A stretch of 64,000 nt of DNA from Paramyrothecium sp. XJ0827 (Eukaryota; Ascomycota; Sordariomycetes; Hypocreales; Stachybotryaceae): contig JAJFPB010000006.1 in assembly GCA_020881915.1 (NCBI GenBank), positions 1,798,001 to 1,862,000 of the forward strand, given 5' to 3'. The notes under the pieces are model-generated. The model did no database searches. It was not told the origin of the DNA and worked only from the letters and a program-made list of their open reading frames with translations. Numbering within the stretch: position 1 is the stretch's first letter; every line of letters starts with the position of its first letter. Of this stretch, positions 1 to 64,000 are shown piece after piece. The translations under genes and the position numbers were made by a program.

Positions 1-703
1 CCTATGGCAGAATCCTCTCATTGCCCACCTCTTGCGGCGCGGCTGAGCGACCAAAGGGACAACGTGAAATAAGATTTGTTAGCCCAGTTGATCTGTTCTA
101 GTCCCTTTTACTGCACCTCTTGCTCTAATACCTTGATGGGACGTTTAGAGCTTGATCAACGGCAGAGTAGTCAAATATTACTACTTGGACATGAATTTTG
201 ATAACACTGAATGTCCGACATTCCTCAAGGGCCTCTGCGAAGGCCTAAATCAGCCACTAGAGTGATAATGTTTAGAAAAGGGAAAGCCTCGTCCTCATAA
301 TCTAATGTAAACCATCAATGGGTACGTTACCTTGCCCAACGCTACCCACCAATATGTTATCCTTTGTCGACACGATCCAATACATACGACCATAGGTACT
401 TGAGAACATGGGATCCCGTTCGCTCTCCCTTAATTAAGCAAGTAACCGGCAGATTAGTAGTTGGGTCGGTGACGACCAGCGAATACCGGCTGTTGTATGT
501 TGTTGATCTTTTTGTTCCCAGTCACGCTGTATTCTTTTTTCCCCCTCAGTCATGTAGCAGCAGGACACAGGCACAAGTTCATTGCTATCATGTATCTAAT
601 TTGCCGAAGAAGAACATGGGTGGTATTAATAGCCGGGTTAAACTAGACTTCCCAATGTTCATTAGATACTAATATTACATAGACTCTCTTTGCAACTGTC
701 CGT
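1..703. other. Intergenic, no gene recognised
   Basis: Left edge of the window, downstream (3') of the lectin-like gene on the minus strand. A 102-codon open frame at 364-672 (+) has no recognisable domain, low-complexity composition and no convincing start context, so it is not called. Nothing else seen. Confidence 0.5.
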
Positions 704-2271
704 CTATGGTATCGACACATTACCCAACTCTAACCATTCCGTGCCGTCAAATTGAACTTCAACCACGAATCCGTTCCTGCGGTAATAACATCTCGTGAGA
801 TCTGAGGCGGGTCCCAGTCGGCGAGACCCCTCCACATCCAGAGTTCCCAACGTCGTGCAAGCGATGCTCGTGCCGCTATCAGCTGCTTTCAATACCTCGG
901 GCGACGAGGACCTCCATTCTTGACCGTCGTCTGTCCATAGTTGCATGATATCGAGTGACTTGTCCTGATATAGTATGTATGTGTTTACCAGGTCCACATC
1001 CTCCTCATCAAAGCGTTGCACGGAAAATGCAGCAAATGAACCTCCGCGAGGCAAATCTATGTCCGGGAATACTTCCACGTCGAGGCACCAGATCAGTTGA
1101 CATGCCATTAGTTTACCAGGAAGGCTCACTCACATGATGGCCAAGATTCAGGCGCTTCTCCAGCTCCACGTTGACGGCTGTAGACGGCGGCAGCCAACCT
1201 TTCATTCCTGCCTTGATAGAAGACTCCCACAGCACCCTCTTCGAGGACCCTTGTGTGATTCGTGGATAGTGGCACGATTGCTAGATCCGTCCCGTCCAAA
1301 GCCTCTATGCCACCCTCGGATAAGGCATTGAATCGCCAGATGCCCTTGTCCGGATAGCGCACACGTATCCCCAGCTCCCCATTAGTTTCTTGGTATACCA
1401 GCCAACCCCCATAGGCTGCCAGACTCGATTCGAAAGCCACCTCCATGCTTTGATTATAACCCCTGCTCTGCTCGAATTCTAGGTGTCGCGCGTTCGTCTC
1501 AGAGAGCATATGTGGCAGATTTCTTGATGCGTTGACAAAAGTCATATCTAACCACACCTATTTTCATCATCAACTCGTTTGTTCTCCTATGTTTGTGCCA
1601 TAGCGGCCAAGTGCAGCAGTCATGTGTAGTGAGAGTACACTCACGGCAGATTGAAGATGAATCAGGCATAGTGCTAGCCCTGCTAAATCTTTTGGTGTAT
1701 GGTCGAGCACAACAGGCTGTGGCTCGTTCCAATTGCCATCATCGTCACCATCAGACTTGATATATCGTGCCATCTGGAAGTCTCCGTCGGTTCCCTGGTA
1801 TGTTAGGAAAATTGAGCTCTCGCTACTTTCGTCGTTTTGAAGCGATACAGCCGACAACTTCGATCGCAACTTTATCGAGATGGGCGATGGTCCAATGTTG
1901 CTTGTAGAAGTGGAAGGCGCTTCCGGATTAGTGGGTGTGGATACGGGCCTCTCCTCTGTAGATGAGCTCGTCGATTCTTCGTTGGTGCTTCCTTTCGAGC
2001 CAAGCACCCCTCCGACGATGGCAGCAATAATGATGGCTATGACGACAAGAGCCACCGGGATCAGAACTCGCCTTCGACGCCAGGAGTGTGGTTTCGATGC
2101 CGAGAATCCGCCTGGCTGCATGAAAACCTCTTTGCCGTTTGACTCTTGGTAAACTTCCGGAGCTTCGTAATGTGGCAGATGTATTTTGTTGTCAGTCTCT
2201 GGAACAACTTGAAGCCCGGCCGAATCAGGGGTCATTGGATAGCCCTGAGGGCTGTGGTCGGAAGGTAGCAT
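704..2271 (-). CDS. Type II membrane protein with fucose-specific lectin-like ectodomain
   Basis: Predicted exons 2271-1645, 1557-1134 and 1056-704 give 467 aa in one frame (introns 87 and 77 nt, GT-AG). Residues 1-68 are a cytosolic tail ending in a basic stretch (RRRR). Residues about 69-91 form one hydrophobic membrane segment, followed by a Ser/Thr/Pro-rich stalk. The rest is a repeated pattern of short blades such as IFLTYQGTDG, GWLVYQETNG and VGVFYQGRN with conserved aromatic residues, resembling the six-bladed fungal fucose-specific lectin family (Aleuria aurantia lectin type). Positive-inside topology places the propeller outside the cell or in the lumen. Inferred role: binding fucosylated glycans at the surface. 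The lectin assignment rests on repeat pattern, not on a checked alignment; another beta-propeller is possible. Confidence 0.68.
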
Positions 2272-3610
2272 TTGTTTCAGTGCTTGAAGTCCTTGCTTAA
2301 GCTGCTGCTGGGAACCTTCCTAGCAAAGCTGCCGCACAGACTCGTGACTCGGCCGGAGTGTAGGAGGCAAAGAGGAACAAGAATGCAATACTCAGAAGAA
2401 TCGATGGGATCTTGCGGCGAGGCAGCGAGACTGCCAAGCACCAAAGGATGGTATAGCGCAGCTCAATGCCTATTACACAACCCCTGTTCGCGGCTAGGTG
2501 CCTTGTGTCACCACATTTTCCAACGAAAGGGGGCAGACCGTCTGGCGATCCGTTATTAGCCTCCAGTGATTGGGGGAGTGCCCCTGGGCCTGGGGTTCGG
2601 AGCGGACCGTTTTGCTGCTTACGGGAAGGGCTGAAATAATGCTGGTGTAGCATCCGCCCACTTTGCACAAGGAGAAGGGCTGAACAAATCCTTGGCACGC
2701 CAGATGAAGTTACCGGTGTTCCATCGTGCTGGGAATGTCTGCTTACAAAACATGCTGCGAATGATAATAGGATGGTAGTGAATTTCAGAGTATCTCGGTC
2801 TGTTCAACCTCTTTGACGTTTTCGGCAGCAATTGCTTCTCCCTATTCTCGCGGATCGTGCAGTTCAGTGTTACGATTGTAACAAGTCCGCTTGTCTCATC
2901 ACATCACAGGCATTGCACCGGGGCACTTTTTGCTTCTACAGTTACCTGCTGAGTCAGAACTCGGTAATGGTCAGTTTAGTGATACAAGCTGCCTAGCATT
3001 GAAACTCCGGTGCTTGCAAAGGAGCTGCCCCAGAGGCATGGACTACCACGTCAGAGCGATGCAAACCGAACGAATACCAGCACCGTAAGTCCGTGAGCCA
3101 TGGTTGTCTAGCCCTCTCTACTCTTAAATACCATCAACAATGTTTTTATCTCGTGGCAGTAAGCGGAGAAGCCCCAGCCCCCGGATGCCGGCATTGCTTT
3201 GGAATCCAGCAAGGCTGTGCATCGTAGGACAATTGCCGGATTCGGCAATCTTGCCACGACTTGTCACTCACGATTGCGCCAGTTTTTGAGCAGTGGGGAA
3301 CCCTTCATTCATCAATTAGTGTGTTTCTCCCTTGTGGTTTATTGATGTTAGTCTCCAAACCTCCTTTGTATGCACGGTCGGCCGCCGTACTGGATCACTT
3401 GAACATCCCACTAATAGGAGCAGGGTCAAGTTCGTATTCTTGAGACTGCGGGAATGATCTCATCGGTATCCAGTGGCTAAGTGAGTCTAAGCCATACGGT
3501 AGCCTAGATGATTGTATGTCATAGGGTCCAGCTATATAAGAGCCATCTCTCGTAGTTTGTGTAAGAAAGGTCCATGAATCACACGTTGCTCACAGCTCTA
3601 TGAATCAAAA
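2272..3610. other. Divergent intergenic region
   Basis: About 1.3 kb separates the lectin-like gene (minus) from the epoxide-hydrolase-like gene (plus). Open frames here (for example 2297-2698 minus) show no recognisable domain. It should hold both promoters; a TATA-like box lies at 3533-3539. Confidence 0.5.
3533..3539 (+). promoter_or_regulatory. TATA-like box of the epoxide-hydrolase-like gene
   Basis: TATATAA lies 72 bases before the ATG at 3611, a normal distance for a fungal core promoter with a short leader. Position and sequence are the only evidence. Confidence 0.45.
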
Positions 3611-4630
3611 ATGAAGCTCCTGCTCTTGTGTCTCATCTTATTAAAAGACCTTGCGTTTGCAAGACCTCTTGATCCTTCTACTCTAATCCCATCTTCCAGC
3701 CCTTTGCTGTCTTTGCATCAGCACTCCCAACGCCTTGAACCTCTTCAGTATGTCAACACCAGCCGCCTCCAAGTAGCCTACTACGAAGCCGGACCAGCTG
3801 ATGGACGCGCTGTACTTCTCCTGCACGGCTGGCCTTACGACATCCACAGCTACACTCATGTAGCTCCTGCCCTTGTAAAGAAGGGATTTCGTGTCATTGT
3901 CCCATATCTTAGAGGGAACGGCCCTACGCGGTTCCTTCGCACGGACACGTTTCGGTCTGGCCAACAAGCCGCTCTAGGGTCAGATGTGGTCGAGTCGCTT
4001 GACGCTTTGGAAGTCCCTAAGGCCATATTTGCTGGATACGACTGGGGAGGTCGTGGCGCCAATGTGGCAGCCGCATTGTGGCCAGAACGTTGCGACGGAC
4101 TCGTTTCGGTCAACAGCTACCTGATCCAAGATCTTTCCAAGGCATGGGTCCCATTAGACGCACGAATTGAAGCAGGTTTCTGGTATTTCTACTACTTCCT
4201 GACACCACGTGGCGCGGCAGCGCTTGCTGAGCATCCGAAAGATATCGCACGCGTGGTATGGGACAAGAACTCGCCGCGATGGAACTATACCGAGGCAGAT
4301 CTCGACCGCGCCGCCGAGACATTTGTCAACCCGGACTATGTTAGCATCGTCAGGCACGTATACGAGCACCGCCTGCTCTACGCACCCGGTGATCCGGATT
4401 ACGATAAGCTAGAGAGAGCGCTGCTGAAGCAGCCGCCCATCACTGTCCGCGCCGTCACCTTGGATGGGCTGGCTGATGGAAACTTTCCAGCCACGAATGG
4501 GTCGTCCTCAGCTCAGCACTTTACAGGTCCTCGGAGGCACCATCAAGTTCCGGATGCTGGGCACAATCTCCCGCAGGAAAAGCCTCAGGCTTTTGTCGAT
4601 GCTGTTTTAGAGGTGGCTGATCTGACTTAG
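3611..4630 (+). CDS. Secreted alpha/beta hydrolase, epoxide-hydrolase-like
   Basis: Single exon, 339 aa. Residues 1-17 are a hydrophobic signal peptide (KLLLLCLILL core, then AFA). The alpha/beta-hydrolase fold follows: the oxyanion motif HGWP near residue 75, and the nucleophile elbow GYDWGG near residue 144, with Asp where epoxide hydrolases and haloalkane dehalogenases have it instead of Ser. A C-terminal DAGHNLPQE carries the catalytic His. A cap with several Tyr/Trp residues (FWYFYYF) could supply ring-opening tyrosines. Expected reaction: hydrolysis of an epoxide, or less likely dehalogenation, outside the cell or in the secretory pathway. The Asp nucleophile is seen; the substrate is unknown. 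Intracellular epoxide hydrolases lack a signal peptide, so secretion is the odd feature. Confidence 0.82.
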   Translation: MKLLLLCLILLKDLAFARPLDPSTLIPSSSPLLSLHQHSQRLEPLQYVNTSRLQVAYYEAGPADGRAVLLLHGWPYDIHSYTHVAPALVKKGFRVIVPYLRGNGPTRFLRTDTFRSGQQAALGSDVVESLDALEVPKAIFAGYDWGGRGANVAAALWPERCDGLVSVNSYLIQDLSKAWVPLDARIEAGFWYFYYFLTPRGAAALAEHPKDIARVVWDKNSPRWNYTEADLDRAAETFVNPDYVSIVRHVYEHRLLYAPGDPDYDKLERALLKQPPITVRAVTLDGLADGNFPATNGSSSAQHFTGPRRHHQVPDAGHNLPQEKPQAFVDAVLEVADLT

Positions 4631-4804
4631 CTGGTCGATTCTCAACTTACGTGCACGGTACTTGAGACGAGTTTAATGAGGTCACGGCGGTCCCGTCAAT
4701 GGATAACATTGTGTTAAATGCAATAAACTTATTTCACGCGCAACATTTCTATTGAATCGTAGTGAGATTAACGCTTCCTGGAAGATATTTATACCGAAAT
4801 TGCA

Positions 4805-7800
4805 TCATGAGAGCTTAATCTTCTCGTACTTGCACCAGTCCAGATCTGCCATCTTCTCAGGCAGCTCGCCGTTCATGATCCCGTGCACATAGGCCTCACC
4901 TATCAATCGATAGGTTCCGTCGGGATTGTTTGCCAGGACGTACGGCACTTTTGCTCCCTTGATAATGTGCACCTCGTATATAACACCAGGTTCGGTAAAT
5001 ATGGACCGAGGTCCCACGCCGAGCAGCCCCCCCAACGTGGTGAACAGCCTCCTCCCTTCCAGCATGGTCCTCATCCTCTTTTCGAATGCTTGAATCTCAA
5101 CCCTCTCGCTCTCGGTGAACTGCAGCAATGCCAACTCCCGCCATTGGCCATCGACTGCAGCCTGCGGGTCCCCGTCGTAACCTCGTAGATCCCCCGGCGG
5201 TCTCTTCCCGTTCATGAGCTTTTTGAGTCGTGACGCACTAGGGAGAAACGGCTGTTTACTCTCGGAGAACATATACTCCTCATTTTCGCGGTCTTCAATC
5301 TCGGCCAGCTCCTCCAGATTCGCCTGTTCGAGACTGAAATTGACGGTGTCTTTTGTTATGGGGATGTGTCTCTTCTTGTAGATGGCAGCCCATACGGCCA
5401 GTGTTGTCAGGACGCGGCGGGCGGCGGGCCTGGCTATCGATTCGTCATCACTATCAATTGCTTCAAATGATTGGTAGAGATTCCACGTCTCCAGGAGACC
5501 AGCTTCAACCCAGTCCGAGAAGCCATGGCCGAGTGATAAGGGCGCTGGATAGATCACTGGCTTGTGGTCTATGGAGAAACCTGCCCCTGGCCTTGGAATA
5601 GAGTTTCCGGTCAAGGTACGCCATAGAGCTTCAACTCGGGTGATTGACCCAATACGATACCCTCTACTGCGCTTTGTTTCAGCGTCTGCTTCTGGGCGAT
5701 GCTCATTCCTAGATTCTACATCTCGATTAAGCCGTGAATCTTCTCCCAACGAAAGTGTATCACAGGCCTCTGATATTGTGTGGTCTGACGCAGAATCTTT
5801 GTCAGACTCTTCTTGGTTGACTCCGCGCACTGGGTCGTTACTTCTAGGGAACTCATGTTGATACCCGTCGTCCAAGGATACCTGCTTAATGTCTTCTTGA
5901 AGTGACTGTGGCTGGGGTTTCTCTGCTTTTCCGTCTAGCTTTACTTGAGGGACATCAGTCCTTTGTTCCACAGATGGACTCGTCGCTTCTGTTGTGTCTT
6001 TCTGAGATGATATGCTATTGGTAGCCTCGTGAAAGTCAGTCTCACTCCCCTCCTCATCCTCATCCTCTAGATCATGACTCTCGTGGGCAAAAGTCTGCTC
6101 AAGGGCAGCTTCATCATCTTTCCACTCAAGTTCTTCTTCATCTATGAAATCTGGAATCGGATACCAATGTGGTATTCTAAGAATGGACTTCAAGACACCT
6201 AGGACCATGTCGTCCGTGTCGCGATCCACCATCTCGCTCGTTCCGATTGCATCCACTTTGATCGACTCAACTTCAAGCCTTTCATCGGGATTTATTTCGA
6301 ACCAAGCTTGTTTCCCCAGTCCGGAGGCACAAAACACGACATCATCGTCCCCCGTATCGAGAGGTGCGCAGCGAAGTTGGGCGCTGAAGTCGGGCACCCA
6401 CCCAGGCAACTGTTGGACACAAGTGTCACAAGGCTCTTGGACATGCGAGAGGATCGATAACGATTTGTTTGTTCCCATGATAGCCTCGGCGGTCGTCCTG
6501 AACACGGACTGGACTTCAAGCGTGTAGTCAGGGACCAATCCCAGCTTGTCGACGTCAGAGGAGATGTTTAGAAACGCGAAGACCTTGTCGCGCGGGTCCG
6601 TAGCCTCAGTACCCCGGAATAGCCCGAGTACACGAAGAAGGGGAGGAAATATCGTGTATAAGCGGTCTCCCTCCCTCCTAAACCGCCAGAGTAGGTCCCT
6701 AATTGATAGTATGAAAGAGACACCATCTTGGCCGTTTTGAATAAGGCTAGCAGCTTTGAGTCGGTCGTCATTCGAACTGACGTCGCCGTCCTCGTCATCG
6801 TCCCCAAAAGCGATCAGTTTCCGGAGTTGCCGCGTGTTGTCGGAGAGCGGCTCCCCTCTCAGCAAATTTCGCCCGAGTTTCAGGATTTCTGGATGAAGGC
6901 CAGATTTTCGCAGCATCTCAGCCAGTGTACAAATCCATTCCCAGGAATATATCGCCCTGTCATGCAGTACGTCTACATTCTGCCTGCCGAAGATAGCCTC
7001 TTGCGCCACCCAGGCCCGGCGGAACCAGGAGCGATGAAAGAAGGCGAAGATTGCAAACCAGTGGATGAGGTCGATTCCAGGAATTGATGACAGGGTAAGT
7101 TTGCCGTTCCAATTCCAAAGATGATCTGATTCTTGCAACTTATCAAGTGCCTGCATGGCATCAGGTGTCTGGTTGTCCGGCGGTCCCAGCCAGGCAAGCA
7201 CTCGCTTCGCGGTTCGAAAAATTCGACCCATCATTTTGACCTGGGCAGTCCTCTCTTTCATGTCCACTTGGTTGATGCAGAGTGCGTCAATCCATATTGG
7301 GGTTTTCATTGCTTTATGCAAATGATCAACTTCATTGTCTTCTTTTGGTCCTACCCCGAACTTGGACAAGGCATGATGCTTCCAAAGTCGATAGCTTTGG
7401 AGAAACTGGTGGAGGTTTTCCTGAATGTAGACCAGCTGGCCATCCACCTCTATCGGTATTCGTGGTTCTTGAGCTTGGTCCGCGACACGTGGAAGCACTC
7501 CGCGTGCTTCAACGAAAAATTTCATGGCGTGGTCCACGTTGTGGATTGTAATACCCCCGGGGCCCCGAGACTCGAAAACAAATGGCAATTTTCCATAATC
7601 ATTCGGCAGATCGAAATCTTGCGGAGGAGGGACCGGCACCTCTTTGATTGTGATTGGATTCCCCCATGTATAAGACAAGGCCACGTAGGGTGGCGATTCG
7701 GAGTTGTCCAGGTCCAAGGAGGCCAGCTTGCAGGAGATAACATCAGATTCGGAGGGGAGGATGTCGACAACACGGATGCTTGTAGGAGTGGGAAGCGGAG

Positions 7801-7894
7801 GGTACTGGAGAGGGGGAAGCAGTTTCAGCCGGTCAAGCTGAGAAACCAGTTCGGTTTCGCAGGGGCCGAGAGGGTCTGCATTCTCCATTACCAA
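4805..7894 (-). CDS. HET-domain protein (heterokaryon incompatibility family)
   Basis: Single uninterrupted exon, 1029 aa. The N-terminal HET domain shows its three usual blocks: YVALSYTWG at residues 70-78; IWIDALCINQ at 200-209 followed by an ERTAQVKMMGRIF stretch; and WFRRAWVAQE near residue 290. A central part, roughly residues 580-740, is rich in Glu, Asp and Ser and is probably disordered. The C-terminal 270 residues are globular-looking but not recognised. HET proteins act in nonself recognition and regulated cell death in filamentous ascomycetes; which partner this one senses cannot be told. No NACHT, ankyrin or WD repeats are attached. The first Met (MVMEN) is used; the second is two codons in. 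It borders the conserved block and is the last accessory-type gene before it. Confidence 0.92.
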   Translation of the reverse strand: MVMENADPLGPCETELVSQLDRLKLLPPLQYPPLPTPTSIRVVDILPSESDVISCKLASLDLDNSESPPYVALSYTWGNPITIKEVPVPPPQDFDLPNDYGKLPFVFESRGPGGITIHNVDHAMKFFVEARGVLPRVADQAQEPRIPIEVDGQLVYIQENLHQFLQSYRLWKHHALSKFGVGPKEDNEVDHLHKAMKTPIWIDALCINQVDMKERTAQVKMMGRIFRTAKRVLAWLGPPDNQTPDAMQALDKLQESDHLWNWNGKLTLSSIPGIDLIHWFAIFAFFHRSWFRRAWVAQEAIFGRQNVDVLHDRAIYSWEWICTLAEMLRKSGLHPEILKLGRNLLRGEPLSDNTRQLRKLIAFGDDDEDGDVSSNDDRLKAASLIQNGQDGVSFILSIRDLLWRFRREGDRLYTIFPPLLRVLGLFRGTEATDPRDKVFAFLNISSDVDKLGLVPDYTLEVQSVFRTTAEAIMGTNKSLSILSHVQEPCDTCVQQLPGWVPDFSAQLRCAPLDTGDDDVVFCASGLGKQAWFEINPDERLEVESIKVDAIGTSEMVDRDTDDMVLGVLKSILRIPHWYPIPDFIDEEELEWKDDEAALEQTFAHESHDLEDEDEEGSETDFHEATNSISSQKDTTEATSPSVEQRTDVPQVKLDGKAEKPQPQSLQEDIKQVSLDDGYQHEFPRSNDPVRGVNQEESDKDSASDHTISEACDTLSLGEDSRLNRDVESRNEHRPEADAETKRSRGYRIGSITRVEALWRTLTGNSIPRPGAGFSIDHKPVIYPAPLSLGHGFSDWVEAGLLETWNLYQSFEAIDSDDESIARPAARRVLTTLAVWAAIYKKRHIPITKDTVNFSLEQANLEELAEIEDRENEEYMFSESKQPFLPSASRLKKLMNGKRPPGDLRGYDGDPQAAVDGQWRELALLQFTESERVEIQAFEKRMRTMLEGRRLFTTLGGLLGVGPRSIFTEPGVIYEVHIIKGAKVPYVLANNPDGTYRLIGEAYVHGIMNGELPEKMADLDWCKYEKIKLS

Positions 7895-8679
7895 GTTACT
7901 GGAGCCTTGAAGAGACGAATGGGCTAGTTAAGATTTTCTGTTCTGTTGACTGTAGATTCCAGTCTGAAAGGCCCAAATGAGAGGGAAGAAGACGGTGATA
8001 CGCAACCGGGGAAGGGCATAATGCCATGAGGCTTGGCAACAAGCGGTGATCCTCCAGGGTTCGGTTCAGCTGGTTAATCTTTTGTGGCTGAGCAACTACT
8101 TCACTATCGGCTGTGCAGTTGTGGCAGGACCACTTATACAGACCTGATGAAGCAATTGTAAAAACACGCGGAATGGAATACGACATAAGAAAGTCTCTCA
8201 CAATATGGGGACAGAGATTATCTCAATCGTGCAAAGATTTGCGACTGCTAAATTTACAAGGAAAGCTTTGAGGGTTGACGTGGATTCGTCCGCAGGCGTG
8301 TTGAGCCCAATGGAAGTTGGGCTGGAGGTTTCCCACATTCTATCGGGCACCTTAGGAGCCAATAAGACAATTGCTGCGACGATGAACAGAGAAAATAGAC
8401 ACAAATTGATGCCACTGGGGAATCGCATATTTCTTTATAATACTTAACAAGAGAAATCATCATCTCACTTTCACATACCATGATCATGTATAGGGTAGCT
8501 GAGGTGAACGAGCGAGTGCTGCCGTCAAGTCCCAATTAGGAAACAATTTTGGCGTTGCTGTTGTGACGTAACTTTTACTTTTCCGACCTCAAGTTTCGAA
8601 CCCACCACCACCACGACCGTTAACTTCAACGTCAACCCGCTGGCAACGGAACTTTTCCGCCAAGGAGCTTCCAATCAAG
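7895..8679. other. Divergent intergenic region
   Basis: Shared upstream region of the HET gene (minus) and the CWF19-like gene (plus). Short open frames on both strands show no domain. A CCACCACCACCACGACC stretch lies about 80 bases before the CWF19-like start. No RNA gene recognised. Confidence 0.5.
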
Positions 8680-10878
8680 ATGGACGGCCTCGACGAGTTT
8701 GAAAAGACCCTGGCGGCGGAGAAGGCAGAGCGCGAGAAGGACGAGCAGCGCAGCCGCAAGCACAGGCATCACCACCGCCACGATCGCGACGGCGCCGACG
8801 ACAAAGACCGAGAGAGGCGCAGGGACAAAGACAGCGACCGCCATAGAGACAAGGATCGAGACAGAGAGAGAGACAGAGGGAAAGATGGCGACAGACATCG
8901 GCACCGGCATCATCGCGACGAAGAAGATGGGCACAGGCATCGACGACACCGCGACGACGAAGACGAAGGCCACAGGCACAAGCGCTCCCGCCATTCGCGC
9001 GACGACGAGGACGACACTCGATCCAATCGCCGCCGCGATCACGACCGGCACCACAAGACAAACGACGCCAAGGAAGACCTGCCGATCCCGGACGAGGAAA
9101 AGCCGCCCAGCCAGAACCCTGTGGACACGTCCAAGCCGCCGCAGCGCGATTCCTGGATGACAGCCCCCTCGGCGCTCGACGTTGAATACGTCAACCGCCG
9201 CGACAAGGCGCCCAAGTCGCCGCCTCCCAAGACTGAACCGAAGCGTGTCATCCACAGGCGCGAGCTCAACAGCACCCATCTCGAGGAGCTCAACGCCGGC
9301 GGTGCTTCCGTCGCCGACGTGCCCGTCCCCTCCAAGAAGTCGGTCGACTACACGTTCGGCGACGCCGGCTCCTCCTGGCGTATGACCAAGCTGAAGGGCG
9401 TCTACAGCGCGGCGGAGGAGACCGGACGCCCCGTCGAGGAGCTTGCCGTGGAGCGGTACGGCAGCCTGGAGGACTTTGACGATGCCCGGGAGGAGAAGGA
9501 GGAGCTGGAGAGGCGGAACATCTACGGGAAGGGATACGTGGGCGAGGAGAAGCCCACGGGCAACCTCCACCGCGAGCGCCTACAAAACGAACGATCCCAC
9601 CACCAGCCTCCCGCCGAACCAGTGCAGGGCGCCGTGATACCCGACGAGACCGCCCCGGTCGCCGCACCGCCTGCCATCGACCAGACCACCCTCAACCGGC
9701 TGCGCGCGCAGATGATGAAGGCCAAGCTCCGGCGGGCCCCCAACGCCGCGCAGCTCGAGGACGAGTACAACCGCGCGGCGGCGTCGTTCGCGCGCGCGCC
9801 CGCGCCGGCCGAGTCGGTCGTGCTCGGCGTCATGGACAACCGGCAGCTGGCCGGCACGCGCGCCGAGGTCAAGGCGGTCGAGACGCGGCGCGGCCGCGAG
9901 CGCGGCACCGTCGAGGAGAACGGCGACATGTCCGTCGCCGACATGGTGCGCGAGGAGCGCCGCACCAAGGGCCAGGCGGGCGGCGAGGGCCTGCGGCTCG
10001 CGGAGCGCATCGCCAAGGACGGCCGCTACGACGACAACCTCGACTACATGGACGAGAACGCCGAGAAGCTCGCGCGCCGCGTGCACAAGAGCGAGCTCAA
10101 CCTCAAGAACACGGCCGTCGCCGACTTCCAGAAGATGTCGCGCATCCTCGACGCCTGCCCGCTCTGCCACCACGAGGACCGCGGCCAGCCGCCCGCCGCG
10201 CCCGTCGTCTCGCTCGCCACGCGCGCCTTCCTCACGCTGCCGACGCTGCCCGAGGTCAGCCCCGGCGGCGCCGTCGTCGCGCCGCTCTCGCACCGCACCA
10301 ACCTCCTCGAGTGCGACGACGACGAGTGGGAGGAGCTGCGCAACTTCATGAAGAGCCTTACCCGCATGTATCACGACCAGGGCCGCGACGTGCTCTTCTA
10401 CGAGAACGCCGCCGCGCCCCACCGCCGGCCGCACGCCGCCCTCGTCGCCGTTCCCATCCCCTACGAGGACGGCGCCACCGCCCCGGCCTACTTCCGCGAG
10501 GCCTTCCTCTCCTCGGACGAGGAGTGGGCCCAGCACCGCAAGATCATCGACACCGCCAAGGCCGCCCGCGACGGCGGCATGGGCCGCATGGCCTTCCGCC
10601 GCTCCCTCGCCAAGGAGATGCCCTACTTCCACGTCTGGTTCGGCCTCGACGGCGGCCTCGGCCACGTCGTCGAGGACGCCAACCGCTGGCCGCGCGGCGA
10701 CCTCTTCGCCCGCGAGGTCATCGGCGGCATCGTCGACGCCGAGCCCCACGTCATCAAGAAGCAGGGCCGCTGGACGCGCGGCGCCGACGGCGACCGGGTC
10801 GACGCCTTCAAGAAGGGCTGGCGCAAGTACGACTGGACGAGGATGCTGGCCGAGGAAGGGGAGGCGGCGGCGGCGTAA
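8680..10878 (+). CDS. CWF19-like protein, spliceosome-associated
   Basis: Single exon, 732 aa. Residues about 20-135 are a highly charged Arg/Asp/His/Glu tract typical of splicing factors (repeated RDKDRDRE- and HRHRRH-like units). The C-terminal half holds both CwfJ domains: the first starts around CPLCHHED (near residue 492) and includes the HRTNLLECDDDEWEEL region; the second includes MPYFHVWFGLDGG and ends in KKGWRKYDWT. The family (fission yeast Cwf19, budding yeast Drn1) associates with the late spliceosome and with debranching of lariat introns. Length and domain order are normal. Third codon positions are almost all G or C, which creates long false open frames on the opposite strand. 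The start ATG follows directly after AATCAAG. Confidence 0.93.
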   Translation: MDGLDEFEKTLAAEKAEREKDEQRSRKHRHHHRHDRDGADDKDRERRRDKDSDRHRDKDRDRERDRGKDGDRHRHRHHRDEEDGHRHRRHRDDEDEGHRHKRSRHSRDDEDDTRSNRRRDHDRHHKTNDAKEDLPIPDEEKPPSQNPVDTSKPPQRDSWMTAPSALDVEYVNRRDKAPKSPPPKTEPKRVIHRRELNSTHLEELNAGGASVADVPVPSKKSVDYTFGDAGSSWRMTKLKGVYSAAEETGRPVEELAVERYGSLEDFDDAREEKEELERRNIYGKGYVGEEKPTGNLHRERLQNERSHHQPPAEPVQGAVIPDETAPVAAPPAIDQTTLNRLRAQMMKAKLRRAPNAAQLEDEYNRAAASFARAPAPAESVVLGVMDNRQLAGTRAEVKAVETRRGRERGTVEENGDMSVADMVREERRTKGQAGGEGLRLAERIAKDGRYDDNLDYMDENAEKLARRVHKSELNLKNTAVADFQKMSRILDACPLCHHEDRGQPPAAPVVSLATRAFLTLPTLPEVSPGGAVVAPLSHRTNLLECDDDEWEELRNFMKSLTRMYHDQGRDVLFYENAAAPHRRPHAALVAVPIPYEDGATAPAYFREAFLSSDEEWAQHRKIIDTAKAARDGGMGRMAFRRSLAKEMPYFHVWFGLDGGLGHVVEDANRWPRGDLFAREVIGGIVDAEPHVIKKQGRWTRGADGDRVDAFKKGWRKYDWTRMLAEEGEAAAA

Positions 10879-11565
10879 GGAAAGCGGTTTTTTTTCTTTT
10901 CGCTTGGACCCGTGGTCGGGCTGCAAGGAGCGCCCTGGTTTTATTTTGTTGAGAAGCTGTCTACGGCACAAAGAGGCTGCCACATCCATATTCATGTCCA
11001 TGTGTGACCCCAAGGTACTGGCAACGTTCTTTGGCAGGGCCAAGAAACGGCAGCGTAATTAGCATAAGCCCAAACTCATTGTTGCGTGTGTATAGAAAAG
11101 CCTCGAGTCACTTGGGCTGCTATCTTCTTTTGCTCAGTATCGTGACACGAACCATGCATCCCTCCCACATCCCTGCTCCGTGATTAGCTACCAGGGAGTT
11201 TTCTGATACACGCGTAACCAAAATATCGTCACAATGATCGAAGATCAGTAGAAGGGCCTTGCTTATGCCATCAATTGTTCAAACGGCTGTCAGCCTTGAT
11301 CGTGGTGATACATCTTGCCGCAGTTGCGAGCCCCAACACACTCCTCCAGACAGTCGCCTAGACCTCCTCTCGTCACAGCACATCCAGGCCTCCCATGTCA
11401 ATCCTACAAATCTTACAAACCTTCGGCATGATATGAAAGTGTTCCATCCAAACAAACAATCGCCCAACTCCACAAATCCAAAATTCCAAACTCCAACCTC
11501 CCCATCCACCCTCCCTCTCATAATTTAGACATTATATATATATATTACTGCGCCACGATGGCGCA
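10879..11565. other. Convergent intergenic region
   Basis: Lies between the 3' ends of the CWF19-like gene and the alpha/beta hydrolase gene. T-rich stretch at 10888-10900 and a TA repeat at 11534-11547 are plausible 3'-end signals. No gene seen. Confidence 0.45.
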
Positions 11566-14383
11566 TTACCGCAGTACGTCCGAATCACCGCCCCAGCGGC
11601 CCTTTCTCCCCCTCTCCTTTTCCCTTTCCTTCCGACCCTCGGCACTCGTAACTCTGTTCCAGTCCTCCCATTCCTTGCTTATCTCCATGAGGACCGACCC
11701 CATCACTGTTGCGCTTGCCATCAGGCCGTGGCCCTCGCCCTCCAGGACGCGTACCTCGCAGCGCCGCATCGTCTTGCCAAGCCACTTGACGTTCTCTACC
11801 GGCACACGAGTATCACGGCTGCCGTGATGAATGACAACCGGTCTTGTAATGTCGACATATCGGAATCCTATGGTATGCCGCCGCTCAAGGCATACCAGTA
11901 GGTCTACCGCCGGGTTGGCCCCGGTAGTGGCCAGCTCCCAGATCGCATGGGTCAATCGTACGTCATAGGTCATCTGTCGTTCCTTGTCCATAACCGGACT
12001 GACAGCGCCGCCAATTCCTGAGCTGTCGGCTCCGTTCATGGTACTCGTCGGGACCTGCATGCGATCCATATTTTCGGTCGCGACGGGGGTCTGTACCTCT
12101 CCTGGCTCCCCACGACCATCTTGCCCGATGTTCTCATGCTCTCCAGTGACTGGTGGCTGATGCGGACCGGAAGTCTCTCGCGATTGGGCGTTAGACTTGC
12201 GCTTGCTTCTTCGGGGATTTTTAGGTAAGGAGCTCGTGATGGAACTACTCGTCGCTGTCATGAAGCTGCTGTTTGCCGCCTTTAGTAGTGACGTGGGCAA
12301 CGCGCGGAGGATACGTTGCGAGGTCGGTATGGCGTTTGTGGGTGGCGAGGCTTGTGTATTACCAAATACGTTCATCTGCGACGGGGGGATCCACGGGGCA
12401 AGAAGATGAATCCTGCCACGGATATGTTGAGGCATACGCAGAGCTGTCGCCAACGCGTAGATGGCACCCGCTGAGTGAGCCAACACCGAAAACTTGGTAA
12501 TTTTCAGAGCCTGACAAATTGCGTAAACATCGTCTGGATCATGTTAGCCCTTGCATCGTAATCTCGGAATATGGTAACTTACCAGGCCAGCTGAGAGGCG
12601 TTGCCGTCCCGTCTACGTACGCCTCACTATCGCCAACGCCTGGACGATCCGGTGTAATGAGACGGAGCCTCAACGTTAGTGCTAGCTCATCGTAGAAAGC
12701 TGTAATGTATCTGGTCAATCCCATGCCAACGCAGCAAAACACAGCGGAACCTTCCGAATCTCCGACTTCGGAAAATGATATGATGCGACCGGTTTGTGGG
12801 TGTCGAATCTTCTGTGATAGCCGTGGTGAACAAAGGTATGATTCGACAGCGTCGTCGATGGAGTCCGCGGATGCAGGACGCTCATAGCTGGCTGGTACAG
12901 AGTTGTTGACTTTGGCAGGCTCTGTCCGCGTTGGCTGGGTAGAATCCTCTGACCTGCGCCCAATCCGCTGCAGACGCGAGCTGCTGCGCTTCGGTCGTAA
13001 CCCGTCGCTTGGGCCTGGGCTGTGTCTACCGGAAAGACGCCGACTGAGGCGCTCCGGATTGCTGTCATCACGGCGTGGCCCTTGAGAGACCGAGGGAAAC
13101 GGTGCACCGTCGTCTTCCACCCTTTCTAGCTGATTGCTCGTCCGTGTAAATTCCACGCTGCGTCCACGTGAGGAAGCCTGGAGGCCGGTTGAGCTTCGAG
13201 AGATGGGCGGCGGAACGAACTCATCTTCGCCAAGTAGAAACGAGCCGGTGTGTGCTTCAGCACCGGGCTCCTGCTTCTTCTTCGGGCCGTCGCGACTGCG
13301 GAGACGCTCGTCAGCCTCTGGAATTGCATCGACCCGCCCGTCGTTATCTCGCTGTTTTGACCGTCGCCTGCTTGACCGATGAGACGAATGACTACCAGTC
13401 TTTTTCAAGCTCGAGTCACGCGTAGGGATGTGGCGAGGACTTTCTAGAGGAGATTTTGGAGCCATTTCCTCCGGGCTGAGGATGGGTGGCTCCTCGCTGA
13501 TTGGAGTCTCGGCCAATATAGGTTCCGGCCTGCCGGTGTTGTCGGGGCCGTTGTTGGTCATGCCCGAAGCAGTAGCACCCAAAGACCCTCCGGAGGCGCG
13601 TTTGCGCTCACTGTCCTTTTCGCGCAGGCGCTCCTTTGAGCTCATGTACATGAGACCCTTGCTGTTTCGGTTTGCCTTTTTACTCCAGCTGTCGTGGGAG
13701 TGTTGACGTCGTAGCTCGGGTGCTGGCGCGGGGCCAGGTTCGATAGAGAGATTGCCTAAGCTATTGGTATCATCGTATTTGGAGCCGAAGGAACCATTGG
13801 AGGAAGGGCGCGAAGAGTTGCTTGATCGGATGAAAGACCTGAAGCCACCGCTATCACGGCTGGTGCTGCGAGGACTGCGGTTCGAGGAGCCGACAGGGGG
13901 CGCGGTAAGTGAAGAGAAGCCGCTCGGGTGCTTGGAGGTGCGAACAACTGGAGGGCTAGCTGCTAATTCGTCCAGGGACACGGGAGGCCGTCGCAACTCG
14001 TCGAGGCTGGGTTTCGAAAACGCGCCGTAGTCGACCCCAAAACTGCCTTCACCGGGACTCGTCGGAAGCGAAATGCTAGTCTGCGCGGGTATGCCGGCGT
14101 CGAGATAGGAGCTGGGGGGTTTTGGAAGTGCGCTGAGAGAGGTGATGAGGTCGGATATGATCTCGGGATTGGCGGGAGGGAAGCTGAGGCGATGGGAGGG
14201 ATCGATGGCCGAGGCGGAACCACGAGGGCGCGAGGCGAGGGCTTGATCGTCTGGCCGCCGACGAGCCTGCTTGTAGCTGTAGTTTTGATGCTGTTGCTGG
14301 CGGCCGTGGGAGCGGGGGGGAATGGCGGGTATATCTGCGGCAGCGGCAGAGGCGGCGGACGTGGCCGCATGATCGAGAGCCAT
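11566..14383 (-). CDS. Large alpha/beta hydrolase with long disordered N-terminus
   Basis: Exons 14383-12583 and 12533-11566, separated by a 49-nt intron with a GTAAGT donor and CAG acceptor; 922 aa. The first 500 or so residues are Ser/Pro/Arg-rich and low-complexity. The hydrolase fold starts late: FCCVGMGLTRYITAFYDELA, then RLITPDRPGVGDS, the intron, and the nucleophile elbow FSVLAHSAGA. The fold is interrupted by a second low-complexity insert of about 130 residues, then continues with VVIHHGSRDTRVP (acid) and LEGEGHGLMA (His). Ser, Asp and His are all present. The substrate is unknown; such fungal proteins are usually annotated only as hydrolases. A (GCT)n microsatellite touches the start codon. 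The intron joins CCT-G|AC-GAT and closes the frame exactly. Confidence 0.82.
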
Positions 14384-14384
14384 G

Positions 14385-14404
14385 GCTGCTGCTGCTGCTG
14401 CTGC
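14385..14404. repeat. (GCT)n microsatellite in a 5' leader
   Basis: About seven perfect GCT units sit immediately upstream of the alpha/beta hydrolase start codon when read on the minus strand (CAG units before the ATG). If translation began upstream it would encode poly-Gln, Ala or Ser. Confidence 0.8.
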
Positions 14405-15611
14405 AAGCGGCAGTAGGTTTCAAGTTTGGACTGTCGCAGGCTGGAATGGCGCTCTGATCAGTCTGGCTGGCCCATGCGTCGTGGGGAGCGCGGCTCGACA
14501 GCAGACGTGTCTCTCCCCTATCCGGCGGGTTGGAGGACGCTAGCCTTGGCTCTTTTTTCTTTTTCGCTTCGCCAATCAACCGCGGATCGGGTGGGAGGAG
14601 GGCGTCTGAGTTTTTGTTCGAGTGCTGCGACGCAGCAGGCGTCGAACGTATGGAGGAGTGGGTTGCGGACCAGGGGGGAAGGGGGACGGCGACCATGCGC
14701 AGCTATCCTGAGCTTCCTTTTTCGGGTGCAGGGAAGATGCTGGTAATTTAGATGGGAGCGAGCGATGGTTTCACGAGAATGGCCAAGTGCAGGCGGAGGA
14801 GAGCGGCGGGCGCTTCTCGTCTGCAAGGCTGATGCTGGGGGGAAGAAAATGGGCGGCGCTAGGTTCAGAGTTTGAGGGAAGAGTTGGGTGGCTTCTTGGT
14901 TTGATTCGCCGTCGCAATCGGTCGGTCGATCGGTTTCCTTTCGGGAGCGGCGACGGTGGGAAAAACGGTGCGGGCTAGCAGAGTCGCGCCATGCCTTTTT
15001 GTTTGCGCTGCTGGCGAAACAGGAAAAGGACGCTGACGAGGAGGACAAGACTAGACAAGACGAGACACGAGGTTTTGCGCCAGGAGTGCTGCTGGTAGGG
15101 CAGATGCTTCTGGTTGGACCCAGGATTGGGCTGCAGGGTGCTGCGCAAGAAGCAAAAGCGGAGCAAATCAAATCAATTAAACGGGCTGCAGGTTGCTAGA
15201 GCTAGGCAGTAGGCACCGTACTCACACATGCGTCGTAGCATGTACTCTGCCCACTCCGTCGATCAGGGGTGCTCTGTAGGTAGACGGGTGGATTTGGGTG
15301 TGGATGCGGAGGAGGGAAAGGGAGAGTCGGAAGAAAACGCGGAGGAGCAAAGGATGCTGGATCGGGTTCGGAGATCAAGTTGCATCTGCAAGGCCCGTCA
15401 GAGGATTCGCACCTGCATAAGGTACGGTAGGGTACCTTGGGATATGCGGCAAGGCGACAAACTTGACGGGTAGATGCTCCTGCTGCCTCGACTTTTTGGA
15501 CAGGAGTTTTGCTTGCGCAGTGACTTGCTCCTTGACAGGACTCAGACGGGGGCGGCAGGTACAGAGTACTCGGTAGAGCAGAAATAAAACAAAAAAAATA
15601 ATAATAACATA
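14405..15611. other. Upstream region of the alpha/beta hydrolase gene
   Basis: About 1.2 kb between the hydrolase start and the Fot1-like element. Open frames on both strands (for example 14518-15171 minus) are Ser/Arg-rich, overlap each other and carry no domain. It contains one GGTACCTT motif near 15431. Confidence 0.45.
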
Positions 15612-15660
15612 ACGTACATGCATAACGAGTGGATCAACATAACGAATGGATCAAAAATCC
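15612..15660 (+). repeat. Left terminal inverted repeat of the Fot1-like element
   Basis: 49 bp beginning ACGTACATGCATAACGAG. Contains two directly adjacent 17-bp units, 15621-15637 and 15638-15654, that differ only at unit position 9 (G versus A) and are probable transposase-binding sites. Confidence 0.93.
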
Positions 15661-15717
15661 TAACCGCTAGGATAGGAATCTTAATAAAAACACAACAGAC
15701 CATTTGATCAATTAAAA

Positions 15718-17163
15718 CTAATCGCTATGCTCTTGCCCAGAGACCTCTATCTCTGCCTTGCATGTTCGAACATTATGCCCTGTCTTGCCGCAAATGCCAC
15801 AGCGCCTTGGCCTCGGTTGCGATGACCTCCCTTGACCGCCTCTTCTCGACGATTCGGCCACTACCTGACTATCTACTTCTATTTGATCAATTGATGCCTG
15901 ACCTTCGTCTATAGTCATCGTCCCTCCATTACGTAGGCGTTTCTTTATTCCCCTCCGGCGCCGGCTTAGTATTGCATTTGCCTCTCGAAGATCCTTAACC
16001 TCTGACTCTAATAGAGCCATCCTATGGATAATTGCCTTCGTTCCCTTAGAAAAAGACTTTAATGCATCAACAATTGATGCTGGAGAACTGCTCTTATGTC
16101 TTCTAATTTGTCTCTCAATGAATTCGGATTGAGATTCGGTTTCTCTTACTGTCTTTGGGGTTCGTGAGGTCCAAGGGGCAGGAAGCTCTGGCTCATTTAT
16201 AGCAGGCGTTGGAGTTCGTAATCGAATATCAAGCGGCTGGAGTAAATGAGATGAATGAGATGGCATACAGAGCGTAATAATCTTATTCTCCTTGCAGAAA
16301 TCCTCAAAAGCGACCGAATGGTGGCTCTCATGCCCGTCAAGGATCAGAAGACGATAGGCACCATTTGATCTTTTAATTGAATGCCGATTGAAGTGCTTTA
16401 GCCACTGGAGGCCTGTCTCATTATCGGTCCAGCCATTCTTAGTGGTTGCAATAGCCCAATCGCCCGGGAGGTTGCTTTCGCGATACCAGCTAGAGAGGTG
16501 ATATTGGCCTGCAACAATGATGAACGGCGGCAGCGCCCACCCTTCAGCATTGATCGATTCAATCACTGTAACCCATTCACGGTTTCCGGGCTGGATCTTT
16601 TTAGGGTTCGCACGCCTTTCTGCGCCTGTAACGACCATCCCGCTCATAATGACGCCCATCATAAAGCCAGTCTCATCAAAGTTGTACTGATCATCTGATC
16701 TTATGCCGTACTTTGCGATTGTGTTCTCCACGAGCGAAAACCACGCGTTTATCGCGATTGGATCTTCGCATTTGGCCCTCTGGTAGTCATATCTGCGAAA
16801 AAAACGCGTTCTGAGCTCTGGTTGCCGCTTAATAAAATTCGAGGCCCAGCGTGGCCCAACAGGAGGCATCTCTCGCTCAGCAAGCAGTCGATTGGCCATA
16901 TCTTCAACACCACAAAGCCGGGGAGAAAACCCTCGCATATCCAGGTCAAGGATATATTGAACTATTGTCTGTTCCTCAAGATCAGATAGTTTACGTAAAT
17001 TGGCCATAGTATCGCGTCGAGAAGGCATGCCTTGCTTGCGATTACGTAGGCTTGAGAATGGAACCTCATAGATCTGTGATGCGCGTCGTAGGCTTAATTT
17101 TGGGTTAGATTGAAGGGCCTGAAGTGCAAGAATAATACTGGCCTCATTATTAGAGTTTGGCAT
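15718..17163 (-). CDS. Fot1/pogo-family transposase (DDE_1), internally shortened
   Basis: 481 aa, single exon. Order: a psq-type helix-turn-helix (residues about 10-55, ALQALQSNPKLSLRRAS), a second Tc5/CENP-B-type DNA-binding domain (about 60-125), then the DDE_1 core. NFDETGF holds the first Asp, LLILDGHESH the second, and LLQPLD the third with 35 residues between the second and third, the DD35D spacing of pogo elements. Right after the third Asp the protein jumps to RLRTPTP, which in relatives lies much further on, behind another Leu-Asp pair. An inferred deletion of about 80 residues between two LD-encoding sites would explain this. The C-terminus has a coiled-coil-like region and a CCHC zinc knuckle (CGICGKTGHNVRTC). 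The deletion is judged from memory of family layout, not from an alignment. Confidence 0.88.
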   Translation of the reverse strand: MPNSNNEASIILALQALQSNPKLSLRRASQIYEVPFSSLRNRKQGMPSRRDTMANLRKLSDLEEQTIVQYILDLDMRGFSPRLCGVEDMANRLLAEREMPPVGPRWASNFIKRQPELRTRFFRRYDYQRAKCEDPIAINAWFSLVENTIAKYGIRSDDQYNFDETGFMMGVIMSGMVVTGAERRANPKKIQPGNREWVTVIESINAEGWALPPFIIVAGQYHLSSWYRESNLPGDWAIATTKNGWTDNETGLQWLKHFNRHSIKRSNGAYRLLILDGHESHHSVAFEDFCKENKIITLCMPSHSSHLLQPLDIRLRTPTPAINEPELPAPWTSRTPKTVRETESQSEFIERQIRRHKSSSPASIVDALKSFSKGTKAIIHRMALLESEVKDLREANAILSRRRRGIKKRLRNGGTMTIDEGQASIDQIEVDSQVVAESSRRGGQGRSSQPRPRRCGICGKTGHNVRTCKAEIEVSGQEHSD

Positions 17164-17212
17164 GTTAAATTGTTGAGAATCAATTGATTAAATGATTAGG
17201 ATGTAGGATGAG

Positions 17213-17261
17213 GGATTTTTGATCCATTCGTTATGTTGATCCACTCGTTATGCATGTACGT
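17213..17261 (-). repeat. Right terminal inverted repeat of the Fot1-like element
   Basis: Exact reverse complement of 15612-15660, carrying the same tandem 17-bp units at 17236-17252 and 17219-17235. Followed by the TA target duplication. Confidence 0.93.
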
Positions 17262-18922
17262 TAAAACGACAATTAATTAAATAAAAAGGGGTCTGTGCTG
17301 TCCCTGCATGCATTTTCTCCAACACGACCACCTCCACGCCATCACCCACTTGCAGACAAACCACCGATCCTCATCGACTCCACGGCTTTCTCCTGGCCCC
17401 GCGCCGTCGAGCCTCTCGTCGACTTACAAAAATACAATAAAAATCCTCACTGTTTCCATCCCCGATTGGCATGCTGGGGCCGCCTTGGGCTACCGTTTGA
17501 GGGGAAGATGGCCCGACAGGGTCAGACATTGTCTCTTCCCCCCCTGTCTCTGGGTCCCTCCCGTCTTCAGAGTGGGACAGAGAAATTGAGTGCACGGGCC
17601 CACGGGGACCTGCCTGTCGCATGCATCCCCGAGGGGCGCCGCGACGCCGGCAGTGAATTTGAATGTGAATGTGAACGCACTCGCTGTCGCTGGTTGTGCG
17701 TTGCTTTGCGAGGCTGCCCGAGGCAAGACGCAACACTGCAGACGGAAACGGGTTCCGTCGCGGAGGAAGACAGGTGGATTTTTCAAGGCCGCACAACGGC
17801 TCAGGTCACGCCCAGCGCATCATTGCACCACAAGGCGCTCGTGGCCGCGTTCAACGAACCGCGCGCACACAATTCCCCGATCTACCCCTGACCCGGCCGG
17901 ACGCAGAAGAGACCCGTCGCTGGCCCAGAATCCAAGCAACGAGCTAACGCAAACGGTCCCGCCCCGGGCTCTTCCCGCCCCTACGATCCTTGTTCTTTGT
18001 TTGTGCACTGATGCTCTTCGACCTTTTGATCATGTCTGTTCACATGCGCAGCTGGTAATGATACCAACAGAGCGGGTGTAAGTGGGCTTGGACTCGCTGT
18101 TGATCATCGACGGACTAGATTCAAGGCCCTGTTTCGAATTGTCTCATTTGCCACTGTCAGTCTCCCTGTGCACTCTTCTATCTACCCTTCTCATTCGCAA
18201 ATGAATTTCCCATCGCTCACCAACTTGTCACATCCGTCAGGTGCGGGAGGTGATGGGGGAGAAAGCCTTGCAGTGACTTGACTCTGGCAGATGAACGTAT
18301 GTGTGTCTCAGCGTTAAGGCCCAACTGAAGCCCTGTGCAAGTACTTTGGCATCTCCACGCAAAATTGCCATGGTTCTTGACGCACTCATGGATGCGACCG
18401 TGTTGTTCAACAGCGTATGTGTCTGTCGGAATTGTATAATCTAAACCCACACAGGAGCACTTCCGTTACAAGCACTGCTCCTACATTCCGGCAGCAATAA
18501 ACCGCCGCCGGCATTCATTCAGCCTCAACTTAAGCATTCGCTGCGACTCACCACTCCTCCAATGAGACGTCGACCAGGGTTACGGCAACGACGTCATCGT
18601 GAACCCTTACCTTGGACGTCATCCCACCAGGACTTGGCACAGCCTTGCCCCGTCAGATGTGCAAGACAGGTTATATGCATGATCCAACAATCGCACAATG
18701 CGAACTTTACTCCGTTTTGGCTTTTGGGCCTTATTCTGAACCTGCCGCTATCTGTTCCATACTTTGTTGCGCCTCTGCTGCGTGGTAGCTTATGGTCCGT
18801 CAACACCAAACTTTACCATCACCATCGCAGCGGTGTCGACTGTCCTTGAGGACATCACAACAAACAACGCAGAAACCTACAAAACTCGACTCGCACAATT
18901 AATCTCACGGATAAACCTCAAA
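17262..18922. other. Intergenic, no gene recognised
   Basis: 1.66 kb between the transposon and the fatty-acid-hydroxylase-family gene. GC-rich open frames at 17295-18081 overlap in three frames, have no domain and give low-complexity proteins. The in-frame codons upstream of 18923 lack a good start and look like leader. Confidence 0.45.
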
Positions 18923-19951
18923 ATGGACCTCTTGCTTTCCCTACCCGTCGCCTCCTACCTCCTTGCGCCCTCCCTCACCTCCTGGTCCACCTCGCTCAAC
19001 CTCCTCTTCTTCTACATGACCTGGACCACCCTCGTCCTCTCGCACCCGCCTCTGCGCGTCCATCTCGTCGGGCTGCTCGGCATCCGCGTCGCCCTGTCTC
19101 TCCTGCCGTCGCTGCTATCGCTGCTCCTCGACGTCGGGGTGCCCAGCCTCGCCGAGGGCATCAAGCACGGCGGCCGCCGCTCCCTGCCGCCCAGGGATGT
19201 TGGCGCGCTCGGGCGCATGGCCGCGCTGGCGGTGCTGAACCTCGTCGTGCTCACGGGCGTCGAGGGCGCCGCGAGTTGGGCGTTTGCAAAGGTCGCGGGC
19301 CATACTGAGTTTCCCACGACGACGACGCTGCCGTTGCCATGGCAGATGTTCCGTCATGTACTGCTAATACTTACGGCTCGCGAGACGCTACACTACTATA
19401 TCCACCGCTTCATCCTTCACGGCAACTCGTTTCTCGCGGGCCTCCACACCCGTTACGCCCACTCCCGCGCAGCCGCACCGTTCAGCCTCCAACTTCTCAC
19501 AGACCACCCCCTGCCTCTCATACTGCACCGACTCGTCCCGCTGTATCTCCCCTCGCTGCTCATCCGTCCCCACCTGCTCACGTACCTGGTCACCGTCTTT
19601 CTCTGCACCGCCGAGGAGACGCTCGCCACGTCCGGCTACAGCATCGTGCCCGGCATCGTCATGGGCGGCATCGTCCAGCGCGCCTCCATCCACTACGCCA
19701 GCGGGGGCCGCGCCAACTTTGGCGCGTGGGGCTTGCTGGATTGGCTGCACGGCACGGGCCGCGGCAGGGACGTGCTCGAAGACCTGGTGGACGAGGCCGA
19801 CAAGCACCAGGTCAAGCAACGTTCGAGGAGAAAGGCGGAGCGCGGCGCAGGCAGGCTGCGGGACAGTATTGATTCGCTGACCGGGGGCGAAGGAAGCGAG
19901 ACGACGCCGAGGAGGAGCACGCGGAAGAGGACCCCAAAGAAGCAGAACTAA
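18923..19951 (+). CDS. Fatty acid hydroxylase / sterol desaturase family membrane protein
   Basis: 342 aa, single exon, starting at the ATG that follows CTCAAA; the open frame extends 53 codons upstream but that part is not hydrophobic or conserved-looking. Several hydrophobic segments (residues 1-75, 95-112, 140-152, 200-250) place it in a membrane, probably the ER. Histidine motifs typical of the diiron superfamily are visible: HYYIHRFILH at 157-166, HTRYAH at 175-180, then a C-terminal IHYASGG and GLLDWLHGT (256-277). Expected chemistry: oxygen-dependent hydroxylation or desaturation of a lipid. The second cluster is HxxxxH and not the classical HxxHH, so substrate and even activity are uncertain. 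A basic tail of about 60 residues follows (RRKAERGAG, RRSTRKRTPKK). Confidence 0.82.
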   Translation: MDLLLSLPVASYLLAPSLTSWSTSLNLLFFYMTWTTLVLSHPPLRVHLVGLLGIRVALSLLPSLLSLLLDVGVPSLAEGIKHGGRRSLPPRDVGALGRMAALAVLNLVVLTGVEGAASWAFAKVAGHTEFPTTTTLPLPWQMFRHVLLILTARETLHYYIHRFILHGNSFLAGLHTRYAHSRAAAPFSLQLLTDHPLPLILHRLVPLYLPSLLIRPHLLTYLVTVFLCTAEETLATSGYSIVPGIVMGGIVQRASIHYASGGRANFGAWGLLDWLHGTGRGRDVLEDLVDEADKHQVKQRSRRKAERGAGRLRDSIDSLTGGEGSETTPRRSTRKRTPKKQN

Positions 19952-20200
19952 AGGAACAAGATTGAAATTTGGATTTATGTATTTCTGCCTCATATGACAT
20001 GCCATGTATGGTTCAGTTCACCTTGTATAAGAGATACCCCCCACATATCGTCTATGATACCAAAGCGCCTCAACGCCACGCTTCTGCAGAAACCCCGAGC
20101 CTTTTGTCTTTGAGTCTTCTATTCCAAGCAGTCTCAGACAGTAACTTTTTGGGGTGGGGGCCTGTCCCCTTTCTATCTCTTTCTTCTCGCTCTTCTCCTT

Positions 20201-22480
20201 TTACTTCTGCCAGCCCATCTTCTTGCGGAACCAGTCCAGCGTCTCCAGCCCGCTCTGCACCCGCAGCCCGATGCGCGTGTCCATGACGTACGTCTCCCAC
20301 GCCTTGGCCGTGTCCAGGTAGCCCGCGCACTCGTCCAGCTTCGCCCGGCGGTACTCGGCGACGGCGTCGGCGTCCCGGCCGGCCGGGGGGTCGCAGCACT
20401 CGACCCAGGCCATGACGCCGAGCTCGTAGGTGGCCGCGGGGAGGACGTAGTCGTCCTTGGTAGGGCCCTTGAAGGTCGCGCTGCGGGCAACAAATGTTAG
20501 CTTTCTCACGGGAAGATCCTGGTAGCATCAGGAATGCTTTGTGTGATTGGAAACTCACCGGTCGTAGCAGAGGACGTGCTCGTCCAGCAGCGCCCGCGCC
20601 TCGTCCAGCCGGCCCAGGTTGCGCAGCAGCACCGCCTTGCTCAGCGCCCAGACGGCCATCTCGTCCTTCTCGGCCCGCATGTCTTCCACGGCGGCCGCGG
20701 CCCCCGTGCACCGCGCCCAGTCCAGGTTCGCCAGGCCGCGCGCGAGCTCGGCGGTGCCCATGCGCTTCGGCCCGTTCCACAGGTAGCACATCTCCATGGC
20801 GGGGCTCGTGCCCACGGCGTCGGCCAGGTCGACGCCCAGCCGCTTGGCCCGCTCCTCCCACTTGGCGACCTTGCGCTGCAGCAGCGTCTCGATGGGCAGC
20901 TGGCGCGCCATGAGGCGCTTCTTGCCCGCGAGCGTGGGCGCCTTGCGCAGCGACGCCTCGGCGGCCTTCTTCTGCGCGGCGGCCTCGGGCCCGTCCCCCC
21001 TCTGGACGGCGTCGCGGTACAGCTCGAGCGAGGCGCAGCCGGCGTTGTACTCGTACATGGCCGGGCTCCAGTCGTTGATGTCGATGCACTGCTCGAAGGT
21101 GTCGCGCATGAGGACCCAGTCCTGCGCGAACATGGCGCTGATGGCGAGCTCGAACTTGATGAGCGCCGCGACCTGCTTCATCTTGGACTCCTTGCCGGTG
21201 GTGAGGAGCTCGATGGCCTTGGGCAGCTCGCGCGTGCTGGCCAGCTGCCGGGACTCCTCGAGCCGCCACAGCGACGAGTCCGGGTACCGCGAGCGCATCT
21301 CGGCGAGCAGCAGCTTGCACTTCTCCCTGGGCGGGCCGACGTTCTGCGCCTCGTCGTCGTAGTCCTTGGCGTCCGGGAGGATGTCGACCAGGCCGAGGAG
21401 GCCGAAGTAGTACGCCAGCAGCGTCATGCTCGCGATGGCGCCGTTGATGTTGGGGAAGACGGTCGACCGCCACAGCATGCGCACGGCGCGGCCGCGGTCG
21501 CCGCGGAAGCCCACCACGGACAGGATCTTGGAGAAGGCCGGGGGCACGAGGGTCAGGATGAGCAGGAGGATGCCGAAGCACATGTTGGCGCCGGAGTGGA
21601 TGAAGATGTTGATGGGGTCGTCGCCCAGGTCGATCTCGTCGAGCATATCGGAGCGCGAGGCCGTCAGGCGCAGCGACGGGGGCGTCTCGTTGATGCTAGC
21701 CTTGCTCACGGCCTCGCTCAGCTGGCTTTCGGGGTCGGGTGTGGTGACGATGGTGGGCGGCTGGCTCTGCTCGGGCGTCTGGTGCTCCGAGATCTCCTCC
21801 TTGGCGTCGACGAAATCGTCGTCGCTGTCGCTGCCGTCCCCCGCGGCCGCGGACACGACGGACGGCACCTTGCTGCCCTTGGCGCTCTTCTCCCCGGCGT
21901 CGGAGGCCTGGCTGCCGCGGAACGAGTTGACGGAGATGGGGCGGCTGGTCTGGGCGGCGACGGCCCTGTTCTCGGCGGCGATGATGCCGTCGAGGGTCAG
22001 GAAGGCCTTGCGCAGCTTGTAGAAGCTCTTCATGGCCTCGATCAGGCTCTCGTGCAGCACGCCGACGACGGCGCCCATCAGCTGGGTCAGGGCGCGGACG
22101 AGCTCGTACTCGGTGCCGGGCGGGTACAGGCTGCCGGGCCCCCGGGCGGCGGCCATGCGCTGGGCCGTCTTGTGGTCGGCGGCGATGCGGACCTCGCAGT
22201 CGTTGAGCTTCTGGTTGGCCTCGGCCATGACCTGCTTCTCGAAGCCCAGGATGGAGCGCATGAAGAAGACGATGGCGGCGCCGAGGTCGTGGAAGGACGA
22301 GTCGCCGTTCTGCAGGCCGACCCAGGCGCCGTCAATGTCGTCGTTCATGATGAGCTCGGCCCAGCGCATGGCGTCGTCGAGGTCCCGGCGCTGCTGGCCG
22401 GCGAACTCGGCGTCCGAGGCGCTGTCCTGCGGGGCCTCGGCCCTTTTGGTCGGCCGGAGCCATCCGCCAAGACGGCTCAT
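20201..22480 (-). CDS. IML2: IML2-like mitochondrial outer membrane / inclusion-body clearance protein
   Basis: Exons 22480-20559 and 20480-20201 with a 78-nt intron give 733 aa, close to the usual length of fungal Iml2. The N-terminal part matches the family pattern (AMRWAELIMNDDIDGAW, ALTQLMGAVVGVLHESLIEAMKSFYKLRKAF). A disordered acidic insert follows (about 185-290). Then comes a helical TPR-like region (INIFIHSGANMCFGILLLILTLVPPAFSKILS, AIELLTTGKESKMKQVAALIKFELA, WSPAMYEYNAGCASLELYR) and LWNGPKRM near the end. The family (Iml2/TTC39) is linked in budding yeast to clearing cytosolic protein inclusions with lipid droplets. Assignment is by pattern recognition. The opposite strand holds a 653-codon false frame caused by GC bias. 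Confidence 0.85.
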
Positions 22481-24030
22481 GCTGGGCGGCGCTGAGATGG
22501 CGAGCGAGGGTAGGGCGAAGCGGGAGAGTGACGGCGAGGGGAGGGTTGTTGCAGCGAGCAGGTGAGTGAGTGAGTGAGAGTGAGACTGAGGGATGTACAG
22601 TAGCGTAAGGTGTTGTGGCGAGCCTTGGCCTTGGTCTGACGGGGACTGCTCATCGAATTGTCCAATGAAGACTCAAAAAGGGAGCAACGACGACAAAAAA
22701 TCAAGCACTTGCCGCGGACAGAGCAAGTGGTCTGCGGTGTGCCAATGACACAATCACAAATTCCATGGTCCGGGAGCCAATTAAAATAAAAATGTCTCGA
22801 AACCCCCGAATTCCAGTCTCAGAGGATCGACTCGAGTCGAGCGGCTCCCGCAACAGGCCGAAATGCGTGTGTGTGGTGACGATTTGCCCCGCGCTAACAC
22901 AAGTCAACGGCGCATCCAGCGTGGCTGAGCAGCTCCAGCGGAAAGGGTGCTTCGGATGCATGCGAGACGAACGGCCAAAACGGTTCGGTGGGGACGGCGG
23001 TTGCAATTCTTGTCTGTTTTTTGTGAGAAGAGCTGGGGTATTGGCCGAGTGCAAGAATGGGATTTATGGCGGTTTTGCTACAGCATCTAGCATCTGGCAC
23101 ACAATCTATTTACATGGAACAAGCATCTGCAACTCCTCTACATGAACACTGCGAGCAGTACAAAACCCGACTTTGCACAAATGGCAACGGGCTCAATGTA
23201 CACCGTGGGTCAACGGTAACTCCCTCGACATCGGATATTCGGGAACAAGAACAATCCGACACCTTGACAGAGGCTGAGTTTCAAACTAAATTATAACTAA
23301 CTACTTGAAAGATCTAAGACTACCGGATCTGCTAAGTCTGATGCCAGCGCCACGGCAACCAACATCCGTCTAGTTCTCAACGTCAATGGAAGAAATAGCA
23401 GAATCAGGAAATACCTGACTCTCACAAAACCTACCAAAGTCAATCAAAGCCTGTCAACCACGTCAAATCCGCCAGCAGCGGCCCGCACAGACCCAACCGG
23501 TTCCCTCCCCCCTTGTCATTGTATCATAAACCGTAGATCCAAGCATCATGGCTCCCCACCTCAAACTCCACCTGCTTCACCAACCCCCACTACAGAAGCA
23601 CTCAGTACCTGGGTAAGGTACCTTAGTAGCCTGCTACCCTATACCTACGGCCCGGCGGTTTTTCCACTGGAGGGTTAAGGGAATCATACCAGCTTACCTC
23701 ATCACCCTCCCACCACTAAGGCAACTCAACAACGCACGGCAATCCGCAGCGGCTGGCGGGTACCTAGACGCAGGCGGTAGCGGGCCAGAGGTACCTTGCT
23801 TTAGCCGCCGCAAGGCTACCAGCGCCATTCATCATCCACCCTCCGAAGCAACCCAAAGCTGGCTGCTTGCACCAAAACGCAAACCATCATCATCCACGAC
23901 GACAACGACGCATTGTCCCTCCTCCGCCCTCGCAGCCGACCGACCTAGTTGCGCGCATCCCGAGCTCTCTCCGTTGCAAGCAGCTTCACCTTCTCCCTCT
24001 CTCGCTCTCCCTTCATCCCCTCCGCCCGCC
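22481..24030. other. Divergent intergenic region with recurring GGTACC motifs
   Basis: 1.5 kb between IML2 (minus) and SEM1 (plus). Contains a GTGA tandem run at 22562-22579 in the IML2 leader, and AAGGTACCTT at 23615-23624 plus related GGTACC sites near 23758 and 23789. Open frames here have no domain. Confidence 0.5.
23615..23624. promoter_or_regulatory. Palindrome AAGGTACCTT, recurrent promoter motif
   Basis: Perfect 10-bp palindrome in the SEM1 upstream region. Related sites occur near 15431, 23789, 27184-27196 and 27198-27218, all in intergenic DNA of the conserved block. Function unknown. Confidence 0.4.
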
Positions 24031-24735
24031 ATGGCGTCCTCCGACAGCAAGCCCGCCGACCAGACCAAGGCCGCATCGGCACCCACCGCCGACCAGCAGC
24101 CGCCCCAGGACAAGCCCGCCGCCGCCGCCGCGCTGGGCGAGGACGACGAGTTCGAGGACTTCCCCGTCGACGGTGCGTTTTCCTTTTTTGTCTTTCTCTT
24201 TCTGATACGTGGGAGCTGGCTGGCTGCTGGCTGTTCGTCACGGCCCGATCTGCCATGCAGGGCGAGGCAGCGATCCGAACAGCATGCGAGATCGGCGCGC
24301 TTGACCGCGAGGCATAGGCAACGGGCAGCAGGCAACGGGCAGCTTGGGAGGCTTTCGTTTTGGAAACTGGGCTAACGAGTGTGATGGGACAGACTGGCCC
24401 GAGGACCAGACAGAGGCCGCGCAGGGCCGCAGCGGCGAGACGAAGCACCTGTGGGAGGAGAGCTGGGATGACGACGACACCACGGACGACTTTTCCGCGC
24501 AGCTAAAGTGGGTGACTCCTCAACCTTTTCCTTGTTGACTGCACTATCCCCGAAGATCAATGCACCATGGCCAGGGCCCGACCTCGACCTGAGATCATGG
24601 CACAAATCCATTCCTCAACACTAACGCCGCTCATCAAACCTCGGTTTTGATTTCCGCCCCTGGAAAATATATGCTAACCAACATTTTCCTTACAGGGAGG
24701 AGTTGAAAAAGGTCGAGGCGGCGAAGCGGAGGTGA
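24031..24735 (+). CDS. SEM1: 26S proteasome subunit SEM1/DSS1
   Basis: Three exons, 24031-24172, 24393-24507 and 24696-24735, give 98 aa. The introns (220 and 188 nt) are long for this genome and make up more than half of the gene. The protein has the two acidic/aromatic blocks of the DSS1 family: DDEFEDFPVDDWPED, split by intron 1 inside the second Asp codon, and HLWEESWDDDDTTDDFSAQLKEEL, followed by a short basic helix ending AAKRR. The N-terminal 35 residues are Ala/Pro/Lys-rich and variable in fungi. DSS1/Sem1 is a small disordered subunit of the proteasome lid and also of TREX-2 and other PCI complexes. All three junctions close the frame. Confidence 0.93.
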
Positions 24736-25200
24736 ACGTGTTTCCTTCCCGGCACGCAAATCACGAAGTGCCACTGAAACCGGCACTACGTCTAGCAGCT
24801 GGGACAGTGTGGGCAAGTGAAGGAGTCATAGGGAAAAACCAATAGATTCGACACGTTAATGAACCATTTTACTCGTTATCCAGCGCGGGCATTGCATGTC
24901 TAACTCTCGCTCTTCTCTATGAGAATTGGATTCGACATTTCACCGTGACCAATGTTCCAATTCCAAATTCATTCACACCATTGCAATCCACGCCATCGGA
25001 GGACTTGCAGCGTCCAATAGTTTGTTCATGTATCATGTTGCGGTATCTCTCGATTATTATAGGCTAGCCTTTTGACGTCGACCTTTATGTCACACCCGCC
25101 TCAGTCATCAACGGGTTCCAAGTTTTTTCATTCCTCAACACTGATCCTCCACGGCTCTTCTCCTCGGTCCTAGACAGGACGAGGGAGGAAGGAAGGGTAT
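24736..25200. other. Convergent intergenic region
   Basis: Between the 3' ends of SEM1 and the phosphoglycerate kinase gene. AT-richer than the flanks, no gene seen; presumably 3' UTRs. Confidence 0.5.
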
Positions 25201-26717
25201 TTACTTACTCGACAGAGCAGTGACACCAGGCAGCTCCTTGCCCTCGAGCAGCTCCAGGCTGGCACCGCCGCCGGTCGAGACGTGGCTGAGCTTGTCCTCG
25301 ACGCCGTACTTGGCGGCAACGGTGGCCGTGTCACCACCACCGATGATGACAATCTTGCCGTCGTTCTGGCAGCCGTCGACGACTGCGTCGAGGGTTGCCT
25401 TGGTGCCGTTGGCGAACTTCTCAAACTCGAAGACGCCGGCGGGGCCGTTCCACAGGATGGTCTTGGCGTCGGCGATGGCCTCCTTATACAGCTTGATGGA
25501 CTCCTCGCCGCAGTCAAGACCCATCCAGCCGTCGGGGATGCCGTCCTTGTCGGTGGCGGTGCCGGTGTTGGCGTCCTTGTCGAACTTGTCGGCGGTGATG
25601 TAGTCGACGGGCAGCACAACCTTGACGTTCTTGGCCTTGGCCTTTTCCATGAGCTGGGAGACGGTCTTGGAGCCGGCCTCGTCGAAGAGCGAGGTGCCGA
25701 TGGGGATGTCGTAGAGGGTCTTCTTGAAGGTGAAGGCCATGCCGCCGCAGACGATGAGCGTGTTGACCTTGTCGAGCAGGTTGTCGATCAGCTGGATCTT
25801 GTCCGAGACCTTGGCGCCGCCGAGGATGGCGAGGAAGGGGCGCTTGGGGGACTCGAGGGCCTGGGCGAAGTAGTCGAGCTCCTTCTTCATGAGGAAGCCA
25901 GCGGCCTTCTGGGGCAGGTCGATGCCGACCATGGAGGAGTGGGCACGGTGAGCAGTGCCGAAAGCATCGTCTGGGGGCATGTTAGGCGTGTCCACGAAAT
26001 GTTGCATCATGGCAGAAACTTACTGACGAAGACGTCGCCCAGGGCGGTCAGGCCCTTGCGGAACTCCGCAACCTTGGCCTTGTCGGCCTTGGTCTTGTTG
26101 CCCTCCTTGTCCTTGGAGCTGCCCTCCTCCTCAATGTGGAAGCGCAGGTTCTCGAGCAGGATGACGGCGCCGTCGTCGGCCTTGTTGACAATGTCCTCGA
26201 CCTCCTTGCCGACGGAGTCGGGGGCGAAGGTGACGGAGCGGCCGAGCTGCTTCTCGAGCTCGGCGACGACGGGCTTCAGGGAGTACTTGGGGTTGGGGGA
26301 GCCGTTGGGGCGGCCGAGGTGGGACATGAGGATGACCGACTTGGCGCCGTTGTCGAGGGCATGCTTAATGGTGGGGATGGCGCCGACGATGCGCTGGTTG
26401 TTGGTGATGTTCTTGTTCTCGTCGAGGGGGACGTTGAAGTCGACCTGGGAGGGGTTAGCGTTCGAATTGGTACAAGACGTGCTGGTTTTGGCGGAGGGTG
26501 AAGGCTCAGCTCGTCCTCGTCGTTGAGCTCCATGACGACGATGGTGATGGCGGGGCAGAAAATCAACCCCTCCAACCCTCCCCTCCCCTCCCCCTCGTCT
26601 GCTCTCCCCTCACTACCAACAACAGCAAACAGCAAAACAAGAAAAACATACCCGGATCAGGACCCTCTTGCCCTTGACATCGACGTCAGTGATGGACAGC
26701 TTGTTGGCCAGAGACAT
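25201..26717 (-). CDS. PGK1: Phosphoglycerate kinase
   Basis: Exons 26717-26652, 26444-26024 and 25970-25201 give 418 aa, the normal fungal length. Converts 1,3-bisphosphoglycerate and ADP to 3-phosphoglycerate and ATP in cytosolic glycolysis. Visible hallmarks: [21 protein letters not shown] then VDFNVPLDE at the start, [55 protein letters not shown] and the C-terminal [13 protein letters not shown] and [18 protein letters not shown]. The first intron (207 nt) splits the gene after codon 22; the second (53 nt) splits an Asn codon. The upstream side carries the pyrimidine-rich tracts expected of a strongly expressed gene. The stop is TAA directly after ALSSK. Confidence 0.98.
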
Positions 26718-28231
26718 GTTGACAAATTGTTCTCCTCGGTTGTTTCTTGAAAAAAGGTGGGGGTATCTGGAAGAGAAAGGTGAAGATAAGAGGGGGATCT
26801 TCGTGAGTGCAGGTTTGGAGGAGAGGTTTATTATAAGAGGAGGTAAAAAAGACCGCAGTCGGAGCGAGAGACAAAACAGAGCGGCAGCTTTGGTTGAGCT
26901 TTAGCTTTTGCTCTAGTCCAAGGTAGCTTCTCCCACTCCCACTCTCGGCCTGTAAACAGGGACGGTGGAGAGGAGGGCTTCCAATTGGGTGGTGGATGTG
27001 GTGCTGGGAGGTGCTCCAGCTTGCTGTAATCGCGCACCTGAAGCACAGCACAGCACAGCTCTGGTGGGGGCCGCCGGGGCCTGGTCTGCATTGAGTTCAG
27101 CGAGGGGCACGGCTCCTCGCTTGCAGGCTCGCCACTCACCAGCCGCCCGCCGCACCGCATGGTGACGTTGACAGGCAGTCCGCTACCTAAGGTAGGCAAG
27201 GTACCTGAGGTAAGGTAGCTGCAGAGTACTGCTGCAGTGCATGGGGTGAATTCTGGTGGAGGCCCAGCGATGGGTGGATTAGTACAGAGCTGAGCTTTAG
27301 AAGACTCGAATCCGATTACAGGAAAATCCCACGCTCTCAAGAAATGGCAATACTTCAAACCCCGAAATGAAGATCTTTTCGTCTTCTGTAAACTACACAG
27401 TACTTATTGGCCATGAATCCTGTCGTAGAACAGACGGGTACTTGTGCAGTGGTTTTGCTCTTTGCATTGCTTCCGCCTGGACCAAGGTAGTACCCATGTT
27501 GCCCACTCGGGGCTGCTGGCGGCTACCTACTGTAACTAAGCTGCCTTACCTTAAAAGGCTCCGTTCCACCCCTGCTGTCGCGTCCCATCTCAAGAGGCCT
27601 GAGAGCCAATGGCTCGACCGTGGCTGTATCAGAACGCATGTGGCGGCTGAAACGCACGCATCTGTGATAGAGCAGATCCCTAAATAGGCCGCAACTGCTT
27701 TGAAACGGAGTTGCACAGCTACCTTATTTGTTTTAAAAGCCTTGGCATGTCTCTTGGTCGTCCACCATGAGAGCCAGGGTCATCGGTCCGAGCTGTGTCT
27801 TGTCGCAAGCATCCGAGTGCAACTGGGTGTGAGACACGTGCTCGCACTCCCACAGCGATGGTCACCAAGCTTCCACGAACAGAAAAATAGCCACCGTGCT
27901 TCAAATGTCATGTATTTGTGCCTATCCAGGAAACATACCATGTATCCAGCCCGTGAAGATGCGTGCCGTGTGGCAACAATGTCCCCGGCCATGCCGGCCG
28001 AAGAACAAATGTCAACGCTGTAATGTAGAAACACGAAATATCAAGTCCCCAGTAACGCCGTGCGTAAATCAAGGTCTGGAGATGGCACCCCAGAACCGAG
28101 GTCAGGATCCATCTATCCGACACCCACCTCTGCAGGTCATGACAGGCAGCCCATACACCAAGCCAGGCGCGGTTCTCTTACAATCCAATCGACATGTTCC
28201 TGTAACCAGAGCGAGTCTCGATATGTGACAT
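26718..28231. other. Upstream region of PGK and 3' region of the Mpv17-like gene
   Basis: 1.5 kb without a recognisable gene. The part next to PGK is pyrimidine-rich on the coding strand. Overlapping TACCTNAGGTA-type motifs lie at 27184-27196 and 27198-27218, with a looser cluster near 27530-27560. Open frames at 27700-28230 have no domain. Confidence 0.5.
27184..27218. promoter_or_regulatory. Cluster of TACCTAAGGTA-type motifs upstream of PGK
   Basis: TACCTAAGGTA at 27184-27194 is a perfect palindrome and is followed at once by AAGGTACCTGAGGTAAGGTA, so overlapping half sites occupy about 35 bp. This lies about 470 bp upstream of the PGK start. No known factor is assigned. Confidence 0.4.
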
Positions 28232-29321
28232 CTAATCAGCAGAGTTGGTCAAAGAGAGGTAGGCAGTCCATGCGATACCGACGGTCGAGACGAAAGGCTG
28301 CCAAGTCATGTCAGTACACTGCAATCATACGGATATGTGATGAGGGGATGAACTCACAAGCTGGAACTGCACGGGCATCAAGCGGAAGTTGACAATCTGC
28401 ACGGCCGGCCACACAAGGTAGTTGGCCTTGAGCGTTGGCACGTACATGTCCCGCAGCTTGTTGCTAACCGCCCGTCGTCCGCCGCCCTCGGCAATCGTCA
28501 TGACGGTGAAGAAGACGCCCAGACCGACGGGGGCGAACACAAGCTGATCCATAGCCACTCGCTTCATGGCCGGGCCGAAAGCCGCCGTCTTGGTGATGGG
28601 GAAAACGGACGACAGGAACTTGAACCAGCGAAACTGCACGGGCGCCATGCAGAAACCGTACGCCATGAACCGGGTCAGGCGCTCAAAGTCAAAGGGCGGC
28701 GGCAGGCCGGTCTTCCAGTCGGGGATCAAATCGCGGTCCAGCAGCGGGTTCTTGCGGTCGAGCTCGTGGATCTCGATGGCGACGCCGTCATCCTTGGTCA
28801 CGCCGCCGGGCTTTCGGACGGCACGCTCGCGGATGGCGGTGACGGACTGGGCAACGGTGTCGGCGATGCCACCGAGGACGGCGTTGGTGACCATCATGGT
28901 CATGACTTTTGCGGCTTGTTAGCAGTCGAGGCTTGGTCGAGCCTGGGGAGGGAACAATGCGTACTCGGTCGCTCGTCATAGTACGAGTTGAACCTCGCGG
29001 TGAGCCTTGCGACGAGGGCCATTTCGATCAGGGCAACGATGGTATGGATCAACGGCTGCGATGGAAGAGAAAGAGAGAAATGTCAGCGTCGTTGGTTTCT
29101 AAATGTTGGAAGTGCTGTTGCAGAGTAGTCATGGTGGACGAGGCTAAAATTGGCGGGATCCAGAGTCGACAAAGGGTGTGGAATGATGCGGTCGATTACG
29201 CCGTCATCGGCATCATATCAAAATGTGAAGAGGAGACAGGAGTTGGACATACGATTCGACCGAAAATGTATTTCCCGTTGACTGTGCGCACGACTCGTCG
29301 GCGGGTGAGTTCCCAGGACAT
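28232..29321 (-). CDS. Mpv17/PMP22-family membrane protein
   Basis: Four exons, 29321-29253, 29055-28965, 28905-28358 and 28297-28232, give 257 aa. The family signature is clear: a starting segment with YYDERP, then TMMVTNAVLGGIADTVAQ, a variable loop (about 75-115), FERLTRFMAYGFCMAPVQFRWFKFL, KRVAMDQLVFAPVGLGVFF, and the C-terminal LKANYLVWPAVQIVNFRLMPVQFQLPFVSTVGIAWTAYLS, with about four membrane segments. The last 21 residues come from a separate 66-nt exon. Members are integral proteins of the mitochondrial inner membrane (Sym1/Mpv17) or peroxisome; which one this is cannot be decided here. It is divergent from RLP24 across 553 bp. Confidence 0.92.
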
Positions 29322-29874
29322 GACGGTTGTACGAAAAAGGAAGCGAATTGGGCAGGGAGGATATATAAATGAAATAAACCTGGTCAGTTTCTGGTTGCGG
29401 GATTCATGAACGATCGAAGGGTAAGAGATAAGGTCGGTCAGGTATGGCAAGGAGAGGGCAGTTGTCTGTCCTCCTTGGAACTGAACTGGAGAAAGTGGAT
29501 CGCTGGAGGAGCATGACCGGGTACTGTTTCGCTGCTGGGGGTCCCTTGGGGTCCCCTGGGGGGTGGCCCGGTGGCACAAGGACGCGCTAAACTTGGCTGA
29601 TGACGACAGCGGTGCCTCTGCAGCGTCAGTGTCACTCTGGTGCTCGCTGCAGGGGGGCATTGTCCCGGCCGTCCCGCGCCTAGCACGAACAGCCCGGCGA
29701 GGCTCGCTCAGCCGACGTTTACCCGCGACAGAACTCACCGCTTGACCACGTGATCTAATCGGGTCAAAAATTCTAACATATCTTATCTTATCGCGTCTTA
29801 TCAAGCACGATGCGGCGTTCTCAGCCGGAATTTTTGTGACAACAGAAACCGGCCATCACCGACCCGAGCCCAAG
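29322..29874. promoter_or_regulatory. Bidirectional promoter region, Mpv17-like / RLP24
   Basis: 553 bp between two divergent start codons. A TATATA-type stretch at about 29360-29368 lies 40 bp before the Mpv17-like start. Upstream of RLP24 there is a repeated TCTTATC-type stretch at about 29780-29800. Confidence 0.45.
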
Positions 29875-30591
29875 ATGAGAGTCGAACCGTGCTTTTTCTG
29901 CGGCAGGAGCTGCTACCCTTCCAAGGGTATCACCTTCATGAGAAACGATGGTAAGTCCGGTTGCTGTATCTATAATTGTTTGGGTTGTGATTCGGTCGCT
30001 GACTTTTCTCCCCCAACAGGCAAAGCTTTCCGGTTCTGTGTATGGACAACCCTCACCCCCAGCCCAGTCGTTGGCACTGAATTCTAACCATGGCCGCAGC
30101 GTTCAAAATGCCACCGTAACTTCAAGATGAAGCGAAACCCCCGCAAGCTCAAGTGGACCAAGGCCTCGCGCATCACGGCCGGCAAGGAGATGACCTGCGA
30201 CAGCACCCTGCTCTTCGGCGCCCGCCGCAACGTGCCCGAGCGCTACAACCGCGAGCTGATGGACAAGACGCTGCACGCCATGAAGCGCGTCAGCGAGATC
30301 CGCGCCCGCCGCGAGCGCGTCTTCTACAAGAAGCGCATGGCCGGCAACCGCGCCCGCGAGGTCGCCCAGGCCCGCAAGCTGGTCGCCGAGCACTCGCACC
30401 TGCTGCCGCGCCTGCGTGGCAGCGAGATCAAGCGCCTGGCCGAGGAGAAGGCCGAGGCCGTCGACGTCGACATGGAGATCGACGACGGCGAGACGGTGCG
30501 CGAGGAGGAGGCGGTGCCCAAGCGGAAGACGCAGGTGTTTGGCGGCGAGAAGAGGCGGCTCAAGGTCAAGGTGGACGGAGAACTGGAGTGA
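29875..30591 (+). CDS. RLP24: Ribosome biogenesis protein RLP24 (L24e family)
   Basis: Exons 29875-29950, 30020-30039 and 30100-30591 give 195 aa. The N-terminal L24e zinc-binding domain reads [41 protein letters not shown], with cysteine pairs C6/C9 and C32/C36 assembled across all three exons. Then come [12 protein letters not shown] and a long basic helical region, with a C-terminal acidic then basic tail ([21 protein letters not shown]). Rlp24 holds the place of ribosomal protein L24 on pre-60S particles; in yeast the AAA-ATPase Drg1 removes it in the cytoplasm. The 20-nt middle exon encodes only seven residues, including one zinc ligand, so skipping it would destroy the domain. The length tells it from the shorter ribosomal protein eL24. 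Confidence 0.95.
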
Positions 30592-31395
30592 GGGGTCGGG
30601 CTGGGGGAAAAGAATCGATGGAGATTCGGGCTATTATGAGAGTTCCCCTTTTGATCTTACGAGGACTCGACGCATTTCTCACACAGCACATCTGCCCCGG
30701 CGTCACTCAGATGGGCACTCTGTCTGGACCCGGGTGACTCGGACGGCATTCAGCGTCAGCAACCATGCTCGAGGAACCGTCACGGGACCAAGCTCAATGT
30801 TTTCATGTTCGAGTGCTGGGGGGAACAATGGGCATGCAGCGTGGCCAGGAATCATCATTTGGGAACCACCAGGGAAAGAAAAAGTCACTTGGAGTCTGGC
30901 GATGCTCATAGACAAATTCTGCATTCTGAAGTTTACAGCCTCGTACTTGTTTTCCATAGTAACTAGGTATTTCATGTACCGTCAGCCATGATACTGCCGT
31001 TGCCTTGCAGACCCCAGCACCGAGTGAAGTGATATTACTGTCGTGGCCGATCCTGTCCTCCGCCCATTTTGCCCGCTCACTAATCAAATTTCAAGGGTCC
31101 TCTGGAAAATACAGCTTTTTTTTTTCTTCGCATCTGCCTCCGCCTCCGCTGCAGCGCCACTTGGTGGGGCTTATCGGGCTTTGGTCACCGCCACAGCCAG
31201 GCGCCGAATCCTAATCACCCCGCCATGGAATCATTATCAATCCTGCAAAAGTCCAAAATTTCCCAAAAAGCCCCACGATAAACCCGCCCGCCCGCGTAGA
31301 GTCACAAACAACCCAACTTCCAGCAACCAACTCTCCTTGGGACGGAAGGACTGGAATCGACTCTTACAACAATAAACGACGCGCGACAAAACACC
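30592..31395. other. Intergenic, RLP24 to NMD3
   Basis: 804 bp with no recognisable gene. A T-run at 31114-31126 and a CT/CG-rich stretch at 31135-31160 precede NMD3 and probably belong to its promoter. Confidence 0.5.
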
Positions 31396-33254
31396 ATGGA
31401 TCTGGATGCTCCTATGTCCATGGCCCCTGTGGCTGGCGGCCCTGTGCGGACCGACGCTACGTACGTCCAGCTCCCCCTCCGCATGGGCTTCGATGCAGCA
31501 CCATAGGGCTTTGCTCATCACAAACGCTCTGGCTAACCTTGTCCCTTCTATAGTATCCTCTGCTGCAACTGCGGCGCTCCTACCAACGGCCAGACCGGCG
31601 CCCTCTGCTACGACTGCGTCAAGCTCACCGTCGACCTCTCCCGCGACATCCAGCGCGAGGCGGTCGTCCACTTCTGCCGCGACTGCGACCGATGGCTTCT
31701 GCCCCCGGCCTCGTGGGTCGTCGCCGCCCCCGAGTCCCGCGAGCTGCTCGCCCTCTGCCTCAAGAAGCTCAAGGGCCTGCAGAAGGTCCGCCTCGTCGAC
31801 GCCTCCTTCATCTGGACCGAGCCGCACTCCCGCCGCATCAAGGTCAAGCTGACCGTCCAGGACTCCATCCCGGACGTGTCGGAGATCCTGGTGCAGCAGA
31901 GCTTCGAGATCACCTACATGGTGCACACCCAGCAGTGCCCAGAGTGCGCCAAGTCTTTCACAGCCAACGTCTGGCGTGCGTGCGTGCAGGTCAGGCAAAA
32001 GGTGCGTAGCCATCGTTCCAAGCACAAGCAGACCTCGTACTGACCCATTTGTTCCAGGTTCTTCACAAGCGAACGTTCCTTTTCCTCGAGCAGCTCATCC
32101 TCAAGCACAACGCCCACCGCGATACCATCAACATCAAGGAAGTCAAGGACGGTATTGACTTCTACTTTGCGTCAGTCCAGCCCCCACTACCCAATGCAAA
32201 TATATGTTCTAACCCCATACAGTCAAAGGAATCAAGCCGAGGCCTTCGTCAACTTCCTCGAGTCCGTGGTCCCGGTCGAAGTCAAGGCCTCGAAAGCCAT
32301 CATTTCCGAAGATGTCCACACCTCTACGAAATCCTACAAGTTCAACTACTCTGCCCAGATCGTTCCCGTTTGCAAGGATGACTTGATTGCCATCCCCATC
32401 AAGCTCGCCAAGAAGATTGGCAACATTTCGCCGCTGTACGTAATACCGTCATGACAATGCTCGTTATCATCTACTGACAAAGTAACAGGGTGCTGTGCAG
32501 CCGAATCGGCACATCTGTCAACCTGCTGGATCCTCAGACCCTGCAGACCGCTGAAGTCAGCTCTAAGGTCTACTGGCGTGCGCCTTTCACATCTCTCGCT
32601 CAGGTCACCGATCTGGTCGAGTTTATCGTCATGGACATTGAGCCCATCACCCAGAAGGGCAAGATGACGCTGGCTGATGCTACTATTGCACCTGCCTCTA
32701 ACCTGGGCGTGACCTATTTTGCCAGGACACATCTCGGCGGCCTCTTGCACGCCGGTGACTCGGTCATGGGTTACATGCTGACTGGCACCAACTTCAACAA
32801 CGACGAGTTCAACGAGATTGAGCAGTCCCACACGTACGGTTCCACGATCCCCGACGTCATGCTCGTCAAGAAGCACTACCCCAACCGCCGCAAGAACCGT
32901 CGCCGCAACTGGCGCCTCAAGCGCATGGCCAGGGACGAGGGCGAGCTGCTGCCCAAGGCCGCCGACCAGGAGCGCATGGACAAGGAGTACGAGATGTTCC
33001 TGCGCGACGTCGAGGAGGACGAGGAACTGCGTGCCGCTCTGGCCCTGTACAAGACCCAGAAGAAGCCGACCGCTCCCGACGCCATGAGCGTGGCGGAGAC
33101 GGAGATGACGGGAGAGGAGGACGACGCACCGCGGGTGAATATGGAGGAGCTGCTGGAGGATTTGGAGGACCTGGCTATCCGGGACAAACAGCCGGCCGAC
33201 GCCCCGTCTGGCGGCGCACCGTTACGGGAGGAGGACATGGACGAGACTATGTAA
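31396..33254 (+). CDS. NMD3: 60S ribosomal export protein NMD3
   Basis: Five exons, 31396-31460, 31554-32001, 32058-32170, 32223-32435 and 32489-33254, give 534 aa. The N-terminal zinc-binding region has the expected CxxC series (CCNCG, CYDC, CRDC, CPEC). Further conserved stretches are FLEQLILKHNAH, FYFASQRNQAEAFVNFLESVVP, KSYKFNYSAQIVPVCKDDLIAIP, VLCSRIGTSVNLLDP, and MLVKKHYPNRRKNRRRNWRLKR with the basic nuclear-localisation cluster. The acidic C-terminus (EEDDAPRVNMEELLEDLEDLAI) contains hydrophobic spacing suited to a nuclear export signal. Nmd3 is the Crm1 adaptor that exports pre-60S subunits. It follows RLP24 on the same strand; both act on the same particle. Confidence 0.96.
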
Positions 33255-34035
33255 CTGATTCCCCGGGAATGCGGCTAATGAGGTTTGATGTCACTGTTTC
33301 TGGGTCATGGTTTCTGCTACGGGCAGTTATCACGGAGTTTAAAATGCATTGCATGTTTTGATTTGATAGTCATGACAAAATTCGTTTCCAGAACTACTTG
33401 AGTGGTCCGCTACTATCCTTGTGCGTTGTGTTTGCGACGACTGTTCGCCGATTGTGAAGCATCCAGAGACTGGGCTACCCTACAGTATAGTCGAGATGAG
33501 ACTGAGGACAACGACAGGTCTGGTTGTCAAGAGATGGGTACCAGATCAATGAAAGATGACCCTCTGGTCTATTTGTTCTTTTTTGTTAATATCATGTTGA
33601 ACCTTGTCCCTGAATGTGTTCCATTAGGTCGGCAGGTCTTTCGAGGTCTTCCCATCAGCTTCTTTGAGCCTGATGTCGAAATTGACCGTCTCTGCCCAAA
33701 CACTCAAACTATTCTCTAAACAAAACCCGCCACTGGCAGAGTTTGACGAATAAGAAGTTTTGCATGACAAAATGCTCGAAGGGCTGTATGGTCGTTGTAT
33801 CAACTAAGGCATAGCAGTTTCTTTGCTTCTTACTGGATGAGATTCATGAAATCCATGAACCACGGTTGGGGCAGATGCGAGGAACATGTCTGATTAAATA
33901 TTGGATTCCTGGTAATCCGATCAACCCAACAAAGCTAAAACGGCCGCCGAGACTTCTCTCTTTTTAACATAGTTTGACTTTTATTTTAATAAACAGCCAT
34001 GACCATCCTTCATTAGTGATCATGAGCCAACAATC
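33255..34035. other. Convergent intergenic region
   Basis: Between the 3' ends of NMD3 and the TenA/THI-4 gene. AT-rich, no gene recognised; open frame 33402-33719 has no domain. Confidence 0.5.
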
Positions 34036-34782
34036 TCAAAGCTCCGGCCAAAAGGCCTTCTCCGCCGTCAACACCTCGTGCCACGTCACAGTAGCCCGTT
34101 GCAACAGCGAAGACCGAATGCCCTCGCCGTGCAGCTTAATCTCCTTCTCGACCGCCTCGTCGATGATGCCGCCCAGGCGATTGACAAAGGCGGCAAACTC
34201 GGCGTTGCTCCACTGGGGGATGAACTTGTCCCGCAGGGCCCCGCCGTCGGCGTCCCCGCTGCTGCTCTTGTGCTTCTCCATCTGCGCCTTCGTGTGCGAC
34301 CACGCGTCGAGGTAGCACTTCTCGGTGGCGTAGAAGATGACGGCCGCCTCGAGCCAGGGCATGATCATGTGCCCGCCGTCGTGGATGTCCCCGAACGCGG
34401 CCTCGAAGCGGCGGAGGCCGAGCAGCTTGGCGTCCGCCACGGCCAGGTCGATCTTGAGGCCGTACTCGGCTGCCGTGCTGATGAAGAACTTCTCCTCCTG
34501 TCGGAGGTTGACGAGGGCGTCGACCGCCCAGTCTAGGAACTTTGCCGCGCTCGACTCATCCGCTTGCGCCGCTTGGGCGGGGAGCTGCAGGAAGGAGGCC
34601 AGTCGCCCAATGCCTCTTATGTAGGCATGGATGTAAAGGCGGTCGTTGGCAAGCCATTGGCCCAGTACGTCCTTGTTGAGCTCTCCACGTGCGGCGGCGT
34701 CGAGGAAAGGCGACTGCGTGGCTTGGGCATAGGCTGCCGAATCAGTCGCCACTAGGGTCTGGATGAAGGATTTTGGTGCCAT
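34036..34782 (-). CDS. TenA/THI-4 family protein (heme-oxygenase-like fold)
   Basis: Single exon, 248 aa. Mostly helical, with the family pattern FIQTLVATDSAAYAQATQSPFLDAAARGEL, LGQWLANDRLYIHAYIRGIGRLASFL, then EEKFFISTAAEYGL, MIMPWLEAAVIFYATEKCYLDAW and a C-terminal ATVTWHEVLTAEKAFWPE. TenA proteins salvage thiamine pyrimidines, but many stand-alone fungal members have unknown substrates. No thiamine gene is next to it. It is the last gene before the AT-rich accessory region. Family call is good, function is open. Confidence 0.85.
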   Translation of the reverse strand: MAPKSFIQTLVATDSAAYAQATQSPFLDAAARGELNKDVLGQWLANDRLYIHAYIRGIGRLASFLQLPAQAAQADESSAAKFLDWAVDALVNLRQEEKFFISTAAEYGLKIDLAVADAKLLGLRRFEAAFGDIHDGGHMIMPWLEAAVIFYATEKCYLDAWSHTKAQMEKHKSSSGDADGGALRDKFIPQWSNAEFAAFVNRLGGIIDEAVEKEIKLHGEGIRSSLLQRATVTWHEVLTAEKAFWPEL

Positions 34783-35739
34783 GATTATATGTCTCCCGCA
34801 CTTGAGGTGACTGTGGAGGAGTTGATACTCAATGAGCTATCTTAGTGATGGGCTGTTCTGCACCAATCTTGCCAAGAATGTTATGTCATAAGAGGAGAAG
34901 ATGCCGCATTTAGAAAAGCGCGCCGCGCGGTGCAACATTGATGGTTCATCCCGAGCGGGAAAGTATCTCAAGAGTGCTTGGTGCCAGGATATGCGCCGTT
35001 TCCTCCTTTTTCAATGGCTACAACCCACAAAATATCCTATTGAAGCTGGCCAGTAACAGACATATCGAGTCGAATCAATCACCTGCAAGAATAAACGGAT
35101 CGGCGGGAAAAGTCTGGCTGCGTGTCCCCATACCGATGGTTCATTGGCTATCCCCACTTGTGTTTGACTTGGACTACCCAACTGGTGAGCAAAAATACTC
35201 AGATTGCAGAACGGTCTACCGTTAATAGTATTAGGAAATTATAAGAAAAAATAAAGAAAATTTATTAATTTTAACAATTTTTTTATTGGTTTTAAAAAAC
35301 TTATAGTATTTATTTTAAGCAATTTACAGAGATTTATTACTGTAACAACAAAAGCTGATACTTATTATATATTTATTAGTCTTTCTTTGGTTTGGCGCTC
35401 CGGTTTTCCTAGTAGCCGCTTACTACCTGACATGAGTTAAGTCACAAAGCAAGTATGAAGTGAGAGTCCGGGTTTTGGAAAAGAATGATATTTCTAATCC
35501 AAGTTTTCTAGGTATTAATGAGCGTGTTGGAATGTATAAAGAAGGAGCTAAGCTCTTTCTAATCTACATTCATCCTGACCCTCCCTCCATCCATGGACCA
35601 TCACCAATGCCCATTTGGAACCATTTTGTTACTACAGCAAAATACAAGAATTTAGTTAGAGTTCAGATAAATATGGAGGAACCACAGAAATTCCAATACT
35701 CACACTGACGGGCTTGCTTGACGAGGTGTAAGTGGGCAT
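34783..35739. other. Intergenic with AT-rich island
   Basis: No gene supported. 35222-35400 is strongly AT-rich and TpA-rich with long A and T runs, unlike neighbours, and resembles RIP-degraded repeat DNA. An 82-codon open frame at 35460-35708 (+) has no domain and overlaps the small secreted protein's 3' side. Confidence 0.5.
35222..35400. repeat. AT-rich, RIP-like relic
   Basis: About 180 bp composed almost only of A and T, with many TpA steps and no coding potential. In Pezizomycotina such blocks are usually remnants of repeats mutated C-to-T by RIP. The parent element cannot be named. Confidence 0.4.
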
Positions 35740-35961
35740 TTAGCAGATGCAGAAGGCCGTGTTGGTGTTTTGCTGGTTGCAGCAGGTAGCACCGCCGCAC
35801 TGAGCGGAGAAGACCCAGTTGCCTGAACCATTGCAGCTGTAAATTGCGCCGTCGGGACCAGGGGCTCCGTTCTGGTTGCCGCAGCTGAACTGGCCGGGGT
35901 TGCAAGCCTGAGTGGCGGCGGCGAAGAGGCCGAGGGCAGCGATGGCACGAGTGAAGTACAT
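35740..35961 (-). CDS. Small cysteine-rich secreted protein, effector-like
   Basis: 73 aa, single exon. Residues 1-19 form a signal peptide ending AATQA. The mature chain of about 54 residues has eight cysteines, spaced C-x6-C-x15-C-x11-C-x4-CC-x8-C-x-C, with many Gly, Asn and Gln. Eight cysteines with a central CC pair suggest four disulphides and a stable extracellular fold. Hydrophobins have a different spacing and much more hydrophobic loops, so it is not called one. A TATA box lies about 130 bp upstream. It sits beside an AT-rich relic, as many fungal effector candidates do. Function unknown. Confidence 0.72.
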   Translation of the reverse strand: MYFTRAIAALGLFAAATQACNPGQFSCGNQNGAPGPDGAIYSCNGSGNWVFSAQCGGATCCNQQNTNTAFCIC

Positions 35962-36089
35962 GATTGCGGTCGGTGGTGTTTCTGAATTGGTTCAGGAAGA
36001 GATATTGGTCTTTGACTGATGGAAGTTTGATGCTGTTGCGTCTGATGATGGTGGTGAAGATTGAAGTTGGGTTTGGGGGAGGAGCAAGA

Positions 36090-36097
36090 CTTTTATA
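36090..36097 (-). promoter_or_regulatory. TATA box of the small secreted protein gene
   Basis: TATAAAAG on the minus strand, 129 bp upstream of the start codon at 35961. Confidence 0.5.
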
Positions 36098-39000
36098 CCT
36101 ATCTTTGCTGTCTTGACTTACATGTTTGTACACGCGTAGGCAGAGCCGAGCTCCTCATCGTGCCACACCACCGGCAAACCAATGGTTTAGGCAGTGGAGG
36201 ACTTTTGTTTTCACGGCAAGGTTTCCCGAAGCCGCACAACCACTTGTCCATCGTGACGTTGATCATGTAGACTTAGTTCTGCGTGTGCTTCGGAGCTGCC
36301 TTGCCTGCACATAGCGCATCGGGCACATGAACACATTAATGAAGAGAGTGATTAAAAAATACTTTACTTCTCAAAGGTTCTGTACAATTCATTGCTTTTG
36401 CGTGTTGTTCCCTTTACATTCATCTACAGTGCTCAATGTTTGAAGCTTGTGTACCATGGCCTGGCAAATATCAAACCTCATAGTATCTATCAATGAACCA
36501 CTTCGCATCCGGAGAGCTGGCTGCTTGGCGCTCTTGGTATCTAATAGAGAGGCAAAATTACCCCATTTGGACAACTTGACAACACGGCATATCCGCTTAC
36601 ATTGGAGGTAGCCGCCGATGACCCGAGCGTTGTGATCGACATTTTTTCGAAGTCAACCAATCAGGCACTTAGTGAACGATGAAAATTACATTATGGAAAG
36701 TTTTTCTGCACCCTTGATCTGCAGTCTTTCCACAATGGTACAAAATGGCACGCTGACGTTTCCCGTGAACTCCATCTTACTTGCGGTCAGCCGATGAACG
36801 GCAGAGTATGCAACTGTCGAATGCTCTAGTCCGAATTTCCTGCCATCGAGTCGATATTCAGATAAACCTTTATTTGAAGCTCTTTTACTTTGACCGAAAG
36901 GCCTCGGTGGTACGCTCATGCATTGGCCGAGAGTGGTTTTTGCAACAAGGCATGGCTCCGACATTGATCTGGGACACCTAGAAAGCTCTCGTTAGTTCAT
37001 GCATTGCCGATTTCCGGCTAGAAACCCGTTGCCCGAGCTATGCACCTTGTCAGAGCGGCTCGGCACTTTGCATGTAACGTTCGGGCATGGTGGTCAGACT
37101 GCCATGGATGGGTAAAACAAGGCCTCGTGGCCTTCTGATCCGGGATCTGGGTACCAAAAAGAGTCTTGTGACCCAACATGACGTCTTGCAATGGTGAATA
37201 GATGTCTTCCGTGGGTAAGTGGCCACAAATGATTACGACGGTTCTTGCTTCGACCTGTAAACGACGCTAGAGATTGAGGCAAGTAAGGACAGAACCTTGG
37301 TCACATGGCCTCTGCAGCTACCAGACGCTGTTTCTATTGATATACACTCTCACCATTCTTGCACTTGATAGTCGTTGAACTTGGTATGAGCTGCATTAGT
37401 CTGACCAGCATAGCAGGATGATCTTCTTATCTCCATTTCTCCTCTGCCACGAAGTACCCGACGACTTGACTTTTAATGTAAACTACCAACGAGGCCAGGG
37501 CTAGTTAGGTAGTATCTAGCCTTAACCGGTTAGCAAAGGCTAGTCCTAATGGAGATTAATATCCCTATTGCAATAATGCTATTTACAAGACAGCTGCCAG
37601 ACCAGCCGCACAAAACAGGGAAAGAGGCCTCGACCAGTTATAGCCTACCTATATTACGCTATCCGGGCAGTGAGAATAGAAAAAGTCTTAAGAAGCATAC
37701 TTGGTGCTACTTTTGCTGCAGTATGCCGTAGATTAGGGCTTTAGGGCCGGCCGCCTACCTGCATTTTCTGGCTTCCTTGGGGTGATCATGAACCCATGGC
37801 TTAGGAGCAATGTGCTTCCTATCCATGACCCCAAAGGGCGTGGAGATAACGATCTTGAAGTTCAAGCAATTTCGCGGATACTTACGCCTGGGCTTTTTGG
37901 AGCATGTCGTATACTACTGCCGTTTATAAAAGATGGCAATCATGGACAAGGACAAGCATTAAGCGGCATGGGCATTATACTTGGCCTGAATCGATTGGGG
38001 GCCTCGCCGGCGGAGTTTTCTTGCCTAACTCAACTGATGAAGCCGGGTTAATAAGTGGATTACTACGGCTGTAGAGCGCATGTTCACGTCAATTTGAGAG
38101 ATTTCGGGCAAGAAACTCGATGGGACTCGCGGACCGTTTGCACAGGATGTCTCTAGTTAGGTGTGGGTAAGAATAGCGGCATCTTGAAGACAACAACGAA
38201 AGGTTTGTTACTACAAGTGAGAAGTCTAATAATGATGCTCGCAATAATGAAGCAAGCATACAGGGCGATAGGCCAAAACATCTAGTCGATTGTCTACAGA
38301 TCATTTCCCTGCAATATATTGCGGGTTTAAAATAGGCTTAATACCTACTACATATCTCCAATTTGACACAAGTCAACAAACTTGCTCAGTGGTTGACGTA
38401 CACAGAATCCAAGGCAACTAGACTAAGTGAAGCCCACGAGAGAACGACAAGTTGGCTGACGATCCAACGATCAAGTTGGCAACCTGCCCTCCATAGAAAT
38501 CCTTTTTCACTGGGCTGCACGATGTTCCAGTGGAACGTGCCACTACAGGGAAGCCATTGGTGTTGCCCCAATCTACCTGTAACTCTAGCCCTTTTTGGGT
38601 TTGTCACTAGATCTCCGCAACTCGAACATGCGGATTTGTGGAAACTCAGAATGCGTGTCCTTAGCCCAAGGTCGTATTTAGCCCCACATGTGACCAAATA
38701 CAAACACTTTAGTAAATGAGAAAGATTGCGCGCCAGGTAGATTTTACGAGGGAGACTGCCACATGAAAGCTGCAGATAACTGGCGGGAAGTCTAAAGTGA
38801 AGAACTTTGAGTTCTAAAAGGTAGCTCGGGAGGTAAATAAATATACCACTAACTAAAGTAATAATAGCTAAGAAGGTCCGTTGATTCTCTAATGCCAGTT
38901 GAGCTTTGTAATTGTATTGCAAAGGATTTCAAGGCTAGTATAGCTGCTTAGATATTGTGGGGGGTGCTGCAATCTCTGAACTAGCTAAGCTTAATATTTG

Positions 39001-39305
39001 CCCTTCAAATTACTCATAGGGGTGCTGCCGCAATAACGAACTGTCTGAGCTACTTAACTTTGGTAGAGCACCTTCTTCATAAAAGATATCGAGATTGAAA
39101 TCGTCCTCCCAAGTCAAAGCGACAAAGCAAGGTTATAATTAGTGAGTTTACAACTTCAATAGCATGGAGAAGCTGCATTGTGAGTTTAGCTTTGTATTGT
39201 GAGGCTCTAAGCTATAACTAAGCAGTAGGGTTTTTTTCCATGCCATATCAGAGAGAGAAAGGCAAAAGACCATGCGTGCTTCCTAAAACACCTGTAGTCT
39301 GCATC
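36098..39305. other. Gene desert with decayed-looking sequence
   Basis: 3.2 kb without a supported gene. The open frames at 37782-38051 (+), 38363-38719 (+) and 38386-38922 (-) show no domain I recognise. 37480-37740 and 38800-39060 contain many CTAG/TTAG-type words and look like old, mutated repeat DNA. No terminal repeats were found by eye. Confidence 0.45.
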
Positions 39306-39815
39306 TTATGCATTTGTCTCTGGCTTGGGCCCCATCAAAGAAGCATCACCTTGTGTCCAGATAACGTTCAATACCAGCTTCTTGATCCTCCACACACCAG
39401 TTTCATCCTTGATAAGGCTAACGGAATATTCTCCGCCCACAGTGTACTTTGGTCCAGTTGGGTCCCTGCCCATGCCAGGAGGGCTGTGCTGTGCGGTCGA
39501 GGTCGCAGTGACAGTAGCAGTTGTGGCCCCCTCCTTCACATTCACACGGACCAAGCCAATGTTGTGTGTGGTATCCATGGGACCAACTTTCTCGAGGATT
39601 TTCTTGCGGATTATGGAGAGACCAGGCATGGCTCTTATGTTGTCATCCCGAATTTCAAAGGAAACGTCTTCCCCGGCCCATGCCGAGTTGAAAAGCTCGG
39701 CATCATTGTGGTCACAGGCGATAGCGGCCCGGTATAGCGCATCAGCAACGGCGTCACGCTCGCCAAGAGAGGTGAGGCATTGCGGGTACATCTCCGACAT
39801 TTTGATGGCTGGCAA
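39306..39815 (-). CDS. SnoaL-like (NTF2-fold) protein
   Basis: Single exon, 169 aa. The start (ERDAVADALYRAAIACDHNDAELFNSAWAGEDVSFEI) and the later GEYSVSLIKDETGVWRIKKLVLNVIWTQGD match the SnoaL-like/NTF2 cone-barrel fold used by small hydratases, cyclases and dehydratases of secondary metabolism. No signal peptide. It is divergent from a Zn2Cys6 regulator with 343 bp between the start codons, and a CGG-N6-CCG palindrome lies in that gap, so local regulation is plausible. Substrate unknown. Confidence 0.78.
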   Translation of the reverse strand: MPAIKMSEMYPQCLTSLGERDAVADALYRAAIACDHNDAELFNSAWAGEDVSFEIRDDNIRAMPGLSIIRKKILEKVGPMDTTHNIGLVRVNVKEGATTATVTATSTAQHSPPGMGRDPTGPKYTVGGEYSVSLIKDETGVWRIKKLVLNVIWTQGDASLMGPKPETNA

Positions 39816-40158
39816 TTCTAATGGAAGAAATAAATGTATCGTCGTAGAATTTAAGCTTGTGTAAATTTCTCGGTTGATTTTTGTAAAGTTGACGGAGGCT
39901 GGCTGTCTCTTATAGCAAGTGATGGATCATCTTGTGGAAACCCGGGTGCGGAATTTTCGGCTTTCAGCGAATGCCGTGCAGTGCGGCTTTGCTAGGAAAA
40001 ATCCCGTGTGCTTCGGAAATTTCCGTCGGAATTTCCCCCAATCTAACATCAGCCTCTCCTCTCTGCGCTACCAGCATCTTGCGGGATCTTTACGCTCGCA
40101 GAAGCCGCCACAATTCCGCGGTATAGGCCAAGCCAAATCGTTGCAGTGTCGAGTCTAA
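39816..40158. promoter_or_regulatory. Divergent promoter, SnoaL-like / Zn2Cys6 regulator
   Basis: 343 bp between two start codons. Contains CGG-N6-CCG at 40014-40025 and further CGG triplets at 39949-39951 and 39958-39960, the half sites used by zinc-cluster factors. Confidence 0.5.
40014..40025. promoter_or_regulatory. CGG-N6-CCG palindrome, candidate zinc-cluster site
   Basis: CGGAAATTTCCG is a perfect 12-bp palindrome with inverted CGG triplets separated by six bases, the spacing bound by Ppr1-like Zn2Cys6 dimers. It lies between the regulator and its divergent neighbour. Confidence 0.5.
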
Positions 40159-42563
40159 ATGGGAAGGCAAAAGACAACCCGTAGCGCCAGATGGGGCGCC
40201 GCCTGCGCTCCGTGCGCGACAGCAAAGACCCGCTGCATTCGTGCCCGGTCTTCGGGTCTCCAGTGTGAGCGATGCCGAAACTTGGACAAACACTGCTCAG
40301 ATCAGACTCCTGCACCGAGGAAAAAGAGACAGACTACATCCTCGTAAGTTCAAGCGCTGGCTCCTTGCGCGGCCTCATCTTACAATAGCCTTTGGTGTGC
40401 ATACAATCCGTGCCTGAACTACTGCCCCTATCCTCTTCCTGATCATTTGCATCCTATTCAACTTTATCTTCATGACCAGAATAATTGGAATCATGTCCAT
40501 ATTGGACTCTATTGACTCTGTCTGATCAGTGCTCATTCTGACACAATAACGGCTTTGCCTGAAGAGAGGTTCGTTCATTTCACTGATTCGTCGGGGACAT
40601 CACAAGAGCAACGTTCAGCTGCTCATGGCAATTTGCTCAGCAACAGCCAGGATCATGGCGTAAATCGCCATGAGGCAATATCGGTTATCACCGAGACCCA
40701 AGGTCAAGACTCGCTCACCCAGGAACGGACTGCTCTGAACACACCCGCGTCCAACTCCGCCTCGAGCGTACCCATGCGTGCAGCATGCACCTGCATGGTA
40801 CCTGTAGGCAAGGACGACCTTGTCCCCCTGGAGTCTGACTCAACCCTGTTAGCCATCTATAGGAATCAGCTTTCCAGCCGGTTGCCCTTTGTCATCATTC
40901 CAGCTGGGACGACACCGGAGCAACTCCAGGCCACTCGTCCATTCCTCATGAAGGTTATTCGAATGGTAGCGTCCGTCCGCCATCTGCGGTCGATGAGGGG
41001 ACAAAGTCGCGCCGTCATGGAACACATTTCTAATGCCATGCTCATGCGATCTGAGCGCTCGTTGGATCTCCTCCAAGGCATCCTGGTTTTTCTGGGTTCC
41101 TACCACTACCACTGCATGGCGCACGCACAGTTTAATAATCTGATCCAGTTGGCAATAAGCCTGGTAGATGATATGGATTTGACTACATGCCAGATTTATC
41201 CACGATGGAGGAGTCAGCCGCCTCTGGTCCGCGTTGACGAGTCCATGTCCAGAACGAATGACGAGAGAAGAGCGTTACTAGGGGTCTGGTATATGAGCTC
41301 AAGGTGAGTCTCGCAATGCCTAAATCCATCCTCACCAAACAAAGATTAATTGGAGTCCAGTGCTGGCCTCGTCGTCAAGCAATTAGCACCCGCCAAGTAT
41401 ACACAGTATCTGGATCGATGCCTCAAAGAACTTGAAGACGCTAAAGAGTACAAGACAGACCAGCTTGCCGTACAGCTAATTCGCATCCAGCGACTGACCG
41501 AGAGGATCTTTCATTTCCACAGCACGGAATCACTCGTGGACGAACATTTAGGCTCGCCCGAAGCTTCGACGACGGAGCGTCTTGGGATATTCCAACTTGA
41601 GCTAGAAAGACTCCAGGAAGCCCTACCTCAAGATCTCAAAGCCGATTGTATGATCCCCAACAGTTCGCACAATCCGCGGGCCTTTTACTGACGCGGTCTG
41701 ACTGCCCAGACTTTCTATCATGCTACTACAGCAGTGCTTACCTCCGGATCTGGGAGCCCCTCTTGGCGGGTTCACACCTCCCAGATGACGAGCCGGAATC
41801 TTTCGCCTCCCTCTCGCTCTCAGGTGTGCTAATATCTGACGTCTTTTCGCGTTTCACGGCGGCAATCAAGGTATGGATCGGCACTTGGCTCACTATCCCA
41901 GTCTGCTCCTACTTCTACATGCCGCAACCCGCCTACGCCCAGGTAGTTCACGGCGCCAAGATGCTCTCTCGATGGGTAAGAGTGGCGGGGCCGAGTGTGG
42001 TCAAAGATTCCGGGGTTAGCACCGCCGTGTACCGAAAAGAGTTCTCGGTTAATTGGCAACCAATGCCTGCTCTAAGTGGAGTGCCTGCATGCCCAGATCT
42101 GAGCTTGCCGAAACCTCCTGCCTCTACATCCACCTACATAGTGTCAGCTCATATACTCAACACCCTCAGGGCTCAAGTCGGAGCGCAATCCAATCTTCAA
42201 GTTGATATTTTGGGCATATTGGACACCATGTCAGCTCGGTTTGAGGCGGCAAAAATAGAGATGGCGGCGGCACAAGGCGTGGACTGGGATAACGACATGT
42301 GGGATGTTGCTGCAGAGCACCTGAAGATAAAGAAGACCAGGGTCGAGGAATGGCGGGAGATTATCATCGCCGAGACAGAGGATGGGAGAAGCAATGCCTA
42401 CCACGGCGCTTATGAAGGCGGTAGAGAGACTGGAAGGGTTGACGATTTCGAATGGCTCACACCAGGCTTTGAGCAGGATATCATGCAGTGGGAGAGTGCC
42501 ATGTTTGATGAGATTATGCAAGACACCCACATTGAAGCTGTCTTCAAGTCCTCCATTAACTAG
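40159..42563 (+). CDS. Zn(II)2Cys6 transcription factor
   Basis: Exons 40159-40343, 40530-41303, 41361-41647 and 41710-42563 give 699 aa. The zinc cluster is at residues 16-46 with C-x2-C-x6-C-x9-C-x2-C-x6-C, followed by a basic linker (PRKKRQ). The middle and C-terminal parts are helical, with FVIIPAGTTPEQLQATRPFLMKVIRMVAS and an acidic end (EQDIMQWESAMFDEIMQDTHIE), like the regulatory domains of many fungal-specific factors. The first intron (186 nt) lies right after the DNA-binding domain. The target is unknown; the divergent SnoaL-like gene is the obvious candidate. All four junctions close the frame. Confidence 0.9.
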
Positions 42564-43022
42564 ACCATGGGTTTGCTGGTCCGTTTGAGCCGCGCGAAAA
42601 TGGAAGTTGTCGTAGCATTAGAAATTAACCGAGTTCCCAGGCGTCATATCCACAGGGATCCGAACTACGTCTATTGGTGCTCCAAAATCGAACTAATTTA
42701 TAAGACTTGCCAGATAATATGACGCCTTCACATGCAGCTGTGAATGAACAATATCAGCTCTGTTCAAGGGGTCAGCTGATGCCGGGGGTTTTCTCATACA
42801 CTCCGTATCCGGAATTTGGCGTGGAGCACCCTCTAAAGTAAGGAGGTCCCCTGATGTCTCCTATAAATTCCGCGGGATTTTTAGGAAACATAATAACATA
42901 GCTCTTCCCAAGGGGAATACCGACAGATTGAAGATGTAATATCCATCTTTATAAACTCGACGATCTTTATCCTAGCTTCTGAGTTCATATAATCTAGCAT
43001 ATTCATTTTGAGCTCATCGATT
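42564..43022. other. Intergenic, with TATA box for the NmrA-like relic
   Basis: 459 bp. TATAAAT at 42862-42868 lies 161 bp before the relic's ATG, suggesting that promoter DNA came with, or survives from, the original gene. Otherwise nothing seen. Confidence 0.4.
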
Positions 43023-43220
43023 ATGAGGGTACTTTTGCTGGGTGCTACCGGTAATGTCGGCAGCCGTGCCCTGCCCGCCTTGATCAAGCACGGCCACACT
43101 GTCGTTGCTTAGATTAGCTCACCCAGTAAACTCGCACCAGAGAAGCTAGCCGTCCTGGCCGACGTAGTCACTGGATCAGCCACGGACAAGTTGGCGTTGA
43201 ACAATGCAATCCTTACCTAC
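43023..43220 (+). pseudogene. NmrA-like / NAD(P)-binding Rossmann gene relic
   Basis: Starts with an intact ATG and a textbook dinucleotide-binding N-terminus, MRVLLLGATGNVGSRALPALIKHGHTVVA, then a TAG at 43110-43112. Beyond the stop the same frame continues as SSPSKLAPEKLAVLADVVTGSATDKLALNNAIL, typical of NmrA-like or epimerase-like proteins, before similarity ends near 43220. Only the first quarter of such a protein is present. The break is followed at once by NACHT-type coding sequence in another frame, so an insertion, deletion or recombination joined two unrelated genes here. Confidence 0.75.
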
Positions 43221-43234
43221 AAAATTCCGCACTG

Positions 43235-45150
43235 GTGGGTCATATATTGGAATGGGTGGAAAGTTCCAATGACAAGGTCAAAGCCTGTGTTTCGAGCCGC
43301 CAACTTCCGGTCTTTGAGAATATCCCAGCCGCCTACCGCATAAGACTGCAAGATGTGACGATGCAAGATATAGCAAATCATGCGAGGGGCTGTCTCGAGA
43401 ATGACCGGTTTTTCCAGAGACTTCACGAGTCGGACTCGGATGGCTGTAATGCTATGATGCGAGAGGTCGTCGAACGTGCCGAGGGAGTTTTTCTTTGGGT
43501 TTCACTGGTGGTCAAATCCATCCAGCGTGGTCTCACCAACCGCGATCCCCTCACAAAACTCCGGTCTCGGATCCAGAAGACGCCGAAGGAGCTGGGCCAA
43601 CTTTTCGATCAAATCCTGCTCGAGATTGATCAGGAAAGCTACCGGAAGGAAGTCTACATCCTCTTGGCGATTGCGCTCACCCAGTCGTCAGTGGCATACC
43701 CACTGCGCGATCTTCACCCAAACATCATTGATGGTACTTTACCTTTTATTAGCTTACTAGCGACTGGCTGCCTCTTCACAGCGATGGACTCTGAGTTGGA
43801 ATCAGAGCAGATGTTTCACAACGCCATCACAGAGCCGCATCGTATTGAGCGATATCATGGAACTGCTCTTGAGGTTGCAGAGACTCAAGTTTTAGGCCGC
43901 TGTTTAGGTTTACTGGAAGTTGCCGACTATATAAAAACCTCCGACAAGGTCGTGAAATTTCTTCACCGATCTATTCCTGAGCATCTCGAAGGGCATGTTC
44001 TGGAGCAACTCGGGGCACTCAGAGTAAGCAGGAGTCACATTCTCAACATCATGGCCTGGATGGTATCTCGTGAAATTATCTATCTCAGGTTCGTGGTTAC
44101 TAATCTCCTGCTAATACGTCGTAGTACACAAGCTGACACTACATTAAATGAGGCAGGAACGGTGACAAGTCAACTCTCTTAGATAAAACTGGCCGTGAAT
44201 TTTCGACTCGAGGTCTGCGGGTCATACCACGTATTCAACACATTGTGCATTGGGCGAAAGTGACATCCTTGCAGCAAGGTGGGAGGCTTGAAGCCACATC
44301 AGTGAAGTTGCTCCATTGTGTAGACCGCGCGATTACGGATACCTTGTCCTTCTCGCAGTCCTCGAAAATTTTGCCCGTCTACGATTTCGGCCCATCGACA
44401 CCAATAGTACAGACGTGTTTGATCAACGCATGCTACTACGGACTAGACCAGTGCGTCGACTTGGCCATGGAAAATCGTCACCTGCCGCAGTCCGACGGGT
44501 TCTATGCAGCCCTTCAGCTTCACTACGCTTGTGCTGGGATGATGTTGGGTATTTCAGATACCCCACAGGTTATTCGGACACTTTTAGAAAACGGAGTCCC
44601 AGCTTCGTCCTCTGCGATACACCGCCAAGACGAGATTCCAGTTTTCGATAACCTATGGCTCTGGATTCTTGGAATTCCTGTGCCGCTTTTCAACTTTGAG
44701 TCACCCCAGTATCTCAGAGGTGACTCGCCAAGTCTCTGGCCAACGATCCAGGTCTTTCTTGCCCACGGGGCACGGCCAACTTGGTTTGTTATTTGGGAGG
44801 TAACATCAAGCGCAGAGAGCGGGATCAAGTCAAAAAATTGGTTACGAAAAGATAACGAATTTGACAGTGATATTTGCTTAAATGGTGCCAATTTTCGGAT
44901 CTACTCTACAGTCTCTAAAAAACAGCTGCGCTACCAGCATCACAGCACATTTAAGCTTTCTTCACCGGCGAATCGCCTCTTATGCAAGCTCCTCGACAGG
45001 GCCAAGAAGATTCCCAGCTTCAAGGAAGATCGTAAAATCACTATCACTTTCGAAGATGTGGTCCGCGCTTTCTTCCCAGATCACAGCAAGCAAACAATGG
45101 AACTACTTCAGCAAAATGGATCTAATGCAGAGTCAGAGGAGCCGCTCTGA
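43235..45150 (+). CDS. NACHT-type NLR-like protein, 5' truncated
   Basis: Exons 43235-44088 and 44157-45150 (68-nt intron, frame closes) give 615 aa. The visible start, KVKACVSSRQLPVFENIP, RLQDVTMQDIANHARGCL and AEGVFLWVSLVVKSIQRGL, is the distal part of a NACHT NTPase core. The LRSRIQKTPKELGQLFDQILLEID region that follows is usual after NACHT in fungal NLR-like proteins. The Walker A P-loop and Walker B, which should precede it, are absent; an NmrA-like relic lies there instead. The C-terminal half has ankyrin-like traces (PIVQTCLINACYYGLDQCVDLAMENRH, VIRTLLENGV) but no clean repeats. Without the P-loop it cannot be a normal signalling NTPase; it is probably a pseudogene, or a fragment expressed from new upstream DNA. 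Confidence 0.75.
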
Positions 45151-46243
45151 TTCAGTAACTAGTCCCTCCCGCAGTGACTGGCATATTAGAGCTGAGGCTG
45201 AGCGATGGGATCTAATAAGGTTTTCTCCTAGTAAGCCTTCTCTTATTTCTCTTACTTCTTTTATTTTATTATTTATTAGATTTGTTTATTTACTTATTTA
45301 TTCTTAATTAACTAAATGAAAATACTAATAGTTTCTAGTTATATTTATAATTATATTAGTAGTAGCGTTAGTATTTAATTAAATACTTCTATCTTGTAAT
45401 AAAATCTTTTTAAATAATTAAATTTATCCTTCAATAGTTCTTACTGCATTGTACTACTGCCCGCGCATTAGACGGTCCTCTTTAACATGGTCTTCACATT
45501 AGCACGTCTTGGTCATCAATTCGGACCTTTAAATTTCCGTATTGAAAGCCTCCACAATTGCTCAGAAGCCAGCGATCAAGTGGAATACCTAATTTAGACC
45601 GGTTTCCTTTGCCATTCCTTTTCCCGTCGTTCTTCCCGAACAGAGTTTTGGAGCTAAATCTAGTGTCATGCATCATTCAGTTAAGGCTGAAATGCTAGCA
45701 TGTTCAGCGGCATGACCACTGGAATTCACATTGTGGAATGGCGGGAATCATAATTGCCAGCCGCAAGTGCAGGTCGCATGCAGTTGTGCCAAGAATGGCA
45801 GCCGTGTCTGTGCATCATTGTACGATATGAAGAGGCGGTGACAGGGAACATCAATACTTTCCCGTGCCTATGAGATAGTCTGTTCAGCCGTCCTGTGCGA
45901 ACAAGCTGTAGGAATTGCATGATTCTGAGTCAATAGTCCTAAGCAAGCTGCAGTCTATAGGAATAGGACGGGCCAAATCAAGTAGAAACATGCTTTGATT
46001 CGCCTCGACCCCTCCTTTTACTTTAAATAGCCTGTGCTGATCTGATTATCACCGGCTTTTACAGGTACGTTTATTCGATTTGTGGCTGGCTGAAATACTG
46101 ATGGAAACTTTTAACCCGCCACTAACACGGCACGACAGCAACTTATTTTGTCTACGGAGATAAATAGTCAAGCAAGACGTGAGAAAGTAGATTCCAGCTA
46201 TCATTACTATGCATCTCATTCATTGAGAATTGAACAAACAACC
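45151..46243. other. Intergenic with AT-rich island
   Basis: 1.1 kb. 45235-45440 is extremely AT-rich (TTATTTATTA-type runs), then normal composition returns before the DyP/GRE gene. No gene seen. Confidence 0.5.
45235..45440. repeat. AT-rich, RIP-like relic
   Basis: About 200 bp almost without G or C and rich in TpA. Lies directly downstream of the truncated NACHT-type gene. Together with 35222-35400 it brackets the 10-kb segment that holds the SnoaL-like gene, the regulator and the chimeric relic. Confidence 0.4.
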
Positions 46244-49200
46244 ATGGGAATTTACGAGACACTCACGGGGGCACAGCGAGGCTTGCCTCTACCACCCTTA
46301 TTCGGCCAAGTATTGACGATCATCCTCAAGCAACACGACGCGGGAACCCAACAGGCTCTGCTCACAATTATTCGAGAATTGGCCGAGAATACAGCCAAGG
46401 ATCCACAATGCGGACTTGTTGTAGCCTTCAACCCCAGCCTTTGGGGCACATGGACCAAACGTACAATCCCCATTCAGACGGATGTCCTCGGTCGCGGCAT
46501 TAAGTTCTGCAACAATGGGGGTGATGTCCTCTTGTACGTCAAAGCACCCAATAAAGGCTCAGCTGCCAAGCTCGTTTCAACTGTTTGGGACCGCTTGCAT
46601 GCTCTTTCTGAGAGTATCGACGCTGTCCCAGCAGGCAAGCGAAAGGACATACGCGTTCCTGGTGGACGCTACAATGAAGGTATCACCAACCCAAACGACC
46701 CTGTCAGTTTGACCGAGGATATCCTCATCAGTGATCGGTCGCAATCCAGACGGCGCTTCGCTTCCTCAGCATGCTACTCACTCGCACATCCATCGGGCAC
46801 ACGTAAAAGACAAGGACCAGAATCAACGCAAACTTTTGCGCCAAGCACTTTCCTTTGGGAACAGCGCAGGCCATGCTGGTCGTGAGAAGGGGCTCATGTT
46901 TGTTGCGTTCTGTAATGAGCAGCCTCGCTTCGAGAAGATTCTCAAAAATCTTCTAGGCGACAAGCCAGAGAATCATTTGGATAGGCTTATGGATGTTGTT
47001 GAAGCTAAAAGCGGCGGCTACTGGTACGTCCCTGCGGCTAAAGAATTGGGAATACCCGGCGTCAGCGGTCGCGATGACATCGTCGAGGAGCCTCACTGGA
47101 GTGTCAGAAGTCCCAACGGATACATGTTTTATAACTCCCAGGATTGGCTTCACCAGATGTCGGGGCGCCAATACATTGGGGGCGATCCTCCCAGTGATCG
47201 TATTCTGAGCTTGATGGCAAGAACATTCTCACACTGGCGCGACGGGTGGATGGACAGGCGGAACTTTCCGCGATTGCCTCATCTAACCGACTTCTTTGAG
47301 AAGGATGAGGAGAAGAAAGCGATTATGCAAGAGCCGGTACCGGTTCGCAAAGCTATGGCCAATTTCAAGACCCTGGAACTGACGCTGTCGGCACCGGACT
47401 CATTGACGGCCAAGTACAACGGACTGCTTCGCATTCTTCCAAACGAACTCATCGTGGGAGTAGTCCCCGACTTTACTCTGGGGCGCGGCAAAGAAGTTGT
47501 GCCCTACTTAAGCAAAGATGAAACCGTAGCTGCTTGGCTGGACAAGACACTGAACGAGTGGGCTGCCATGGGCCACGTTGTGCCTGATTTTGAGAAGTTG
47601 GTGAAAGAGGGCTTGGGCAAGATCAGAAACGAATTGCAAGCTAAGATGGACAGCGCCAAGCAGGCCAAAGACCCCAAATCAGCCTTCTTCCGCTCGGGAA
47701 TGATCTCAATTGAGGCCGTACAGAAATACCTTTGCAACTGGGCAACCATTGCAGAAACTACAGCTTCAGATGCTGCAGATGCAGGCGACAAGGCGAACAT
47801 GAACGATGTCGCACAGCGGCTCGCCTATCTTGTGAACAATCCTCCGCGAGACTTTCACGACGCGGTTCAGCTTGTCTTTTCCATGCACTGTTGTCTGCAT
47901 CTGGTTGGGGAATTGACTGCCTTGGGCCGCTTGGATCAGATCTTCTGGCCTTTCTTGGATAATGATTTGAAGGGGGGTAAGATCTCGATGGACCGCGCAC
48001 AAGAGATTATCGACTGTCTTTTTATGAAGATCGGCGAGAACGCGTTCGTGAACCGCGCATTTATCTACGATTATATCACCTACGGAACCACAGCTGTTTG
48101 CGGCGTAGGAGGCAATTTCCCACAGGGCGGTGGCATCAATCAATGGGTTCAGCAGATCACTGTTGGAGGTTACAAAGCTTTGGACGGTGACACTGGTGAG
48201 GGAGGTGCCAACCCAGTGACTCTGCTGTGTCTGAAAGCGGCGCGGCGTATTCCCGTGAATGCCCCAACGCTCTCACTTCGGGTGTACAAGGACATGCCAG
48301 AAGAGTTCCTTGATGAAGCTGCAAAGGCCATTATTGCAGGCGGCGCCCAGCCTATCCTGTTTAACGACGATAAATTGTGCGAGGGTCTATTTCGCTCTGG
48401 TAATGGTCTTGTCAGCCGCGCATGGTCGCGGAATTACGCTGCGGACGGTTGCTACGAGCCTATGTTCGCGGGTGCTTCTGAGTTTACGTTCAACAATGTG
48501 GCACCCATGCTTGCCCTTGAGCAGACGCTCAATCAAGGTGCAACATACGGTGCAGCCGGGCCGGAGAGCCTGCGGGGCTTGAAGCAAACATTCCGTTCGC
48601 CTCCAGCCGCTAAGATCATGACGTTCAAGATGCTAAAGGATATCTTCTTGGAGCAACTCGAATGGCTTGTCATCCAGTGTTACAAGGTGATGCTGGAGAA
48701 CTATGGCAACCTCGCGGAGATTTGCCCCAGTCCTTTACTCTCAGTGTTCATTGATGGCTGTGTGAAGAGTGGCCTTGACCTTACCAACGGCGGAGCACGC
48801 TTCCACATCATGGCACCACTGTGCGTAGGTGTTCCGAACACTATAGACTCTTTATTCGCAATCAAAAAGCTAGTCTACGACGCGGACACGGCCATCACAA
48901 CTCTTGCTGACATGACTGACTGTCTGATCAACGACTGGGGTTTCAACATGATTGAGCCTTTCGAGGATCGTCATCTCGGCCCTGCTACTACCGCTCAATA
49001 TGCGGTTCGATATCAGCAGCTCAGAGAAGTAGCGCTGGCACTGCCTAAATGGGGCAGTGGTGATGAAGAAGTCAACGAATTGGGTGATTGGCTCATCGAG
49101 AACATGGTCCGGCTCTGCGTTGAGAAGATCAAGTCCCCAGCCCTGAAGCAGAGGCTGGATGATATAGCCAAGACTCATGGGACGGATCTTAAATTTGTCG

Positions 49201-49676
49201 TTACGCCCGGTATCGGCACGTTCGAAGGCTACGTCGGTGACGGTGCCCCGTGCGGAGCGTCAGCAGATGGCCGCCGCAATGGTATGCCCATCGCCTCGGA
49301 CCTTTCACCAACGCCAGCCGCACAGGATCTTCCAGCCAATCCTGCATTCCGAAACATTTACCAAGCCATGAAGAGCTGCAAATCCGACGCCGTGACGTAC
49401 GGGCTATCAAACGCTTCCCCTGTCGACATGAACATCGATGAGAAGTTTCCGCTAGAGGATCTGAAGAAGTTTGTCAAGGCCTATGCTAGGGGCGAGGTTG
49501 GTGGAAACCTGATCACTCTGACGTGCGCGGACCTGAAGACATACCAAGAAGCCGACAAGGACCCGGAGAAGTACAACTTGGTACGGGTTAGAATGGGAGG
49601 CTGGACGGAGTTCTATGCTACAATGTTCCCGGCACACCAGGATCAGCACCAGCGCAGGCAGTATTTCACGCCTTAG
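46244..49676 (+). CDS. DyP-type peroxidase fused to a glycyl radical enzyme (PFL superfamily)
   Basis: Starts at ATG 46244 (ACCATGG). The first module resembles YfeX-type DyP heme peroxidases: GLVVAFNPSLW, GDVLLYVKAP, GITNP, SHIHRAHV (heme-ligand His at 46785-46787), RQALSFGN (distal Arg) and GGYWYVP. After a linker (YMFYNSQDWL) comes a full glycyl-radical module: FHDAVQLVFSMH, GRLDQIFWPFLDND, GGANPVTLL, the cysteine loop DGCYEPMF (Cys 48450-48452, Glu two residues later), TLSLRVYKDMPEEF, and the radical loop RMGGWTEF (Gly 49599-49601) near the C-terminus. At 46730 the reading frame changes and about 40 residues of the DyP fold are missing. A 52-nt GT-AG intron at 46680-46731 would restore the frame (1126 aa) but removes GITNP. 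The second frame alone is open for 981 codons. Substrate unknown. Confidence 0.82.
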
Positions 49677-50418
49677 AGGGGATCGGATTTTGTGGGCGGA
49701 CAGGTCAAATCTCATGTTGTTTTTACTGTTTGCTGAACTTGGACTCGTGAAGATACACGTAATATTGAGACGTATATGATTCGTCGGGCTTTTGGCCAAC
49801 ATGAAGGAGAATTGAAGAATGACTTCCGGTAACCAATCATTCCCCCAAGGATCCCTAATCTGCTGTCTATCGGCTACCGCCTGATGCGCAAGCTCATCCA
49901 TTGTGCCGTGTGGGGAAAAGCAGGACTACGACGGCTCTGGGTCCCCAGATTAAGTGTAGCACCAGGCTACGCTTCGCATGACTCAATGGGCCATTTGAGC
50001 GACGTAAGTCAATTTATCGAAAATTTTCGCAATCTCTAAGGCTCTCTAAAATAGATGCCACGTTCAATCAATGTGATTTTGGCAAGCTAGCAATGGCAGA
50101 AACGGCGCAGGTCCGAAGCCTTGGGACATGTCCCCTTTAGGCGATGTGTCTTGGCTATATCCTAGTTCATGCATACCCCACAATCGCTGAAGCCGATGGC
50201 TTGGAACCAGATCAAAATGGAAAGATTGGCATGCTTAGCAGCGGGCCAGGTCCGAAACGTCACTTTATCGTCGTGGAGACCAATACCGTCTCTTTTATGA
50301 ACTAGCGGTAGTTCTCCGAATTCTCCAACTGGCATTGTCTGGTAGGGCACTCATATAATAGCAACCACCACAGCCATATCCAGTTATAGTTCGTCCCATC
50401 AAACATCCAACTGTAACA
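49677..50418. other. Intergenic, DyP/GRE to SMP-30-like gene
   Basis: 742 bp, no gene seen. Should contain the terminator of the fusion gene and the promoter of the SMP-30-like gene. Confidence 0.5.
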
Positions 50419-51733
50419 ATGGTTGCCAAGAACGTTGCACTGCTCAGCCTTGTGGCATCAGCCTTAAGCCAGCTCGATGCTATACCCGAAGGCTTCAGTA
50501 AGGACCGTTGGGCCTGGGTGTCCAACGAAGATCCCTTACTTGCTGTCATCCCAGGGCATTTCAATCGCACGATTTTCGAGGCGCCCTCTGCGGGCAATGT
50601 GACGGACGAAAGGGTTGCTGCCATGTAAGTTACAGGATGTGCCTACTTTTTCTGGCTACCCACTGACAATTTTTGCACAGTAACCAACAAATCAACCAAA
50701 CTAGTTTCGTTGCATACGACCAACGATTCTTCGATATCATTGGACCCGATGCTACCGTTGAGCAACTTCAGGTCTTACCCTTCCAGGTCCATGAAGCCCC
50801 TTGCCACATCCCGGATAAATCACAGCTATTCTTTGTGGAGTGGGGGCCACCCGGTGGTGAGAATGGCACCCATGACTATCAGTATGTGTTGGATCTCAAA
50901 ACCAACAACCTGACCACTGTACGGACGAATCCTCCCACATACAATGTGCACGGATGCGTGTTCCAGAACGGCAAGCTTCACATCGTCACCGACGGAGGGC
51001 CAGACGAAACTCCGTATCTGGCTACTATAGACCCCAACACCTGGGAGCGCAAAACAATCCTCAACAACTACTACGGGCGACCATTCATCAGCTTCAACGA
51101 CCTAGAGCTTGACAAGCAGGGAAACTACTACCTCACTGATTCATTCTCTGGCTGGGTACGTTATTTCCGGAAGCATGACTTATTTCAAACTAATTGGTAC
51201 AGGGACGCGATTTGCACCCCTACTCCGCTCCAACTCGTCCCACTGTCTATTTCGTGAACGGCACAACTCTCCGTCCCAAGGAATTGGCATTCTTGCAAAA
51301 CGGCAACACTAATGGCATCACGCTTTCTCCCGACGGCAAGACGCTCTACTTGGCGGATACTGGTGCCTCAGAGGTGAAGCCTTCTAGGCGCAACTTCCAA
51401 GGTCCCCGCGACCTGTGGGCTTGGGATTTTGCAACCTCGTCCACGGGAGAAAGGCTGCCACTGCTGGTAAACCAGCGGCTACTTAGTAGGGCAATGCAAT
51501 ACTTCTATGACGGCATCCGTGTGAGTCGTAGCGGGTGGATCTTTGGGGCAGGAGGAGAAGTTGTCGACATTATTGATCCGGAGTCCGGCTGGACTCTTGG
51601 TTCTATCCGGTTTGGTGGAGGAGGCAATGACCCGGTCAATCTGGTTCTAGGTGACCATGAACTGTGGGTGGTTGGGAAAGGGGGCGTTTGGCATGTAAAG
51701 AACATTCGCGAAAGGCTTGATCACAAGGAATAG
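50419..51733 (+). CDS. Secreted SMP-30/gluconolactonase-like protein
   Basis: Exons 50419-50624, 50681-51155 and 51203-51733 give 403 aa. Residues 1-18 are a signal peptide (NVALLSLVASALS). The body is a six-bladed propeller of the SMP-30/gluconolactonase type: HEAPCHIPDKSQLFFVEWG, NVHGCVFQNGKLHIVTDGG, SFNDLELDKQGNYYLTDS, NGITLSPDGKTLYLADTG, FYDGIRVSRSGWIFGAGG. The metal-binding Glu (HEAP), Asn (FND) and Asp (YDG) positions of the family appear present. Likely reaction: hydrolysis of a lactone outside the cell. Fungal secreted members are common but poorly characterised. It follows the DyP/GRE fusion on the same strand by 742 bp, which allows but does not show a shared pathway. Confidence 0.86.
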
Positions 51734-53075
51734 TTCCTGGAATAGAATGCTAAGGAGCAATGAAGCACCCAAAAACAAGATACCTCATCTTGATATAAAC
51801 TACCAAACGTACAATAGCAAGTCTACGATAGCCGTCCAAGACGAAAATCTTTTTATCCAACATTGGTTCTAGCTGTTTTGAAGATGATGATCTTCTGTAG
51901 TAATTTGAAGAATTCTGAATATTATGGAAGACTTATGTTGTTTTAAATGGAGGTGGATGATGCCACACAGAGTTGGGTGGCGATGTGTGTGCAAATGGTG
52001 TCTGAGAGCTCTTATGAGACATGAATCGACCGTGACTACTACTCACCCGGCATTTCTCTCCTGAATTTTCAGAATGCATCAGCTGAAATTGTGACTAGAT
52101 TCAAACCAGATCAAACACACTGTCGGCCCTTGTCGGCAGTTGTCGGACAGGAATGTTGCTGATGGGAAATAGTGTAGTCTCACAGGGTTGGGCCGCCTTG
52201 CTGTAGGAAGCCATCTCAATGATGCCACGCATAATATCCATCCGAGTGATCGGGCAATAAGATAGTAACGCCGATTTAGAAAGACCGATGTTCCGAAAGA
52301 CATTGTGCGAATTTTTGAAAAGACCGCCTTTGAAACGTTTCAGTCATGGCGCCGACGCCCCGGAAGACCCCGCAGAGTCATATGATACTTGACGAAATGT
52401 CTCACAGCTTCACAAGGACGAAGCAGAGCTCTTGAGATATCTGATGTTTAGAATTCAATAGGATCATGAGCCTTTAAACATAGACACCTGGGCTACTCAG
52501 CAGGATATTATGCAAGAGATTGGCAAACGGTAAATGAAAACCATGAAATTGTTGAGGAAGCACCCCATCGGATGATACCTTTCTACTTATGCATGAAAGC
52601 CCGTGAAAGGCGAATCCCATGATCCACATTGCCGGAGCATATATCAGAACTTTGGGTAGGTTTCAGTGGCCCATTAGACAACTCCACGGTGATCAACGCC
52701 GTCAAACTTCAATTGTTCCTGTAGAAACGTCAAGTATAACCAATCGAGAACACGAATATGAAACGAAACATCCCCAGAAATAATAGGCTCGAAATGCGGG
52801 GTATCGATGGCCTGATCAGGCCAGCATCCCGTATCAGGAGATTCTTCTGGCTCTGAGCCGGCACTTACGAAGAATAGCGAACTCGGCAAGTGGCCGGAAG
52901 CGCGAGGGAAGATTAGGCCCCAGACTTACATTTGCTCCTGGACATTGAGAGCTGACAAGGCTAGAGGTATAAAAAGGCACCGATAGCCTAGCATCTAAGT
53001 GCTGAATATCTGTGCACCAAAAGCTTCACATCGACTTCAAATACTTCTCTGCAAACCCCTATTATAAACGACAAG
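51734..53075. other. Intergenic, no gene recognised
   Basis: 1.34 kb. Short open frames at 52079-52303 (-) and 52674-52889 (-) have no domain. A TATA box for the next gene lies at 52968-52975. Confidence 0.5.
52968..52975 (+). promoter_or_regulatory. TATA box of the crystallin-like gene
   Basis: TATAAAAA, 108 bp upstream of the ATG at 53076. Confidence 0.5.
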
Positions 53076-53576
53076 ATGAAGTTCACACAGATGACTGCAA
53101 TCGTCGCTTTCCTCGTTGCCAATGCAATGGCTGGAACACTGAACGTGAAAAGGGATTCTGAGATTCTCATCTGTAAGGATGTTAATTACCGTGGTGGCTG
53201 CATTGAGGTAGACTGCCCACGGAGCAGGTGCAGTATGTTTTGTCCAATTCTCACATGACGCAAACCTTGAATTCTCCCATACTGACCCGAGTGCAGAGAA
53301 TTTCCCTGCAAGCTACAACGATGAAGTATCTTCTATTCGACCTGATCTAAGCTGCGGGGACTGCCAATTTTACGAGTAAGAACAACATCATTTTTGTTCC
53401 AAGATTGAGTTTGTTATGCCAATGCTCACTTCCAAATTACTGACACTCTTTCCAGACATTACAATTGCAAAGGAAGGTCCTTTGAACTGGAACGAGGCGA
53501 TGTCCTGAGGGACTTGTATCGTGACCCCCGTGACTTTAACGACCAACTCAGCTCATTCCGCTGTGGAGGCGATTAG
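53076..53576 (+). CDS. Secreted beta/gamma-crystallin-like small protein
   Basis: Exons 53076-53232, 53297-53375 and 53456-53576 give 118 aa. Residues 1-19 are a signal peptide ending NAMAG, followed by KR, a possible Kex2 site. The mature part holds two Greek-key-like halves, ILICKDVNYRGGCIEVDC and CQFYEHYNCKGRSFELERGDVL, each with the aromatic-x-x-x-x-Gly pattern of beta/gamma crystallins, and ends LSSFRCGGD. About eight cysteines suggest disulphide stabilisation. Similar small secreted fungal proteins are known; their roles range from antimicrobial to unknown. The short introns split the gene near the domain halves. The function is not predictable from sequence. Confidence 0.8.
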
Positions 53577-54468
53577 GCTTGCAAGAGGTCGCCTCACAAG
53601 TGCTGCCACGGACTGCATGTTTCGGGCAGTATTCATTCCTTCGACCTTCTCTTGATTTCCTTGCTTGCTTTCAATAGTTAAATTTGATATTTACCCAAGT
53701 CATGGCTTACACTATGAGGTGCAGCCACTCGGTCTGTTTCTTTTCGATAAATACTGTCGTTCCCTCCATGAATTCAATGATGTTTTTTGTCTTCAAGGAA
53801 AGATCTAAAGAAGTGATGGTGAGCTGGCTTGAGACATATCTCTATGAGATTTGGTAGGAAAGTTACTGATCAAAGAAGTAAAATGTCTCATTATTACTGC
53901 CCGTCTCAGCTCTTTTCTCCCCCTAGTAAAAAGCTAGCTCATATCCTTATGGCAAAGTGTGTCGTTGTCTACAGATGATTAGCAACATGTCGGGAAATAG
54001 TTCAAGACGAGATCACGAGCTCATCATGCGTTATCCGGATCCAGGTGCGCAAATGCCCAATCACTGCTTCAACTTCTTCGCTATGAATAAAGCATTAGAA
54101 TTTGTGACTCACTTAGTCAATGCACAAGTAGTGGCGCCTGCATACTTACTGCTTCAAGGCGTCAAACCCTGCTATGCGGGCAAATCACCTTCATTAGCGT
54201 CGACTCAGCTGAAAATGAATTCAAGTTTTCTTGTGTGGATGTGCGCGGGTACACCAAAAACTGACATTCAGATCTGGTGGCTTGCAAATCCCAGCACATT
54301 TAGTATCTCTACAGAAGAGGTGTCTGGCTTTTAAGCGACTAAGGGGAGTAATCAGAGTGTATAAAAGGCTGTCGTCGCTCCTCGACCTCCCCCCCCCGGA
54401 CATAAAATTACCGTACTGCATACATTTTTAGTTCCGCTAGAAATCCCAAGGCCATCTTCATTCAAGCG
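53577..54468. other. Intergenic, no gene recognised
   Basis: 892 bp. Open frame 53957-54334 (+) has no domain and lacks a credible start. A TATA box for the next gene is at 54360-54368 and a C-run at 54390-54398. Confidence 0.5.
54360..54368 (+). promoter_or_regulatory. TATA box of the metalloprotease-like gene
   Basis: TATAAAAGG, 109 bp upstream of the ATG at 54469. Confidence 0.5.
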
Positions 54469-55659
54469 ATGCTTAGCCAAGCTGGTACTATCGTGTTCTT
54501 TACTGGTGCTCTGCTCTCGCTGCAAGTAGTCCATGCTTATGATATCGACGTGCAGTCATGTGGCGGCGAGGGTAGCAAGAATTATAACTATGTACAGAGG
54601 TCTGTAGCAGATGCTCTATTGTTGGCAACGACGGGATTGGAGATGCTCTCTGAGGGAAACCTTCAAGAAACCCAGCTCAGCGACTCCAGAACGAAGCTGT
54701 GGCATACAGGAGACCCCATATTGCTGGGAAAGATCCGTGGTAAGTAATTGGGTTTGTACTCCAAGAATGAAAACGCTTACAAACAATCTCTGAAGGGTAT
54801 CTTCAAAAAGTGGTTGCGGAGCCGTTGCTTTTCGAACTTGGGATAGGGTCTTCTCCACTCATCTACTGCAACGACCTGAACTTTGAAAGAATTGGAGAAG
54901 GCGTGCTTCAGGATGGACAAAGAGGTATCGCTTTCCAATTCGAGCCCGATGAATTTCATTCGTCCACAAACCGTCTGGTCAGCGCGAAAGGCAGACTGAG
55001 GGCTGCCCATGGCAAGATCTTTCCTCGTTCATACTCAGCGGCCATTGTGCTCATTGACGCGGGGCCCGGCCGTGTTAGTGTCTCACCAGCTTCCAGCGAG
55101 AATGTGGCCACTTTTGACGAGATTGTTAATCTTCCTCTCAATGAGTTACCGGCTCGTCTAGGCCTGCTATCCGACAGAAGGGAAAGTGGCTTGTATTCTG
55201 GCAAGACGCTTGATTCGATCGCAGGCCAGATGCTGACATCGTTTGCTCTATTACACGAATTTCTGCACCATTCGGAATCGACGCCAAGTAATTGTCTCGT
55301 GGAGCACCCCATAGACATCCGACTAACAGAATGTAGTTACGAAAGGCGTCGACGAAGTATACGGCTTTAATCGATGCAAAGGAACATATAACTCGAATGA
55401 GAATCAAAACGACATGATCAACAATTTTGAGGAGGCTATAGCTAATGCAGACACATACGCGTATTGGTGCCTGAGTAGGTTTTTCACTGTTCCAACTGCC
55501 TGGTGACGACGAGAAAAACTGACGATTTATGAGGTGCACTTGTGGAGAAGACAACACCATACATAGTCATGTAAGTTGCGCCGCGAAATTTTATATAGTA
55601 TAGTTCTAAAGTCTTACAGGGATGGGGTTCTACAGATTGCGAGTGAGACGGAGGATTAG
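54469..55659 (+). CDS. Secreted metalloprotease-like protein (M35/aspzincin-type)
   Basis: Exons 54469-54739, 54796-55287, 55337-55474, 55534-55570 and 55620-55659 give 325 aa; all four introns are GT-AG and the frame closes. A signal peptide covers about residues 1-23. The zinc motif is LLHEFLHH (HExxH, near 55254-55268). Exon 3 supplies the rest of the M35/lysine-specific-endopeptidase pattern: a VYGFNRC block and ANADTYAYWCL, where Asp residues near VDEVYG could be the third ligand. The canonical GTxD is changed to GVDEVYG, so ligand geometry is uncertain. The last two exons (37 and 40 nt) are very small; if the fourth intron is retained the protein ends a few residues earlier at a TAA. 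Confidence 0.7.
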
Positions 55660-56431
55660 GATCTCTGGATCAAATGTGGGTAGTCGATGTTAGGCCGGTT
55701 CAGGTTCTGCATGCCGCAGAGTCTTCCGTTCGGTATTATAAAAGGCTTGAAGTCACTGCAGGACAATTTGCATGGCTTTCTTCAGGGAGTCGGTGCTATA
55801 CGCCAACAAGACTATGGCCATTAGGGCTTTAGGCGACGGACAGAACCAAGCTCACCCTTGACCTTGAATGCAAATGACTCAGATTCGTCGAAACCGCTGG
55901 GGTCTCCATGCGACTAAAAAAGGCAAACAGTAGAACGACCAGGCAACTGCGCAGCGCGATAGTTCGACACAACTTTGCTCCCTCTGAATGACCCTTTCTG
56001 CGTTAAATTTTGCTTTGAGCTATAGCGTTTACCCCTGCCGTATGGCGAAAGCATGGATCAGAAGAGTACATTGGAATTGCGAACAAGTTTTCAGCATCTT
56101 TCCTGGACCATCTTATGCTTTGACATGATTTCATAGGCCGAAAACAAATCGGCAATTGTCCCTGTGTAACGAAGGGTTATAGCTGTGCGTCCTTTGGCAG
56201 TGTTATTACAGCAACAAGATGAAAACAACATACAGTGCTTTGGCTGATTACAAATACACGCTCAGCAATCCCGGGGCCTTACCGTTTGTGGCAGTGGAGA
56301 CGCGACTTGATGCTCAAGTACAATGCTTATCCTTGTCCTTCTGACGCGTGCTCACAGATGCTTTCCCATCTGCAAAGCTAAATGCAGCGTAGAGATATCT
56401 TGCGAGAGCCCTGACAACTGGGGTAAACAAC
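55660..56431. other. Intergenic, no gene recognised
   Basis: 772 bp between the metalloprotease-like gene and the basic-ankyrin regulator. No open frame with a domain. Confidence 0.5.
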
Positions 56432-57502
56432 ATGGATCTCCGCATTGAACTCGGGGATTCGCCCGCCGAACGACGCCGCCAGCAAAATCGCTTGGCACAA
56501 CGTAGATGGCGCGGTGAGTTTATACAGTACTTCTGAATCACTACAGCATCCGAACTTCTAGTACAATGCTAATTTTTCAAGATAGAGAAGAAATTCCAGC
56601 GTCTCGGCACTTCGAGAAATTCATCTGAGAACACTTCAGCAGCAACAGAAACCTCGACTACAGGAACAAAAGCTTGCTCATCCATTGCGTATCAGGGCAT
56701 GACACTTAATCCGTCAGCCAATAATCTTCAACCCAATACTTCGGATTTGGACACCAGTTTCCTGGATTGGAACGCCATCGCAGGCTCTCTGAGCACCAAT
56801 AGCATTTCTGTTAGTTCGTCATCAGGACTGCCGGAGCTTGGCGATGGAATCCTCCTTCTTGAAGATTCTTTGCCTGCCTCTGAAGGGCGACCAGGCCTCG
56901 GTTACCTCAATCTCACCACGTTGCAAAGCACAACAAACAACGATGTCAACGTCATTGCTTCGCAAAGATCCCCATGGCTTGATAAGCAGCTTCGTATGGC
57001 ACCAAAGCCGCTTAATCATGTCGGCTGGCTTAATGTGCTCCATATTGCTGCTCAAGAGGGACACGGGCACATGGTGAAGATGCTCCTGCAGCATGGTCTT
57101 GACCCCAATGAGCACGACAGCGACGGCTTGACGCCACTGATGCACGCGAGCATCGAAGGCCACCAGGATATTGTCCATGTACTCCTCACTCATGGAGCAC
57201 GAATAGGCGTTGCTGACCATGAGAATCGAACTGCACTCCATTGGGCTGTCTTACACCAACGTGAGAGTATCCTTCTTACCCTACTAGAGCATAACTCAGC
57301 AACAAGCCCGGAGGATACAACTCAGAATATGGCGGCAACGACTCGTCTTGACGTCAACGCTTACGACGATGCAGGATGGGCTCCCCTGCACATGGCGGTC
57401 GACCGTGGATTCGAGGCTGGTGTTCGTATCCTGATTCAACACGGCGCCAACATGAGTTTTATGGCACGGAAGTGTCCATACTCGGGCACGAATGGGACTT
57501 AA
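56432..57502 (+). CDS. ToxE-like basic-ankyrin (bANK) transcription regulator
   Basis: Exons 56432-56513 and 56586-57502 give 332 aa. Residues 12-30 are a bZIP-type basic region (ERRRQQNRLAQRRWREKK), split by the intron after its second WR; no leucine zipper follows. A Ser/Thr/Asn-rich linker leads to about four ankyrin repeats: NVLHIAAQEGHGHMVKMLLQ, GLTPLMHASIEGHQDIVHVLL, RTALHWAVLHQRESILLTLL and GWAPLHMAVDRGFEAGVRIL. A basic region without zipper plus ankyrin repeats is the architecture of ToxE, the pathway-specific activator of the HC-toxin genes of Cochliobolus carbonum, and of related regulators of secondary-metabolite clusters. No synthase gene is present in this window. The C-terminus after NMSFMARK may be mis-ended if another intron exists. 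Confidence 0.85.
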
Positions 57503-58039
57503 ATCCAGGCTACCCATGCTCACTTATTATAGGAGCAGTAGAAACCCTCGCCTATCAAGAGGCTTATTACATCACTCCAAAGGCTGATTCATGTTGCAAT
57601 TGATCTCTGAACATAACAGTGATATCTCGAACATGTATTGCATTCAAACCCCTACGCCTTGTCTCATGACTTCAACAAAGAAATTCAAGCTTGGCGGATG
57701 GATCAACACAGCAGCGTCATCGATAAGATAGCCTGGCGAATGACGTATGCGTCACCTCAACTGGAGTTGGCGGCATGATCTTGACGCTTTTTTTGAGGCA
57801 AGTAATTGATGATGTACATTCTTCTTATACCAGATTGTCCAGCAGGGTGGATCGAAGGGCACCGCCAGATCCTAATCAAGGTCAAGAAAAATGACAGGTC
57901 AAGGACTCTACGTTGTGGACCCGAGCTTCGCTCAATCGCAACACCTCCCTCTTTTGTGACGAAAATGGATATTGAGTTTCTCTAAATGTGCTGGGTCCCA
58001 TTTTCGAGAATATAGTACTTCTGGTAAATATACAGGTGT
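57503..58039. other. Convergent intergenic region
   Basis: Between the ends of the bANK regulator and the rhodopsin-like gene. Possible further bANK exon material near 57470-57603 is in a different frame; nothing certain. Confidence 0.4.
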
Positions 58040-59388
58040 TCACGCAAAACTCGTACTTGTACATAACCGCCCTTCGCTGTGTTCGATATCTTGCGAACCT
58101 TTGGCGGACGACGGCGGTTTCGATGACGTCGTCGGCACTCTTTCCAGTGCGGTGAAACCTCTCAGTGAGGATGGCAACCCTTGCAGGTAGAGGTTATGAT
58201 GTGATAGGGGGGAGGGTGCTTTGTTAGATGGTTGGCCGTGTTGGCCTTGGATGTCTTTGACAATGGCCAAGAAGAAGGCTGTATTGGCGACGATACAAGC
58301 GCATAAGATCTCGATTGAAGCCCACTAAAATTGGCTTGTCAGTCGGATGCCGTTAGGCATGTCTTGTGGAGGTCGAATCTTACCATGGAGCGAGATCTCT
58401 GCGTCACGGAAGCAACAAGAATCAGGGGTATCCGAAGAACGGTAACAACAACAACAAGCAGACCAGTAGCGAAGAGAAAGCTGAGCTGGATTTTACTGCA
58501 TCTCGGTTAACTCCTATTTCCTGGGATAAGGGCCTGAGGAACGTACGCTCTGCGATCCAGTCGAATAAACCTGAGGATGGGGAATGGAAGGATGATGAGG
58601 GCGAGGTCGGTTATGATGTTGAAGATAGCCATAGTCATCAAGTTTGCGAGACCTCTCGTGCACTTGTCGCCTGTAAGAGACGATTTGTTAGCTTCGAACG
58701 CATGAAGATGCCGAGGTGATATTCAACGTACGTTCCGCTGGTGGCACAAGCGTCCACATCCTAAGGCAGCCCATTTAGCAAAACTCCATAAATGATGGCT
58801 TCGTAGGCACTCACAAGCTGAGAGGACGGCATTCGATTGCGGTGGCGATCAAGACGGCGATGAACGTTGCGATTAGGACGAAGCGAAGGGTGCGAACGAT
58901 GACGTTGCCCCATTCGAGCGCATCCATAAACCGGGAGTAGAAACTCAACAAGCAGAGCTTGAGAGACCACAAACTACCAGAGACGCAAGAATCAGCACTG
59001 CCAGTACCATATAAAGACATGTAACACCACATGGTCGTGCTCACAACAGGGCGTAGCATATCCGAGCTGGGATTATGAGTTTTCGGGCCGTTATGCGGTT
59101 GGCTGTGAAAGCCTCGAGCGACAACCCGACGGCGGCGGCCTCGGCAGCTGTGGGCGGCGCAGAGGATTGATTCGGATCGAGTACGAAGTTCGTGATAATG
59201 GTGCTCGTGCGGCCGATGAGCGGGAGCAGCGCAAAGGCCATGTAGGCATCATCGACGCGCCATTGTCGGTGGCAGCTCGTGTGGACCCTGCAGCGGAACA
59301 GCAGGCGGTACGCGCAGCGGGTGAGGATGAGGGTCGCGCAGATGGCCGCCGATGCGATGTCGAAGTGCAAATCGGCAGACAAGGCCAT
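58040..59388 (-). CDS. Fungal rhodopsin-like 7TM integral membrane protein
   Basis: Six exons, 59388-59045, 58973-58815, 58760-58732, 58670-58547, 58495-58384 and 58324-58040, give 350 aa; every junction is GT-AG and the frame closes. The pattern is that of the fungal 7TM family often called integral membrane or rhodopsin-domain proteins: RQWRVDDAYMAFALLPLIG, LWSLKLCLLSFYSRF, FIAVLIATAIECRPL, ERDKCTRGLANLMTMAIFNIITDLALIILPFPILRFI, KIQLSFLFATGLLVVVTVLRI and WASIEILCACIVANTAFFLAIV, then a polar tail. Exon 3 is only 29 nt. Functions in this family are mostly unknown. No retinal-binding Lys assignment is attempted. The call depends on the hand-built exon chain, which reproduces the helix order well. 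Confidence 0.85.
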
Positions 59389-61923
59389 TCCGACGAGAAC
59401 GGGCGGTTCCTCAACTCATGGTCGTCGCGGACTCGAGGGTTTAGCTTCGGGGACGATGTTGTCACAACAAGGGGCAGGTTCCATGCTGTGAAAAGGCGAG
59501 GGGAGCCGGGACTGGAGTCAAGTCATTACGAATGGGATTCAGGGCAGAAAAGGCAAGGAAAAAAAGATCCCAGTCGAATTGACCAAATCCAGGAGGCGGA
59601 GGGCGCGGGGGGCCAGGCCCTGGGCTGATTTGCAACCCGTTGGACGTCAGCCAGAGCCTTGGACGGACGCGGTAAGGCGGATGCAGTTTAGACCGTCCCA
59701 ACGAGCGACTAGCTCCAGTTAGTTTCGACGATATATGTGGGCCGTGCCAGCAGAATCTGGGGGACTGGGAGTGGCCTGGTCGCTGGTGATGGACCACGCT
59801 CCCCTGTTTCTCTATCACCTGTTCTGCCGTTCAATCCGTGATTTCAACCTCGGTCTGTTGCCGCCTGGGCAGGAAGCCGTTTCAAACGCGGTCCTCGAGA
59901 CGCTTCTCCTTTGCCACCAGCTCAATTGTGCGCTCGGCGCAATGCACATTACCACAATTGGGCAACCAAGAGGCTGCGCGGCGCCATAAGCTACAGTCAG
60001 CGCTACACTAAAAGCATTTAGCCGTTCAGCTTGCAGGCGCCGACCGTAATAGCAGTCTGTCTGCATAAACCCCAGAAGAGGAAAAGACGTACAAAAGGCG
60101 TCGCTACCACGGTAAGCTTGCTTATAGTTTGCCGCTTTCCCTTCTGGCGTTTTTACCGTTCTGAGCTCGGGTTCGGGCTGTCGTTCGCCTCACACACACT
60201 CCACTCCGTTCCCTCGGCCTTTCTCAATCGTGGCCGTTGGACGTACGTAACGGTTTACAAGGGTTGAGACCTGCCCAGCGCTCCATAACGCTTTACGAAA
60301 CGTCTGTGAAAATCTCCCACCAATCGTTTATAGTGCAACCTCGCTTTCGGCGAAGTGCCGATAAGATTACATGTCTGGGAATTATGAAGATGGAGAGAGA
60401 AGGAGAGAGAAGGAGATGGGGAGAATGAACTGAACGAACATGACAAAGCATCCCACGACGCGAGCGAAACCGGCAAGCTTTTCTGCGGCCTGTGGCAGAT
60501 GACCAGCATTCGCTGTCATTGGTTGGATTCCAGTGTGGTTGCAGCCATTCGGTCTCGATGTCCTTTAGGCGCCGAAACTCCCCGACTAACGGCGCGTTGC
60601 CCACGATGTATTTGATTGGATGGACGCTTGAAGACGTAATCTTTGGCCGCGCAAATATTCTCGCAACTGTCCGGAAATGAATGCGCAAGAATAACCGATC
60701 TTCCCTGCTTATTGCTATCTCGGGCGATCCCGTCGCACGGGATAATAAATAGCAATTCACTTTATATCCTGGTCTCATCCATATCTACCCGTCTCGCCAA
60801 TGCAGGTTTCGGACTCTAGATGTGAAGCCGGTGAAGCATGAAAAGCTTATTCCTTTCGCGCAGCCACATCTAACTACAGTTGATCTAGTTTACACTCGCT
60901 CAGTCTAGAGCAAGAGTTTAAATAAACTCGAGATAGAATTTCAACCGTTCGTGGCTGTGTCCGGGCAATCCGGCCAAACGACAAAACATGATTTTCAGGC
61001 TTCGGTGTAGCGTCGGCCGACACTCTCTCAACCCCTGATACCCAATTCTCACAGGACAGTCGTTGTCATCTAAGCGGCCCCTGAGTCTCTAGCGCTCGGC
61101 CCAAAGCTCTATGGTAGAACGAGGCAGAGTCAGTGATTTAAGTGCTCGGCGGTGCAAAAGTCCTGTCGAGCCTTAATTTGATATGTGCGGATCCCTGGAT
61201 TAAGAGATTCTGCAGTGATGACCACCTCCTGTGTGCCTGATTTTCTATGATACCAATATGTTAAATGTAAAGGGACAAGGTCTCTGGTATTGGTACTAAT
61301 CAATTCTTTAAGGTCAGCTAAGCATGAGACTACCCTCGCATACTCATGGATATTGTGGAATGAAACTGTAAAGCCCAACCGCCCTTTCGAATAGTAAATC
61401 TGTACCGAAAATCTCAAACACTGGATCGGCCAATCCTTCCAAAAGACGCTTTTATGAACTGGGCCAGCATCGATGCTACTACGCTCGTCCCTTGCTTGAG
61501 CAACTAATAATGTGGAGAGACCGCTGCAGGTGACGATTTGTCATTCGGTGACGAATTTGCGATCAGGGATGTTCTACCAGGCTTCTGACTTGTACACTCG
61601 CCGGCGTTAGGTGGTCAACTTGCAAAACATCAATAGCCCAGAATTGGTCCTTCATTCGCGGTCTTTTCTGAATTTTGGAAGCAATCAACGTCATTCAACG
61701 CTGGGCAACGTGTGATTCGTCCGTCTTCATTACCCTGCATATGCAAGGTGAGACACACGATTATCTTGTATAGTGGGTCAAGCAATGCTTATCAACCAGC
61801 CATACAGAGGTTGCCATAGGTTGAGTACCAGAAGTGTTGATATAAATATTCTTGACAGACTCGCTGGAAGCTGAGAGAAATCAGGTTGATTCATGAAAGC
61901 TTCATCAGTAGTCTCAACTCAAA
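59389..61923. other. Intergenic, no gene recognised
   Basis: 2.5 kb between the rhodopsin-like gene and the SDR. Open frames at 59735-59989 (+), 60293-60778 (-) and 61130-61417 (-) have no domain and overlap others. A GAGA-rich run lies at 60391-60418. A TATA box for the SDR is at 61841-61848. Confidence 0.5.
61841..61848 (+). promoter_or_regulatory. TATA box of the SDR gene
   Basis: TATAAATA, 83 bp upstream of the ATG at 61924. Confidence 0.5.
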
Positions 61924-62770
61924 ATGGCTCCAACAATTGTTCTTATTACCGGGTGCAACAGGGGCATTGGCAGAGGTCTTCTAGAGCTCTATCTTGCGAA
62001 GCCTAACCACACCATCATTGCCGCAAATCGTGAACCTGATGGCGAAACGTCGCAGTCTCTACTTAACATACCCAAGGCCGGAGGTACAAGTCTTCATCTC
62101 GTCAAGATCGATGCCAAGATCCAGGACGACCCTGCGAATGCCGTAAAGCAGCTTGGGTCTCTAGGAATCGACCATATTGATATCCTTATCGCCAATGCCG
62201 GCATTGCGCTGCAGTACTGCAAAGTATCCGAGGTGACCGTGGATCTGATTCAGACGCACATCAATACCAACGTGTATGGCTTCATCTGGCTCTATCAAGC
62301 CACTCTACCACTACTGAAGAAATCCGAGAAACCGGTATGGGTTACCATGGGCTCTTCAGCGGCTTTCCTGACGGTACGATTTCCCACATCAGTGTTCCTG
62401 TTCAGTTGCAGCACTAATTGTCGAATAGAACATGATACCTATGGAAAATGCTGCATACGCTCCGACAAAGTTGCTTGTCCATTGGTATACCAAGGCAATA
62501 CACATTGAAGAACCAACTCTTACCGCTTTTCCCCTCGACCCAGGGTACGTAATTTGCCTGAGTTCAAACAAACAAACCAGCAACTGACATGTGTTCAGGT
62601 GGGTTCAGACGGATCTCGGCAATCGCGCCGCTCATGCTTTTGCATACGAGAAGGCTGCCATCACTGTGGAAGATAGTGTTCATGGAATGATCAAGGTCAT
62701 TGATGCCGCAACAAGGGAAACGCACGGTGGTAGGATGTGGAGCTGGGAAAATAGAGAGGTCCCCTGGTAG
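61924..62770 (+). CDS. Short-chain dehydrogenase/reductase
   Basis: Exons 61924-62373, 62429-62544 and 62599-62770 give 245 aa, a normal classical-SDR length. The cofactor motif TGCNRGIG lies at residues 9-16, the NAG motif near 90, the catalytic Ser in VTMGSSAAF, and the catalytic YxxxK as YAPTK at 160-164 at the start of exon 2. Then comes PLDPGWVQTDLG, the usual segment after the active site. The overall pattern resembles fungal ketoreductases of the norsolorinic-acid-ketoreductase type. It may act on a polyketide or small carbonyl substrate; no polyketide synthase is in view. The dinucleotide preference is not obvious. Confidence 0.9.
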
Positions 62771-64000
62771 TTTGTCGCGCAATACTCTGGTCTACATTCT
62801 CCAACGTCCTTGAATAAGAGTAGACACAAGCTTAATTTCAATCTTACCATGGATCATCAACCGTTCGAACCCTTCTAGATCCACGTGATTATCTCGTCAT
62901 TGGACTCTTAATCAATCTCGACCATTCTCTAGTGTCTGCTGCAGCACCATGAATCTGACCCTGTAGATAGGGCCAGCGACCATACCAATCTATAAGACCC
63001 CGTCTGCAGTAGGTGATGGTGTGGTGCGAGGGCAGGGCAATATGGACCAGAAAACTATGCAAATTGCTAGTCCTCGCCACTTTTAGGTAGTAGAAAAGAG
63101 ACATGGCAGAAGAGTTTCCTAACCTTGGCTTGAGGCTGGAGCACCCTTTTTCCGCATTATTTCATTTAAAAGACCCACTTGAGGCTGATGGGGCCTCAAA
63201 GAAGGATCCTGTCTTTGGGATGTCCGTGCAGCTTACGCGCAGGATTTCAGCCGCTCCCCACGATCGCCAAGCTTATGACATACGGGCTTTTCTTGGCCTG
63301 GTCTAGTGCCTTCACCAATCACCAAGATATAGGGCCGCTTGTCATCAGTGAACTAGGCGATGCTGAGTGCACTCGCGACAATTGTGTGACACGTGTGTAC
63401 ATGGCTTACCATTGGCCTGTCTGCTTCATCCGGCTTTTTGTGTGATTAACATGACCGCGAACCCTTGTCTACAGATGTGCGCCAAGGGCTCGCTTTTGAG
63501 CTTGAGTTCAGACTGTTGGTTGGAAGAAGGATTCTTGGATGGGTGGCTCCAGGACTCTTAACCAATGGGAATACGACAAATGCTAGCACGCTGTATGAAT
63601 AGCAATGACTGGGCCAACAAACATTTCGTCTAACATTCTACAATCAGTATCCGGCATATTGTAGCTGCTAAGCGAGAACAATGGTTCCAGGGGCTGAGTC
63701 AAGATGGTGCTGCAGCTGCTTTGTTGTGATGCAAGCCGGTGTTCTAGACCTTCAGATGCAGGCTATGGTTGGACGCGTACGACTTCTTGTCGCCCGATGA
63801 CAGTGCAAGACGGTGCTCAACCAGATGAATGCCCTATAGCGGGCCGCCCCTTTATGTATGTTAGATTGGCCAGCACCTGTCATTTTTTCAGCGCATTCCC
63901 CGTCCACACCGCCATGAAGGACTACGTGCGCCACCATGTGGTAACCTTTAGTCCCATGCGAAGCGCGCAGATCCAGGTCGGGTAGCGAGAGCCAGTCGCC
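62771..64000. other. Right edge, no gene recognised
   Basis: 1.2 kb. Open frames 63103-63306 (+) and 63704-63985 (+) show no domain or convincing exon continuation. A gene starting or ending beyond the window cannot be excluded. Confidence 0.4.

Follow-up and report, generated by a model that had tools for sequence, protein, structure and literature searches.

Canonical glycyl radical enzymes (GREs) are switched on by a radical-SAM activase, the gene for which is often adjacent, and in every GRE of known activation of which we are aware the radical is delivered by a radical-SAM enzyme with oxygen absent. A DyP-B/PFL fusion from the ascomycete Chaetomium cochliodes was published in BMC Genomics in 2016 with its role left open (PMC5041501). 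That paper notes the fusion in other prokaryote and eukaryote genomes, proposes transfer from proteobacteria, and mentions, for C. cochliodes, a putative PFL activase; the fusion gene was induced 3-fold with H2O2 and 18.5-fold with peroxyacetic acid (PMC5041501). The architecture, its proposed bacterial origin and its peroxide induction are already in print. A limited literature search yielded no other paper on a DyP-GRE fusion: the fusion passages of PMC4420034 concern other peroxidases, and PMC9064869 does not mention the terms searched for. The activase count given below may itself already be printed. New here are the conservation of both catalytic sets, a relative modelled as two whole folds, the activase counts and a Trp/Tyr cluster at the domain junction.

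The window, the whole stretch of DNA analysed here, comprises 64,000 nucleotides of Paramyrothecium sp. XJ0827, whose genome amounts to 51.8 Mb in 15 contigs. Positions 46244 to 49676 of its forward strand encode a DyP-type region and, after it, a GRE region, both matching their Pfam models far above chance (PF20628, E=4e-16; PF02901, E=1.5e-108). This domain order, and an ascomycete host, are shared with the C. cochliodes fusion (PMC5041501); what differs here is that the window copy is broken and that no canonical activase was found in those prokaryote genomes whose PFL-like proteins are fusions only. Among the listed homologues the closest is P0001, a single 1177-aa protein of Paramyrothecium foliicola that shares 92% identity with the window over its long ORF. 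In the features below, the roles given to residues are those usual for DyP and GRE catalytic sites, and fractions of 109 or 108 refer to a conservation set: those 109 of the 120 listed sequences that are 1000-1260 aa long, all drawn from a single search that used the window protein as query, and related by selection.

46244..46729, + strand: N-terminal part of the DyP module (MGIYETL...EDILI, 162 codons) in a single frame; 81.8% identity to P0001 residues 1-160, and also matched by tblastn.
46676..46678, + strand: acid of the GxxDG heme motif, here Glu (GRYNEG), from the sequence and the alignment of relatives.
46730..46733, + strand: frame break, where 4 nt replace 34 codons of P0001, a net shortening of ~98 nt with a shift of frame, from tblastn and comparison with P0001.
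46734..47051, + strand: C-terminal part of the DyP module in a second frame (PF20628, E=4e-16).
46785, 46839 and 47022, + strand: proximal His, distal Arg, and the Trp of the GGYWYVP end of the DyP module.
47019..47249, + strand: DyP end together with the junction and the first helix of the GRE (P0001 residues 292-368), a stretch with many conserved Trp/Tyr.
47172..49673, + strand: complete GRE module (P0001 residues 343-1176).
47574..47576, + strand: GRE His (AMGHVV), conserved in 109/109 and aligning with H164 in glycerol dehydratase 1r8w.
47886..47900, + strand: HCCLH motif in the GRE half; His 109/109 and 108/108, Cys 96/109 and 104/109.
48450..48458, + strand: catalytic loop Cys-Tyr-Glu (GCYEP), with Cys at 48450 and Glu at 48456, each 109/109.
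49590..49604, + strand: glycyl-radical loop R-M-G-G-W, with the radical Gly codon at 49599 and Trp at 49602; both 108/108 among sequences with letters there.

An earlier note on this DNA had described a DyP-type module with heme-ligand His, distal Arg and GGYWYVP end, followed by a full glycyl-radical module with a Cys loop and a C-terminal Gly loop, and all of these were found. Its further statement, that both modules lie in one gene, holds for the relatives, in which the fusion is genuine, but not for the window copy, which is frame-broken at 46730-46733. Elsewhere in the window are an open frame with a HET (heterokaryon incompatibility) domain (4808-7894, - strand; E=1.5e-23), what looks like a DNA transposon gene with DDE_1 endonuclease and HTH_psq domains (15721-17163, - strand), which we take to be of the pogo/Fot1 type, and an ankyrin-repeat protein (56699-57502, + strand). 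Downstream of the fusion, two overlapping frames at 50673-51733 (+ strand) are perhaps one intron-bearing gene; the second shows weak similarity to SMP-30/gluconolactonase, falling just short of the cut-off.

The break places the first 162 codons of the DyP half and the remainder in different frames, and on our reading no intron of usual length could join them without losing further DyP core. In the model of P0001, residues 171-180 form one strand of the DyP fold and belong to the missing piece, so the DyP half of the window copy can hardly be expected to fold as a peroxidase. The DyP domain is indeed not intact by profile: the frame of the N-terminal part alone matched no Pfam DyP model, and the window copy reaches 62.2 bits against a TIGR01413 cut-off of 100.5. 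Real and recent pseudogenisation, leaving a locus that now does nothing, is a reading of the window copy for which the balance is even. The replacement of 34 codons by 4 nt with a change of frame speaks for it, as does the lack of any such gap in the five relatives P0001-P0005. Against it, the GRE frame is open over 981 aa with no stop and the N-terminal part of the DyP half is undecayed, its 81.8% identity to P0001 comparing with 76.9% between P0001 and P0002; this part shows no excess divergence, and the break is therefore either recent or an assembly error. The Glu of the GxxDG motif was considered as a sign of decay and rejected, P0002, P0003 and P0009 sharing it as a lineage variant. Unless the assembly is at fault, the window copy has probably become a pseudogene recently, or would at best supply a GRE lacking its igniter.

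Profile searches place the GRE half in a broad family and outside the named ones. The core claim of the earlier note, that the C-terminal half is PFL-like, stands, with PF02901 matched over its cut-off. The Pfam Gly_radical model scores 16.2 bits in the window against a cut-off of 22.2, and in the fusions scanned it was below cut-off or not listed; a TIGR01774 match spans the Gly loop of the window GRE at a score far below its cut-off. An ordinary pyruvate formate-lyase was rejected (TIGR01255, 33.4 bits against 994.2), and the other listed NCBIfam GRE equivalogs (choline lyase, hydroxyproline dehydratase etc.) gave 128.8-171 bits against cut-offs of 1000-1150. Identity to glycerol/propanediol dehydratase-like GREs (1r8w, 5i2g, PflD 8yjo, CutC 5fau) is ~20-25%. 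The fusions differ from these in carrying a heme domain with no canonical activase found, and in reading GCYE and RMGGW where the aligned dehydratase-like GREs read GCVE and RVAGY; the radical Gly is followed by Trp, as opposed to Tyr in the three aligned GREs, and the position aligned with D447 of 1r8w is variable across the fusion family. The HCCLH motif, perhaps a metal or disulfide site, is missing at the equivalent place in those three GREs.

Membership of the DyP half in its family was supported by model matches together with the proximal His, the distal Arg and the GxxDG acid. PF20628 was over its cut-off in all five fusions scanned, and TIGR01413, with its cut-off of 100.5, gave 124.9 bits for P0001 and 99.5 bits for P0049. 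Relative to YfeX/KpDyP peroxidases (5gt2, 6fks), with which identity is ~22%, the fusion DyP is joined to a GRE and its heme-motif acid is Asp, or Glu in a few relatives. The fungal genome also holds a second, separate DyP-type gene (L001, G000:C10:4316918-4317412; PF20628, E=7.8e-50).

Homologues were sought with the window protein: of the 7993 candidates with most words in common that were scored, 319 proved homologous and 120 were listed. Both PF20628 and PF02901 occur in one protein in 111 of these 120 (counted by eye), bacteria included, and the possibility that the fusion is an annotation artefact was rejected on the abundance of such single-protein homologues. The remaining nine are shorter (583-930 aa), and the five of them that were aligned match P0001 from residue 251-421 through to its end. 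Named sources include Sordariomycetes, one Dothideomycete, lichen fungi, Betaproteobacteria and Chloroflexota. Two short peptide patterns, scanned over genome contigs, picked out 12 fusion loci in prokaryotes, including those of Pseudomonas cichorii, Archangium, a Rhodobacter MAG and a Saprospiraceae MAG; the scan overlooks members without those peptides, such as L035, and the rarity of the fusion holds only at that sensitivity. A distant fusion group (L022, L035 and L038; the first two also by Pfam) has a longer N-terminus and ~36% identity to P0049, and seems, judged by eye, to carry Glu as the GxxDG acid. Of the two DyP-GRE fusions in Archangium violaceum, L020 resembles P0049 (47%) and L038 belongs to the distant group (37%).

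Across the 12 prokaryote loci no cluster of non-fusion ORFs was common to more than two, where the picking of flanking ORFs in GC-rich DNA was crude (at L020 an antisense frame replaced the fusion gene) and several flanks were short. In half-by-half and whole-protein trees (FastTree) the three distant sequences did not form a clade, so a midpoint root was used. In the GRE and whole-protein trees the smallest clade with all the named fungi includes ten named betaproteobacteria as well (support 0.72 and 0.83, respectively); the corresponding clade of the DyP tree includes none (support 0.86).

Within the conservation set, related by choice as it is, the proximal His, distal Arg, catalytic Cys, Glu and GRE His are each invariant (109/109), and the radical-loop Gly and the Trp after it are present in all 108 sequences with letters there. 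The GxxDG acid is D in 104, E in four and N in one, one of the E rows (P0089) being divergent and doubtful. Both enzyme halves appear, from these alignments, to be under constraint. A single-chain model of P0001 (pTM 0.92) predicts two whole folds, with the radical loop as its least confident part. Eight of the 20 Trp/Tyr of P0001 that are conserved at ≥97% fall in residues 292-368, a region picked after the list of conserved residues had been viewed.

A canonical activase was taken to be a TIGR02494 match at E<=1e-10. Two of the 12 fusion genomes have one, both Andreprevotia, each with a separate ordinary GRE near the activase. The other ten, whose PFL-like proteins are fusions only (the second Archangium copy being counted as a fusion by tblastn), have none, and neither does an eleventh fusion-only genome, G217, giving 0/11 in total. 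This last came from a control sample of 300 genomes from the order of one Andreprevotia, 31 of which have a PFL-like protein. TIGR02494 was matched in 29 of the 31, strongly in 28 (E<1e-34) and weakly in one (G042, 2.5e-12); the two without a match are G217, a fusion, and G157. Thirty genomes, G003 among them, have an ordinary GRE, as judged by frame length (569-1020 aa) and not by a DyP search, and a strong match occurs in 28; in the exceptions, G157 and G042, the GRE lies at a contig end. The comparison of 0/11 fusion-only genomes with 28/30 carrying an ordinary GRE gives a Fisher p of 2.5e-8, uncorrected for relatedness. Activases encoded near the canonical GRE were also seen in control genomes, and in a further 14 named controls all three with a PFL-like match also match TIGR02494.

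Weaker similarities were followed with TIGR02493, which had two matches over its cut-off in the 12 fusion genomes, both in Andreprevotia. All ten weak matches in the ten fusion-only genomes among those 12 lie closer to QueE (three, two of them under cut-off), PqqE (three), NrdG2 (two), AmmeMemoRadiSam (one) and RlmN (one); Andreprevotia gave a further four weak matches. NrdG2, the activase of another GRE class, is present in two of the 12 fusion genomes, Janthinobacterium and Massilia. In two isolates, Paracidovorax anthurii and Collimonas humicola, the radical-SAM loci listed number 24; 16 were scanned, the other eight were assigned by the cysteine motif of a scanned counterpart, and no activase was recognised among them. 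The scanned loci comprise MoaA, MiaB, LipA, RimO, HemN, HemW, BioB, RlmN, the PA0069 family (two), YgiQ and QueE, along with four (L053, L054, L057 and L060) below every family cut-off, whose best matches are peptide/protein maturases or B12-type methyltransferases. No CX3CX2C motif was found among the ORFs picked, crudely and with some short flanks, beside 12 fusion genes.

The fungal genome has one PFL-like protein and no TIGR02494 match at E<=0.001. Seven radical-SAM loci were found at E<=0.01, six of which, on their sequence motifs, we read as MoaA, LipA, BioB, viperin-like, Tyw1 and Elp3. The seventh, L010, lies under every activase cut-off and is the sole activase candidate found there; we take it to resemble PflX. 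As a query it had no match in the 12 fusion genomes at E<=1e-5, and it matched 28 of 101 genomes from the phylum of the Chloroflexi MAG fusion genome.

Taken together, these counts favour radical formation without a canonical activase, with the fused peroxidase as the obvious candidate igniter. Our leading interpretation, held at somewhat less than even confidence, is that the family consists of GRE lyases or dehydratases in which the radical is made in cis by the DyP heme and peroxide, replacing the activase. Reaction of the heme with H2O2 or some organic peroxide would yield an oxidising equivalent, which the aromatic residues at the junction would relay to the Gly-Trp loop or to the Cys. 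The resulting radical would be the one that canonical GREs receive from a radical-SAM activase, and the GRE half would then perform Cys-thiyl chemistry on a small substrate. The earlier note had speculated that the heme, and not a radical-SAM activase, forms the radical. That idea, still a hypothesis, gains support from the finding of a canonical activase in 0/11 fusion-only genomes, although the fungus has its PflX-like protein. The conservation of both active sites, the two-fold model of P0001 and the Trp after the radical Gly also point towards heme ignition, and the peroxide induction of the C. cochliodes gene may be counted with them (PMC5041501).

Several observations weigh against ignition by the heme. 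Firstly, radical-SAM proteins that might serve are at hand, in the PflX-like protein of the window genome, the NrdG2 of Janthinobacterium and Massilia, and the four proteins of the two isolates that reach no family cut-off. Secondly, the window copy retains an open GRE frame despite its broken DyP half. Thirdly, the radical loop is where the predicted structure is least confident, and the junction Trp/Tyr cluster may be only packing. Finally, O2 cleaves glycyl radicals, a problem that having the heme in cis would not in itself remove.

A doubtful but substantial alternative is that the DyP half removes peroxide to guard the GRE, which would be activated by an unrecognised radical-SAM protein, PflX-like in fungi and NrdG2 or another in bacteria. 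The L010 protein and the NrdG2 of two fusion genomes are consistent with such protection, as are the putative activase and the peroxide induction of C. cochliodes (PMC5041501), the latter fitting it equally well as it fits ignition. The PflX-like protein is, however, found in 0/12 fusion genomes with a query able to find distant bacterial matches, and neither the radical-SAM loci of the two isolates nor the crudely picked neighbouring ORFs, searched for CX3CX2C, disclosed an activase. The lack of a match leaves room for an activase of novel type, and protection combined with such an activase may apply, above all in fungi.

It is improbable that the GRE half works without a glycyl radical, as a binding scaffold or by heme-fed thiyl or non-radical chemistry for the DyP: the missing canonical activase and the sub-threshold or unlisted Gly_radical matches would suit it, but Cys, Glu and His at 109/109 and Gly at 108/108 in relatives down to ~47% identity to P0001, and the retention of GCYEP and RVRMGGW by L035 and L038 of the distant group, make a dead GRE half unlikely on sequence grounds.

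Returning to heme ignition, class I and class III ribonucleotide reductases, two ways to a thiyl radical, offer a working analogy of an oxygen-driven beside a SAM-driven route, in proteins unrelated to the DyP domain. The fungi and bacteria that bear the fusion live in air. We regard it as a possibility, to be held tentatively, that they have in this family a self-igniting GRE, in which a fused heme peroxidase and peroxide stand in place of any radical-SAM activase and bring GRE chemistry to air-living organisms. If true, this would to our knowledge be the first GRE activation route without S-adenosylmethionine, and a GRE needing no iron-sulfur helper. A GRE family of air-living organisms that carries its own peroxidase, and for which no canonical activase was found, makes a peroxide-driven route directly testable.
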